Below the pieces are notes generated by a model. That model saw only the letters and a list, made by a program, of their open reading frames with translations, was not told the origin of the DNA and did not search any database. 49,956 nt of DNA from the NCBI GenBank assembly GCA_017885605.1, contig JAFNFT010000037.1:389-50344 (forward strand), in the 5' to 3' direction. The DNA comes from Methanobacteriota archaeon. Lineage in GTDB: Archaea > Thermoplasmatota > E2 > DHVEG-1. The position numbers were made by a program, and so were the translations under genes. Below, piece after piece: positions 1 through 49,956 of this stretch (position 1 is the stretch's first letter; every line of letters starts with the position of its first letter).

Positions 1-2
1 AA

Positions 3-611
3 ATTTTAGAAAAGGGGTTAACAAAGCAACAATTACGAGAAATTTTTATAAATTATTCAATACCGACTTGGGGACAATTAGTCGGTGATTCGAACAATAC
101 AGATCCTATTAAGGTCTATTCAAGGTCTGATCCATGTGGAGCTGCTGAGGCCTGGGTGAAATATCTTGGTGATTATACACAAGATGATATTCCCACAATC
201 GAAGAAATAACAAAAGTAAAAGGCGATGACTCAATGTCAAAATCAATCGCAAGTGACCCCCTTGGAATTGGATACAGCAATATCAACTATATCTATTCAA
301 ACACAACAAAAGCACCCAGAGAAGGAATAGCGGTGGTTCCTCTCGATCTCAATGAGAACGGTACGATTGACCCTGAAGAGAATTTTTACCAAAGCAGGGA
401 CGACATAGTCAATGCAGAGATAAACGACGCGTTACCCTCCCCGCCATCACGCTTGGTATATCTGGTTACATTGAACAACTTTACAGGAATAACAAAAGAT
501 TTCGTCACGTGGATCTTAACCGATGGACAACAATACACCTTCGATAACGGATATAGCGCTGTGCCAATTGATATCGTCGATGACCAGTTACAAATACTCG
601 AAGGCGAATAA
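3..611 (+). CDS. pstS: Phosphate-binding protein PstS, C-terminal part (truncated by window start)
   Basis: The open frame runs in from the left edge, so the N-terminus, signal peptide and first lobe are missing. The visible 202 residues begin ILEKGLTKQQLREIF and include TWGQLVGD and SRSDPCGAAEAW. The latter resembles the phosphate-contacting region of PstS-type solute receptors (usually SRxxxSGT; here Cys-Gly-Ala replaces Ser-Gly-Thr). The end is a typical PstS C-terminal lobe. The protein would sit outside the membrane and hand phosphate to PstCA. It is followed after 54 bases by pstC, so it is the first visible gene of a pst operon. Family call is firm because of the pstC-pstA-pstB neighbours; exact ligand preference is inferred. 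Confidence 0.88.
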   Translation: MLEKGLTKQQLREIFINYSIPTWGQLVGDSNNTDPIKVYSRSDPCGAAEAWVKYLGDYTQDDIPTIEEITKVKGDDSMSKSIASDPLGIGYSNINYIYSNTTKAPREGIAVVPLDLNENGTIDPEENFYQSRDDIVNAEINDALPSPPSRLVYLVTLNNFTGITKDFVTWILTDGQQYTFDNGYSAVPIDIVDDQLQILEGE

Positions 612-665
612 AGGAGAACGAAATAAAATATCTCGTTTCTCATCATCATAACAAACCAATACAGG

Positions 666-1730
666 ATGAATATGCCTCCTAGAACCATACGTGGTATGTT
701 AAAAAATAAATTGGTACTAGTCGGTATATTATCCCTTTTTCTTTCGTTTATTTTTTTATTTCTTTTTAGCAATTTCTTCCTTTTTGCGTTGTTCCTAATA
801 ATATTCATTATTTTGTTGGTATATAATTTTATAAAGGTTTCAAGAAAACTCTATGATGCGTTAGGTACCCGACTAATGTTATTGGCCACCGTATCTGTGA
901 TTTTTTTATTTTTCTTACTATTGTTAATCCTCATAAACGGCTCGATCAACATATTAAGTGATCAATCCCTCTCTGATCTCATATTTTCCTCGACATGGAA
1001 ACCTTTCTCTGGTAAATTTGGCCTTTTTGCAGTAATCGTAGACACGCTCATTGTCACCGCAATCTCTATGGTCATCGCGGTACCGATTTCATTACTCAGC
1101 GCCATTTATATCGCTGAATATGCTCCAAAAAAATTTAGAAATATCGTCAGGCCGTTCATTGATGTACTCGCCGGTGTACCTTCTGTTGTTTTTGGACTTT
1201 GTGCTCTTCTTGTGTTTGTCCCTTTAGTACGAGATGATATCGCACCATTTTTTGGAAGTAACATCAGCTCCGGATTCAGTTTATTCACCGCATCGTTGAT
1301 TTTATCAATTATGGTTTTCCCTATCATCATCTCATTATGCCTTGAATCGTTTAATTCTGTACCTATTGCATTAAAAGAAGCATCACTCTCTCTAGGAGCT
1401 ACGAAATGGGAGACAGTAAAAAAAGTCATCTTTCGTGCCGCTGGTCCTGGGGTACTAGCTGCGATATTCCTTGGATTTGGGAGAGCGTTTGGAGAGACAA
1501 TTGCGGTCAGTATGGTGATTGGAAACCAAGAACTCATCCCAAAATCTCTGTTTGGACCTGGTCAAACACTCGCCTCACTCATCGCTTCGAACTATACCGA
1601 GGTAAGTTCCATACCTATTCTCGCTTCAGCGCTCATTTTTGTCGCTTTAATACTTTTTGTTGTTGTCTTAATTTTCAATTTATTAGGGTATTTTGTCCTA
1701 CAAAGAGCGAGTAAGAGGTGGAAGTATTGA
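666..1730 (+). CDS. pstC: Phosphate ABC transporter permease PstC
   Basis: 354 residues, strongly hydrophobic. The C-terminal 240 residues are the permease domain with the EAA loop (EASLSLGATKWETVKKV, then GFGRAFGETIA), which docks onto the ATPase PstB. The first 95 residues add about three membrane segments, two of them in an extra very hydrophobic hairpin before the usual PstC start. The family is usually near 300 residues, so this is an N-terminal extension. The start is ATG at 666; a second ATG two codons later is also possible. It overlaps pstA at the 3' end, consistent with coupled translation. It forms the membrane channel together with PstA. Confidence 0.93.
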   Translation: MNMPPRTIRGMLKNKLVLVGILSLFLSFIFLFLFSNFFLFALFLIIFIILLVYNFIKVSRKLYDALGTRLMLLATVSVIFLFFLLLLILINGSINILSDQSLSDLIFSSTWKPFSGKFGLFAVIVDTLIVTAISMVIAVPISLLSAIYIAEYAPKKFRNIVRPFIDVLAGVPSVVFGLCALLVFVPLVRDDIAPFFGSNISSGFSLFTASLILSIMVFPIIISLCLESFNSVPIALKEASLSLGATKWETVKKVIFRAAGPGVLAAIFLGFGRAFGETIAVSMVIGNQELIPKSLFGPGQTLASLIASNYTEVSSIPILASALIFVALILFVVVLIFNLLGYFVLQRASKRWKY

Positions 1731-2578
1731 ATAGACGGAACCTTGAAGAGAAAATATTTCTTGGGTTAATGCTAGCCTCAGTGTTCATCGTCATGGGGAG
1801 TTTAATACTCATTGTGACGGTTATTGTGCTGAACGGAGCCCCATCGCTTTCTATCGAAATACTCACCCAGACTTCTGAAGGAGGTTTTTACCTTGGAGCA
1901 GGTGGCGGTTTTCTCAACGCTATCGTCGGATCATTGCTCCTCGCGTTACCTGCCACCGGTCTAGCCTTTTTAATAGGCATCGCAATAGCTTTGTATCTTC
2001 AAAAAGATTTTTTAAAACCCGGTATTGCAAATTTTATTCGCATATGTCTTGATATTCTTTGGGGGGTCCCTTCAGTCGTGTATGGTGTGTTCTGCTTGAC
2101 TATTATGATAGCGATTGGAATGACTGGAGGATCTCTTCTCTTTGGGATTATCGCACTGACCTTACTTGAAATCCCGATTATCACTCGAAGCATCGATGAA
2201 TCAATAAAGATGGTTCCATCCGGATTAAAAGAAAGCGCCTATTCCCTGGGTTCCTCAAAATTTGAGACAGCTGCTAAGGTGGTTCGAAGACAAGCGATGC
2301 CAGGGATAATCGCTGGTGTTTTACTAGGATTCGGTAGGGGGATTGGTGATGCTGCATCGATATTGCTCACCGTAGGCGACTCGAATTATTTCCCTTCATC
2401 GATCTCCGATCAAACAGCAGCGCTACCAACGATGATACTCAATCTCGTCAGTATGCCAGACCAAGTTGTTCAAAATAAAGCGTACGCAGTCGCCTTCGTT
2501 TTATTAATGATCGTCTTATTAATTAGTATTATAACGAGGTATCTCACAAAAAAATCATCGAAATATATCATAAAATAA
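1727..2578 (+). CDS. pstA: Phosphate ABC transporter permease PstA
   Basis: About 283 residues with six predicted membrane segments and an EAA loop (ESAYSLGSSKFETAAKVV, then GFGRGIGDAASI). It is the second permease subunit of the Pst complex. I choose TTG at 1727 as the start: it overlaps the pstC stop (TTGA) and has a GAGGTG ribosome site at 1715-1720, six bases upstream. A GTG at 1718 in the same frame would add three residues but lies inside that ribosome site. The gene is followed by pstB after 18 bases. Function is clear from sequence and operon; the start codon choice is an inference. Confidence 0.92.
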   Translation: MNRRNLEEKIFLGLMLASVFIVMGSLILIVTVIVLNGAPSLSIEILTQTSEGGFYLGAGGGFLNAIVGSLLLALPATGLAFLIGIAIALYLQKDFLKPGIANFIRICLDILWGVPSVVYGVFCLTIMIAIGMTGGSLLFGIIALTLLEIPIITRSIDESIKMVPSGLKESAYSLGSSKFETAAKVVRRQAMPGIIAGVLLGFGRGIGDAASILLTVGDSNYFPSSISDQTAALPTMILNLVSMPDQVVQNKAYAVAFVLLMIVLLISIITRYLTKKSSKYIIK

Positions 2579-2596
2579 TAAAAAGAGGAATCGTAC

Positions 2597-3364
2597 ATGA
2601 ATAAGTCCAATACCATTCAAATAGAGACCAAAACTTTGAATGTCACCATTCATAATAATCCGGTGTTAAAGAATATCGACATTCAGATACCGGCCAAGCA
2701 GCTCACTGCTATTATCGGCCCATCCGGATGCGGGAAAACCACCTTGTTGAAATCATTTAACAGATTGTTGGAAATTCAAGATGGTATAAAAATACAGGGT
2801 GAGATCGTCGTCGATGGGATTAACATCATGTCAAGCGGGCTGAACGTCCCAGATATCCGGAAAAAGATGGGGCTGATCTCCCAGAAACCCTATCCATTAC
2901 CGATGTCGATCTTCGAAAACGTCGCATATGGACTGCGCATTCACCATGATAAAAATGCAAAGGAACTTGCGGAGGCAGTACAGAATTGTTTACAGGAAGT
3001 TGGTCTCTGGAATGAAGTCAAAGACCGAATGCATGATCCTGCCTCACGGCTCTCTGTTGGACAGCAACAGCGATTATGCCTAGCCAGAGCTATCGCAGTT
3101 CAACCAGAGGTAATATTATGTGATGAACCAACCTCTGCCCTTGATCCCATCGCTGCCCAGCAAATTGAAAAACTCCTGTTAAAATTAAAGAAAGACTTCA
3201 CTGTCATCCTTGTCACCCATACTCTGCGTCAGGCAAAACGAGTCGCTGATCACGTCATCTTCCTTTATTTCGGCAAGGTCATCGAACAAGGACCAGCTGC
3301 TGAATTTTTCAACAATCCAAAAAACCCTGAGACAAAAGCATATCTGGCTGGGGAAATAAGTTAG
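2597..3364 (+). CDS. pstB: Phosphate ABC transporter ATP-binding protein PstB
   Basis: 255 residues, the normal PstB length. Walker A is GPSGCGKTT (about residues 42-50), the signature is RLSVGQQQR, Walker B is VILCDEPTSALD, and the switch histidine lies in ILVTHT. It hydrolyses ATP on the cytoplasmic face to drive phosphate import through PstCA. A GAGG ribosome site lies about ten bases before the ATG. It is the last transporter gene of the operon. No PhoU gene follows; a small AbrB-type protein is found instead. Confidence 0.96.
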   Translation: MNKSNTIQIETKTLNVTIHNNPVLKNIDIQIPAKQLTAIIGPSGCGKTTLLKSFNRLLEIQDGIKIQGEIVVDGINIMSSGLNVPDIRKKMGLISQKPYPLPMSIFENVAYGLRIHHDKNAKELAEAVQNCLQEVGLWNEVKDRMHDPASRLSVGQQQRLCLARAIAVQPEVILCDEPTSALDPIAAQQIEKLLLKLKKDFTVILVTHTLRQAKRVADHVIFLYFGKVIEQGPAAEFFNNPKNPETKAYLAGEIS

Positions 3365-3419
3365 TCATGCAACCTATTTAGCTCCCATATAATAATAATC
3401 ATATATACAAAGAAAAGAG

Positions 3420-3608
3420 GTGATAAGCCTGAAAATAGAACTCGATCAAGTGAAATGCATCAAAGAAACAGCGATTACCATCCGTGGTTCACGCAGACGA
3501 ATTACTGTTCCTTCTGAGGTAGTCGACCTCCTCAAGCTAAACGATGGTGATAAACTCAGATGGGTCGTACTGAATGACCGGACGATTACTCTTTCAAAAG
3601 TAAAATAA
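3420..3608 (+). CDS. AbrB/SpoVT-type swapped-hairpin small DNA-binding protein
   Basis: Up to 62 residues. From about residue 18 it matches the AbrB/MazE beta-hairpin fold: TAITIRGSRRRITVPSEVVDLLKLNDGDKLRW. Such proteins are usually dimeric DNA-binding regulators or antitoxins. The start is uncertain. GTG at 3420 gives the full length but lies inside GAGGTGAT at 3417-3424, a very strong ribosome site. That site is correctly spaced for CTG at 3429, which would shorten the protein by three residues. It follows pstB by 55 bases, so a role in controlling the pst operon is an inference. No toxin partner is visible. Confidence 0.75.
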   Translation: MISLKIELDQVKCIKETAITIRGSRRRITVPSEVVDLLKLNDGDKLRWVVLNDRTITLSKVK

Positions 3609-3641
3609 AAATAAAAAAAAAGAATAGAACTTTAGTGTTGT
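3609..3641 (-). terminator. T-rich terminator for bioY (minus strand)
   Basis: On the minus strand, just after the bioY stop, the sequence is a T-rich tract (A-rich on plus, about 3607-3625). This is the usual form of archaeal intrinsic termination. It lies between the convergent ends of the AbrB-type gene and bioY. Confidence 0.5.
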
Positions 3642-4271
3642 TTAGTTCACATCAACTTCTTTTCCATATGCTTGTTTTGGTGTGATACTACTGGCTATCC
3701 CAGAAGCAACAGCCACCTTTATTGTGTCACCGATGATGAAAGGGACCAGGCCTATCAGCAGCAAACTCCAGATGTCGGTAAATGCTCCGGTAAAATAAAG
3801 CCAGCTCAATCCAAGTCCAAAGACAATTCCAAAATTCGCAAAGAACATCAACGCAAACATTGTCCAGTATTTCCGCGATCGAACGTAGGTATCGACACAA
3901 TATCCAAGGAAGAAAGCAGCAAGAACAAAGCCAATGAGGTATCCACAGGTCGGACCAATAAGATAGGCAAATCCTCCGTTCATCCCGGCAAACCATGGGA
4001 CTCCAGCTATACCCACACCAAGGTAAATACTCTGGCTAATACCACCCCACCATTTTCCAAGAACAACTGCACTTAGAACGACAGCAAACGTTTGTCCTGT
4101 CAGGGGAATAGGGGATCCTGGGAGATAAAACCGCACTTGTGCTAATAGTCCTGTCAAACAAGCAAAACTCACTGCAAGGATTACCTTATTATAGAATTCC
4201 AGTTGGTAGCGCCATTTGAAAAACGCATATCGAGCATATTTGTATTTATTCACATACATTGGTATTTCCAT
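3642..4271 (-). CDS. bioY: Biotin transporter substrate-binding component BioY
   Basis: About 209 residues with around six membrane segments. It has the BioY-family features PIPLTGQTFAVVLSAVVLG near the N-terminus, then GVPWFAGMNGGFAYLIGPTCGYLIGF. BioY is the S-component of ECF-type biotin importers. The start is taken as ATG at 4271, with GAGG at 4282-4285 ten bases upstream; a TTG at 4280 would add three residues inside that leader. No ECF ATPase or EcfT gene is adjacent, so it must use a shared energising module encoded elsewhere or act alone. Confidence 0.93.
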   Translation of the reverse strand: MEIPMYVNKYKYARYAFFKWRYQLEFYNKVILAVSFACLTGLLAQVRFYLPGSPIPLTGQTFAVVLSAVVLGKWWGGISQSIYLGVGIAGVPWFAGMNGGFAYLIGPTCGYLIGFVLAAFFLGYCVDTYVRSRKYWTMFALMFFANFGIVFGLGLSWLYFTGAFTDIWSLLLIGLVPFIIGDTIKVAVASGIASSITPKQAYGKEVDVN

Positions 4272-4478
4272 ATAAATCAACCTCTTTGAGGAGGAAATTC
4301 ATGAGGTGTAACAGATACTGCTAAAAGAAGTTTTTGCCTCTTTTTTCTAAATTTTTCAGAGAATGATGGTAGTATCCTGGGAGATTTCCCTTCTTTGTTT
4401 TTATGACTTCTACCAGATATTCATTCCCTTCTTTTTTAAGAGAAACATAATTAAAGAATTCCTACTATACGACTGCGC

Positions 4479-5747
4479 ATGGTTCAAGTACCTCGAGGAA
4501 CACGAGATTTTCCTCCAGATGAAATGCAGAAACGTCGCTATTTAGAACACAACATGGCTGCGACATTTACCTCATTTGGGTACGGTGAAATCCAGACACC
4601 CACCTTTGAGAACTTAGAACTCTTCACCGCGAAATCCGGGGAATCCATCATCAATGAACTCTACGCGTTTACCGATAAAGGAGGACGAGCATTAGCGTTA
4701 CGACCAGAGCTAACCGCTCCAGTGATCCGTTGCTACGTCGAACGATTACAGATGGAGCCAAAACCACTCAAGTTATTCTATTTTGGGAATTGCTACCGCT
4801 ACGACCGACCACAGAAAGGAAGGTACCGGGAGTTTCAACAAGCAGGTTGCGAAGTCATCGGAACAGATACCTGCGAAGCAACCGCAGAATTACTCGCCCT
4901 TGCCTATACCCTCCTCAGAAATACAGGTTTGAAAAATATTCGACTGAACATTGGGAATCTTACTATAATCAGTGCTATTTTCAAAAAATTACATCTCCTC
5001 AAAGACGATCAAAAAATACTCCTACCGTTAATCGATAAATCCCAATTTGATGATTTAAAAATAGCTCTGAGAGACTGTAATGTCTCTGACCAGATGGGAG
5101 ACGCGTTCATTGAGGTCCTTCAAACATCAGATGTCACCAAAATCCGCTCGTTTATCGCTGATGATACTGATGCCAAAACAGAACTTACTACCATGGAGAC
5201 AATCCTTGATCTCCTGAAAAACGCATTTCATATCAATGAATATGAAATAAAATTAAGTATCGTACGAGGTCTTGATTATTACAAAGGTTTAGTATTTGAA
5301 ATCGATGCACCAGTCCTCGGAGCAGAAAAACAACTCTGCGGAGGAGGCTCCTACGATCTAGTCCCCCTGTTCGGCGGTACCGAAGTCCCGACATCAGGTT
5401 TTGCTATAGGTTTTGACAGAACCATCCTTGCTCTTGAAGAAGAAGGGTTTCTCTTTCCAACCCCGAAACTTGATGTGTTCATCATCCCCGTAAATCAAAC
5501 CATGAATACGATATCTATCCAGATTGCCCAAGAGTTACGAAGCCATGGTATTTCAGCTGATTTTGATCAGCTCAGACGAGGTGTCGGGAAATCCTTGAAA
5601 TATGCAGATGCTAAACATGTTGAAAAGGTCATCATTGTTGGACCAAAAGAACTGGAGAACAAAACAGTGACACTCCGAGATATGAAAACAGGGAACCAAG
5701 AAATAGTTGCACTACCAGACATCTACACAAAACTCAAAAAAATCTAA
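4479..5747 (+). CDS. hisS: Histidine--tRNA ligase
   Basis: 422 residues, standard bacterial/archaeal HisRS length. It shows class II motif 1 near the start (VPRGTRDFPPDE), motif 2 with FGNCYRYDRPQKGRYREFQQ, the histidine-binding VRGLDYYKGLVFEI, and motif 3 in SGFAIGFDR. A C-terminal anticodon-binding domain follows from about residue 330. It charges tRNA-His in the cytoplasm. No clear ribosome site precedes ATG 4479, and AATTAAAG at 4449-4456 sits about 27 bases upstream, so a leaderless transcript is likely. nob1 follows after 18 bases and probably shares the transcript. Confidence 0.97.
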   Translation: MVQVPRGTRDFPPDEMQKRRYLEHNMAATFTSFGYGEIQTPTFENLELFTAKSGESIINELYAFTDKGGRALALRPELTAPVIRCYVERLQMEPKPLKLFYFGNCYRYDRPQKGRYREFQQAGCEVIGTDTCEATAELLALAYTLLRNTGLKNIRLNIGNLTIISAIFKKLHLLKDDQKILLPLIDKSQFDDLKIALRDCNVSDQMGDAFIEVLQTSDVTKIRSFIADDTDAKTELTTMETILDLLKNAFHINEYEIKLSIVRGLDYYKGLVFEIDAPVLGAEKQLCGGGSYDLVPLFGGTEVPTSGFAIGFDRTILALEEEGFLFPTPKLDVFIIPVNQTMNTISIQIAQELRSHGISADFDQLRRGVGKSLKYADAKHVEKVIIVGPKELENKTVTLRDMKTGNQEIVALPDIYTKLKKI

Positions 5748-5765
5748 CCAACTAAAGGATCTCCC

Positions 5766-6281
5766 ATGAAAAAAAAAGTTTTTATCATAGATACCTCAGC
5801 GATTCTCTCGGGAAAACCAATCTCCATTACCGAAGCTACGATCGTCACAACACCAGGTGTTTCTGACGAATTTAACCCTGGTGGTCGAGATTTCCGTACT
5901 TTTGAATTACTCAAAGAAACAGGTCTGACAATTCAGGCACCATCAAAAGAAGCAATAAATTCTGTGAAACAAACAGCCCAAGAAACTGGTGATGATCGTC
6001 GACTTTCTATCGCAGATATTGAGATCGTGGCGTTAGCTCTTGATATCAACAAAAAACCTGATTGCGAGGCAACCATTCTTAGTGATGATTATTCAATTCA
6101 GAATGTCGCATCAACATTGAATATCAAGTTTCAAGGTTTCCTGCAAAAAGAAATAACAAAAAAGTTTAAATGGGTCTCTCGTTGTCCAGGGTGCGGAAAA
6201 CAATTCAACGAGACAAAAAAAATCTGTCCTATCTGTGGAACAGCAACGAAAAACTCTCTATCGCAGAAAAAAAATCTTTGA
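5766..6281 (+). CDS. nob1: Ribosome maturation endonuclease Nob1 (PIN domain plus zinc ribbon)
   Basis: 171 residues. An N-terminal PIN domain starts FIIDTSAILSGKPI, with acidic residues in D..., IADIEIVALAL and LSDDYSIQNVA making the metal-binding nuclease site. A C-terminal zinc ribbon has CPGCGKQF and CPICG (two CxxC pairs, about residues 140-158). Nob1 cuts the 3' end of pre-16S rRNA during small-subunit maturation. Length and the domain order match archaeal Nob1. It lies directly after hisS and almost touches the signal peptidase gene, so the three are likely one operon. Confidence 0.92.
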   Translation: MKKKVFIIDTSAILSGKPISITEATIVTTPGVSDEFNPGGRDFRTFELLKETGLTIQAPSKEAINSVKQTAQETGDDRRLSIADIEIVALALDINKKPDCEATILSDDYSIQNVASTLNIKFQGFLQKEITKKFKWVSRCPGCGKQFNETKKICPICGTATKNSLSQKKNL

Positions 6282-6293
6282 TTGTGTGAATAC

Positions 6294-7106
6294 ATGAACC
6301 TCAAAGAAATGTTTATAAAATTTTGGAAAAGCGAAGACAATAAAATTTCGATTATTCGTGATGTCCTTGTTGCACTTCTTGCTGTCTTAATTATTTTAAT
6401 ATTTTTATGGGGCTATACCGGCCAATGGTTCGCTGCTCCAATGGTTGCAATAGAATCTGGGAGCATGGAACATCCCAATTCACCGTTTGGTCGATTAGGA
6501 ACAATTGATGCAGGTGATATGGTTCTTGTCCAGAAAGTGACGAAGGGAAGTGATGTCATCCCCCATGGTGGTACGATTACAGGTGCAGAAGCAGAAAATG
6601 GCTGGCAAACCTATGGTGACTATGGGGACGTAATTATCTATAAACCTCTCGGACGTACAGATGTGTCGCAGATTATTCATCGATCCATGTGCTGGGTTGA
6701 TGTCTATCACATAAACGGTGTTACAACCTATACGATTGCTGATTATGGTATCTACAACACAACAAGTCTTACCATTGCTCATTTAGGATTGTACAACCGG
6801 GATCCAGGATGGACCCACTCAGGTTTTCTTACAAAAGGAGATAATAATGAGATTATAGATCAGATTACCGATATCTGTCCTGAGCCTGTTCAATTGGATT
6901 GGATATCTGGTAAGGCTCGACTTGAGATACCCTGGCTTGGAGCTATTAACCTCTTCTTTGAAGATATTCTGCATGGAAAGAATACGATTGGTAACGTTCA
7001 TCAGGATAGTTTGATTTGTCTTGGTGTCGTGATTGCGGTCCTTGTATCTATACCAATTATTCTTGATGTGTATGAGTATATGAAGAAACGCAAAAAAACG
7101 GTTTAA
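6294..7106 (+). CDS. Signal peptidase I (S26, archaeal/ER type)
   Basis: About 270 residues. A membrane anchor near residues 20-45 is followed by the catalytic serine motif IESGSMEH. A conserved block GDVIIYKP follows, then QIIHRSM with the general-base histidine used by archaeal enzymes in place of lysine, then FLTKGDNNEIID with the acidic residue. A second membrane segment lies near the C-terminus, before YMKKRKK. It removes signal peptides outside the membrane, for example from the secreted proteins in this window. ATG 6294 is preferred; an in-frame TTG at 6282 touches the nob1 stop. Between the serine and histidine, and after the histidine, there are inserts typical of archaeal forms. Confidence 0.9.
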   Translation: MNLKEMFIKFWKSEDNKISIIRDVLVALLAVLIILIFLWGYTGQWFAAPMVAIESGSMEHPNSPFGRLGTIDAGDMVLVQKVTKGSDVIPHGGTITGAEAENGWQTYGDYGDVIIYKPLGRTDVSQIIHRSMCWVDVYHINGVTTYTIADYGIYNTTSLTIAHLGLYNRDPGWTHSGFLTKGDNNEIIDQITDICPEPVQLDWISGKARLEIPWLGAINLFFEDILHGKNTIGNVHQDSLICLGVVIAVLVSIPIILDVYEYMKKRKKTV

Positions 7107-7184
7107 ACATAGAATGAGATCTTCGATGATGCTTTCTCTTTTCTAGGATGAACTGTTTACGTTTCCTGTGCAAATATAATTTTT

Positions 7185-9914
7185 CTAAAAATGATCGATA
7201 GAATCAAACACTTGCCATTCAACAAATTCTGTACATTCAGCTATTATCTTCTGAGCGATTTTTTTCTTTAACCCTGTCTTCGTAAGGTCTTTCACGGTTG
7301 CTTGACGTAACTTCTCAACGGTGGTATATCCCGAATTACTCAGAATACCTGCGGTCTCCTGATCAATGCTATCAAATGCGACGAACGGGTCGTTTCGCTC
7401 TGTTATTTGGTTCGTTGATTTTTCCTTTATGATTTCTTCTTTCATATGAATATCCATCTTTTTCTTCGCGTTCTCTTCTTCTTTCATCTTATATTTATGC
7501 TCTTCTTTTTCCTTTTTTCTCTCTTCTTTTTGCATCTTTCGTTCAAAAACTTTCGTTTTACGAATTTCTTTTTCTTCTGCTGCTATTCTTACTAAATCCA
7601 TCGTTTGTTTCTGTTGTTCTGCTTGTTTATGTTCGTCTATTACTTCAGTGCCTTTTGCTTTTCCAAAAGAGAGTCTACTGATATGCTCTCTGTCTTTTTT
7701 CTCATCAAATTGTTTTAGTTTTTGTTCTTTTTTCTCCTTTTCTTTTGATTCCATTTCTCGTAACGCAAGGTCGCGATCTTTTCGTTTCTGTTCTTCTTTT
7801 AAAAGTCTGCGTACCTCGCGTTCCTTCTCCTTAACTTCTTTTTTCGAAGGTTTTTCATCTGATATATTCTGTTTCCATATTTCTTTGTTTGTCTTATTAG
7901 ATCCAAAAAGATTTTTACGTTGTTTTTCCTCTAACTTCTTTTGCATTTTCTGTTCTTTTTCTTTCTTTTTTAATTCCAAACGTTCCCGCAATGCTTTTTC
8001 CTTCCGTTCCTTTTCAAGACGTTTCTGTTCACGTTTTTTTTCCTTTACAATTTGTTTTTGCGTTTCTGTTGTTGTTGACGGGACCTTAGTGATAACCGAA
8101 GGGAGACTTTCAAGTTCTTTTTGTGTTACCTCATCATATGATGACCAGGGGGTAATATTTGTTTGTTCTTCTTTCTTCGTCCAAAAGCTTTTCTTAGGAG
8201 TTTTTTCTGGTTTCACCATTGCAACTGCAGGGATCTTAGCTTGACCTTTGCTTTCCTTCTTTTTACCAACTGAGGCTGCGAAAGGTGTCTTTTTTTCTTT
8301 TTTTGTCATACTGGTTTTCAATTTTTCTTTTTTCTTTTTTTGTCGCTCTAGTAGTTCCAATTGCGATTTCTCTTCCATTTCTTTTAAAAGATGTTGTTCT
8401 TCCCGTTGTTTTTCTTCTGCTTGGGCTGCGACCTGTTTCTTTTCTGTTTCTATTTGTTTTTGTTCTTCTCGTTGTTTTTGTTGTAACTCCACTGTCTCTA
8501 TTTTTAGTTTCTTTTCCTTTTCTTTTGCGAGTCGTTTGGCTTCTCTATGTTTTTCTTTTGCAATCAGTTTTGCTTTTTTCTCTTCAATCTTTTTTTGTTT
8601 GTGTCCCTCTTTTTCTTTTTTCGCCATCTCTACTTGTTCGAATCGTAGTTTCTCTTCACGTTCTTTTAAAAGACTTTGTTCCTCCTGTTCCTTTTCCTTT
8701 GATTCAACCGCAGCTTTTTTCTTCTCGAGATCCTTGCTTTTCTGGGTTTGTCGCTGCTTATGCTGGAATTCTATCCACTCTAATTTCAATTTCCGATCAT
8801 GTTCTTTTGCGAGCCGCTTTGTTTCCTGTTTTTTTTCCTTTATCTCAAGTCTTGCTTTTTTCTCCTGGATCTTTTTTTGTTTGCGGTCCTCTTTTTCCTT
8901 TTTTTGTCTCTCTACGACCTCTAATCGTGATTTTTTCTCTTTTTCTTTTTGAAGACGTTGTTCTTCCCGTTCTTTTTCTTCTGCTTGAACAAACGCTTGT
9001 TCTAGCTCCAATTCTTTTCGTTTTTGTTCTTCCTGCTGTTTTTGTTGTGACTCCACTGTCTCTATTTTTAGTTTCTTTTCCTTTTCTTTTGCGAGTCGTT
9101 TGGTTTCTTGTTCTTTTTCTTTTACTTCCTGTTTTGCTTTTTTCTCTTCGATCTTTTTTTGTTTGCGATTCTCTGGTGCTTTTTTTCGCATCTCAAATCG
9201 CATTGGTTCCTTTTTCTCAGTTGTCAGCGTTTGAAATTCAACTGGCTCAAATGAAGGTATTTCGTTTTCTTGTCGATGTGGAAATGATAAAAACCCTTTC
9301 TGCTCCTCCTTCAACGGTTCCGACTTTTGAGAAAACTCTTCACGCAGTGTCCCTTTTGTTCTACCGGAAGTTTCTGTGAAAGGAGGTTCCTTTGATACTG
9401 GCTGAAACTCAGGAAGTTCCTCCTCTGTTTTGTTCTGATTCGATGTGGATAAGAAGGATTCTTTTTTAACCTGTGATTTTTTCAATAATGTTTTTGGTTT
9501 TACTTCTGTAAATACCTTCTTTGGAACAGAAATCTTTTCAATTTCAAAGAGTGATTCTTTGGCAAAAGGGTCTTCTTTGACTGGTAAAAAATCCACCATG
9601 GCATGTTCTTTTTCTTTTTTTATGAATCGGGGTCCAAGGTCTATTTGAATTACTTTTTCGTCTTTTTTCTGGATATCCTTTTGTTTATGGATAACAACCT
9701 GCGGTTGTAGCCGCCCCGAAGCTGTTGGGAGGGAATCAGAGGAACCAACTTGTTTGTGGTCTTTAATAGAATCATCGGATAATAGTTTTCGTAAATCTTC
9801 AAGTTTTGCAGCATCGAACGAGGAGATTGTTCTTTGTTTTGGTAATGAGGCGCTATCTATTAAATCGTGCAACTTTTCAATATCTTTAACACGTGTTTTT
9901 CTCTCTCGCACCAT
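7185..9914 (-). CDS. Giant Lys/Glu-rich repeat protein with C-terminal helix-hairpin-helix
   Basis: 909 residues, no signal peptide or membrane segment. Residues 1-249 look disordered. Residues 250-531 are three tandem 94-residue repeats, each with KQKKIxEKKA, then K(E)xxxRLAKE, then EEQxLxKE. Residues about 640-840 are further K/E/R-rich helix broken by short Ser/Pro/Thr linkers. This composition suggests long coiled coils or single stable helices. The last 60 residues (SIDQETAGILSNSGYTTVEKLRQ, then GLKKKIAQKII) resemble a helix-hairpin-helix domain of the RadA/Rad51 N-terminal type, which usually binds DNA. I do not recognise the family. It could be a chromosome-organising or scaffold protein. 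The gene stands alone between convergent and same-strand neighbours. Confidence 0.85.
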   Translation of the reverse strand: MVRERKTRVKDIEKLHDLIDSASLPKQRTISSFDAAKLEDLRKLLSDDSIKDHKQVGSSDSLPTASGRLQPQVVIHKQKDIQKKDEKVIQIDLGPRFIKKEKEHAMVDFLPVKEDPFAKESLFEIEKISVPKKVFTEVKPKTLLKKSQVKKESFLSTSNQNKTEEELPEFQPVSKEPPFTETSGRTKGTLREEFSQKSEPLKEEQKGFLSFPHRQENEIPSFEPVEFQTLTTEKKEPMRFEMRKKAPENRKQKKIEEKKAKQEVKEKEQETKRLAKEKEKKLKIETVESQQKQQEEQKRKELELEQAFVQAEEKEREEQRLQKEKEKKSRLEVVERQKKEKEDRKQKKIQEKKARLEIKEKKQETKRLAKEHDRKLKLEWIEFQHKQRQTQKSKDLEKKKAAVESKEKEQEEQSLLKEREEKLRFEQVEMAKKEKEGHKQKKIEEKKAKLIAKEKHREAKRLAKEKEKKLKIETVELQQKQREEQKQIETEKKQVAAQAEEKQREEQHLLKEMEEKSQLELLERQKKKKEKLKTSMTKKEKKTPFAASVGKKKESKGQAKIPAVAMVKPEKTPKKSFWTKKEEQTNITPWSSYDEVTQKELESLPSVITKVPSTTTETQKQIVKEKKREQKRLEKERKEKALRERLELKKKEKEQKMQKKLEEKQRKNLFGSNKTNKEIWKQNISDEKPSKKEVKEKEREVRRLLKEEQKRKDRDLALREMESKEKEKKEQKLKQFDEKKDREHISRLSFGKAKGTEVIDEHKQAEQQKQTMDLVRIAAEEKEIRKTKVFERKMQKEERKKEKEEHKYKMKEEENAKKKMDIHMKEEIIKEKSTNQITERNDPFVAFDSIDQETAGILSNSGYTTVEKLRQATVKDLTKTGLKKKIAQKIIAECTEFVEWQVFDSIDHF
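8322..9167 (-). repeat. Three tandem 282-bp coding repeats
   Basis: Three consecutive 282-base (94-codon) units at about 9167-8886, 8885-8604 and 8603-8322 on the minus strand. Each encodes R/H-KQKKI-E/Q-EKKA at its start and E-x-QKK(E)K at its end. The period is exact by codon count, so the array arose by in-frame tandem duplication. Confidence 0.85.
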
Positions 9915-9999
9915 CGTGCTTGAAAAGTGTTGTCCCGTATTAATAAATTTTCCTAAAATGAACGTGAGTTATGTAATAAGGAGTTATATCCTCTGTGTT

Positions 10000-10686
10000 T
10001 CACTTGAGGGCGTAGGGAAGAGGGTCTTTCATGTTTGCCTCTTGGAACCCTTTGAGGCGCAACAGACAGGAGTCACACCGACCGCATGCTGTTGCTTCTC
10101 CCCGGTAACATGACCAGGTTTGCGAAAAAGGGACATTCAACCTCACTCCTTTCTTTACTATTTCAGCTTTTGTCAGATGCAGAAGTGGTGCTTTGATACG
10201 AACAGTTTTTCCTTCAACCCCCTGTCGTGTCGCAAGATGTGCCAGCTGCTGGAACATTTTTATGTAATCTGGTCTGCAATCGGGATAGGCTGAGTAATCG
10301 ACGGCATTTACTCCTATAAAGATGGCATCAGCATTAATGGTTTCAGCATACGCAAGAGCAAATGAAAGAAAGATCGTATTTCTTGCTGGAACATAGGTTG
10401 ATGGAATGCGTTTCCCAATATCCTTAACCGGATGATTTGTTATCTTTTGAGTCGAAGATGAAAGAAGAGAAGACCCACCAAATTTCTGAAGATCGATCGG
10501 TAGAATGATGTGGTCTTTTGCACCGACCGCTTTGCTTATTTTTTTTGCGCATGAAAGTTCTTTTGTATGTCGTTGGCCATAGCGAAACGATAACGCATAA
10601 ATGTCGTACTCTTGTTTTTTTGCGGTAAAAGCAGTCACTGCAGAATCGAGACCACCAGAGATTAAACACACTGCTTTTTTAGTCAT
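10000..10686 (-). CDS. queC: 7-cyano-7-deazaguanine synthase QueC
   Basis: 228 residues, normal for QueC. The PP-loop ATP-binding motif SGGLDS is at residues 10-15. The C-terminal zinc site has Cys193, Cys201, Cys204 and Cys207 in SCYRGEATACGRCDSC. It converts 7-carboxy-7-deazaguanine to preQ0; in archaea preQ0 feeds archaeosine in tRNA. The ATG at 10686 lies only three bases after the iscS stop, so it is the last gene of the nadA-iscS-queC operon. No other preQ0 gene (folE2, queD, queE) or tgtA is in the window. Confidence 0.96.
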   Translation of the reverse strand: MTKKAVCLISGGLDSAVTAFTAKKQEYDIYALSFRYGQRHTKELSCAKKISKAVGAKDHIILPIDLQKFGGSSLLSSSTQKITNHPVKDIGKRIPSTYVPARNTIFLSFALAYAETINADAIFIGVNAVDYSAYPDCRPDYIKMFQQLAHLATRQGVEGKTVRIKAPLLHLTKAEIVKKGVRLNVPFSQTWSCYRGEATACGRCDSCLLRLKGFQEANMKDPLPYALK

Positions 10687-10689
10687 ATC

Positions 10690-11859
10690 TTATCGGTTCC
10701 ACAGTGGTGACATCGTACGAAGTCTCTCAACAATCTGAGGAAGAACCTTCGAGACATATGTTATTTCTTCTTTGGTGTTTTCTCGTCCAAGGGAGAGCCG
10801 CAGCGACCCATGAGCTTGTACCGGGTCTAAGCCTATCGCAAGTAGCACATGAGATGCCTGGAGTTTCTGAGACGAACACGCAGAACCTGTTGATGTCGCA
10901 ATGCCCTGTTCATCTAATCCCAGAAGAAGGGATTCTCCTTCGATTCCTGTGAAGCGGAAATGCGCGTTGTTCACCAGTCGTTTCTCTGGATGTCCATTGA
11001 GGTAGCTTTCCTCAATCTGCAATACGTTTTTTATGAGACTATCCCGTAATGTTTTCATTCTGCTATTGTCGGTTGTCATTCTCTTTTTTGCAAGCTCACA
11101 GGCTTTTCCAAGACCGACGATACCAGGGGTGTTTAGGGTACTGCTCCGCATACCTTTTTCGTGTCCCCCTCCATGGATGATTGGCTGAATCTTGACCCCG
11201 TTGCGAAGATAAAGTGCACCTATTCCTTTTGGTCCATAGATTTTATGGGAGGATAACGCCAGCATATCGATATGTTGTTTTTTGACATCAATCGGAATCT
11301 TTGTGACCGCTTGGACTGCATCGGTATGGAGGGTAATCTCGTGTTCCTGGGCTATCTTGCCGATCTCCTCGATTGGCTCAATGGTGCCTATCTCATTATT
11401 CGCAAACATGAATGAGAAAAGAAAGGTGTTTTTTGAAATTGAAGCTTGTAGTGTTTCCAGATTGATTAGACCCTGGTTATCCACTGGGAGATATTTGACC
11501 TGGAATCCTTGTGTCTCTAAATGCCGGCATACCTCAAGAACACCCGGATGTTCAATCGTTGATGTGATGATGTGCGGTCCTTTCGTTGTTCGTTTCTCTT
11601 TGTTCAAATACGCAATCCCTTTTATCGCAAGGTTGTCTGATTCGGTTCCTCCTGCGGTAAAGATTATTTCATCGTCCCGAGCGCCGAGGATTTCACCAAC
11701 ATGGGTTCTTGCAGTGTCAATTGCTTCTCGGGCTTCACGTCCGTACGAATGAATCGACGACGGATTCCCAAAATATTGTGCGAAATAGGGAAGCATCGCG
11801 TGAAGTACTTCTTCATCAACTTTCGTCGTTGATGCATGATCAAGGAAAATACGTTTCAT
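10690..11859 (-). CDS. iscS: Cysteine desulfurase (IscS/NifS family)
   Basis: 389 residues, class V aminotransferase fold. The PLP lysine is Lys206 in SSHKIYGPKG, and the catalytic cysteine is Cys328 in STGSACSSQ. It moves sulfur from cysteine to an enzyme persulfide for Fe-S clusters and thiolated tRNA. It is placed between nadA, whose product needs a [4Fe-4S] cluster, and queC. A GGTGA ribosome site precedes ATG 11859, and nadA ends 11 bases upstream. Dedicated sulfur supply for NadA is a plausible inference, since nadA-nifS pairing is common in bacteria. Confidence 0.95.
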   Translation of the reverse strand: MKRIFLDHASTTKVDEEVLHAMLPYFAQYFGNPSSIHSYGREAREAIDTARTHVGEILGARDDEIIFTAGGTESDNLAIKGIAYLNKEKRTTKGPHIITSTIEHPGVLEVCRHLETQGFQVKYLPVDNQGLINLETLQASISKNTFLFSFMFANNEIGTIEPIEEIGKIAQEHEITLHTDAVQAVTKIPIDVKKQHIDMLALSSHKIYGPKGIGALYLRNGVKIQPIIHGGGHEKGMRSSTLNTPGIVGLGKACELAKKRMTTDNSRMKTLRDSLIKNVLQIEESYLNGHPEKRLVNNAHFRFTGIEGESLLLGLDEQGIATSTGSACSSQKLQASHVLLAIGLDPVQAHGSLRLSLGRENTKEEITYVSKVLPQIVERLRTMSPLWNR

Positions 11860-11870
11860 TCTCGTTCACC

Positions 11871-12812
11871 TTACCTCATATCGATCATGCGTTGTAATGG
11901 GACTCGTGCTTTCTGCATGATCGCTTCCGATAATTGAATCTTTGGTTCCAAAGTCTCTATACTTTTTAATACTTTTTCTAACGTGATTTTTTTCATATTA
12001 GGGCACACTGCCGAGGGGATCGGATAGAATTTCTTCCCTGGGTTTTCCTTCTCCAGTCGGTAACACAACCCTTTTTCTGTCCCGATAATGAATTCCTTTT
12101 TTGGTGATGTCTTCACATGGTCGACCATCCCATTTGTAGAAAATACGTAGTCCGCCAGTTTGATGATTTCTGGTTGGCATTCGGGATGCGCAAGAAATTC
12201 TGCGTCAGGATGTTTCTGTTTCAGCAATAAGACATCATCTTTTTTGATATCATGATGCGTACGACAGACCCCTGGCCAGAGGATCATTTCTTTTTCTGGC
12301 ACTTGTTTTTGGATATACAACCCAAGGTTACGATCCGGGACAAAAATGATTTTTTTCGCAGTCCTGCTTTTTACAATCTTTACTCCATTTGCTGAGGTAC
12401 AGCAGATATCAGCCAGTGCTTTTACATCTGCTGTCGTGTTAATGTAGGCGACGACTTCTGCGTCAGGGTGTTCTTTCTTGAGCCATCCAAGACTTTCTGC
12501 ATCGACCATTTCTGCCATCGGGCAGTTCGCTGTTTTATCAGGGAGGATAACGGTTTTTTCAGGGTTTAAGATCTTCGCGGATTCCGCCATGAAATCGACG
12601 CCACAGAAAACGATTATTTTTGCGTCAGTTTTCGTTGCCTTTAAAGACAGGTCTAGAGAGTCTCCAACAAAATCAGCGATATCTTGGATTTCTGGATTTT
12701 GATAGTTATGAGCAAGGATGATTGCGTTATGTGTTTTTTTCCATTTATGAATCTGTTGTTGTAATGATTTCTGCATAGGGAAGTAACCCGCGATTTTTTT
12801 CCAGAATGCCAC
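11871..12812 (-). CDS. nadA: Quinolinate synthase NadA
   Basis: 313 residues. The three cluster cysteines are seen at the spacing expected for the family: Cys97 (ANCPMAEM), Cys183 (WPGVCRTHHD) and Cys270 (AVCPNMKK), 86 and 87 residues apart. It condenses iminoaspartate with dihydroxyacetone phosphate to quinolinate in NAD synthesis and needs a [4Fe-4S] cluster. The start is uncertain. GTG 12812 gives 313 residues and follows an A/T-rich ATAAAAAT box about 30 bases upstream. ATG at 12776 would remove 12 residues. It is the first gene of the minus-strand operon. NadB or aspartate dehydrogenase and NadC are not in the window. Confidence 0.95.
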   Translation of the reverse strand: MAFWKKIAGYFPMQKSLQQQIHKWKKTHNAIILAHNYQNPEIQDIADFVGDSLDLSLKATKTDAKIIVFCGVDFMAESAKILNPEKTVILPDKTANCPMAEMVDAESLGWLKKEHPDAEVVAYINTTADVKALADICCTSANGVKIVKSRTAKKIIFVPDRNLGLYIQKQVPEKEMILWPGVCRTHHDIKKDDVLLLKQKHPDAEFLAHPECQPEIIKLADYVFSTNGMVDHVKTSPKKEFIIGTEKGLCYRLEKENPGKKFYPIPSAVCPNMKKITLEKVLKSIETLEPKIQLSEAIMQKARVPLQRMIDMR

Positions 12813-12912
12813 AATGGGACATAAAGCTTATCCTTGCTGGTATTTTTATCCAACCAAGGAAAATCTATTTATCCTCGATATTGTTTTACTGGTTGTAGGA
12901 GATGGATAGCAG

Positions 12913-13365
12913 ATGGATATCGTAGCGTTTATTATTGGTTTAATCATCGGTGTCATCACCATAGGCGTCGCCATTGAGATAGGGATGAGGCGTGTCAATA
13001 AAGCTCAACCAGCAACCAGACCGACTCATAAGTGGAGTATCGCGGAGATAGCAAACCCTCGTATCATAGCGGAGAATCTGGGGGCTATCGAACTTCCGAA
13101 GAACGCAAAGATTGTAGTCAATGAATACGAAAATGGAATGACCTTAAAAGGAATTGAAGTAAAACAGCATTCTGGTATCCGAGGGAACTTTATTCTTGGT
13201 GATGATCGAGCATTGATTCTTTCAGGTCCTATCAAACCGGATGAACTTGGTATTTGGACCGTTGAGAAGGAGATGCTTGAAAAACTGAATAAATATTTTA
13301 ATGATAGCTGGGAGAAAGCAACACCATTGATAGACGACGAGCAACACAATGAGCATTCTCATTAA
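12913..13365 (+). CDS. Unknown membrane-anchored protein
   Basis: 150 residues, family not recognised. Residues 1-24 form one very hydrophobic segment (IVAFIIGLIIGVITIGVAIEIG) followed by RR, so the protein is likely an N-terminally anchored protein with a cytoplasmic domain. The remaining 120 residues are mixed alpha/beta, with EIANPRIIAENL and a Leu-rich helix WTVEKEMLEKLNKYF near the end. The C-terminus is EHNEHSH-like, rich in acidic and His residues. Its stop lies 17 bases inside the following deaminase gene, so the two are probably translated together. No catalytic motif is visible. Confidence 0.75.
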   Translation: MDIVAFIIGLIIGVITIGVAIEIGMRRVNKAQPATRPTHKWSIAEIANPRIIAENLGAIELPKNAKIVVNEYENGMTLKGIEVKQHSGIRGNFILGDDRALILSGPIKPDELGIWTVEKEMLEKLNKYFNDSWEKATPLIDDEQHNEHSH

Positions 13366-14638
13366 AAATTCCACGATTCTTACCCAGAACGATTCTCGAC
13401 GGCAGATCCATGGTGATTTATACATTGATGACCATGTGATCGTGGAGTGTTCGGAGAAACCTCTTTCTCTGGAAGCTGATTATAAGATTGATGGAACTAA
13501 TAGACTTGTGTTACCTGGTCTGATCAATACTCATACGCATATCCCCATGACCTTGTTTCGCGGCTACGGTGATGATATGCTCTTGGGGGATTGGCTTGCT
13601 CAGCGGATCTGGCCTGTTGAGGCAAAACTTGATAAAAAAGCTGTTGAGGCTGGTACCGAACTCGGTCTTCTCGAGATGATTTCATCAGGGACGACATCAT
13701 ACCTTGACATGTATTTTTTTGAGGAAACCATCGCAAAGGTCACCGAAAAAGTTGGGATGCGTGGGTTCCTTGGTTTTGCCCTTATCGATTTTGATACTCC
13801 CGAGTACGAAGCCGGAGAACTCATACCGCAATGTGAACAGTTTGTACGACGCTGGAAAAACAATCCCTTGATTTCCCCTGCGATAGCACCACATAGTACG
13901 TATTCTTGTAAACCCGAGACCCTTCAGAACGCTCGTGAGATTGCGACCCGGCACCATGTTCCTTTGCATATCCATTGCTCTGAGACACGGGATGAGGTGT
14001 ACGACGTAGAAAAAAAATATGGGGTACGACCGGTGGAGCAATTAAAAAAACATGGGTTGTTGCAGAAAGATACGATTCTTGCGCATTGTAGTTGGATTAC
14101 AAAAAATGAGATTTTAGATATGAAAAACGCTGGTGTTGCAGTGTCTCATTGCCCGGTGAGTAATATGAAGATTGCAACCGGTGGCTTTGCACCAATCCCT
14201 GAGCTTCTCGAAGCACATGTTCCTGTTGGTCTTGGGACCGATGGTGCGGCAAGTAACAACACCCTTGATATGTTTGAGACGATGAAGTTCTGCGCACTTG
14301 TCCATAAAAATCATCGGTGGGATCCCACTATTCTGCCTGCTCAGATGGTTGTTGATTTAGCGACTCTTGGTGGGGCCGCCTGCCTCGGCATGAAACATAC
14401 TCTTGGTTCTCTTGAAGAAGGAAAAACCGCTGACCTCATCATGATTGATCTAAAAAAACCACATCTGACCCCGGTTCACGATGCAATCTCCCACCTTGTC
14501 TATGCTGTACGAGGAACGGATGTATGTACAACAATTGTGAATGGTACACCACTCATGCTCGAAAAAGAATTCCTAACCATCGATATGGAAAAAACATTAG
14601 AAAATTCCAAAAAAATCGCTTCAGAGTTAACTAGTTAA
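13349..14638 (+). CDS. Amidohydrolase: methylthioadenosine/S-adenosylhomocysteine (or 5'-deoxyadenosine) deaminase
   Basis: 429 residues, metal-dependent amidohydrolase. Metal ligands are in NTHTHIPMTLFRG (residues about 60-72), HIHCSETRDE, ILAHCSW and GLGTDGAASNN. These match the MtaD/SsnA/atrazine-chlorohydrolase subfamily that deaminates adenosine-type nucleosides. In archaea such enzymes act on S-adenosylhomocysteine, methylthioadenosine and 5'-deoxyadenosine. The gene overlaps the upstream unknown by 17 bases. Which nucleoside is preferred cannot be read from the sequence. Archaea lacking SAH hydrolase may need it, but absence of that gene cannot be judged here. Confidence 0.9.
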   Translation: MSILIKNSTILTQNDSRRQIHGDLYIDDHVIVECSEKPLSLEADYKIDGTNRLVLPGLINTHTHIPMTLFRGYGDDMLLGDWLAQRIWPVEAKLDKKAVEAGTELGLLEMISSGTTSYLDMYFFEETIAKVTEKVGMRGFLGFALIDFDTPEYEAGELIPQCEQFVRRWKNNPLISPAIAPHSTYSCKPETLQNAREIATRHHVPLHIHCSETRDEVYDVEKKYGVRPVEQLKKHGLLQKDTILAHCSWITKNEILDMKNAGVAVSHCPVSNMKIATGGFAPIPELLEAHVPVGLGTDGAASNNTLDMFETMKFCALVHKNHRWDPTILPAQMVVDLATLGGAACLGMKHTLGSLEEGKTADLIMIDLKKPHLTPVHDAISHLVYAVRGTDVCTTIVNGTPLMLEKEFLTIDMEKTLENSKKIASELTS

Positions 14639-14664
14639 ATCAGACCGCTATTTCTTGGCCGACC

Positions 14665-15930
14665 ATGCTCAATCTTATAGGTGTTATCCTTGCCTTTATC
14701 ATCATTCTTGTGTTGATTCGAAAAAAGGTAAGCTTTGGATTGACCCTGTTGCTCGGATCGATAATTATCGGTGTTTTTTCTCTTGAGGTTATCTCCCCTA
14801 TCGATATTCCGAAGACGATGATTGAAGCAAGTTTCTATTCTTTTAAGACACATCAGATAATTACCAGCACAATAGAACTTGCCCTACTGATGACCTTGAT
14901 TTATGTTCTTGCGAGATGCATGCAAGAAACAGGTGCAATCGAATCACTTATCACCAGTCTACGATCATTTTTTTCAAAAGGAGGCACCCTTGCTCTCATT
15001 CCCGCAGTCTACGGTTTAATGCCTAATCCGGGTGGCTCTTTATTTTCCGCACCATTGGTTGATAGCGAAGGAACAAAATATCACCTAGATAAAGATCAAA
15101 AAAATTTCTTAAACGTCTGGTTCCGCCATATCTGGTTTCCGATTTACCCGATTTCTCAGGCGATGATCATCATCTGTAGTGTAAATTTCTCCAACATTCC
15201 GATGGGAACTTTGATTCTTGCAAACTCCATCGGGTTTGTTGCATTTGTTATCATTGGTTTGATTTACCTTAAACGATTTCTCAAATCATATTCTCGAACA
15301 AAGGATCCAGCACCAAAAAATATTCAAGGCCTTATATATCTGCTCCCCCCTATCGTACCTCTCCTGTTCTATCCGTTAAAATATATTGGTCTTACTGAAA
15401 CAAGGTGTTTTTTACTTGGTGTCTCAGTCAGCATTATTCTTTTGTATTTCCTAACAAAAAATAATTGGACAACATACGGAGGTATCCTGAAAAAATCACT
15501 GACAGGGAAACTAGCCTTCGCTGTGTTTGGGATCATCATTTTTCAGGAAATGTTCAAGGCTTCCGGCGTTCATACCCTGATTTCTGAACTGATGAACAGT
15601 GTTGCGTTTCCCACCCTAGTCATCATCATTTTCATCCCTTTTCTCCTTGGGGCACTCACGGGAAGTGATTTTGGTGCGTTAGCACCACTTTCGTATTCTC
15701 TTGTTGCACCATTTTTTTCTTTTACCAGCATCGGTCTTCTCGGTTTGACGAGCCTTATCTTTATCAGTTCGTTCCTTGGTTATTTAATTTCGCCGATCCA
15801 TCTCTGCAATGTTCTGAGCAGTGAATATCTCAAAACCGATACCACCCGGATGTATAAGTATTTCATCCCCGCAGTCGTCGCCACCCTGTGTGTTCAAATC
15901 ATATTTGTTATTTTTGTGTTCCACGTGTAA
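14665..15930 (+). CDS. DUF401 family integral membrane permease
   Basis: 421 residues with about ten membrane segments. It contains blocks resembling the DUF401 family: GLMPNPGGSLFSAPLV near residue 115, then NFLNVWFRHIWFPIYPISQAMI, and ALTGSDFGALAPLSYSL near residue 335. These proteins belong to the broad ion-transporter (IT) superfamily with paired Pro/Gly-rich re-entrant loops; the substrate is unknown. It starts 26 bases after the deaminase stop and is probably cotranscribed, which might suggest a nucleoside- or amino-acid-related substrate, but this is weak. Confidence 0.85.
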   Translation: MLNLIGVILAFIIILVLIRKKVSFGLTLLLGSIIIGVFSLEVISPIDIPKTMIEASFYSFKTHQIITSTIELALLMTLIYVLARCMQETGAIESLITSLRSFFSKGGTLALIPAVYGLMPNPGGSLFSAPLVDSEGTKYHLDKDQKNFLNVWFRHIWFPIYPISQAMIIICSVNFSNIPMGTLILANSIGFVAFVIIGLIYLKRFLKSYSRTKDPAPKNIQGLIYLLPPIVPLLFYPLKYIGLTETRCFLLGVSVSIILLYFLTKNNWTTYGGILKKSLTGKLAFAVFGIIIFQEMFKASGVHTLISELMNSVAFPTLVIIIFIPFLLGALTGSDFGALAPLSYSLVAPFFSFTSIGLLGLTSLIFISSFLGYLISPIHLCNVLSSEYLKTDTTRMYKYFIPAVVATLCVQIIFVIFVFHV

Positions 15931-16028
15931 AGATCATTTTCCGATGATGTTTATTCTCTGTGAAGATACTAGACGGTAGTGAAAAATAATGATATAGTAA
16001 CGGGGTATCTCTCTCATAAAAGACAAAC

Positions 16029-16036
16029 CTTTTAAG
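16029..16036 (+). promoter_or_regulatory. TATA box for the fused kinase gene
   Basis: CTTTTAAG is centred about 27 bases before ATG 16060, and there is no ribosome site between. This fits a leaderless archaeal transcript starting at or next to the start codon. Confidence 0.55.
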
Positions 16037-16059
16037 AAGTAGCGTTCTACTCTATTCGT

Positions 16060-17652
16060 ATGAATCAAGGTATGCTGTTTGATCATCTGAGAAACCCCAA
16101 GTTTTATGGTGCTCATGTCACCTCTGTTCAATTGCTACAGACCCATATTTCCTATGTTGCCCTCACGGGGACTTATGCGTATAAGGTCAAAAAAACAGTG
16201 AATTTCGGTTTCCTTGATTTTTCAACGTTGGATAAACGCAAATACTACTGCGATGAGGAACTGCGGCTCAATAGAAGACTCTGCCCGGAGATGTACCTTG
16301 ATGTTCTCCCCATCACGAAGAAAGATAACACCCTTGAACTCAATGGGGATGGAACCATCGTTGAATATACTTTAAAAATGAAGGAATTCCCTCAGGAATG
16401 CATCATGACCAACATGCTTCAACAGGGAAAAATTACTGAGGAAACCATCGACCACCTCATTACGATTTTAATTGATTTCTATAACGCACAAGAAACAACC
16501 GAAGAAATCAAAAAATATGGTGAAGTATCCTCCGTCAAACAAAACATTGATGAGAATTTCGATCAAACCAAACCAATGATCGACATCACAGTTCCAAAAG
16601 AGATCTTTTGGTACATTAAGGATGAAGTCACGAAATTTTTCGAACGCAAAAAGGATGTGTTCGGACGCCGGATGAAAGAAGGGCGGATCTACGATTGCCA
16701 TGGAGATTTACACTCAGGAAATATCGTGGTGTCCGGTGAGACGATCCATATTTTTGACTGCATCGAGTTTAACGATCGCTTTCGCTTCTGCGATGTTGCT
16801 TCAGATATCGGGTTTCTTGCGATGGACCTCGATTATCAGAATCATCCCTACCTGTCAAGTTACTTCATCGAAAAATATGTGGAGAAAAGCAAGGATTTCG
16901 ATGTGTATTCAGTGCTGAATTTTTACAAATCGTACCGAGCGTTCGTCAGAGGGAAAGTCTATGGGTTCCAGCTCAATGATCCACATATCGACCCTGCTAC
17001 AAAAAAGCGTCTTTTATCATCCGCGAAAAAATATTTTGAGTTGTCACAGTATTATACAAGCCTATTTTCCCGTGATCTGCAAAAAAATAAACCATTGCTT
17101 ATCCTCATCGCTGGTTTATCTGGAACCGGGAAATCAACAGTGGCACGCAAAATCGCAGTTGATTATCACACAACACTCATCAACACGGATATCGTGCGAA
17201 AAGAGGCTGCGAGGATCGATCCTTATGAACGACACCATGATCAATACAATACCGGTCTTTATGACCCAAAAAAAATCGATGAGACCTACGAACAGGTCAT
17301 GCAGCATGCCTCCATGTTCTTAAAAAAAGGGTACAACGTCGTCCTTGATGCGACATTCCAGAAGAAAAAATACCGGGAGATGGCACACCATATCGCTGGA
17401 AAACACCATGCGACAATGGTTATAGTACAGTGCACATGCCCTGATGTAGTCGTAAAGAAACGATTGGCGGATCGATTGAAGAAGAAATCTGTTTCCGATG
17501 GGCGCTGGGAGATCTATCTGGTACAAAAAAAGACATTTGAACCATTTACCCCTGATGAGCACTCTCTTACAATGGATGCCTCTGATGAGTCGTACGAGTA
17601 TCGGATGGACTTCTATCAGCAGCTTCTGTCCCATATAAGCAAGGTGATATAA
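16060..17652 (+). CDS. Fused aminoglycoside-phosphotransferase-like kinase and P-loop kinase
   Basis: 530 residues in two domains. Residues 1-330 are an APH/choline-kinase-like fold with DCHGDLHSGNIV (catalytic Asp and Asn) and IFDCIEFNDRFRFCDVASDIGFLAMDLD (metal-binding Asp). Residues about 345-530 form a P-loop kinase with GLSGTGKST as Walker A and VVLDATFQKKKYR as the second motif. This two-domain protein is widespread in bacteria and anaerobes; the substrate is unknown to me. The last base of its TAA is the first base of the dph2 ATG, giving strong coupling. It is not evidence of drug resistance, as the natural substrate is likely a small metabolite. Confidence 0.88.
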   Translation: MNQGMLFDHLRNPKFYGAHVTSVQLLQTHISYVALTGTYAYKVKKTVNFGFLDFSTLDKRKYYCDEELRLNRRLCPEMYLDVLPITKKDNTLELNGDGTIVEYTLKMKEFPQECIMTNMLQQGKITEETIDHLITILIDFYNAQETTEEIKKYGEVSSVKQNIDENFDQTKPMIDITVPKEIFWYIKDEVTKFFERKKDVFGRRMKEGRIYDCHGDLHSGNIVVSGETIHIFDCIEFNDRFRFCDVASDIGFLAMDLDYQNHPYLSSYFIEKYVEKSKDFDVYSVLNFYKSYRAFVRGKVYGFQLNDPHIDPATKKRLLSSAKKYFELSQYYTSLFSRDLQKNKPLLILIAGLSGTGKSTVARKIAVDYHTTLINTDIVRKEAARIDPYERHHDQYNTGLYDPKKIDETYEQVMQHASMFLKKGYNVVLDATFQKKKYREMAHHIAGKHHATMVIVQCTCPDVVVKKRLADRLKKKSVSDGRWEIYLVQKKTFEPFTPDEHSLTMDASDESYEYRMDFYQQLLSHISKVI

Positions 17653-18671
17653 TGGAGATTTCAGGATATAACATTGATATCGAGTCTGTGGTTAATCTTA
17701 TTACACAAAAAAACTATAAAACAATCGCGGTTCAGGTTCCGGAAGGGTTGAAACGCAGTATTTTTCCGTTGGTTGATTTCATCAAAAAAGAAACCGGGGC
17801 TACCGTCCTTGTGTCAGCAAATCCCTGCTTTGGCGCTTGTGATGTGGTGAACTACGAACTAAAAAACATGGACGTGGACGGTGTTGTCCATATCGGGCAC
17901 ACTCCGATTCCTGATGTCGAAAATTTTTGGATCCCAACCATCTTTGTGAATGCACAATCAACACTCGACGTTTCCAAGGTTGTTGAAAAAGCGATTCCCT
18001 CATTGATAGGAAAAAAAATAGGTCTTGTCACCACCGCGCAACACCTCCATACTCTTGAGACTGTTGAAAAAATATTACAACAACATGGTCTTGAACCATT
18101 CATTACCGAAGGCGATGAACGCATCGCTTCAAAAGGTCAGATACTCGGTTGTAATTTTTCTGCTGGAGCGCAACTCGCTGAACAGGTTGATTGTTTCTTA
18201 TTCATCGGGAGTGGAACGTTCCACCCGGTTGGTCTTTTAATGAGTACAAAAAAACCGGTGATTGCTGCTGATCCCTATACGAATACCGTGAAAAAACAAG
18301 AAATCGAGGACATGAAAAACAACATGTTACGACAGCGGTACGGTGCGATTCTCGCGTGTCGGAGTGCGCGACGATACGGAATACTTGTTGGACTGAAACG
18401 TGGTCAGCAACGCATAAACCTTGCCTACCAGGTGCAGCAAATGCTTGATTCGGCAGGGAAACTTTCCTTGCTGATTACTCAAGATGAGTTTTCCCCTTTG
18501 TCGCTGCAGGGTTTTGATCTCGATTGTTATGTGTCAACCGCCTGTCCACGGATAGCAATTGATGATTATCTCCAATACAAAAAACCAATCATTACTCCTC
18601 TCGAACTGGAGATTGTTCTGGGGAGGCGCGAATGGGAGACCTATGTGTTTGATGAAATCCTACAGGGGTAG
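17652..18671 (+). CDS. dph2: Diphthamide biosynthesis enzyme Dph2 (archaeal)
   Basis: 339 residues. The three cysteines that hold the unusual radical-SAM [4Fe-4S] cluster are visible: Cys59 (NPCFGACD), Cys167 (ILGCNFSAG) and Cys298 (STACPRIAID). It moves the 3-amino-3-carboxypropyl group of SAM onto a histidine of elongation factor 2, the first step to diphthamide. The start ATG overlaps the upstream stop by one base (TAATG). Length and cysteine spacing match archaeal Dph2 homodimers. radB follows 33 bases later. Confidence 0.95.
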   Translation: MEISGYNIDIESVVNLITQKNYKTIAVQVPEGLKRSIFPLVDFIKKETGATVLVSANPCFGACDVVNYELKNMDVDGVVHIGHTPIPDVENFWIPTIFVNAQSTLDVSKVVEKAIPSLIGKKIGLVTTAQHLHTLETVEKILQQHGLEPFITEGDERIASKGQILGCNFSAGAQLAEQVDCFLFIGSGTFHPVGLLMSTKKPVIAADPYTNTVKKQEIEDMKNNMLRQRYGAILACRSARRYGILVGLKRGQQRINLAYQVQQMLDSAGKLSLLITQDEFSPLSLQGFDLDCYVSTACPRIAIDDYLQYKKPIITPLELEIVLGRREWETYVFDEILQG

Positions 18672-18704
18672 GTCGTCAAAGCTTTTTTATCTCCTTGTTT
18701 CCTC

Positions 18705-19370
18705 ATGGTGCGTATCATGACACTGTTATCTCTTGGATGCGAACCTTTAGATGCTTTGCTCGGGGGTGGCATTGAAAGTGGAATTATTACACGAATCTAT
18801 GGTGAAGCCGGGACAGGAAAAACCAATTTTTGCCTTCAGGCAGTTCGACAATGTGTGTGTTCCCATAAAAAGGTCGCCTATATTGACGCAGAAGGAGTTT
18901 CTGTAGAGAGGATACGACAGATCTGTGTAGACTGCGATTATAAAAACATCCTCCGTGAGATCCTGTTCTTCACCCCAACATCATTTGGATCACAAGAACA
19001 GATGATCTGCGATGCGATTGCGATGAAAGGAATAGGTCTTATTGTTGTCGATACGATTACGATGTTTTATCGATTGAATCTTGAAGAGGACCGGGAAGGA
19101 GCGATCCGTTCATTTACGAGACAAGTAACAAACCTGCAGCTTGCTGCTCGAGAGAAAGATATCTGTGTGATTATCACCGAGCAGGTCTATACAAATAAAA
19201 AAGGTGAAATAAAACCTTTTACGAACCGTGATGCCGAACATATGACAAAAACGATTTTACGGTTCGATCGAAAAGGAATCGGACAACGAGAAGCAATCAT
19301 CATCAAACACCGGTCGCAACCCGAAGGGAAAAAAGCGAGTTTTCGGATTAGTACATGTGGATTGGAATAA
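18705..19370 (+). CDS. radB: DNA repair and recombination protein RadB
   Basis: 221 residues, the typical short RadB length. It has a RecA core with Walker A GEAGTGKTN (about residues 34-42), a Walker B-like strand LIVVDTITMFYRL, and no N-terminal HhH domain, which separates it from RadA. RadB is a euryarchaeal RadA paralog that helps strand exchange. CTTTTTTAT at 18682-18690 is a TATA-like box with no ribosome site after it. The true start may be ATG 18705 or ATG 18717; the second fits the box spacing slightly better. It ends the dph2 stretch and meets the surface-protein gene tail to tail. Confidence 0.94.
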   Translation: MVRIMTLLSLGCEPLDALLGGGIESGIITRIYGEAGTGKTNFCLQAVRQCVCSHKKVAYIDAEGVSVERIRQICVDCDYKNILREILFFTPTSFGSQEQMICDAIAMKGIGLIVVDTITMFYRLNLEEDREGAIRSFTRQVTNLQLAAREKDICVIITEQVYTNKKGEIKPFTNRDAEHMTKTILRFDRKGIGQREAIIIKHRSQPEGKKASFRISTCGLE

Positions 19371-19388
19371 AGTTAATCCGAGGTTCTT

Positions 19389-21785
19389 TTATGGTCCTGG
19401 TTCTTCGGGTCCAATACTTATGAAACCTGAGGGATTGTTTTGATTCGCATACTCGGCAGCAATCCATGTTGCGTCTAACGGTGTACTAGTAATTTTGATT
19501 TCATCCAGTAGTCCATTCCATAGATTAACAGTACCATCCTGTATAAGACAACCAATCGTTGAGGTATCAGTATTTTGATCATCAAACCAAATTCCATTTG
19601 GATTTTGGCCATCTTGCCAGCTCAGAGCTACTTCGTCTCCATCCAAAAAGAAGCGGTTCTCAGATCCTGTAGAGCTCCAGGAGATATAATGCCAGATGCC
19701 ATCATTCATCCCAACTTCTTTTTGTCCTTGGAAGTTTGAATTTGTACCATAAACATCCCGTGCGTACATCAGTTTACCGCTGTCCCGTTTCCCTAGATAA
19801 ATATATGGTTTTGATGATGAAGTTACTCCTTCGCCCCAAACCGCCATTGGTTCGTCCCCTGTAGTTTGTATCCATGCGGAGCATGTTCCTTCGTTCATCG
19901 TAGAGGTAAAATCGGTAAAAGAAATATAATCATCATTCCCGTCAAATAAATAACAGGAACCAATCTTCCCTTCGATAAGATTTGATGTTGTCATACCACC
20001 ATGGGGAACCCCGTCATTATTGTTCCCTGTGTTATCCTGAATCATTTGGTTTGGTGTCTTGCAGAGATGATACACTGCTTCGAATCCGGTCCAGACTTTC
20101 TCAGGGTATGGCATGTAGAGAGAATCTGGATTACCATAATACATTAATATCACAGTATCCGATGTTGATGATAAGAATGGGATTTTAACCCAGGTTACAA
20201 GGGTCCCTGTTGATTGATTAAATTCGTCGAGATCATGGTAGAGTTTCGAAGCGACACCCAGATTATTCATAAAGAGGATATCTCCACCATCAGCACGTGC
20301 TTTCATTAAATCTACATCGATACAACTGATTAGTACTGGAAAATTGTCTTGATCACTTGATAGTTGTGTATGATCGATCGTGATTTGTTTTCTGTACTGC
20401 CAACCGAAATCAAACGGATTGAATTGAGAGGGATACCCCGTGTCAAAGTGGTAGACCTTACGCGTCCAATGTGGACCATCAGTGACATTTATAAACCATC
20501 GATAAGAAACACCAAAGGTGAGACCGCCCACTGGGACGGTATACGTTCCATCATGAATACCTATTTCATGTTTGAATCCAATATTTGGTGATGTCTCTAC
20601 GGTGTACTCCATCGTATCACCCTGGTAATCTTTCAGCGTGAACTGCAATTGTTGTAGATCCATCGGGACGTCCCGTTCTCCATCTGATGGTGATGGATTT
20701 GTAAGAATCGGTGCTACCGCTTCTGTCGTGAATGTCATGGTTTTTTCCGTGGTATCTTTTCCATCAGTGACTTCAACATACCACGTATACGTCGTTAGAT
20801 CTTCTAAACCACTTACGGGAATCGAGTAGATTCCATCAGGTTTCAGACCACCGGTCCCTGATCCGATGTCAGGATCCGTAATCACATTATAACTCATTAG
20901 TTCATTGTCTGCATCTTGTATCTCAAAGTGTAATTCTGTCGTCGTCATGGGAACCATTTGTTGTCCGTCAGATGGATCGGTCTGCGTGATCTCCGGTGGG
21001 TTGTTCGGCGGGTAGAACTCAAATTCCTCCGCAGTCACCCTCGTATATAATGCATAGCCGAAGATCCCATACGACATGATCGGTGGGAGGAAAATGCTAA
21101 ATCCGATGCCCCAGAACCCCAGGGCGATACCTTGTTGTTGTCCTCCAGCAAGAAAGCCAGTCCGGGAGATCAGACCACCGACGGAGGTGATACCACTGGG
21201 TGTGGACCACCAGACGAACGCCCGAGGGATAGGGGACAAAAGGAAGGGGATGAGTCGAGGGAGGATGATGATAGGAAACGCGGATCCTTCTCCGAATGTA
21301 GCAAAGTTACAGAACCATTCTGAGGCTTTCGTCTGGACGGGATTAGGATTTATGTGAAGAGGATTTTTTGGTTTGGTAGGTGATCTGAGAAGGGAGAGGA
21401 GCTGGTTTTTTGTTACTCCCGGTGGGATGACTTTGGCGTCTAGAAGAAGATTCACAAATTCTTCTTGTAAAGCCTGGGTTTTTTCGCTGGATATATCTGC
21501 TGTCATTTCTTTTTGTATTTCTTGATATTTTTCATAGATTTTTTGTGCCTGCGATGTTGATAGAGGCATGTTCTGTTTTTCTAACCCGTTTTTTCCAATG
21601 ATATATACTGTGATGGAACTGGTTTTTTCAATCGAAGGAAGTGATGTTGCAGTAATATTTTGTTGTTGTGTCGGTGTTTGTGTCTGTCCTAAGCTCACAG
21701 ATGGAATACTTGTGGTGACTAAGAGAATAATAATTCCTAAAATTACTCCGCTTTTAAATTTGGTACCTTTCATCTCTTTCCCCAT
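19389..21785 (-). CDS. Secreted multi-domain surface protein (FN3-like pair, DUF2341, LamG-like)
   Basis: 798 residues. A signal peptide covers about residues 10-34 (VILGIIILLVTTSIPSVSLG). Residues 35-160 are a helical, Thr/Gln-rich region. Residues about 165-275 contain hydrophobic segments around PIIILPRLIPFLL and FWGIGFSIFLPPIM. Two fibronectin/Ig-like repeats follow, each with a PSDG turn, TYTWYVEVTDG or SYRWFINVTDG. Next is a DUF2341 domain starting WQYRKQITIDHTQL with DTVILMYYGNPDS. A C-terminal LamG/concanavalin-like sandwich follows (YLFDGNDDYISF, GTCSAWIQT). It ends GPEEPGP with no C-terminal anchor. It likely binds polysaccharide or coats the cell. A TATA-like box is at 21828-21838. 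Confidence 0.85.
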   Translation of the reverse strand: MGKEMKGTKFKSGVILGIIILLVTTSIPSVSLGQTQTPTQQQNITATSLPSIEKTSSITVYIIGKNGLEKQNMPLSTSQAQKIYEKYQEIQKEMTADISSEKTQALQEEFVNLLLDAKVIPPGVTKNQLLSLLRSPTKPKNPLHINPNPVQTKASEWFCNFATFGEGSAFPIIILPRLIPFLLSPIPRAFVWWSTPSGITSVGGLISRTGFLAGGQQQGIALGFWGIGFSIFLPPIMSYGIFGYALYTRVTAEEFEFYPPNNPPEITQTDPSDGQQMVPMTTTELHFEIQDADNELMSYNVITDPDIGSGTGGLKPDGIYSIPVSGLEDLTTYTWYVEVTDGKDTTEKTMTFTTEAVAPILTNPSPSDGERDVPMDLQQLQFTLKDYQGDTMEYTVETSPNIGFKHEIGIHDGTYTVPVGGLTFGVSYRWFINVTDGPHWTRKVYHFDTGYPSQFNPFDFGWQYRKQITIDHTQLSSDQDNFPVLISCIDVDLMKARADGGDILFMNNLGVASKLYHDLDEFNQSTGTLVTWVKIPFLSSTSDTVILMYYGNPDSLYMPYPEKVWTGFEAVYHLCKTPNQMIQDNTGNNNDGVPHGGMTTSNLIEGKIGSCYLFDGNDDYISFTDFTSTMNEGTCSAWIQTTGDEPMAVWGEGVTSSSKPYIYLGKRDSGKLMYARDVYGTNSNFQGQKEVGMNDGIWHYISWSSTGSENRFFLDGDEVALSWQDGQNPNGIWFDDQNTDTSTIGCLIQDGTVNLWNGLLDEIKITSTPLDATWIAAEYANQNNPSGFISIGPEEPGP

Positions 21786-21827
21786 TTTGCATACGACCTT
21801 GAAGTATATCTAATTTTTGAACATAGT

Positions 21828-21838
21828 TTTTATATAAT
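21828..21838 (-). promoter_or_regulatory. TATA box for the surface-protein gene
   Basis: Read on the minus strand this is TTATATAAAAA, about 45-50 bases before ATG 21785, leaving a short leader. It lies in a 131-base divergent region shared with gins51. Confidence 0.5.
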
Positions 21839-21916
21839 GGATATATGACAATAAAAACGAATGATCTTGACTAAAACTATTTAACGATGGTTCTTATTTT
21901 ATAAAGCGAATATCTT

Positions 21917-22510
21917 ATGGATGAACACGAGAATATCAACTATAAAACACTGCGCAGAGCCCAGCAAGATGAGCAAGCCTCGTCTCTTCTTACAAAGATC
22001 AATGTCAGTTTCTACAAGGATCTTTCATTGTATATCCAAACCCTTGAGCGGAGCATTGAAAATGAAAAGAACCCTTTAAAACTCAAGCTCTTCACTGATG
22101 AAGTCCAAAACACAAAAAAAATTGCCAACAGCATCTATGAGCTTCGAGAGAAAAAAATTGTTCAGGCAGCACTTGCGACAGCTCGTAGCGCCACCCCTGA
22201 TCTAACAAATCTTCTTGAGATTGAAAAAAAATTATACAGGTCTCTTGTGGAACAGATTATCGTCTCACGTAGTGAAATCTTTGAAAAACCAACGGATTTT
22301 CCTGTTACAACACCACCAGCATCACCAACGAGTAATCAAGCCAAGCAAGATTCTAACACACATCCGATTGTCCGTGTCTTAGAAGACACCCCTGCATTTA
22401 TCGGAACCGATGGAAACACCTATTTGTTGCGTAAAGAAGACGTGCTTTCAATGCCAAGCGAAATGACAGAGCCACTCCTGAAAAAAAAGGTAGTCGAACC
22501 GGTGAAATAA
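21917..22510 (+). CDS. gins51: DNA replication factor GINS, Gins51 type
   Basis: 197 residues. The N-terminal 130 residues are helical (A domain: INYKTLRRAQQDEQ, then FYKDLSLYIQTLERSI), followed by a Pro/Ser/Thr/Gln linker. A small C-terminal beta domain (B domain) begins HPIVRVLEDTPAFIGTDG. The A-then-B order defines Gins51. GINS links MCM helicase with Cdc45/RecJ-like nuclease at the replication fork. Many Thermoplasmatota have only Gins51, forming a homotetramer. It lies just upstream of the L44e-S27e-aIF2-alpha cluster, a frequent arrangement in euryarchaea. Confidence 0.88.
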   Translation: MDEHENINYKTLRRAQQDEQASSLLTKINVSFYKDLSLYIQTLERSIENEKNPLKLKLFTDEVQNTKKIANSIYELREKKIVQAALATARSATPDLTNLLEIEKKLYRSLVEQIIVSRSEIFEKPTDFPVTTPPASPTSNQAKQDSNTHPIVRVLEDTPAFIGTDGNTYLLRKEDVLSMPSEMTEPLLKKKVVEPVK

Positions 22511-22521
22511 GGCACCCTACA

Positions 22522-22531
22522 TTTTTATATA
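22522..22531 (+). promoter_or_regulatory. TATA box for the L44e-S27e-aIF2a-Nop10-PAC2 operon
   Basis: TTTTTATATA lies 39-48 bases before ATG 22570. A start site about 25 bases downstream would leave a leader of roughly 15-20 bases carrying GTGAT just before the ATG. Confidence 0.6.
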
Positions 22532-22569
22532 CCTTTCTTACTTACGGTTACAATCGAACTGTGATATCT

Positions 22570-22851
22570 ATGAAGATACCTAGGAAAATTAAACGGTACT
22601 GTCCTTACTGTAAAAAACACACGCTTCACGAAGTTGACAAGATGAAAAAACGAAAAGCAAGCGAGCTGAAACGAGGACAACGACGGTTCAGACGAGCCAC
22701 CAGTGGATACGGAGGGTTTCCTCGACCAAAACCAGAGGGGCGAGAGAAAACCAGCAGACGGATAGCAACCCGATTCACTTGCACGGTCTGTAAAAAAATG
22801 CATCAGCCGCCGAGCATACGGTCAAAAAAATTTGAGATAGAAGGTGAATAA
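22570..22851 (+). CDS. rpl44e: 50S ribosomal protein L44e
   Basis: 93 residues, normal length. It starts MKIPRKIKRYCPYCKKHTLHEV and carries a zinc site from CPYC near the start and CTVC near residue 74. It is strongly basic. It binds 23S rRNA near the E site. ATG 22570 is used instead of the in-frame GTG 22561, because GTGAT there is likely the ribosome site and the family normally begins MKIPK. Its stop is five bases before the rps27e ATG. Confidence 0.96.
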   Translation: MKIPRKIKRYCPYCKKHTLHEVDKMKKRKASELKRGQRRFRRATSGYGGFPRPKPEGREKTSRRIATRFTCTVCKKMHQPPSIRSKKFEIEGE

Positions 22852-22855
22852 ACCT

Positions 22856-23032
22856 ATGGATCAACCAAAAAGCAGGTTCATTAAAGTACGATGTAATGAT
22901 TGTGAAAACGAGCAAGTCCTGTTTGACAAGGCAAGTACGACGGTCCTGTGTCATATCTGCGGCAGTAAACTTGCGACCCCAACTGGCGGGAAAGCTCGGA
23001 TAAAAGGAACCATTTTAGAGACTATTGAATAA
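22856..23032 (+). CDS. rps27e: 30S ribosomal protein S27e
   Basis: 58 residues. It has a four-cysteine zinc ribbon, CNDCENEQ and CHICGSKL, and the family end TPTGGKARIKGTILETI. ATG 22856 is the start, with AGGTGA at 22842-22847 inside the end of rpl44e as ribosome site; the in-frame GTG 22844 is part of that site. It is a small-subunit protein. Confidence 0.96.
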   Translation: MDQPKSRFIKVRCNDCENEQVLFDKASTTVLCHICGSKLATPTGGKARIKGTILETIE

Positions 23033-23043
23033 GGTTTATCTCC

Positions 23044-23832
23044 ATGATGAAAAAGGAGTACCCTGAAGAAGGAGAACTCGTTGTTGGTACGATAACCAAA
23101 GTCCAAGGTTTTGGCGCGTTTGTGTCACTTGATGAATACCCTAATAAAGAAGGGTTCATCCATATTTCTGAAATAGCGACGGGCTGGGTAAAACGTATCC
23201 GTAATTTTGTGAGAGAAAAACAGAAAGTTGTCTGTAAGGTCGTCCATGTCGATGAAGCAAAGAAACATATCGATCTTTCCTTAAAGAAAGTCAATGATCA
23301 TCAACGGCGAGAAAAAATCCAGGATTGGAAGAATGCGCAGAAAGCAACAAAACTCTTTGAGATGGTCGCACAAGTGCTTGGGAAATCAGTTGATCAATGT
23401 TATACGGAATTCGGCGATGCTCTTGTAAAAAAATATGGGACGATGTATGCAGCATTTGAAGAATGCGCTTATGATGCAAACACCCTGAAAAACGATGGTT
23501 TTTCCGGGGATTGGCTGAATAAATTCGAGGAGGTCGCCAAGGGGAGCATCACGGTTCCTTTCGTTGAGATTAAAGGGATGCTTCTTCTTACGTCCTTTCT
23601 TCCAGATGGGATTACTCATATCAAGGAAGCACTTAGCATCGCTGAAAAAAGCGAGTTCGATGACGTCACCATCGATATCAAGTACATTGGCGCGCCTCGT
23701 TACATGGTTAAAGTCAAGGCTCCTGATTATAAGATTGCAGAATCGCAGATGAAAAAAGCGGTTGAGCGCGCTGACGCGTATATGAAAAAAATGAAAGGTG
23801 AATGCGAGTTTCAACGTGAAGTCGAAGCATAA
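23044..23832 (+). CDS. eif2a: Translation initiation factor aIF2, alpha subunit
   Basis: 262 residues. An N-terminal S1 domain (GELVVGTITKVQGFGAFVSLDEY, GFIHISEIATGWVKRIRNF) is followed by a helical domain and a C-terminal alpha/beta domain (IDIKYIGAPRYMVKVKAPDYK). It binds the gamma subunit and Met-tRNAi during initiation. The ATG at 23044 is followed by another ATG at 23047; either may be used. It sits 11 bases after rps27e and overlaps nop10 (TAATG). Confidence 0.96.
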   Translation: MMKKEYPEEGELVVGTITKVQGFGAFVSLDEYPNKEGFIHISEIATGWVKRIRNFVREKQKVVCKVVHVDEAKKHIDLSLKKVNDHQRREKIQDWKNAQKATKLFEMVAQVLGKSVDQCYTEFGDALVKKYGTMYAAFEECAYDANTLKNDGFSGDWLNKFEEVAKGSITVPFVEIKGMLLLTSFLPDGITHIKEALSIAEKSEFDDVTIDIKYIGAPRYMVKVKAPDYKIAESQMKKAVERADAYMKKMKGECEFQREVEA

Positions 23833-24005
23833 TGTCTGAAATACTATATTGTCAACATTGTCAGCGGTACACCATTCATCCGGTCTGTGGTGTCTGCAAG
23901 GGAAAAACAATATTCAATAAACCTGCTCGGTTTTCACCGCAGGATCATTATGGGAAGTACCGCCGGGCGTTAAAAAAAAGAAATGGGGAAGAGCTGAGAC
24001 AATGA
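23832..24005 (+). CDS. nop10: Ribosome biogenesis protein Nop10
   Basis: 57 residues read directly from the sequence, beginning MSEILYCQHCQRYTIHPVCG. A four-cysteine zinc ribbon (CQHC and CGVC, residues 7-22) is followed by the Nop10 signature PARFSPQDHYGKYRR. It is a subunit of the H/ACA RNP that guides pseudouridylation. The start overlaps the aIF2-alpha stop by one base and its stop overlaps the next gene (ATGA), so it lies inside a tightly coupled operon. It is too short for most gene finders' length limits but clear by motif. Confidence 0.95.
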   Translation: MSEILYCQHCQRYTIHPVCGVCKGKTIFNKPARFSPQDHYGKYRRALKKRNGEELRQ

Positions 24006-24766
24006 ACCTAGTAGAAATAAAGTACATTGAGAAAAAACCAAAACTTAAAAATCCGATTTTTATTGAAGGATTACCTGGGATTGGGAATGTCGGGAAACTT
24101 GCTGTGGAACATCTTATTGATACGATGAAAGCAAGAAAATTCGCTGAGTTGTACAGCAAGGATTTTCCTCCGCAGGTGTTCATCAACCCTGATGGGACCA
24201 TTAAGTTGGTCAATAACGAGTTTTATTATTGGAAGGCAAAGAAGAAGGGCCAGCAGGACATCGTTCTCTTAACTGGGGATTACCAGGGTCTTTCATCGCA
24301 AGGGCAATATGAGCTTGCAGAGTCCATCCTTGATATTGTTCAGGACCTGGGTGTGAAACAGATGTTCACCCTTGGTGGGTACGGCCTTGGTCGGGAGATT
24401 AAAGAACCAAAGGTGCTTTTTGCGACCACCGATGTTCGTCTTGTGAAAACCATGAAGAAGTATGGGGCGATTTTTAAGAAGAACGAACCTGGTGGCGGAA
24501 TCATTGGTGCGAGTGGTTTACTGCTTGGTTTAGGCAAGCTTCGAGGTTTAGTTGGTACCTGTTTTATGGGTGAGACCCCCGGGTATCTTGTTGACCCGAA
24601 GAGTGCGAAAGCGGTTCTAAAGGTTCTTACCAAGGCGGTAAATGTCACTATTGATCTTTCGCGGCTTGAGGAGAAAGCAAAAGAGATAGAGTATATCGCT
24701 CAGCAGCTCAATGAAATGGAAACGATGGTCAAAGAAAAACCAGATGACATTCGGTATATCGGTTAG
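24002..24766 (+). CDS. PAC2 family proteasome assembly chaperone homolog
   Basis: 254 residues of the PAC2/DUF75 family: FIEGLPGIGNVGKLAVEHLI near the start, SSQGQYELAESILD in the middle, and GGGIIGASGLLLGLGKLRG. The last 35 residues form a helix (LEEKAKEIEYIAQQLNEME). Archaeal PbaA/PbaB-type relatives assist protein complex assembly, including the proteasome. The ATG overlaps the nop10 stop (ATGA). It is the last gene of the operon, followed by a T-rich terminator. Confidence 0.9.
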   Translation: MNLVEIKYIEKKPKLKNPIFIEGLPGIGNVGKLAVEHLIDTMKARKFAELYSKDFPPQVFINPDGTIKLVNNEFYYWKAKKKGQQDIVLLTGDYQGLSSQGQYELAESILDIVQDLGVKQMFTLGGYGLGREIKEPKVLFATTDVRLVKTMKKYGAIFKKNEPGGGIIGASGLLLGLGKLRGLVGTCFMGETPGYLVDPKSAKAVLKVLTKAVNVTIDLSRLEEKAKEIEYIAQQLNEMETMVKEKPDDIRYIG

Positions 24767-24778
24767 TGGTTCTCCTAA

Positions 24779-24845
24779 TTTTTTTTCTTTTTTTATTAAA
24801 CTATACTTATTAAAAGAAATTAAAATAAAAAGAAAAAGAAAAATG
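24779..24845. terminator. Bidirectional terminator between PAC2 and the secreted-protein gene
   Basis: A plus-strand T tract (24779-24795) directly follows the PAC2 stop. An A-rich tract (24820-24842), T-rich on the minus strand, follows the convergent gene. Together they would stop transcription from both sides. Confidence 0.6.
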
Positions 24846-24850
24846 GTGTC

Positions 24851-25789
24851 TTACTTGATGCCAAGGAGGAAAAACAGCAGGAGTGTTGCACTATGTTCCG
24901 AAGATGTTTCTTTCACATTTGCCGCGGATACTTGTAATGAGATTTCAACTTTTCCAAATCCCAGAAGGAGTCCTGCACGTAGGGTCATTTCTTGACCTGG
25001 TTGTAGTTCTGATATATTACCAGTGAAATGTATTCCAATGAAAACGAGTTTACCAGAAATCGTAAAATTCAATTGAACATCCCATGCGGTATAATTACCG
25101 ATGTTTTTAATAATAATTGAGGATCCAAAACCGCCTTTCAGTGTAATCTGTAGGAATGTTTCATGAAGACCATAGGTTTTAAAACATCCATCAGCACCGA
25201 CAAATTCTGTCCAGTTTTGACCATCGTTTGTTGAAAGGTATACCGTCCCATTTTGATAGATGTTTGTACCATTCCCAGAGATCCAGTAGTAGTTGTCGGT
25301 GACATTCGCGGTGTAGACAACAATGTAATACGTCTGTCCTGGGGTGACCCAGATGTCATCGAAGTTGAATTCTATCCATGCTAATTGTTCCTCTGTCGGG
25401 GTTCCGTTGACAATGGGAAATCCATTTGGTTCGACAGAGGTGATCGCGAGATCCTTTTCTGTTAAGTTATCTCTTATTGCTAAAAAGCAAGGATATGTGG
25501 TAGATGCGTTTCTTGCCATCAAAAAGAAGGTTCTTGTCAATACTTCCATCTGGGGGATGAACGACTGTGCTATTGAGAGATTTGCGTAGTAACCAAAAAT
25601 ATTCGTTCTCCCTAATGGTAACGATCCATCATAATCAGTCATGGATTGATCGAGTTCATCGACGTACGGTGACTCGGTGATGCCACTTCTTTGACTGTTT
25701 TTCTGATTTTGGTCTGTTGCTGCTACAGCAGCGCCTAGTCCTCCAAGGACTACGATGCCTATAATAAGACATGATAACAATTTTTTCAT
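24851..25789 (-). CDS. Secreted protein with beta-sandwich-like domain, function unknown
   Basis: 312 residues. A signal peptide covers residues 1-23 (MKKLLSCLIIGIVVLGGLGAAVAA). The body is rich in Asn/Thr with many N-glycosylation sequons (NLS, NAS, NVT, NGT, NWT, NYT, NFT, NIS). Residues 60-200 look like a jelly-roll or carbohydrate-binding-like domain (AQSFIPQMEVLTRTFFLMAR, PGQTYYIVVYTANVTDNYYWISG). Residues 215-290 resemble an Ig-like fold. The C-terminal 12 residues are hydrophobic (ATLLLFFLLGIK), too short for a normal anchor. It may be an S-layer-associated or adhesive protein; that is inference. The gene converges on PAC2. Confidence 0.75.
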   Translation of the reverse strand: MKKLLSCLIIGIVVLGGLGAAVAATDQNQKNSQRSGITESPYVDELDQSMTDYDGSLPLGRTNIFGYYANLSIAQSFIPQMEVLTRTFFLMARNASTTYPCFLAIRDNLTEKDLAITSVEPNGFPIVNGTPTEEQLAWIEFNFDDIWVTPGQTYYIVVYTANVTDNYYWISGNGTNIYQNGTVYLSTNDGQNWTEFVGADGCFKTYGLHETFLQITLKGGFGSSIIIKNIGNYTAWDVQLNFTISGKLVFIGIHFTGNISELQPGQEMTLRAGLLLGFGKVEISLQVSAANVKETSSEHSATLLLFFLLGIK

Positions 25790-25956
25790 TTTCTTTGCCT
25801 CTCCCGGATATTCGTTATGGAAATATTATATCAAATCAGTATATAAATTTTTTTTACCACATTGTTAAAAGAACTTAAAAAATTATTTGAACTTTTAAAA
25901 AATGTGTTTTTTTTCTCTTGTGTTACTCACCAAAAGAATTTTTTTGAAAATTGTTA

Positions 25957-26589
25957 TTAAATTTTTTTTTCAAACTGTTTCAAATCAGAGACAACATACT
26001 GACCTTTTGTGTTTTTCTTTCTATCAAGATAGTATGAAGTGATGCCGAGTTTCTGAGGGGAGAGATAATCGAACTCTTTATGATCACCCACATGTATCAT
26101 TTCTAGTGGTGATATATTCAGTTTTTTACAGATCATCGCATAGAAATCCGTGACTTTTTTCACCGTATGAAAATCTGAGGTTGATGAAAAAACCTTATCG
26201 AAGTAGGTACGTAATTTGGTTTGTGTGAGTTGCACGTCTATGAATTCTTTCTTTGCATTGGAGCTGATGATGAGGCTATAGTTTTTTGATAATCGTTTCA
26301 GGACCGATGGGACTTCTGGATAGATCTCTACGTTGTTTCGATATTCTAAAAGCATTTTTTTCCAATCTGTTTGGAGGTGGAAGCGGTCGAACCAGTACCC
26401 TGGGTCATACCATTCGATGCGGTTATCTCCTATCTTTTCGTACTCCTCAAAGAGATATTTCTTTGCAGTTTCTCCATCGACGTGATGTTGCTTGGCGTAG
26501 AGCGCTGGGACCCCTTCAAGCCAGAATGCGTCTGCGAAGGTATGTTTCGCGATGGTACCATCGAAGTCAAAAGAGATTATTTTGATCAT
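25957..26589 (-). CDS. HAD superfamily hydrolase
   Basis: 210 residues. Motif I is SFDFDGTIA, motif II IISSNAKKEFID, motif III a lysine around VKKVTDFYAM, and motif IV HVGDHKEFDYLSPQKLG. A helical cap lies between motifs I and II, as in the HAD-IA phosphoglycolate-phosphatase-like group. It is a predicted phosphatase; the substrate is unknown. A TATA-like box at 26611-26620 lies about 26 bases before ATG 26589, with no ribosome site, so a leaderless transcript is likely. Confidence 0.87.
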   Translation of the reverse strand: MIKIISFDFDGTIAKHTFADAFWLEGVPALYAKQHHVDGETAKKYLFEEYEKIGDNRIEWYDPGYWFDRFHLQTDWKKMLLEYRNNVEIYPEVPSVLKRLSKNYSLIISSNAKKEFIDVQLTQTKLRTYFDKVFSSTSDFHTVKKVTDFYAMICKKLNISPLEMIHVGDHKEFDYLSPQKLGITSYYLDRKKNTKGQYVVSDLKQFEKKI

Positions 26590-26610
26590 AGAATCCGCTG
26601 ATACATCCTC

Positions 26611-26620
26611 TGTTGTATTA
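26611..26620 (-). promoter_or_regulatory. TATA box for the HAD hydrolase gene
   Basis: Read on the minus strand this is CCTTTTAATA, centred about 26 bases before the start codon at 26589, the expected spacing for a leaderless archaeal message. Confidence 0.5.
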
Positions 26621-26661
26621 AAAGGTATTCTGCGGAGACATGTCTGAAGTGTGCGTTTTTC

Positions 26662-27486
26662 TTAGGCTTTCTGTGCGGATTTTTGTTTGTTTTTTCTCAT
26701 CAGATCATATCCAACGACCGCAAGAAGACCAGCGACGATAAGGACGATAGCGATACTTACGGTGGTTGCAACATTGATATCGGTGATTGTGTTTGGCTGG
26801 GCCATCCGTTTCAACCAGATGCCAAAGAACGCCCAGAGAACAACAAGACTAAATGCAAGATCTTTCCGGAGAGCAAGCATAAGATAGGTAAGGAGTGTTC
26901 CGACCGCGATGATGATGATCGTCCAGGTTAACTGGTCGATCCCGAAACCATCCCATTGTATTGAAATGAGGAACGCGGTGACGTTTGCTATCGTTGCAAC
27001 GGTAATCCAACCAAGATAGACGCTAAAGGGGACATGAACACAGAGTTTTTCTTTCATCGTAACGCTTGATTTCCCGATCTTTAGACGAACATAGATTGCG
27101 AGCAGAGAACAAAGAAGGAGGATCATGATGAGTACCGAAAGGCCGACATATTGATAGTGCCAAAGGTAAATCCAGGCGCTGTTTGCAATACCACTCAGGA
27201 TAAACAACCCGGTGATTTGTGACAGAAACGGCATTTTAATTTCTTCTTTTTTGAACATGTCTCGTGCTTGGTACACAGCAAAGACAATCCATAGAATGTA
27301 AATAATACTCCAGATGGAGAAAGTGAGACCCGCGGGAACGAAAAAATTCGGTAACGCGTCAGAGAGTTCTTGGGTGGTTTTTCCGTTGAGTGGAAGAATG
27401 ATCGCCAAAGCGTTTACTACAATGGTGATTATTACTGCAAGGATGTTTCCTGCTTGAAGGATTCTCTTTTTGCTTCGTGGCGTCAT
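26662..27486 (-). CDS. TspO/MBR-related (tryptophan-rich sensory-type) membrane protein
   Basis: About 274 residues with around nine membrane segments. The region PAGLTFSIWSIIYILWIVFAVYQ and SGIANSAWIYLWHYQYVGLSV resembles the long TspO-like proteins often labelled tryptophan-rich sensory protein. The C-terminus is Lys-rich. The start is ATG 27486, with GAGG seven to ten bases upstream; a longer frame from 27543 has no ribosome site. Ligand (porphyrin or other) is unknown. The gene lies close behind msrA on the same strand, and TspO and MsrA are both linked to stress in other organisms. Confidence 0.75.
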   Translation of the reverse strand: MTPRSKKRILQAGNILAVIITIVVNALAIILPLNGKTTQELSDALPNFFVPAGLTFSIWSIIYILWIVFAVYQARDMFKKEEIKMPFLSQITGLFILSGIANSAWIYLWHYQYVGLSVLIMILLLCSLLAIYVRLKIGKSSVTMKEKLCVHVPFSVYLGWITVATIANVTAFLISIQWDGFGIDQLTWTIIIIAVGTLLTYLMLALRKDLAFSLVVLWAFFGIWLKRMAQPNTITDINVATTVSIAIVLIVAGLLAVVGYDLMRKNKQKSAQKA

Positions 27487-27553
27487 ACGAGTTCCTCTTT
27501 GGTGAAGAATCGGTTTCGTAAAGATAAGCTTTGTGTGCTTCAAAAAATTTTTT

Positions 27554-28024
27554 TTAGCGAGGGCAGGCGGCTAATCCATGTTTTGCTAAATAGTGTTGAT
27601 GATATTCCTCTGCAGGATAAAACGTCGTTGCTTGGGTAATTTCAGTTACAATCTTTTTGCTGTATTTTCTTGATTGTTCAAGATTCTTTTTTGAGAGCTC
27701 TGCTGCTGTTTTCTGTTCCGGTGAATAATAGAAGATAGCCGATCTGTATTGTGTTCCAACATCTGGTTCTTGTCGATTTTTTGTTGTTGGGTCATGGATA
27801 TCCCAAAAAACCCTCAGGAGTTCTTCATAGGTTATTTTCTGAGGGTCAAAGGTGATTTCGACGACTTCTGCATGTCCGGTTTTATCTGTGCATACATCTT
27901 CGTACGTCGGGTTTTTCAATATGCCACCGGTGTATCCTACCGTAGTCGAGAGAACACCGTTGAGGTGTCGAAATGCTTCTTCAACATGCCAGAAACAACC
28001 TGCTCCAAAGATTGCTTTGTCCAT
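27554..28024 (-). CDS. msrA: Peptide methionine sulfoxide reductase MsrA
   Basis: 156 residues, standard length. The catalytic motif GAGCFWHVEEAF is at residues 7-18, followed by VGYTGG, VCTDKTGHAEVV and the DPTTKNRQEPDVGTQYRS block. It reduces methionine-S-sulfoxide in proteins. Start ATG 28024 has GGTGA eight bases upstream. It reads in the same direction as the TspO-like gene, 67 bases away. MsrA is patchy in anaerobic archaea and is often taken as acquired from bacteria. Confidence 0.95.
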   Translation of the reverse strand: MDKAIFGAGCFWHVEEAFRHLNGVLSTTVGYTGGILKNPTYEDVCTDKTGHAEVVEITFDPQKITYEELLRVFWDIHDPTTKNRQEPDVGTQYRSAIFYYSPEQKTAAELSKKNLEQSRKYSKKIVTEITQATTFYPAEEYHQHYLAKHGLAACPR

Positions 28025-28223
28025 ATGTGTTCACCTATCGAACCAAGCAGGATTCTTTCTCTATTAATAATTTTTCTTTATATTATCAGGAAACCGTTGA
28101 AATACTGAAATCCTTAAAGGAAAATTCTCTAATCAGACGGTAGTAGTAAAAATTTTTTCATAAAACGATGAGCTTTGAAGAGTACTCGGCTATAACGTTT
28201 GTCTTATGCTGTATCGCTATTCA

Positions 28224-29057
28224 TCAAAATTTAGTGACTGTTTCTTGTGGGAAAAATTTTTCTTGCTGGAATCTTTTCGCTCGTTGTTTGATTACTTCAA
28301 TTAAGGTATCTGCAATGCCATCTAAACTATCATCGATTTCTTTGAGTGAATAGCGTTTCGTCGCAAATCCTTCTTTGTAGGATTCTTCATCATTCATCAG
28401 GTCTATGACTAATTGTTCTGGGTCTAAATTATGGTGTTCCCCATCGATTCCGATATAGAGACGAGCGTCCTTGATAGCGATATCAACATGTTTTGAGCTG
28501 TTATAGGATTCCAACTCGCAGAATACGCCTCGTTTTCGTAATGATTCATAGAGTTTCAACGCATGGGGTGAGGCGCGTTTTTCTCGTTGATGATGCATGC
28601 AGAGAGATTTTCCGAAGTTGGTCATGGAGTAATCATATTCGGTTTTCGGGAGTTTTACATTACAGACTTCACAGAAGAAATCTTGCGGGGATGTGACATC
28701 TCGTTTCAAATCCCGTTCGAGTTTCGCGAGTTTTACGAGTCTGTTGTCTTGTTCAATTTTCTCCCATATGATCTGCAGCACTTCACGTAAGCTTAACGCA
28801 TCAATAGTGATTTTATATTTTATCCCAAGTAATTTCGCAAGCTCTCCTAACAGATCAGCAGGGTATTTTCCTTGATATTTCTCAACAAAATTAAAAACAA
28901 TGTCATATGCTTTGTTGTCATTTATCTTATCTAACAGTTGCATTAAATGAAACGTATAACATTCATTACAAACCACTTTCCCATCAGGTAATTTACGATA
29001 CGAAGTCCAGAGTTTTTTACTGCATCGTTCGCAGTTGAACATTTTGTCCCATCCCAT
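28224..29057 (-). CDS. Two-zinc-finger protein with nuclease-like (DUF559/Vsr-type) C-terminal domain
   Basis: 277 residues. Residues 9-33 form a zinc finger (Cys9, Cys12, Cys30, Cys33). Residues 34-120 are helical. Residues 129-156 form a second finger (Cys129, Cys132, Cys153, His156). Residues about 163-265 resemble the PD-(D/E)XK fold seen in DUF559 and Vsr: a helix ALKLYESLRKRGVF, a strand VDIAIKDARLYIGIDG (Asp192, Asp205) with HH at 208-209, and a final helix ending EVIKQRAKRF. The usual Glu before the IDG strand is replaced by Gly, so activity is uncertain. TATTTAAATA at 29086-29095 is the likely promoter. I do not know a named family. Confidence 0.7.
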   Translation of the reverse strand: MGWDKMFNCERCSKKLWTSYRKLPDGKVVCNECYTFHLMQLLDKINDNKAYDIVFNFVEKYQGKYPADLLGELAKLLGIKYKITIDALSLREVLQIIWEKIEQDNRLVKLAKLERDLKRDVTSPQDFFCEVCNVKLPKTEYDYSMTNFGKSLCMHHQREKRASPHALKLYESLRKRGVFCELESYNSSKHVDIAIKDARLYIGIDGEHHNLDPEQLVIDLMNDEESYKEGFATKRYSLKEIDDSLDGIADTLIEVIKQRAKRFQQEKFFPQETVTKF

Positions 29058-29169
29058 ACGAATCCCATACCAAATATCCTGTCTTTATTTAAATATCTTT
29101 TCAATTTTACACTTTCCGTGTGCTTTTTGTTGATAAATGTGCATAAATTGGTATTAATAAAAAGAGATT

Positions 29170-29283
29170 ATGCACTATGTTCCTCAGTATCCTCTTTTCA
29201 AATACAAAGGGAGGAAATACCCTGTAATACGTGAACCAAACAATAAAGAAATATATAGGACATTGCTATTTCCATATCGCTAG
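29170..29283 (+). CDS. Possible 37-residue peptide
   Basis: An open frame of 37 codons, MHYVPQYPLFKYKGRKYPVI at its start, ending TAG 13 bases before the next tiny gene. It is rich in Tyr, Lys, Arg and Pro. ATAAATTG at 29143-29150 lies about 24 bases upstream, as for a leaderless message. It would be the first of three small genes in a row. Without homologs this remains a weak call. Confidence 0.35.
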   Translation: MHYVPQYPLFKYKGRKYPVIREPNNKEIYRTLLFPYR

Positions 29284-29295
29284 TAGGGAATTCCT

Positions 29296-29478
29296 GTGAA
29301 CGAAGACGATAAAAAAGAATTTCTCAATGATTTCAAAAAAGGAGATGTCGATAATAAATTAGATATGTGGTACTACGCTGTTGACCAAGAAGCACTTTGG
29401 GAGGAAATCCTTGCTGAAATGTCAATGGTTGCTCAAGCCGCAAATCCTCACAAAGGAAAAGTAGTCGACGAGGAATAA
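29296..29478 (+). CDS. Small acidic protein, first of a tandem pair
   Basis: 60 residues, start GTG 29296 with AGGGAA upstream. It begins MNEDDKKEFLNDFKKGDVDN and carries a Trp-rich helix LDMWYYAVDQEALWEEILAEM. It is clearly related to the next gene (shared MNE-DKKE, FKKGD, LDxWxYA, LWExI). It is probably a helical cytosolic protein. Family not recognised. Confidence 0.7.
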   Translation: MNEDDKKEFLNDFKKGDVDNKLDMWYYAVDQEALWEEILAEMSMVAQAANPHKGKVVDEE

Positions 29479-29489
29479 AGGTATCAGCT

Positions 29490-29693
29490 ATGAATGAAGA
29501 AGACAAAAAAGAACTGATTGAAGAATTCAAGAAAGGCGATGGGACGAAACGCTTAGATCTGTGGGATTACGCACTTGCTCAGCAAGTCCTCTGGGAGAAT
29601 ATTATCGCAGATTTACAGAGAATCGCCCATGAGCAAGGGGTTGACAAAGAGCTTGATAAACGCATGGAAGACGATATGAAGGGAGTGGAGTAA
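29490..29693 (+). CDS. Small acidic protein, second of a tandem pair
   Basis: 67 residues, ATG start 11 bases after the first paralog. It begins MNEEDKKELIEEFKKGDGTK and has LDLWDYALAQQVLWENIIADL, then an acidic tail. The pairwise match with its neighbour over the first 45 residues is strong, so the pair arose by tandem duplication. A conserved short protein under selection is likely, but its role is unknown. The convergent SDR gene ends nine bases beyond its stop. Confidence 0.72.
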   Translation: MNEEDKKELIEEFKKGDGTKRLDLWDYALAQQVLWENIIADLQRIAHEQGVDKELDKRMEDDMKGVE

Positions 29694-29702
29694 GGATCGC
29701 GG

Positions 29703-30527
29703 TTATAAACCAACATATTTTTTACTGATTTCCCATAATTTTTTCGCAGCATCCATGTCATAGGTTTCTGTCTTTGTTTGTTTGACTGATTTTTTTTCGA
29801 AATATTCTCCGGTGATTGTTTCAACCTCTGGTAAGCTTGCAAGATAGATCGGGGTTTGTGCAGCAATCGATGGTTCTTTTCCGAGGAGTTTAAAAAATTT
29901 TGCGGAGAACCACCCTGCGTCTCTCCCAAGGTTTGTCGCACTCATCCCTGGATTAACACAATTCACCGTAATATTAGTGCCTTTGATTTTTTCTGCCAAA
30001 AGTCTTGTGAAAAGAATACTCGCGAGTTTCGAATGGCCATACACCTTCATCCCAGAATAACCATGTTTGAATTCAAGGTCATTGAAATGGATTGTTCCAG
30101 AGTGCAACCCTGAGGTGAGATTAATGATTCTCGCAGGTGCGCTCTTTTTCAAGGCATCTAGGAGACGGTTGGTCATAAGAAACGGAGCAAGATAATTGAC
30201 CGCAAAGGTGTTCTCAATCCCGTCTTTTGATTCCCGCCGATGGTAATCCACGATCCCTGCATTATTGATTAAGACATGTAACGCGGGATATTTTTTGAGA
30301 AACTCCCTGCAACAGTCTCGAATCGAGGAAAACGATGAAAGATTACAAAACAACACGTCGATGTTGGTATTCTTTGTTGCTTCGATGAGTTCTTGTCTTG
30401 TTTGTTCTCCTCGTTGTACATCTCGTGTGGTGATCACGACTGTTGCTCCAAGCATCGCTAAGCCTTTTGCGGTTTCTTTGCCTATTCCTGATGTCGCACC
30501 TGTGATTAGTACGATTTTTCCTTGCAT
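29703..30527 (-). CDS. Short-chain dehydrogenase/reductase (retinol-dehydrogenase-like)
   Basis: 274 residues. The Rossmann motif is TGATSGIGKETA (about residues 8-19), with TTRD after the second strand suggesting NADP preference. NNAG is at about residue 90, the catalytic serine lies in LTSGLHSG, and the YGHSKLASILF motif gives the Tyr-x-x-x-Lys pair. Length fits a classical SDR. The substrate is unknown. It is divergent from the first aminotransferase with a 71-base shared promoter region. Confidence 0.9.
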   Translation of the reverse strand: MQGKIVLITGATSGIGKETAKGLAMLGATVVITTRDVQRGEQTRQELIEATKNTNIDVLFCNLSSFSSIRDCCREFLKKYPALHVLINNAGIVDYHRRESKDGIENTFAVNYLAPFLMTNRLLDALKKSAPARIINLTSGLHSGTIHFNDLEFKHGYSGMKVYGHSKLASILFTRLLAEKIKGTNITVNCVNPGMSATNLGRDAGWFSAKFFKLLGKEPSIAAQTPIYLASLPEVETITGEYFEKKSVKQTKTETYDMDAAKKLWEISKKYVGL

Positions 30528-30598
30528 GCTCGCCCACCAATATGTTTTTGTGAAGATAGACGATGAAACTATATTAACCTACTGACTGGAGGAAAACC

Positions 30599-31936
30599 TT
30601 GAAGGATTTTTTAAAGGAAACATTAAAGAAAGATACGTCTCTTTTGCAGTACATGGACTCCTCTCGGAAACAAAAAAGGAAGCGGCATCTCTCCAGGCTC
30701 GTCGAACAAGAGCTTCATGGTTTATCCCCGATTCAGACGATTATGAAAATGGCGGAACACCAAGCGATTCGCAAAATGGGATTAAACCCTGAGGAGGTGA
30801 TCTCATTTGGTGGAGGCTGGTGCAATCATACCGCGCCTGAAGCATTAAGAAACGCCTACCAGACGATACTAAACGATGCTACATTGTTTCATCAGAGCGG
30901 GAGGTACAGTCCAATTATTGGTGATTCATCCTGCCGAGAGCAGATCTGTCATTTCGAAGATGCCTTCTACAATCTGACGTCTTTGGAATCAGAGAACATC
31001 TTGCTTGGTCATTCCTCAACACAACTGTTCCATGATGTCCTGCGTGTGGTATGCGACCCTGGTGAACCAGTGGGGTTTCTTGACCCGACGTATGCGAATT
31101 ATCTGAATGCCGTGAAATGTGCACTCCCCGGCTCACCGATCTGGTTTGTACCCGCATTACATCCACAGAAATGGACGTATCTAAAAACCCCTGATGAGTC
31201 ATTAGAAATCCTCAAACAGTACTGCGAAAAAGGATTACGAGTGTTCGCCATTCCAGTCCCTGATAATCCCACAAGTCAGATTCCATCAGAAGAATTCCTA
31301 AAAAGCGCATTGGAAATCATGACGGATGCAAATGGCTACCTCCTCTTGGATCATGCCTACAAAGCATTGTGGTTCGGAGAAATGCCACGATGTTATTCGT
31401 GGTCCCCGGTGGAGCAGTCTCATCTGATCACGCTGCATTCCAACTCGAAATGGTTATCAAGTCTTGGGAGACGCTTAGGTTGGGCTGAGGCACATGATAC
31501 AGTGATCAATGGGTTAGAAAAAATAAACGAATCCGTACTCTTATCTCCCGATAGTCTGCATAGTATGGCCACCGCCCGGTTCTTAGAACAGACCCTGGCT
31601 GATGGTTCTTTGAAACAGTATGTGAATGACGTTCGCAGGCTTTATGAAAAAACAGCTGCGGTCATGATGTCTTCTTTAGATTCCTGTCTAGGTTGGAAAC
31701 GGCTCACACCTGATGGAGGGTTGTATACGTGCTGTCCGACGCCACATCACGTGGAACCAAGAGGATTTGTCGAACGATTGTTGAAAGAAACCGGCGTCCT
31801 GCTTATCCCTGGAACTGGTTTTGGCCCAAGCATGAGTTCTGGACTGCGTCTCTCCTATGGCCCGCTCTGCTATATGCATGAACAGATCATCGAGGGGATT
31901 GAACGGATCAGTCATTATCTCGCAAAAACAGGATGA
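30599..31936 (+). CDS. PLP-dependent aminotransferase, class I/II
   Basis: 445 residues. A fold-type I aminotransferase: ILLGHSSTQLFHDVL (cofactor loop), PVPDNPTSQIPSEEF with the conserved Asn-Pro, LLLDHAYKALWFG (Asp binding the pyridine nitrogen), HSNSKWLSSLGRRLGW (PLP lysine), and GLRLSYG with the substrate arginine. An N-terminal basic extension of about 45 residues is present. The start is TTG 30599, with GGAGG at 30588-30592 six bases upstream. The substrate is unknown. It is near an exported Ntn hydrolase and another aminotransferase. Confidence 0.87.
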   Translation: MKDFLKETLKKDTSLLQYMDSSRKQKRKRHLSRLVEQELHGLSPIQTIMKMAEHQAIRKMGLNPEEVISFGGGWCNHTAPEALRNAYQTILNDATLFHQSGRYSPIIGDSSCREQICHFEDAFYNLTSLESENILLGHSSTQLFHDVLRVVCDPGEPVGFLDPTYANYLNAVKCALPGSPIWFVPALHPQKWTYLKTPDESLEILKQYCEKGLRVFAIPVPDNPTSQIPSEEFLKSALEIMTDANGYLLLDHAYKALWFGEMPRCYSWSPVEQSHLITLHSNSKWLSSLGRRLGWAEAHDTVINGLEKINESVLLSPDSLHSMATARFLEQTLADGSLKQYVNDVRRLYEKTAAVMMSSLDSCLGWKRLTPDGGLYTCCPTPHHVEPRGFVERLLKETGVLLIPGTGFGPSMSSGLRLSYGPLCYMHEQIIEGIERISHYLAKTG

Positions 31937-31970
31937 TTCCTCTCAAGGATGATGATCGTCATCAACCAGT

Positions 31971-31982
31971 ATTTTTATAAAG
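31971..31982 (+). promoter_or_regulatory. TATA box for the C45-type hydrolase gene
   Basis: ATTTTTATAAAG, about 40 bases before ATG 32017. A start of transcription near 31998-32002 would place GGAGG (32004-32008) in a short leader, which favours ATG 32017 over the upstream GTG 31996. Confidence 0.5.
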
Positions 31983-32016
31983 AGGTGCTCTGATTGTGGA
32001 TACGGAGGAATCATTC

Positions 32017-33351
32017 ATGAAACATCTCTGGGTTGTATGCATCTGCCTCTGTTGTGTTTTACCAGTGGTGCAAGCAAGTATTGTTCCAAATCAAAAAAAT
32101 ACACAATACCCAGTTCCAGCTTCTCTATTGGACGGAGGCTGGGTCGAGGAACAGGACAATATCACGATACTTCATGTGAGCGGCACCAATTACGAAATGG
32201 GATACCAACACGGATATCTCCTCAGGGAACAAGTTCAAGAAAACGTCAGGGCGTTTTTACATTATGCTACGGAGTATGTCACCTCTGCTGAGTTGATGAA
32301 CTACTGGAACATGTCACAACCGTATATCCCTTCTCAATATATTGATGAAATTCAAGGTATTGCTGATGGGGCAAACATCAGCTTTGATGACATCGCAGAA
32401 TCCATCATGGCGGTTGAATACGCAGATCATGGATGTTATGGGATCGCAGCCTGGGGACCTGCAACCCCAGATGGAAAGTTATACCATGCCCGGAGTTTTG
32501 ATTTACCTTCAACCATTCAAGACCCGGTAAGTGGAAAATACGCCCATGAGAACACCGTCCTTATCATCCGAAATCCTGACAATGGATCTGCCTCATTATC
32601 TCCTGCGATCGCAGGTTCATTTCATACCGGTGGCGGTATGAATTCGCAGGGAGTTTCGCTTGGTATTCAAATCTGCTGGAGCAAAGACCAGACGTTCGAG
32701 GGAAACCCGTATCATTTCCGAGTACAGGCGGTCCTAGATTCCGCGACAACCGCTGCGGAAGCTATTCAAATATTAAATACAAATCGGACTCATGGGTTCA
32801 ACTTCATTGTCTCGCAGGCGAACCCTGCAGAGGGTTTTGCCCTTGAGCAGACAGCGAATCTCACCTACGTCGGAACCTATAACGGCTCAGTGGAAAGCAA
32901 CCATCCTTTCTGGGCTATTGAGCATGTGGTGCGACGAACGAATGTGTTCCTTGAACCCACGATTGCGGCGACCCAACGAAAACCCTATAATCCCGCAGGG
33001 TTGATTGCATTTTTCAAACTGTTGTTCTTTCAAAAAAGCAACCCTTATTTTGCAGTATATCAGTTATATCAATCAGTCAGTAAACAAATTGATATTACGT
33101 GGGGTAATTTAACGCTGAACAACACTATGGATGTGCTGCAGAACGGGTATCGGGCAGAGGATTTTCCGCTCCTCCGTTTGATCGAACGTTTAGGAAAAGG
33201 GACCGGGATGGCAGAGGCATGGAACCAATGGGTCGCCTGTCCAGCGACCGGTGATATGGTCGTGAGTTTTGCAAATCATGACCAGATGGCGTTCAAAACA
33301 AAGCCTCATTATTTTAACCTTTATGCGTTGCTCAGTGAATCTCCACCATAA
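32017..33351 (+). CDS. Exported C45-type Ntn hydrolase / acyltransferase-like protein
   Basis: 444 residues. Residues 1-20 are a signal peptide (MKHLWVVCICLCCVLPVVQA). The mature protein has GTNYEMGYQHGYLLREQV, then VEYADHGCYGIAAWGPATPDG with the candidate nucleophile cysteine (DHGC), then YHARSFD and FHTGGGMNSQGVSLG. This is the layout of the C45 family (acyl-CoA:6-aminopenicillanic acid acyltransferase and relatives), which mature by self-cleavage before Cys. It would hydrolyse or make amide bonds outside the membrane. Substrate unknown. Start ATG 32017 has GGAGG eight bases upstream; GTG 31996 is an alternative but less likely. Confidence 0.8.
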   Translation: MKHLWVVCICLCCVLPVVQASIVPNQKNTQYPVPASLLDGGWVEEQDNITILHVSGTNYEMGYQHGYLLREQVQENVRAFLHYATEYVTSAELMNYWNMSQPYIPSQYIDEIQGIADGANISFDDIAESIMAVEYADHGCYGIAAWGPATPDGKLYHARSFDLPSTIQDPVSGKYAHENTVLIIRNPDNGSASLSPAIAGSFHTGGGMNSQGVSLGIQICWSKDQTFEGNPYHFRVQAVLDSATTAAEAIQILNTNRTHGFNFIVSQANPAEGFALEQTANLTYVGTYNGSVESNHPFWAIEHVVRRTNVFLEPTIAATQRKPYNPAGLIAFFKLLFFQKSNPYFAVYQLYQSVSKQIDITWGNLTLNNTMDVLQNGYRAEDFPLLRLIERLGKGTGMAEAWNQWVACPATGDMVVSFANHDQMAFKTKPHYFNLYALLSESPP

Positions 33352-33358
33352 AAGCATA

Positions 33359-33390
33359 TGTTTTTTGTTCTCCTTTTTTTCTTTTTTCTC
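33359..33390 (+). terminator. T-rich terminator after the C45-type gene
   Basis: Successive T runs (T6, T8, T6) start eight bases after the stop codon, the usual archaeal termination signal. Confidence 0.6.
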
Positions 33391-33415
33391 CATACAGTAA
33401 TATACATCTTGTTTG

Positions 33416-34534
33416 ATGTTTCCATCCATGCAGGCTCCCCGAATCGATCTGTTTGAATGGCTGCTTCGGAACGCTCCGCACGCTACCTATAATCTAGCGT
33501 TTAGTAATATTCATGGTCTCACCATTCAAGAATATAAAACACTGACAGATTTCTCATTTCCTGATAGTTTTGAGTTGGGTTCCAACGCTCAATATGGTGC
33601 TGATGAGTTAAAGAAAACCCTCTGTTCGATGTATAACTGTGCAGCTAGTAATCTCGTTACGACGACGGGTGCTACTGAAGCAAATTTCCTTGTGTTCTCC
33701 TCACTGCTTTCAAAAGGAGATGAGTTTATTATCGAGCAACCAGGGTATCAACCGATGTGGTTGACACCGGAGATGCTGGGTGCTCGGCGGATTCCCTGGC
33801 CAAGAACTTTTGAAAGAGGGTTCAACGTTCAGATAGAAACACTTACACATCTTATCACTGATAAAACAAAACTAATTGTACTCACGAACCTGCATAATCC
33901 AAGTGGTGTGCTGATGAACCAAAAAACGCTTCAGGAAATCGCGAAGATTGCGGCGGACCATGGATTGTATGTCTTGGTCGATGAAATCTTCCTTGGCGGA
34001 TCCTTTCTTCCGCAACCATCGTCCTTTGGTATCCCTAACGTGATTGTGACCTCGAGTGCAACAAAGATCTATGGTCTAGGAGGACTGCATTCCGGATGGA
34101 TCATCGCACCTGAGGAAGTAGCGCGACACTGCCAGAGGGTGAAGGCGCATACCACTGGCGCAGCATCTTATACCTCGGAGATCATGACCGCGCGTATCCT
34201 TAGTGCCGCTCGGGTTGAACTCATCAGGCGATTCCAGAGAAGAGCAAAAACCAACCTTGAGTACCTTACCAAATGGATGAGCCACCATACCGAATTCTTT
34301 GAGTGGGTACAGCCTGATGGTGGCATTGTGTGTTTCCCAAGGTATACGATGAAGATCTCTTCCGTCGATCTTTGTAAATACCTGTTCGAAACGCAGAAAA
34401 TTTTGATTAACCCTGGGTCATTCTTCAATCAAGATGGTTTTCTTCGCTTATCGTATGGGTGCGATTTACCCTTGTTGCAGAGCGCGTTAGATGCTCTTGA
34501 GACGGGACTTCGAAATCTTCGGAGTAATCTTTGA
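33416..34534 (+). CDS. PLP-dependent aminotransferase, class I/II
   Basis: About 372 residues. Motifs: TTTGATEANFLVFSSLL (cofactor loop), TNLHNPSGVLMNQKTL (Asn-Pro), VLVDEIFLGGSF (Asp), TSSATKIYGLGGLHSGWI (PLP lysine) and FLRLSYGCD (substrate arginine). It resembles archaeal aspartate/aromatic aminotransferase-like proteins; the substrate is unknown. ATG 33416 is chosen over the TTG directly before it; ATG 33428 is also possible. It shares only general fold motifs with the aminotransferase at 30599, so the two are not recent duplicates. Confidence 0.88.
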   Translation: MFPSMQAPRIDLFEWLLRNAPHATYNLAFSNIHGLTIQEYKTLTDFSFPDSFELGSNAQYGADELKKTLCSMYNCAASNLVTTTGATEANFLVFSSLLSKGDEFIIEQPGYQPMWLTPEMLGARRIPWPRTFERGFNVQIETLTHLITDKTKLIVLTNLHNPSGVLMNQKTLQEIAKIAADHGLYVLVDEIFLGGSFLPQPSSFGIPNVIVTSSATKIYGLGGLHSGWIIAPEEVARHCQRVKAHTTGAASYTSEIMTARILSAARVELIRRFQRRAKTNLEYLTKWMSHHTEFFEWVQPDGGIVCFPRYTMKISSVDLCKYLFETQKILINPGSFFNQDGFLRLSYGCDLPLLQSALDALETGLRNLRSNL

Positions 34535-34700
34535 ATCTATTAAATATTCCTGGGATTCAAATCCCTCCCCTGCACTTTTATATTAAAAATTTAAAGAACA
34601 TATTCCAACCAAAGAAGAGGCGTTTTTTTTCAACAATAGAGTTTTGAAAAAAAGAGCTCTGTTTTATGTCAAAATAAAGTTACTACTTGTTAGTACTCAA

Positions 34701-34710
34701 GCTTTTATAA
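34701..34710 (+). promoter_or_regulatory. TATA box for the ribonucleotide reductase gene
   Basis: GCTTTTATAA is centred about 26 bases before ATG 34731, with no ribosome site between. This supports a leaderless transcript and the shorter start. Confidence 0.65.
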
Positions 34711-34730
34711 CGAAACAACGATTAGAATCT

Positions 34731-36806
34731 ATGACGATTACACATGTTCGAAAAAGAACCGGGGAACTAGTTCCTTTTGATGCTGAGAAAATTACGGTTG
34801 CTATTCAGAAGTCAATGTTTTATTTGGGTGTAAAGAACAGAAAAAAAGCTGAATCTTTTACCAGACAAATCGTTGAGTCACTTCAATCAAAACAAACGAT
34901 TTTTTTCCAAGGGAGCCCCACCATTGAACAGATTCAAGATACGGTAGAAGCGGTCCTTGAAAAACGAGAAAAACGCGTGTACAAAGCGTATTCATTATAT
35001 CGACGCTCCCGGGGGATCGCCCGAGAAATTAAACAGTATTTCAAGATACACGATGATTTGAAACTTGACGTCAACGCCCTTAAAGTCCTCGAAGAACGCT
35101 ACCTTTTAAAGGACGAGACCGGGAAGATCATTGAAACACCAACGCAGTTATTCAAACGGGTTGCGACAACCATCGCAGCACAAGATGCACTCTATGGGAA
35201 AGACCCTAACAAAACAGAGGAAGAATTTTTTGCTGCGATGCGGAATCTGGAGTTTTTACCAAACTCACCGACACTCATGAATGCAGGGACACCACTTGGG
35301 CAGTTATCCGCGTGCTTCGTTCTTCCAATAGAGGATAGCTTGGAAGGGATTTTTACCACGCTGAAGAACATGGCGTTAATCCAGCAATCTGGTGGAGGGA
35401 CCGGATTTAGTTTTAGCCGTCTGCGCGAAAAAGGTGCGATTGTGAAGAGTACCAAAGGGGTCGCGAGTGGTCCTATCTCGTTCATGCGCATCTTTGATAG
35501 CACGACAGATGTGATTAAACAAGGAGGGAAACGTCGGGGTGCAAATATCGGGATCCTCCATTGCACCCATCCTGATATCGCTGATTTTGTGACCGCAAAA
35601 TCTGGGAAAAGACTTTCGAACTTTAACATCTCCGTTGGTGTGACCGATGCATTCATGAGGAAAGCGCTACACAATCGGACATTGGTGTTGCGAAGTCCAA
35701 AAACTGGGAAGATTGTCCAAAAGATTAACGCAGCAGATTTATTTGAAATGATCGTACGAAACGCCTGGGAAACCGGAGACCCAGGATTGGTGTTTCTTGA
35801 CGAAATAAACAGGAAACATCCCCTGAGAAACATAGGTCTTATTGAAGCGACAAACCCATGCGGTGAGGTCCCGTTACTCGCCTATGAATCATGCAATCTT
35901 GGTAGCATTAATCTTGCAAAAATGATGACAAATGGAAAACTGGATTGGAAAAAATTGAAAACGACGATACGACTTGCAGTCCATTTCTTAGATAACGTCA
36001 TTGATGCGAATAACTATCCATTGAACGAGACAGAAGACATAACAAAAGCGCATCGGAAAATCGGTCTTGGTGTCATGGGATTTGCTGATTTATTATTCAT
36101 GCTGAAGATCCCGTACGATGGCAAGGAAGCATTGCGACTCGGGGAACGACTCATCAAGTTCATCGCAAAAGAAGCACAAGAAACATCAATGGAACTTGGA
36201 AAAGAACGAGGGTCGTTTAAGAATTTTCAGCAAAGCACCTGGCAGAAAAAGTATTCTGCCATGCGGAATGCGACCTGTATCACGATCGCGCCAACAGGAA
36301 CCATCAGCATCATTGCTGGCTGTTCCTCAGGCATCGAACCTGTGTTTGCGTTAGCATTTATACGACGAGTGATGGAAGGAAAACAATTACCAGAGATAAA
36401 CGAAGTTTTCAAACGAGAATTGATACGACGTGATTTGTATTCAGAGGAATTGGTGCGCCAGATATCCAAAACCGGGAATATCAAACACCTCCAGTTGCCA
36501 GAGGACCTGAAAAAAATCTTTGTCACTGCACTTGACATCACACCAGAATATCATGTTCAGATGCAAGCTGCATTCCAACGGCACGTTGATAATGCAGTCA
36601 GTAAAACAGTGAATCTCCCAAAGAATTCCACACAAAAACACGTGAGAAATATTTACCTGCTCGCATGGAAGTTAAAATGCAAAGGAATCACGGTGTACCG
36701 GTATGGGAGTAAACCTGAGCAAGTGTTGTATCTTGGGACAGGCAAACCAATTGTGGTTACATCTGATTACGCAGGCGATTGTCCAACAGGTTTATGCCCA
36801 CACTAA
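34731..36806 (+). CDS. nrdJ: Adenosylcobalamin-dependent (class II) ribonucleotide reductase
   Basis: 691 residues. An N-terminal ATP-cone (THVRKRTGELVPFDAEKITVAI) is followed by the catalytic barrel with LSACFVLPIEDS, the active-site NPCGEVPLLAYESCNLGSIN, and APTGTISIIAGCSSGIEP. The C-terminal CPTGLC pair is the redox-shuttle cysteines. It reduces ribonucleotides to deoxyribonucleotides using a radical from B12. No small (NrdB) or activating (NrdG) subunit is nearby, which fits class II. The start is set by the TATA box; the open frame continues upstream to 34644, but that part has no family resemblance. Confidence 0.94.
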   Translation: MTITHVRKRTGELVPFDAEKITVAIQKSMFYLGVKNRKKAESFTRQIVESLQSKQTIFFQGSPTIEQIQDTVEAVLEKREKRVYKAYSLYRRSRGIAREIKQYFKIHDDLKLDVNALKVLEERYLLKDETGKIIETPTQLFKRVATTIAAQDALYGKDPNKTEEEFFAAMRNLEFLPNSPTLMNAGTPLGQLSACFVLPIEDSLEGIFTTLKNMALIQQSGGGTGFSFSRLREKGAIVKSTKGVASGPISFMRIFDSTTDVIKQGGKRRGANIGILHCTHPDIADFVTAKSGKRLSNFNISVGVTDAFMRKALHNRTLVLRSPKTGKIVQKINAADLFEMIVRNAWETGDPGLVFLDEINRKHPLRNIGLIEATNPCGEVPLLAYESCNLGSINLAKMMTNGKLDWKKLKTTIRLAVHFLDNVIDANNYPLNETEDITKAHRKIGLGVMGFADLLFMLKIPYDGKEALRLGERLIKFIAKEAQETSMELGKERGSFKNFQQSTWQKKYSAMRNATCITIAPTGTISIIAGCSSGIEPVFALAFIRRVMEGKQLPEINEVFKRELIRRDLYSEELVRQISKTGNIKHLQLPEDLKKIFVTALDITPEYHVQMQAAFQRHVDNAVSKTVNLPKNSTQKHVRNIYLLAWKLKCKGITVYRYGSKPEQVLYLGTGKPIVVTSDYAGDCPTGLCPH

Positions 36807-36860
36807 TCGGCATAAAAAACAAATATTTAAAAACCAAAACGAGATAAGATTTCCTGCCCT

Positions 36861-36920
36861 ATGGATGAAATTGATGCACCAATACTCCAAGTAGTGTATT
36901 TTTTTTGTTTGTTGGGATGA
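36861..36920 (+). promoter_or_regulatory. Leader of the FKBP gene with possible upstream mini-ORF
   Basis: AATATTTAAAAA (36819-36831) is a TATA-like box about 35 bases before an ATG at 36861, which opens a 19-codon frame ending TGA 36920. The mini-ORF contains a T8 tract (36899-36906) that could also be the terminator of nrdJ. AAGGAGAG before ATG 36941 is the ribosome site of the main gene. Translation of the mini-ORF is unproven. Confidence 0.3.
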
Positions 36921-36940
36921 GTTGATCGAAAGGAGAGACT

Positions 36941-37390
36941 ATGAAGAATATTAAGGAAGGGGATACGGTCCAGCTTTTATGCGAGGCGAAATTAGAATCC
37001 GGTGAACTCTGCTATAACAACGATGCAAAAGATCCACTGGAACTAGTGGTTGGAGACGGAAAATTTTTTCCCACTGTCGAAGAAGCATTACATGAGATGA
37101 CTGAAGGCGAAACAAAGGTGATAACTCTTGAAGCCGAAGACGCATTTGGTCCTCATATCGATGACCTCGTCATCAAAGTACCAAAATCAGTGTTTAAAAC
37201 TGAGGTGACCTTAGAGATCGGCTCTCGCATAAAAATAGATGTGCCAACTGGTAAATCGTTTATCGGTACGATCATAGCGATGGATGAGCAGACATTGACC
37301 TTAGATATGAATCATCTCTTAGCAGGGAAACGAATAATAGTAAAAGTCACGGTTATTTCCATCATAGAACCGATTACAAAAGAAGAATAG
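36941..37390 (+). CDS. FKBP-type peptidyl-prolyl isomerase (SlyD-like)
   Basis: 149 residues. It has the SlyD/archaeal long-FKBP layout: first FKBP half with GDTVQLLCEAKLESGEL, PLELVVGDGKFFPTVEEALHEM, then GPHIDDLVIKVPKSVF leading into the insert-in-flap domain, and the return DMNHLLAGKRIIVKVTV. The usual NHPLAGK motif reads NHLLAGK. It speeds proline isomerisation and acts as a chaperone in the cytoplasm. A GGAGAG ribosome site precedes ATG 36941. Confidence 0.93.
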   Translation: MKNIKEGDTVQLLCEAKLESGELCYNNDAKDPLELVVGDGKFFPTVEEALHEMTEGETKVITLEAEDAFGPHIDDLVIKVPKSVFKTEVTLEIGSRIKIDVPTGKSFIGTIIAMDEQTLTLDMNHLLAGKRIIVKVTVISIIEPITKEE

Positions 37391-37477
37391 TATCATGAAC
37401 TTTTTTCGAGATTAATAAAAAAAAACAAAGAGGTATGGTTCATTCGAATGATTTCATATCCTCTTTAGGTTTTCTTT

Positions 37478-38866
37478 TTATCTCATATATTTGGCGACAA
37501 ACTCATCAACCTCTGGGATACCGCCTTGGAGTATAATATAACCATTATGTGGTTCTCTCTCCGTAATTTCCCCAGCGATTGGCGTGAGCATGATCTTTTT
37601 TACTTCCTCTGGATTATTTGTATGGCCAAGAGCCCAGCAGAGTTTCATATAGGCGACCTCTGGTAACATATTCTGCGCGGGAATCACGCCGAGTTTCATA
37701 AGATCCCGTCCGGTGTCATACACATACATCTGCACATATCCCCATAATGTCTGGACCGTCATATACACCGCGATTCCTTCTTCAATCGCACGTTGTAACG
37801 GGGCATATAAGGGTTTATTGACATGACCTAGTCCAGTCCCCGCAATCACTATTCCTTTGTACTTATGGTCAATGAGTGATTCAATCATATCTGGCAACAT
37901 ATTTGGATAGTAGTAGACTATCGCCACTTTGCCCTCAAACGCAGTATCGATGATGACGTCCCTATCTTTTCTGCGTTTATTGTAATCTTTTCGGAGGTAT
38001 CTGAACTCTGTTGGAGTCACGGTTGCAAGAGGGATATCACCAATAGTCCGGAACGTGCTTCGGTAGCTACTGTGCATTTTCCGCACACGGGTTCCTCGAT
38101 GAAGTAAATTATATTGGTCGCTTGTTGGTCCGAACATGCACACCATCACTTCAGCGATATCACAATACGCTGCAGTTCGTGTTGCGTTGATGAGGTTCAA
38201 CGCCGCGTCGCTCGACGGTCTGTCTGAGGACCTCTGCGAACCGACTAGTACGATAGGCACGGGTGGTTTCTGCACCATAAATGAAAGGATTGCTCCGGTA
38301 TGATGCATAGTGTCGGTCCCATGACCAATCATAATACCATCCACACCGCTTTCTATTTCTTTGCCGATTGCTTTTGCTGTAGTGATATACTGTTCTGGCC
38401 CCATATTTTCACTAAAAATGCCGTATAGTTTCTCTGTCTTTAAGTTGCAGATCCCTGCTAATTCTGGGACTGCACCGTATAACTCACCCGGGGAAAACGC
38501 GGGGATCACTGCTCCCGTGCGATAATCTAACCGTGATGCGATTGTTCCGCCTGTCCCAAACAAGGTCACATTTGGTTTTTTTGCATCTTTTGGAAATTCC
38601 GACTCAGGTATTTTATAATGACCTTCCTTATAGCCAACCTCTTTGACTGACTTGATTGAATTTACTTTTATTCCAACGTTATAGCCGTTATGCAGTTTAA
38701 GGACAATATGTTGGTCATCTTCTGTTTCTGCCCTTGGGAGGATGATACCGCTGAAGGTGCCTCTGGTTGACGTCATGACGACATCACTCCAGACCTTGAT
38801 GCCCAGCTCGATGAGTTTTTGTTTTGCTGCGCCGCGATATCCTTTGTACATGTCTTCATTTACCAC
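37478..38866 (-). CDS. gatD: Glutamyl-tRNA(Gln) amidotransferase subunit D
   Basis: 462 residues. An N-terminal beta-barrel (about residues 1-85) is followed by an L-asparaginase-type domain with TLFGTGGTIAS (catalytic Thr) and MIGHGTDTMHHTGAIL (second Thr-Asp pair). It releases ammonia from glutamine for GatE. The archaeal-specific GatDE enzyme makes Gln-tRNA(Gln). The start is GTG 38866, with GGTGAT four bases upstream; ATG at 38851 is less likely. It is divergent from gatE with 69 bases between the starts, an unusual but functional pairing. Confidence 0.96.
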   Translation of the reverse strand: MVNEDMYKGYRGAAKQKLIELGIKVWSDVVMTSTRGTFSGIILPRAETEDDQHIVLKLHNGYNVGIKVNSIKSVKEVGYKEGHYKIPESEFPKDAKKPNVTLFGTGGTIASRLDYRTGAVIPAFSPGELYGAVPELAGICNLKTEKLYGIFSENMGPEQYITTAKAIGKEIESGVDGIMIGHGTDTMHHTGAILSFMVQKPPVPIVLVGSQRSSDRPSSDAALNLINATRTAAYCDIAEVMVCMFGPTSDQYNLLHRGTRVRKMHSSYRSTFRTIGDIPLATVTPTEFRYLRKDYNKRRKDRDVIIDTAFEGKVAIVYYYPNMLPDMIESLIDHKYKGIVIAGTGLGHVNKPLYAPLQRAIEEGIAVYMTVQTLWGYVQMYVYDTGRDLMKLGVIPAQNMLPEVAYMKLCWALGHTNNPEEVKKIMLTPIAGEITEREPHNGYIILQGGIPEVDEFVAKYMR

Positions 38867-38908
38867 TTACATCACCATGATTGTGCTGAAAACGATAAGA
38901 GAAAAGGA

Positions 38909-38916
38909 CTATAAAG
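38909..38916 (+). promoter_or_regulatory. TATA box for gatE
   Basis: CTATAAAG is centred about 24 bases before GTG 38936, and no ribosome site lies between, which supports a leaderless start at this GTG. Confidence 0.55.
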
Positions 38917-38935
38917 AAATATAGTTCCTCCTTTT

Positions 38936-40927
38936 GTGTATAAAAAAGGGATGCTCCTAAGGAAAGAGACGCAATATTTAGATAGAAGTGACGTATTTGA
39001 CCCCCTCAGAATGTCCGATGACCTCTTAGAAAATGATACCTACTACAAAGAGTTAGGTTTACGATGTGGTTTAGAGATTCATCAGCAGTTGTTGACTGAG
39101 AAAAAATTATTCTGCCGGTGTCACACTGTTCTGCATCGGGACGAGCCAGGTGCGGTCATCTTACGACATATGCGACCGACGCTTTCAGAACTTGGTGAGT
39201 ATGATGGGACTGCCTTAATGGAGTTTAAGACAAAAAAGAACGTTATTTACCAACTCTACAATGACACCGTGTGCACCTATGAAATGGATGACACACCACC
39301 CTTTCACCTGAATTATGAGGCCTTAGACATCGCTCTTGAGATCGGTTTATTGCTGAATTACAGCATCGTCGATGAAATTCACATCAGCCGAAAACAATAT
39401 CTCGATGGAAGCATCCCGACCGGTTTTCAAAGAACCGGGATTGTCGGTGTCGAAGGGTGGATCCCCTATAAAAACAGAAAAATAGGTCTGATTCAGCTTG
39501 GGCTGGAGGAAGACGCATGCCGTGAGATCAGCGATGTGGGTCATCAGATTATTTTTAAAACCGACCGGTTAAGTATCCCGTTGGTCGAGGTCGTGACCCA
39601 CCCGGATATACAGACCCCTGCTGAGGCTGGCGAAGTCGCTCGACTGATCGGACGATTGCTTCGTTCCACTGGGAAAGTACGGCGAGGTCTGGGGAGCGTT
39701 CGCCAGGACATCAATGTCAGTATAACGGGCAGTACACGCATAGAGCTGAAAGGGGTTTCTAAGCTTCAGTACATCCCCCGAGCTGTGGCTCATGAGGTAG
39801 GCCGACAAAAAGCGCTTCTTGCTATCCGTGATGAACTTCGACTTCGTGGTATTACAGAAAAAACGTTTCAAAGTGAACAGAAGGATGTTACCTCATTATT
39901 ACAACATTCACGATCAAAGCGGTTGAAAGAAGTTCTGAAAAACAAAGGAAAAATCCATGGCATTGTACTGCGTAGTTTTACCGGTATTTTTGAATTCCCC
40001 ACACAAGTTGGAAAGACATTTAAGGATGAGATCGCGGGTCGTGTGAGAGTTATCGCCTGTCTTGATGTCATGCCTAATATTGTCTCAGATGCTCATTTTC
40101 GGGAATTCGGTCTGAGCAAAAAGGAAATCACATCGGTAGAGACACTGTTTGATGCAAAACCGACAGATACGCTCGTTCTTGTTTGGGGCAGTGAGGATGA
40201 CGTAGAAACTGCCATAAAAGAAATTAAAATACGAACGGTGGAGGCAACGATCGGGGTCCCTTCTGAAACCAGGCAGGTTTTTCCTGATGGGAGCAATGAT
40301 TTTGAACGGATCTTGCCAGGTCCGAACAGGATGTACCCTGATACGGATACACCACCAACACCAATCTCTCAGAAATCCTTGGAGAGTATAAAAAGAGGGA
40401 TGCCAGAACCACTCTGGGACTGTGAAAAAAGATTAGCAGCTCTTGGGCTTCCTCACTCCCTTATCACATCCCTCAGTATATCCAGAAATTTAAAAGTATT
40501 TGACAGGATAACAGAAACGTTGAAGGTTAAGCCGATTCTAGTCGCGGTGACGTTAGAGGAAACACTGAAAGCGCTGCAAAGAAAAGGCAAACATCCTGAG
40601 ATATTGTCAGATGAGACCTTGTATCATATTTTTCAGTTGCTCAGTGAAAAGAAATTTAGCAAGGAAGCACTCCCGACAGTTCTTGCGTTTTTGGCAGAGC
40701 ATCCAGATAAAACACCATCGGAGGCAGTCACAGAATTACAGATAGCGCCTCTTTCAGCGGAAGCTCTTCAAAGTGTTGTTGATGAGGTTATAGCGAGGTG
40801 CTCTAATCCTAAAACGATCAATTGCACTTCTAATGTGGTCATGGGTGAAGTAATGAAGGTTGCTCGGAACAGAATAGACGGTAAAGTAATACATGATATA
40901 GTAAAAACAAAATTGTCAGCTCATTAA
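38936..40927 (+). CDS. gatE: Glutamyl-tRNA(Gln) amidotransferase subunit E
   Basis: 663 residues. The GatB/GatE kinase core starts YYKELGLRCGLEIHQQL, followed by FCRCHTVLHRDEPG, DGSIPTGFQRTGIVG and VEVVTHPDIQTPAEAGEVARLIGRLLR. The AspRS-like insert typical of GatE lies at about residues 280-440 (GRVRVIACLDVMPNIV). The C-terminal tail is the helical YqeY-like domain that contacts tRNA. It phosphorylates and amidates Glu-tRNA(Gln). The start may be GTG 38936 (leaderless) or ATG 39011, 25 codons later, since the family core begins just after that. Confidence 0.96.
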   Translation: MYKKGMLLRKETQYLDRSDVFDPLRMSDDLLENDTYYKELGLRCGLEIHQQLLTEKKLFCRCHTVLHRDEPGAVILRHMRPTLSELGEYDGTALMEFKTKKNVIYQLYNDTVCTYEMDDTPPFHLNYEALDIALEIGLLLNYSIVDEIHISRKQYLDGSIPTGFQRTGIVGVEGWIPYKNRKIGLIQLGLEEDACREISDVGHQIIFKTDRLSIPLVEVVTHPDIQTPAEAGEVARLIGRLLRSTGKVRRGLGSVRQDINVSITGSTRIELKGVSKLQYIPRAVAHEVGRQKALLAIRDELRLRGITEKTFQSEQKDVTSLLQHSRSKRLKEVLKNKGKIHGIVLRSFTGIFEFPTQVGKTFKDEIAGRVRVIACLDVMPNIVSDAHFREFGLSKKEITSVETLFDAKPTDTLVLVWGSEDDVETAIKEIKIRTVEATIGVPSETRQVFPDGSNDFERILPGPNRMYPDTDTPPTPISQKSLESIKRGMPEPLWDCEKRLAALGLPHSLITSLSISRNLKVFDRITETLKVKPILVAVTLEETLKALQRKGKHPEILSDETLYHIFQLLSEKKFSKEALPTVLAFLAEHPDKTPSEAVTELQIAPLSAEALQSVVDEVIARCSNPKTINCTSNVVMGEVMKVARNRIDGKVIHDIVKTKLSAH

Positions 40928-40944
40928 AACGACAGAAAAAGGAG

Positions 40945-41103
40945 TTATTCTTTTTTTTCCTTAGTTGCTCCTTCTTTTACCCCTTTTCCAAATGCTTTTA
41001 CAACACCCCATCCTTTTTTGACGCCTTTCCCAATAACTTCCCCGGTTTTTTCAGCAGCCACTTCAACAGATCCTTTTTTTCTTCGTCCATAGAGACACCT
41101 CAC
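40945..41103 (-). CDS. Tiny basic amphipathic protein behind mvhD (possible frameshift)
   Basis: The frame ending TAA at 40945 encodes up to 52 residues from GTG 41103, with GSVEVAAEKTGEVIGKGVKK followed by GWGVVKAFGKGVKEGATKEKK. This regular Gly/Val/Lys pattern looks like a real amphipathic protein. The best start, ATG 41090 with GAGGTG five bases before it, is in another frame (MDEEKK, ending after 30 codons). Adding one A to the run of seven A at 41074-41080 joins MDEEKK to GSVEVAAEK and gives 48 residues. It lies 14 bases after mvhD, so it belongs to the hydrogenase operon by position. Function unknown. Confidence 0.5.
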   Translation of the reverse strand: MRCLYGRRKKGSVEVAAEKTGEVIGKGVKKGWGVVKAFGKGVKEGATKEKKE

Positions 41104-41117
41104 CTTTTTTTCTCATA

Positions 41118-41540
41118 TTATTTCTTATCAACTGTAATAGGATTTGGTCCGAGTTTCTTCATCTCTGCGACAAACTCTGTAACGATGGACGCAAACTTTT
41201 GTCCTTCTGAAGCAGAGACATATTCAAAGCGAACCCGTTGCGGTTCAACCCCAAGTTCCATCAATAATTTTTTGAGTAATTTAATCCTTCGGTTCGTCTT
41301 ATAATTCCCTGATTGGTAATGACAGTCACCAGGATGACATCCCGCAATAAGGACTCCATCAACCCCTTTTCGTAATGCTTCAAGCACAAAAGATGGGTCG
41401 ACCCGCCCGGAGCACATGACCCGGATTGATTTCAGGTTCGATGGATATTTCATCCGACTGGTTCCGGCGAGATCTGCTCCAGCGTAACTGCACCAGTTGC
41501 AGAGAAATCCAAGGATGTTTGGTTCAAATTCTTTTGACAT
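41118..41540 (-). CDS. mvhD: Hydrogenase-associated iron-sulfur subunit MvhD
   Basis: 140 residues, typical for MvhD. It has FLCNWCSYAGADLAGTSR at the start, then VMCSGRVDP and GVLIAGCHPGDCHYQSGN; the conserved cysteines hold a [2Fe-2S] cluster. In methanogens MvhD carries electrons from the MvhAG hydrogenase to heterodisulfide reductase HdrA. Here no hdr gene is in the window, so the partner is unknown. It follows the maturation protease gene by 11 bases. Confidence 0.93.
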   Translation of the reverse strand: MSKEFEPNILGFLCNWCSYAGADLAGTSRMKYPSNLKSIRVMCSGRVDPSFVLEALRKGVDGVLIAGCHPGDCHYQSGNYKTNRRIKLLKKLLMELGVEPQRVRFEYVSASEGQKFASIVTEFVAEMKKLGPNPITVDKK

Positions 41541-41551
41541 ACTTTTTTCCT

Positions 41552-42010
41552 CTAGGTGTTTTTCAGCTCCTCAAGGACCAGGGCAACCGCAGTTGGTACC
41601 GCAGAGGCGACTTCACTGCTGAGATGTTCCCCAAACTCATAGATGTTGTTCACGGTAATGCCGATCAGGATGATCTTTGACGGGAGGTGTTTTTCTCCGA
41701 GTTGTTTAGCCAAATGCAACGCTTCAGATAGCGAGACATCATGAGGATTACTGGAATGAACCGTGTGAAAATCGGAAAGCAAAAAGCGTTTCACTTCACC
41801 AGGTTTGCTATCGTTTTGTTTCACAGCATCGATCAGGATGACCTTCTCATACCCACGGATCATGTCCAGGAGGTTCATTCCACCTGTCGATGCGGTCTCT
41901 ATCGTGACCATCGGATTGTTCATCCGCTGGCGAAGCGCATCGATAACATGCAGTCCGACGCCATCATCCTGCAGGATTGGGTTCCCAATACCAAGCACGA
42001 TCGTTTTCAT
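41552..42010 (-). CDS. [NiFe]-hydrogenase maturation protease
   Basis: 152 residues of the HycI/HyaD/FrhD family: VLGIGNPILQDDGVGLHVID at the start with nickel-sensing Asp/Glu residues (Asp16 area), ILIDAVKQND, and DVSLSEALHLAKQL. It cuts the C-terminal tail of the hydrogenase large subunit after nickel insertion. Its gene sits nine bases after mvhA, whose product has a tail to be cut, so MvhA is the likely substrate. Confidence 0.93.
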   Translation of the reverse strand: MKTIVLGIGNPILQDDGVGLHVIDALRQRMNNPMVTIETASTGGMNLLDMIRGYEKVILIDAVKQNDSKPGEVKRFLLSDFHTVHSSNPHDVSLSEALHLAKQLGEKHLPSKIILIGITVNNIYEFGEHLSSEVASAVPTAVALVLEELKNT

Positions 42011-42019
42011 CTTCTGCTC

Positions 42020-43477
42020 CTAGGGTTGTGAAAATGTTCGATATAATTTCTTCTGATGATTGTAAATATTCACCGTCATCGGCAGTCCCCCGGGGAGGGT
42101 ATGGGTCGCGCATCCGAAACAGGGGTCATACGCACGGAACGCCATCTCCACCTTGTTTAACAACCCGTCATTGACCTGCCCTTTTTTGATGACACCTTTG
42201 GCTGCATCCCGCACGGACATGGTGATTGCTCCTGCGTTGTTCGTGGTCGCAACAATCATGTTTGCCTTCACAATCAATCCATTCTTGTCAAGATGATAGT
42301 GATGAATCAGGGTGCCTCGTGCCGCCTCGACAACGCCAATCCCTTCCCCTGGTGTTCCCACGGGATTTCGAATATGAGTTGAGGTGATGTCTGCATCCTC
42401 GATGAGTTCTTTTGCCCGTTCGGTCGCATACAGGAGCTCGATGAGTCGCGCCCAATGGAACGCAAGGGTTGAGTTTACTGGTTTTCCGCCGAGGGTGTCG
42501 AACATGCGTTTGTATTCCTTCTCTGCTTGAGGAGTAGCCATTCCGTCGGAAGCATTCAACCGACCCAAGGGACCGACGCGATAGATCCCGCTTTTCTTCC
42601 CGTCTGAGAGTCCCTGCCATCCAATGGATTTCAGGTACGGGTATTTCATGTAGCTCCATTCTTCGACACGCTCAGCGATGTGTTTTGTATAGTCTTTTCC
42701 CTCAAATTTCTCTAATTGGTTTCCCTCTTGGTCCGTGACTCGGATGAGGCCGTCGTAAAAATTAACCTTATTGTGTTTGTCGACGAGACCCATATTATAG
42801 GTTTTTAGTATGTACGGATCTGAACGAATCATATCGACGTACGCTTTGTTCTTCAGAACGATATCATCAAACAGGTTCAAGGTGAATTTCGCAAACGTGT
42901 TACATGATGCGACCATGTCTTTGATTTCCTTGACTTCGTCTTTGGAGAGCCCTTTGGAGACTCCACCAGGCAGCCCGCAGACCGGATGGGTAGCTTTACC
43001 CCCGAGAATCGCGGTGATTCTCTGACCGTACGCCCGGTGTTTTATGACATCTTTGGCAACGTCAACACCAGTTTTTTCGATGACACCAAGGATGTTTCTC
43101 TTTGCGGCAGGGGCTTCTGGGCCAACTACGAAATCAGGACCGCCCAGGAAATAGAAATGAAGGATATGGTCATAAATGATATACCCGCAATACAATAGTT
43201 CTCTGAGTTTTTTCGCATTAGCTGGTGGATCGACATGAAATGCTGCATCTAACGCTTTGGTGGCAGCGAAATGATGGGCAACCGGGCAGACACCACAAAT
43301 ACGAGAGGTGATCTGTGGCATATCCTCAGCACGCCGGCCTTCTGAGAATTTTTCAAATCCTCTGAGTTCCGGGATCTGCAGGTACGCATTTTCGACATCA
43401 CCCTGTTCATTTAGGAAGATGGTGATTTTTCCATGGCCTTCCAACCGGGTGATCGGGTCGATCGTTATGGTTTTCAT
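42020..43477 (-). CDS. mvhA: F420-non-reducing-type [NiFe] hydrogenase large subunit MvhA
   Basis: 485 residues. Nickel ligands are in motif L1 RICGVCPVAHHFAA (about residues 59-72) and motif L2 DPCFGCATH near the C-terminus. After the L2 histidine there is a 26-residue tail starting TLPGGLP that the neighbouring protease would remove. The ATG overlaps the mvhG stop by four bases (ATGA). The catalytic subunit holds the Ni-Fe(CN)2CO centre. Group 3c assignment rests on the MvhD and MvhG partners and overall similarity, not on a tree. Confidence 0.94.
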   Translation of the reverse strand: MKTITIDPITRLEGHGKITIFLNEQGDVENAYLQIPELRGFEKFSEGRRAEDMPQITSRICGVCPVAHHFAATKALDAAFHVDPPANAKKLRELLYCGYIIYDHILHFYFLGGPDFVVGPEAPAAKRNILGVIEKTGVDVAKDVIKHRAYGQRITAILGGKATHPVCGLPGGVSKGLSKDEVKEIKDMVASCNTFAKFTLNLFDDIVLKNKAYVDMIRSDPYILKTYNMGLVDKHNKVNFYDGLIRVTDQEGNQLEKFEGKDYTKHIAERVEEWSYMKYPYLKSIGWQGLSDGKKSGIYRVGPLGRLNASDGMATPQAEKEYKRMFDTLGGKPVNSTLAFHWARLIELLYATERAKELIEDADITSTHIRNPVGTPGEGIGVVEAARGTLIHHYHLDKNGLIVKANMIVATTNNAGAITMSVRDAAKGVIKKGQVNDGLLNKVEMAFRAYDPCFGCATHTLPGGLPMTVNIYNHQKKLYRTFSQP

Positions 43478-44472
43478 TTCATCACCCGCCGGTTAATAAG
43501 CGATGCTGGTAACGTGTATTTGTAGAACGTGCCGACAACATCCCGTATCTCTTCGATGAGCCTGTCGACTTCTTCGTCGGTCATGCCTTGTTCGGTCTCC
43601 ACACCAAGGATCGAGGCGAGTGCGGAGATCATGCTTGCTCCCTGGTCGAGTGCGTTTGGGAGGATCCCGCCACAACCGGTACACGGCATGTTTCCCTCCA
43701 TGCATCTGCCGCGGCAACCAGAACGTGTCGCAGGCCCTAAACAGATCACGCTTTGTTCAAGGAAGCATTTCTCCTCGATTTTTTCCAGCTCGTAAATACG
43801 TTTGACGGTGTTAATCTTCTTCTCTGAGAGTTTAAACCGGCATTCGTCACAGACTGATTTGAGAGGTGCAAGAACGGAGCCTTTCGGTGGAAGTCTGTTT
43901 TCCACGATTGCATTAAAAGCATCTAGGATCAACCAGGGTGGTGGTGGACAGCCGGGGATGTAGTAGTCGACGTCAACAACCTGATGAAGAGGTTTCACAC
44001 TGTCGTAAAACTCTGGGAGTGTAAGGTCCCCCTCGTGTACCTTTGTGGTAGTTTTCGGTACCACGTTTTCAGGGTTCTCAATCGAAGGATTCTCTTGATA
44101 CACTGTTTTAAAGACCTCCTCTCGATTCGTCATGTTCGCGAGACCAGGGACCCCGCCGCTAACTGCGCAAGCCCCAAATGAGATGAGGATCTTTGATTTC
44201 TTGCGAAGAAGTTTTGCGAGATGCTCATGTTCTGAGGTGCGGATCCCACCGTTGAAAAAACATACATCAATGCTATGATCATCAAGAGCCTCCACATCTT
44301 TATATTTTGTATCAATAGCGACCGGCCAAAACACGATATCAGCAGCAGCGGTGATATCGAGGATTTTCTCATCAATATCGAGCATCCCGATTTCACAGCC
44401 GCCACAGCTGGCAGCCCAGTATAATGCGATTTGGAGTTTCTTGCTTGGTTCTTTTTTCTTATCGGTTGACAT
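43474..44472 (-). CDS. mvhG: [NiFe] hydrogenase small subunit MvhG
   Basis: About 332 residues. The proximal cluster begins ALYWAASCGGCEIGMLD; further cysteines are in ISFGACAVSGGVPG, DYYIPGCPPPPW, and a C-terminal group CDECRF, CLGPATRSGCRGRCMEGNMPCTGCGG that holds the medial and distal clusters. It passes electrons between the Ni-Fe site and MvhD. ATG 44472 is chosen because GGTGAT lies four bases upstream; TTG 44484 would extend it by four residues. It is the first gene of mvhG-mvhA-protease-mvhD. In methanogens the order is usually mvhDGA. Confidence 0.93.
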   Translation of the reverse strand: MSTDKKKEPSKKLQIALYWAASCGGCEIGMLDIDEKILDITAAADIVFWPVAIDTKYKDVEALDDHSIDVCFFNGGIRTSEHEHLAKLLRKKSKILISFGACAVSGGVPGLANMTNREEVFKTVYQENPSIENPENVVPKTTTKVHEGDLTLPEFYDSVKPLHQVVDVDYYIPGCPPPPWLILDAFNAIVENRLPPKGSVLAPLKSVCDECRFKLSEKKINTVKRIYELEKIEEKCFLEQSVICLGPATRSGCRGRCMEGNMPCTGCGGILPNALDQGASMISALASILGVETEQGMTDEEVDRLIEEIRDVVGTFYKYTLPASLINRRVMK

Positions 44473-44669
44473 TCTCATCACCAAGATGATCGAGGTCTGA
44501 ACGTGTCTTTCTACCCGAGGTCTACGCAGGTATTGTCGAAGAGATCCCCCACAAGAGAGGTAACTAGGTGGTTGATGTAAATACTGAACAGATATATGTG
44601 TTTAACTGTACAAATATACCAGTGGAAGAGAACCTTTTTACCTCTCCAGCGGTTCCCCTCTTGTTTAGT

Positions 44670-45704
44670 ATGAAACAAGCAATCGTGTATCATGAGGATT
44701 ATAACAAATACGACCTTGGCACGGACCATCCTCTTATTGGTGATAAACCAAGGAGCATCATGTCGTACCTGAAAGAAAAAAACTTGCTTTCTGATTTTCA
44801 GGTTTTTACCCCGAAAAAAGCGACAGAGGCAGATTTACTCAAAGTCCATGCTCCCACCTACGTGGAGCATATAAAAAAACTGAGTCAAACCGGTGGATGG
44901 CTCTCAGAGGATACGCCTGCTCCGAAAGGTATTTTTGAGGTTGCAAGCCTTGCGGCTGGTGGGAGCATGTGTGCCGGTGAAAAACTTTTTGAAGGATTTC
45001 AGGTCGCGGTCAACCCCTTGGGTGGTTTTCATCATGCAAGCAAAGGGCATTCCTCAGGGTTCTGTTTCTTCAACGATATCGCTGTCACCATCGAGTTCCT
45101 CCGACAGAACCATCATCTGAAGCGATTCATGATTATCGATGTGGATGTCCATCATGGGAACGGCACTCAAGATATCTATATCGATGATCGTACCGTGCTG
45201 AATCTGTCGTTTCATCAGGATGGACGGACGCTCTATCCTGGGACCGGGAGTGTGGAGACTCTTGGACGGGATGATGCTGCAGGTTATACGATTAACCTTC
45301 CACTTCCTCCAGGTACCGGTGGTACGAGTTATTTCAACGCATTTAAAGAAATTGTTCCCCCGGTCACCAGACAGTTCAAACCGGACATCATCCTCTATCA
45401 ATCTGGTGTTGATACACATCATGCAGACCCGCTTGCGGATCTGAATCTCACCTATCAGACCTATTATTATCTGGCAAAACTGGTCGCAGAGCTTTCAAAA
45501 GAAACCTGTCAAAAGCTGCTTGTTTTGCTTGGTGGCGGATATAATAGTATTGCATGCATTAAATCATACTATAATGTTTTCTGTGGTCTTTTGGGAAAAC
45601 AAGAGTATCTGGAAGAAGAGGACATCCCTGATTTCGATCCTGGGGCAGTCAAACAGGTTGTTTCCCAGTTGAAAGCGTCCCTGAGCGAGTATTGGATGCT
45701 GTAA
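44670..45704 (+). CDS. Histone deacetylase family protein
   Basis: 344 residues. Family motifs: GGFHHASKGHSSGFCFFNDIAVTI (paired His), MIIDVDVHHGNGTQDIY (zinc Asp/His), NLSFHQDGRTLYPGTG, and ILYQSGVDTHHADPLADL. All zinc and charge-relay residues appear present. Archaeal members may deacetylate Alba, acetylated small molecules or polyamines; the substrate is unknown. The open frame extends upstream to 44568, but ATG 44670 opens with the family-like MKQAIVYHEDYNKYDLG. A CTTTTTAC element lies about 30 bases upstream. It is divergent from mvhG and precedes PFOR. Confidence 0.9.
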   Translation: MKQAIVYHEDYNKYDLGTDHPLIGDKPRSIMSYLKEKNLLSDFQVFTPKKATEADLLKVHAPTYVEHIKKLSQTGGWLSEDTPAPKGIFEVASLAAGGSMCAGEKLFEGFQVAVNPLGGFHHASKGHSSGFCFFNDIAVTIEFLRQNHHLKRFMIIDVDVHHGNGTQDIYIDDRTVLNLSFHQDGRTLYPGTGSVETLGRDDAAGYTINLPLPPGTGGTSYFNAFKEIVPPVTRQFKPDIILYQSGVDTHHADPLADLNLTYQTYYYLAKLVAELSKETCQKLLVLLGGGYNSIACIKSYYNVFCGLLGKQEYLEEEDIPDFDPGAVKQVVSQLKASLSEYWML

Positions 45705-45719
45705 TCTTTCTCCTGGTAA

Positions 45720-49367
<3,648 letters not shown>

Positions 49368-49373
49368 AAAAAA

Positions 49374-49412
49374 GGAATTTTTTTCTTTTTTCTTATTTTT
49401 TTTTAATAAAAA
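49374..49412 (+). terminator. T-rich terminator after PFOR
   Basis: T7, T6 and T10-like tracts begin about ten bases after the nifJ stop and are followed by an A-rich stretch, the usual archaeal termination pattern. Confidence 0.65.
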
Positions 49413-49430
49413 AAATTAAAAGTGACGATA

Positions 49431-49440
49431 GCTATATATA
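49431..49440 (+). promoter_or_regulatory. TATA box for the acyl-CoA synthetase gene
   Basis: GCTATATATA lies about 60 bases before ATG 49499. A transcript starting near 49460 would carry a leader of about 40 bases with GGAGG at 49486-49490. Confidence 0.65.
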
Positions 49441-49498
49441 ATCGTCTCTGGTTTCGAGGCTACTGTGCCCTACAAGGTTTTATATGGAGGGAAGCACG

Positions 49499-49956
49499 AT
49501 GAATGGTCCGAAACTTGATAAAATATTTAAACCAAAAAGTATCGCGATAATCGGTGCAAGTGATACCATTGGAACCGCTGGATATCGAATTTTTAGAAAT
49601 CTGATTGGCGTTGGGTATGAAGGCGTTGTGTACCCCGTGAATATAAAACGAGAAAGTATACAAGGAGTACAAGCGTATCCAACGATCAACGAGGTCCCAA
49701 AAGTTGTTGACCTTGCTATTATTGTCACGCCAGCACCCGTTGTCTGTGATATCGTTGAACAGTGTGGGATTCGAGGTATTAAAGGTATTCTGATTATTTC
49801 TGCTGGGTTTAAAGAAATCGGACCTGAGGGGGTTGCTCGAGAACAACAACTCCTTGAACTAAAGAAAAAATATGATTTGATTATCGTCGGACCAAATTGT
49901 GTCGGTTTCATCATGCCGTACCTGAATTTAAATGCGACATTCGCAGGTTCCATGCC
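49499..49956 (+). CDS. Acetate--CoA ligase (ADP-forming), N-terminal part (truncated by window end)
   Basis: 152 codons are visible and the frame is open to the right edge. It starts MNGPKLDKIFKPKSIAIIGA with a CoA-binding Rossmann domain (SIAIIGASDTIGTAGYRIFRNL), then PKVVDLAIIVTPAPVV, GILIISAGFKEIGPEG and IVGPNCVGFIMP. These are the alpha-part motifs of ADP-forming acyl-CoA synthetases (Acd). The enzyme turns acetyl-CoA, ADP and phosphate into acetate, CoA and ATP. Start ATG has GGAGG eight bases upstream. Location behind PFOR suggests coupling of pyruvate fermentation to ATP formation. Whether alpha and beta parts are fused cannot be seen. Confidence 0.9.
   Translation, partial: MNGPKLDKIFKPKSIAIIGASDTIGTAGYRIFRNLIGVGYEGVVYPVNIKRESIQGVQAYPTINEVPKVVDLAIIVTPAPVVCDIVEQCGIRGIKGILIISAGFKEIGPEGVAREQQLLELKKKYDLIIVGPNCVGFIMPYLNLNATFAGSM

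What the first reader, a model, noticed from the sequence alone, without database searches (positions are those of the whole stretch)
7185..9914. Giant Lys/Glu repeat protein with a terminal helix-hairpin-helix
A 909-residue soluble protein is built of a disordered N-terminus, three exact 94-residue repeats, a second K/E/R-rich section and a small HhH-like C-terminal domain. Long charged helices plus a DNA-binding-type tip suggest a spacer or bridge that could organise DNA, like a structural chromosome protein without an ATPase. I know no named archaeal family with this layout.
Basis: partly seen in the sequence, partly recalled or inferred. Interest (0 to 1): 0.7.

Follow-up and report, generated by a model that had tools for sequence, protein, structure and literature searches.

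The report
Archaeal long-helix HhH tether protein
A genus-specific archaeal protein carries a small helix-hairpin-helix tip on a predicted 40-nanometre charged single helix whose length changes between species in fixed repeat steps; it is probably a molecular spacer, and it appears to be a duplicated and stretched copy of an undescribed archaeal gene rather than a proven chromosome organiser.

Summary
The 909-aa ORF is on the minus strand. The repeat is three units of exactly 94 residues at aa 250-531, but the copies are only 56-71% identical. The C-terminus is a true HhH: Pfam HHH_5 1.8e-6, and an AlphaFold2 model matching archaeal RadA N-terminal HhH and NusA AR2. AlphaFold2 gives one 272-residue helix (255-526), more K/E helices, and disorder at 46-254 and 527-614. 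Charge statistics fit a single alpha-helix, not a coiled coil.

Syntenic orthologs are found only in this genus (756-1135 aa). The 94-aa unit is the unit of length change; one ortholog has a perfect 282-bp tandem duplication. The gene is absent from a basal species, was probably lost in another, and evolves under purifying selection. It is a paralog of a family-wide gene beside pyrI and rtcB that has no Pfam or NCBIfam family over its length (N-terminal profile match E 5e-20).

Best reading: a non-enzymatic tether whose disordered motif-bearing arm and HhH tip hold two partners a set distance apart. DNA bridging is possible but unproven: both hairpins lack GhG and the closest sequence matches are NusA acidic repeats, though the helix has a conserved basic face.

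The parts
7185..9914 (-). Complete gene, 909 aa, the SAH-HhH protein
   Evidence: ortholog alignment; dN/dS below 1 wherever calculable
9780..9881 (-). N-terminal helical pair (aa 12-45), homologous to the N-terminus of the pyrI-rtcB HhH paralog
   Evidence: AF2 (low to moderate confidence); hhalign 99.2%, E 5e-20 over 194 columns
9153..9779 (-). Disordered arm (aa 46-254) with short conserved motifs
   Evidence: pLDDT mostly below 50; conserved motifs
9531..9572 (-). Conserved short motif DPFAKESLFEIEKI (aa 115-128), also in the paralog (DEELFEVEKI)
9396..9416 (-). Conserved short motif LPEFQPV (aa 167-173), also in the paralog (LPEWQPV)
   Evidence: the PEFxPV DNA pattern occurs 4 times in the genome, 2 of them in these two genes
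9234..9260 (-). Related short motif IPSFEPVEF (aa 219-227)
8886..9167 (-). 94-aa repeat copy 1 (aa 250-343)
8604..8885 (-). 94-aa repeat copy 2 (aa 344-437)
8322..8603 (-). 94-aa repeat copy 3 (aa 438-531)
8337..9152 (-). Predicted continuous single alpha-helix, aa 255-526, about 408 angstrom if straight
   Evidence: AF2; i,i+4 charge-pair excess z 3.3 and no heptad periodicity; one-face charge asymmetry p 0.008
7671..8072 (-). Second K/E/R-rich helical section (aa 615-684 and 691-748)
   Evidence: AF2
7413..7634 (-). Conserved non-repetitive charged helix (aa 761-834) with VRIAAEEKExRKTKxFERK, the most conserved stretch of the rod
   Evidence: AF2
7227..7385 (-). HhH domain (aa 844-896); hairpin 1 is S849-I850-D851, hairpin 2 is G881-L882-K883
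7188..7226 (-). Conserved acidic C-terminal tail (aa 897-909, FVEWxxxDxxxHF)
10000..10686 (-). Upstream neighbour queC (named from sequence motif); fixed flank of the insertion site
6282..7106 (+). Convergent downstream neighbour, signal-peptidase-like gene (named from sequence motif); other flank of the insertion site

Best explanation
A non-enzymatic spacer or tether. Shown computationally: a motif-bearing disordered arm, a predicted single alpha-helix of about 40 nm plus further charged helices, and a conserved HhH tip with an acidic tail; it arose as a paralog of the family-wide HhH gene next to pyrI and rtcB and landed between queC and a signal peptidase gene. Inferred: the arm binds one partner through its short linear motifs, the HhH tip binds another (more likely a protein, in the manner of NusA acidic repeats or the RadA N-terminal domain, than DNA through a classical GhG hairpin), and the helix holds the two apart at a distance set by the number of 94-aa (14 nm) units.
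For: AF2 continuous helix 255-526 and HhH 852-896. SAH statistics: 59% charged, i,i+4 attraction z 3.3, no 3.5-residue hydrophobic period. HhH matches NusA AR (E 5e-10) and RadA NTD and NusA AR2 folds. In NusA, AR2 binds RNAP alpha-CTD and SuhB (PMC6614801). Strong purifying selection on HhH and tail in two pairs (omega 0.02-0.07) and constraint on the repeats (0.13-0.31). Five orthologs with a 47- or 94-aa period and ortholog lengths of 756-1135 aa. N-terminal and HhH homology to the family-wide parent.
Against: No partner is identified. AF2 rests on 5-6 sequences and cannot tell a monomeric helix from an oligomer. G004 has lost detectable repeats and G005 lacks the gene, so exact spacing is not indispensable.
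Confidence: 0.45

Rival explanations
1. DNA-binding bridge or spacer: the basic face of the helix and the HhH tip contact DNA, and the protein links or spaces DNA segments as an accessory nucleoid protein.
For: HhH fold of the RadA/Rad51 N-terminal type; conserved basic K883-K885 in hairpin 2; a significant one-face charge asymmetry in five orthologs (p 0.008 or less) and net positive charge on the whole protein (+22 to +77). Precedent: the CAF-1 KER region is a DNA-binding single alpha-helix with basic residues biased to one face (PMC10335832).
Against: No GhG in either hairpin and hairpin 2 one residue shorter than in the parent family; HhH net charge -2 to +2 with an acidic tail; closest profile is NusA AR. 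DNA binding is not a general feature of single alpha-helices: the myosin 7a one did not bind (PMC10335832). The gene is dispensable.
Confidence: 0.25
2. Lineage-specific duplicate with a tolerated low-complexity expansion: the conserved C-terminal module (aa 745-909) works, while the long repeat is a by-product of slippage and tandem duplication with little function of its own.
For: Genus-restricted, lost once; repeat length varies freely and one ortholog has a perfect 282-bp duplication; repeats absent in G004; the short C71 copy keeps only part of the rod and the HhH.
Against: Repeats are under purifying selection (omega 0.13-0.31) and the helical charge pattern is kept across five orthologs.
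Confidence: 0.2
3. Homodimeric or multimeric coiled-coil or charge-zipped filament, with basic and acidic faces of neighbouring helices pairing side by side.
For: One-face basic, opposite-face acidic repeat consensus; local heptad-range signal in aa 625-744.
Against: No heptad hydrophobic period in the repeat; 17% large hydrophobic residues only.
Confidence: 0.1

Closest known systems
HhH paralog between pyrI and rtcB in the same archaeal family (no Pfam or NCBIfam match over its length found here)
   Same: Homologous N-terminus (hhalign 99.2%, E 5e-20), shared short motifs, K-rich stretch and HhH with the same SID hairpin 1
   Different: The parent has 1-5 HhH copies, sometimes zinc ribbons, and a 60-aa C-terminal basic module that the window protein has lost; it lacks the long repeat rod
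NusA C-terminal acidic-repeat (AR1/AR2) HhH domains
   Same: Best sequence profile match (E 5e-10); AR2 among Foldseek hits
   Different: No S1/KH or RNAP-binding N-terminal domain was found in the window protein; NusA is a bacterial factor
RadA/Rad51 N-terminal HhH domain
   Same: About 1.1 angstrom over 50 residues at 34% identity to archaeal RadA
   Different: No RecA ATPase core
CAF-1 p150/Cac1 KER region (DNA-binding single alpha-helix spacer)
   Same: K/E/R-rich single helix with basic residues biased to one face, proposed spacer (PMC10335832)
   Different: Works like, not related: 128 angstrom in yeast versus about 408 predicted here; no winged helix or histone-chaperone parts
Archaeal L32e ribosomal protein with N-terminal HhH
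   Same: Related HhH found by the same searches
   Different: A ribosomal protein with a globular L32e domain and no rod
SMC proteins
   Same: Long helical rod with an end domain, by analogy only
   Different: No ATPase head and no hinge in the window protein; the genome also has a strong SMC_N match

Membership tests
HhH_5 domain family (Pfam PF14520) | Profile match above the curated cut-off | tested here: met
   28.8 bits for the full protein, 33.8 for the domain, cut-off 27
HhH_5 domain family (Pfam PF14520) | HhH fold in a structure model | tested here: met
   AF2 helices 852-896, pLDDT 85-90; RadA and NusA AR2 matches
Canonical DNA-binding HhH (GhG hairpin) | Gly-hydrophobic-Gly in the hairpin | tested here: not met
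   S-I-D and G-L-K in the window protein; no GhG in any of 9 related sequences
Stable single alpha-helix (SAH) | High charge, i,i+4 opposite-charge excess, no hydrophobic seam | tested here: met
   Own statistics; dedicated SAH predictors were not available
Stable single alpha-helix (SAH) | Monomeric stable helix in solution | not testable with these tools
   Needs CD, SAXS or SEC-MALS
SAH DNA-binding domain of the CAF-1 KER kind | Basic residues biased to one face of the helix | tested here: met
   Charge moment p 0.008 or less in five orthologs
SAH DNA-binding domain of the CAF-1 KER kind | DNA binding by the helix | not testable with these tools
   Needs EMSA
SMC or SMC-like structural chromosome proteins | ABC-type ATPase head | tested here: not met
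   No such Pfam match in the 909 aa
pyrI-rtcB HhH gene family | Homologous N-terminus | tested here: met
   hhalign E 5e-20, 194 columns
pyrI-rtcB HhH gene family | C-terminal 60-aa TGxPYLKKK module | tested here: not met
   Absent from the window protein and its orthologs
NusA | RNAP-binding N-terminal domain plus S1 and KH domains | tested here: not met
   Only the HhH region matches

The most novel reading that the evidence does not exclude
An archaeal nucleic-acid ruler: a single alpha-helix of 40 nm or more with a continuous basic face binds along DNA while the HhH tip and the motif arm recruit partners, its reach being tuned between species by adding or removing 94-aa units. That would be an archaeal analogue of the CAF-1 KER spacer built by tandem duplication.
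Probability: 0.12. Interest if true: 0.75.

Novelty: new variant of a known kind. Interest (0 to 1): 0.38.

Why it matters
Long single alpha-helices have been characterised mainly in eukaryotic proteins. This is a clear archaeal case with an end domain, natural length variants in multiples of one repeat unit, an identifiable parent gene and an empty insertion site, so birth and tuning of a molecular spacer can be followed step by step. It also exposes an undescribed family of archaeal HhH scaffold proteins with 1 to 5 HhH copies.

Tried and rejected
Chance low-complexity ORF: rejected by constraint, synteny and conserved HhH. Functional link to signalling from the C71 copy beside histidine kinase and KaiC genes: rejected as direct evidence, because the copy is a 3' piece of this gene type joined in frame after the first 27 nucleotides of a KaiC-type gene that is intact in G008. 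Downstream inverted repeat (AACCTATAGAGGTT) beside the G008, G001 and C71 copies: absent from the window locus, not followed. Other carriers of the PEFxPV motif as partners: the two remaining genome hits look like chance. Function from the 60-aa module of the parent: occurs as many small stand-alone proteins with no Pfam match, so uninformative. Coiled coil: no heptad signal in the repeat. Full-length PDB fold search gave only the HhH. A paper search for single alpha-helix together with helix-hairpin-helix gave nothing relevant.

Full report
Check of the observation. The ORF 7185-9914 is real but lies on the minus strand. Residues 250-531 are three units of exactly 94 residues; the copies are 62, 71 and 56% identical as protein, so they are regular in length, not exact in sequence. 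Identity at lag 94 is 0.59, against a maximum of 0.37 in 1000 shuffles; a 47-residue sub-period is also present. The C-terminus matches PF14520 above its cut-off. No full-length family exists in Pfam or NCBIfam.

Structure. The helix of 272 residues would be about 408 angstrom long if straight. The repeat is 59% charged, has an i,i+4 opposite-charge excess (z 3.3) and no heptad hydrophobic period, as expected for a single alpha-helix (features described in PMC5812594). In five orthologs the charges are asymmetric around the helix at 99.5-100 degrees per residue (p 0.008 or less), giving a basic and an acidic face. The alignments are shallow, so helix continuity is a prediction.

The tip. Foldseek and profile searches agree on the HhH: archaeal RadA and Rad51 N-terminal domains (about 1.1 angstrom, 34% identity) and NusA acidic repeats (profile E 5e-10; fold hits). 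Foldseek E-values are weak (0.02 or higher), as expected for a small domain; the match probabilities are 0.96-1.00. Both hairpins lack GhG (S-I-D and G-L-K), hairpin 2 is one residue shorter than in the parent family, and the domain is near neutral with an acidic tail. GhG main-chain amides have been tied to DNA binding in XPF-type domains (PMC3905867), whereas NusA AR2 binds proteins (PMC6614801). A protein-binding tip is therefore somewhat more likely, but this is inference.

Distribution and origin. Syntenic copies between queC and a signal-peptidase-like gene occur in G002, G004, G006 (frameshifted), G007 and G008, and as fragments in G001, all of the same genus. Two genus members (G003, G005) and several other genera of the family have queC beside the signal peptidase gene with nothing in between (in G009 the flank differs). 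A tree of flanking proteins puts G003 with the outgroups and G005 as sister of G008 with support 1.0, so one gain and one loss is the simplest history. The N-terminus is homologous to a gene between pyrI and rtcB found across the family (hhalign 99.2%, E 5e-20), which has 1-5 HhH copies and a C-terminal basic module that the window protein has lost. A related class-level protein without an HhH, L146:2580-3119, shares the LPEW motif and the module. Titles of related public records name Euryarchaeota archaeon UBA33, a Thermoplasmata archaeon and a Lake Pavin sediment MAG.

Repeat dynamics. The 94-residue period recurs in G000, G002, G007 and G008 and the 47-residue period leads in G006; G002 reaches 1135 aa, and G008 has a perfect 282-bp tandem duplication. 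G004 keeps the composition but not the repeat. Constraint is strongest on HhH and tail (omega 0.02-0.07 against G007 and G006), intermediate on the repeats (0.13-0.31) and weakest on the middle linker (0.35-0.52); several dS values are near saturation, so these ratios are rough.

A second copy of the 3' half, in contig C71, joins the first 27 nucleotides of a KaiC-type gene to the rod and HhH in frame; the intact KaiC gene is seen in G008. Its downstream flank resembles the G008 and G001 window-type locus rather than the locus in its own genome, which suggests transfer between species.

Verdict. The best-supported mechanism is a passive spacer or tether with a motif-bearing arm and an HhH tip. 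That it is a long charged helix with an HhH end, a paralog of the pyrI-rtcB gene and under selection is well supported computationally; what it binds is not known. The DNA-organiser idea keeps about one chance in four, helped by the CAF-1 KER precedent (PMC10335832) and hurt by the non-canonical hairpins and by dispensability.

Noticed in passing
L036:3825-5276; L042:7237-8850; L045:3038-4900; L046:7516-9567; L047:6740-9634; L048:7338-9134: Family-wide HhH gene between pyrI and rtcB with 1-5 HhH copies, occasional zinc ribbons and a C-terminal TGxPYLKKK module; no Pfam or NCBIfam family found over its length, and it appears to be the parent of the window gene.
   Followed up: partly
L148:1952-2149; L146:2580-3119; L142:2586-3845: A roughly 60-aa YTLYKRE...KTGxPYLKKK module, also as many small stand-alone proteins, in 75 of 243 genomes sampled across the phylum; the copy tested has no Pfam or NCBIfam match.
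   Followed up: partly
L035:4663-5856 and L044:4544-5467: Chimeric gene: the first 27 nt of a KaiC-type gene fused in frame to the rod and HhH of the window gene type; the KaiC gene is intact in G008 (L131:5741-6667).
   Followed up: yes
L040:8136-10589: Ortholog with a perfect 282-bp tandem duplication, that is one 94-aa unit.
   Followed up: yes
L041:9564-12417: Ortholog in G006 split by a frameshift (573 and 400 aa ORFs), real or an assembly error.
   Followed up: no
L046:7516-9567: In G009 the pyrI-rtcB HhH gene appears joined at its 5' end to transposase-like sequence through a masked stretch.
   Followed up: no
L035:873-10449: Cluster with a histidine kinase, response regulator, KaiC-PAS-kinase and four small KaiC-like (DUF7504/DUF7090-type) proteins.
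   Followed up: partly
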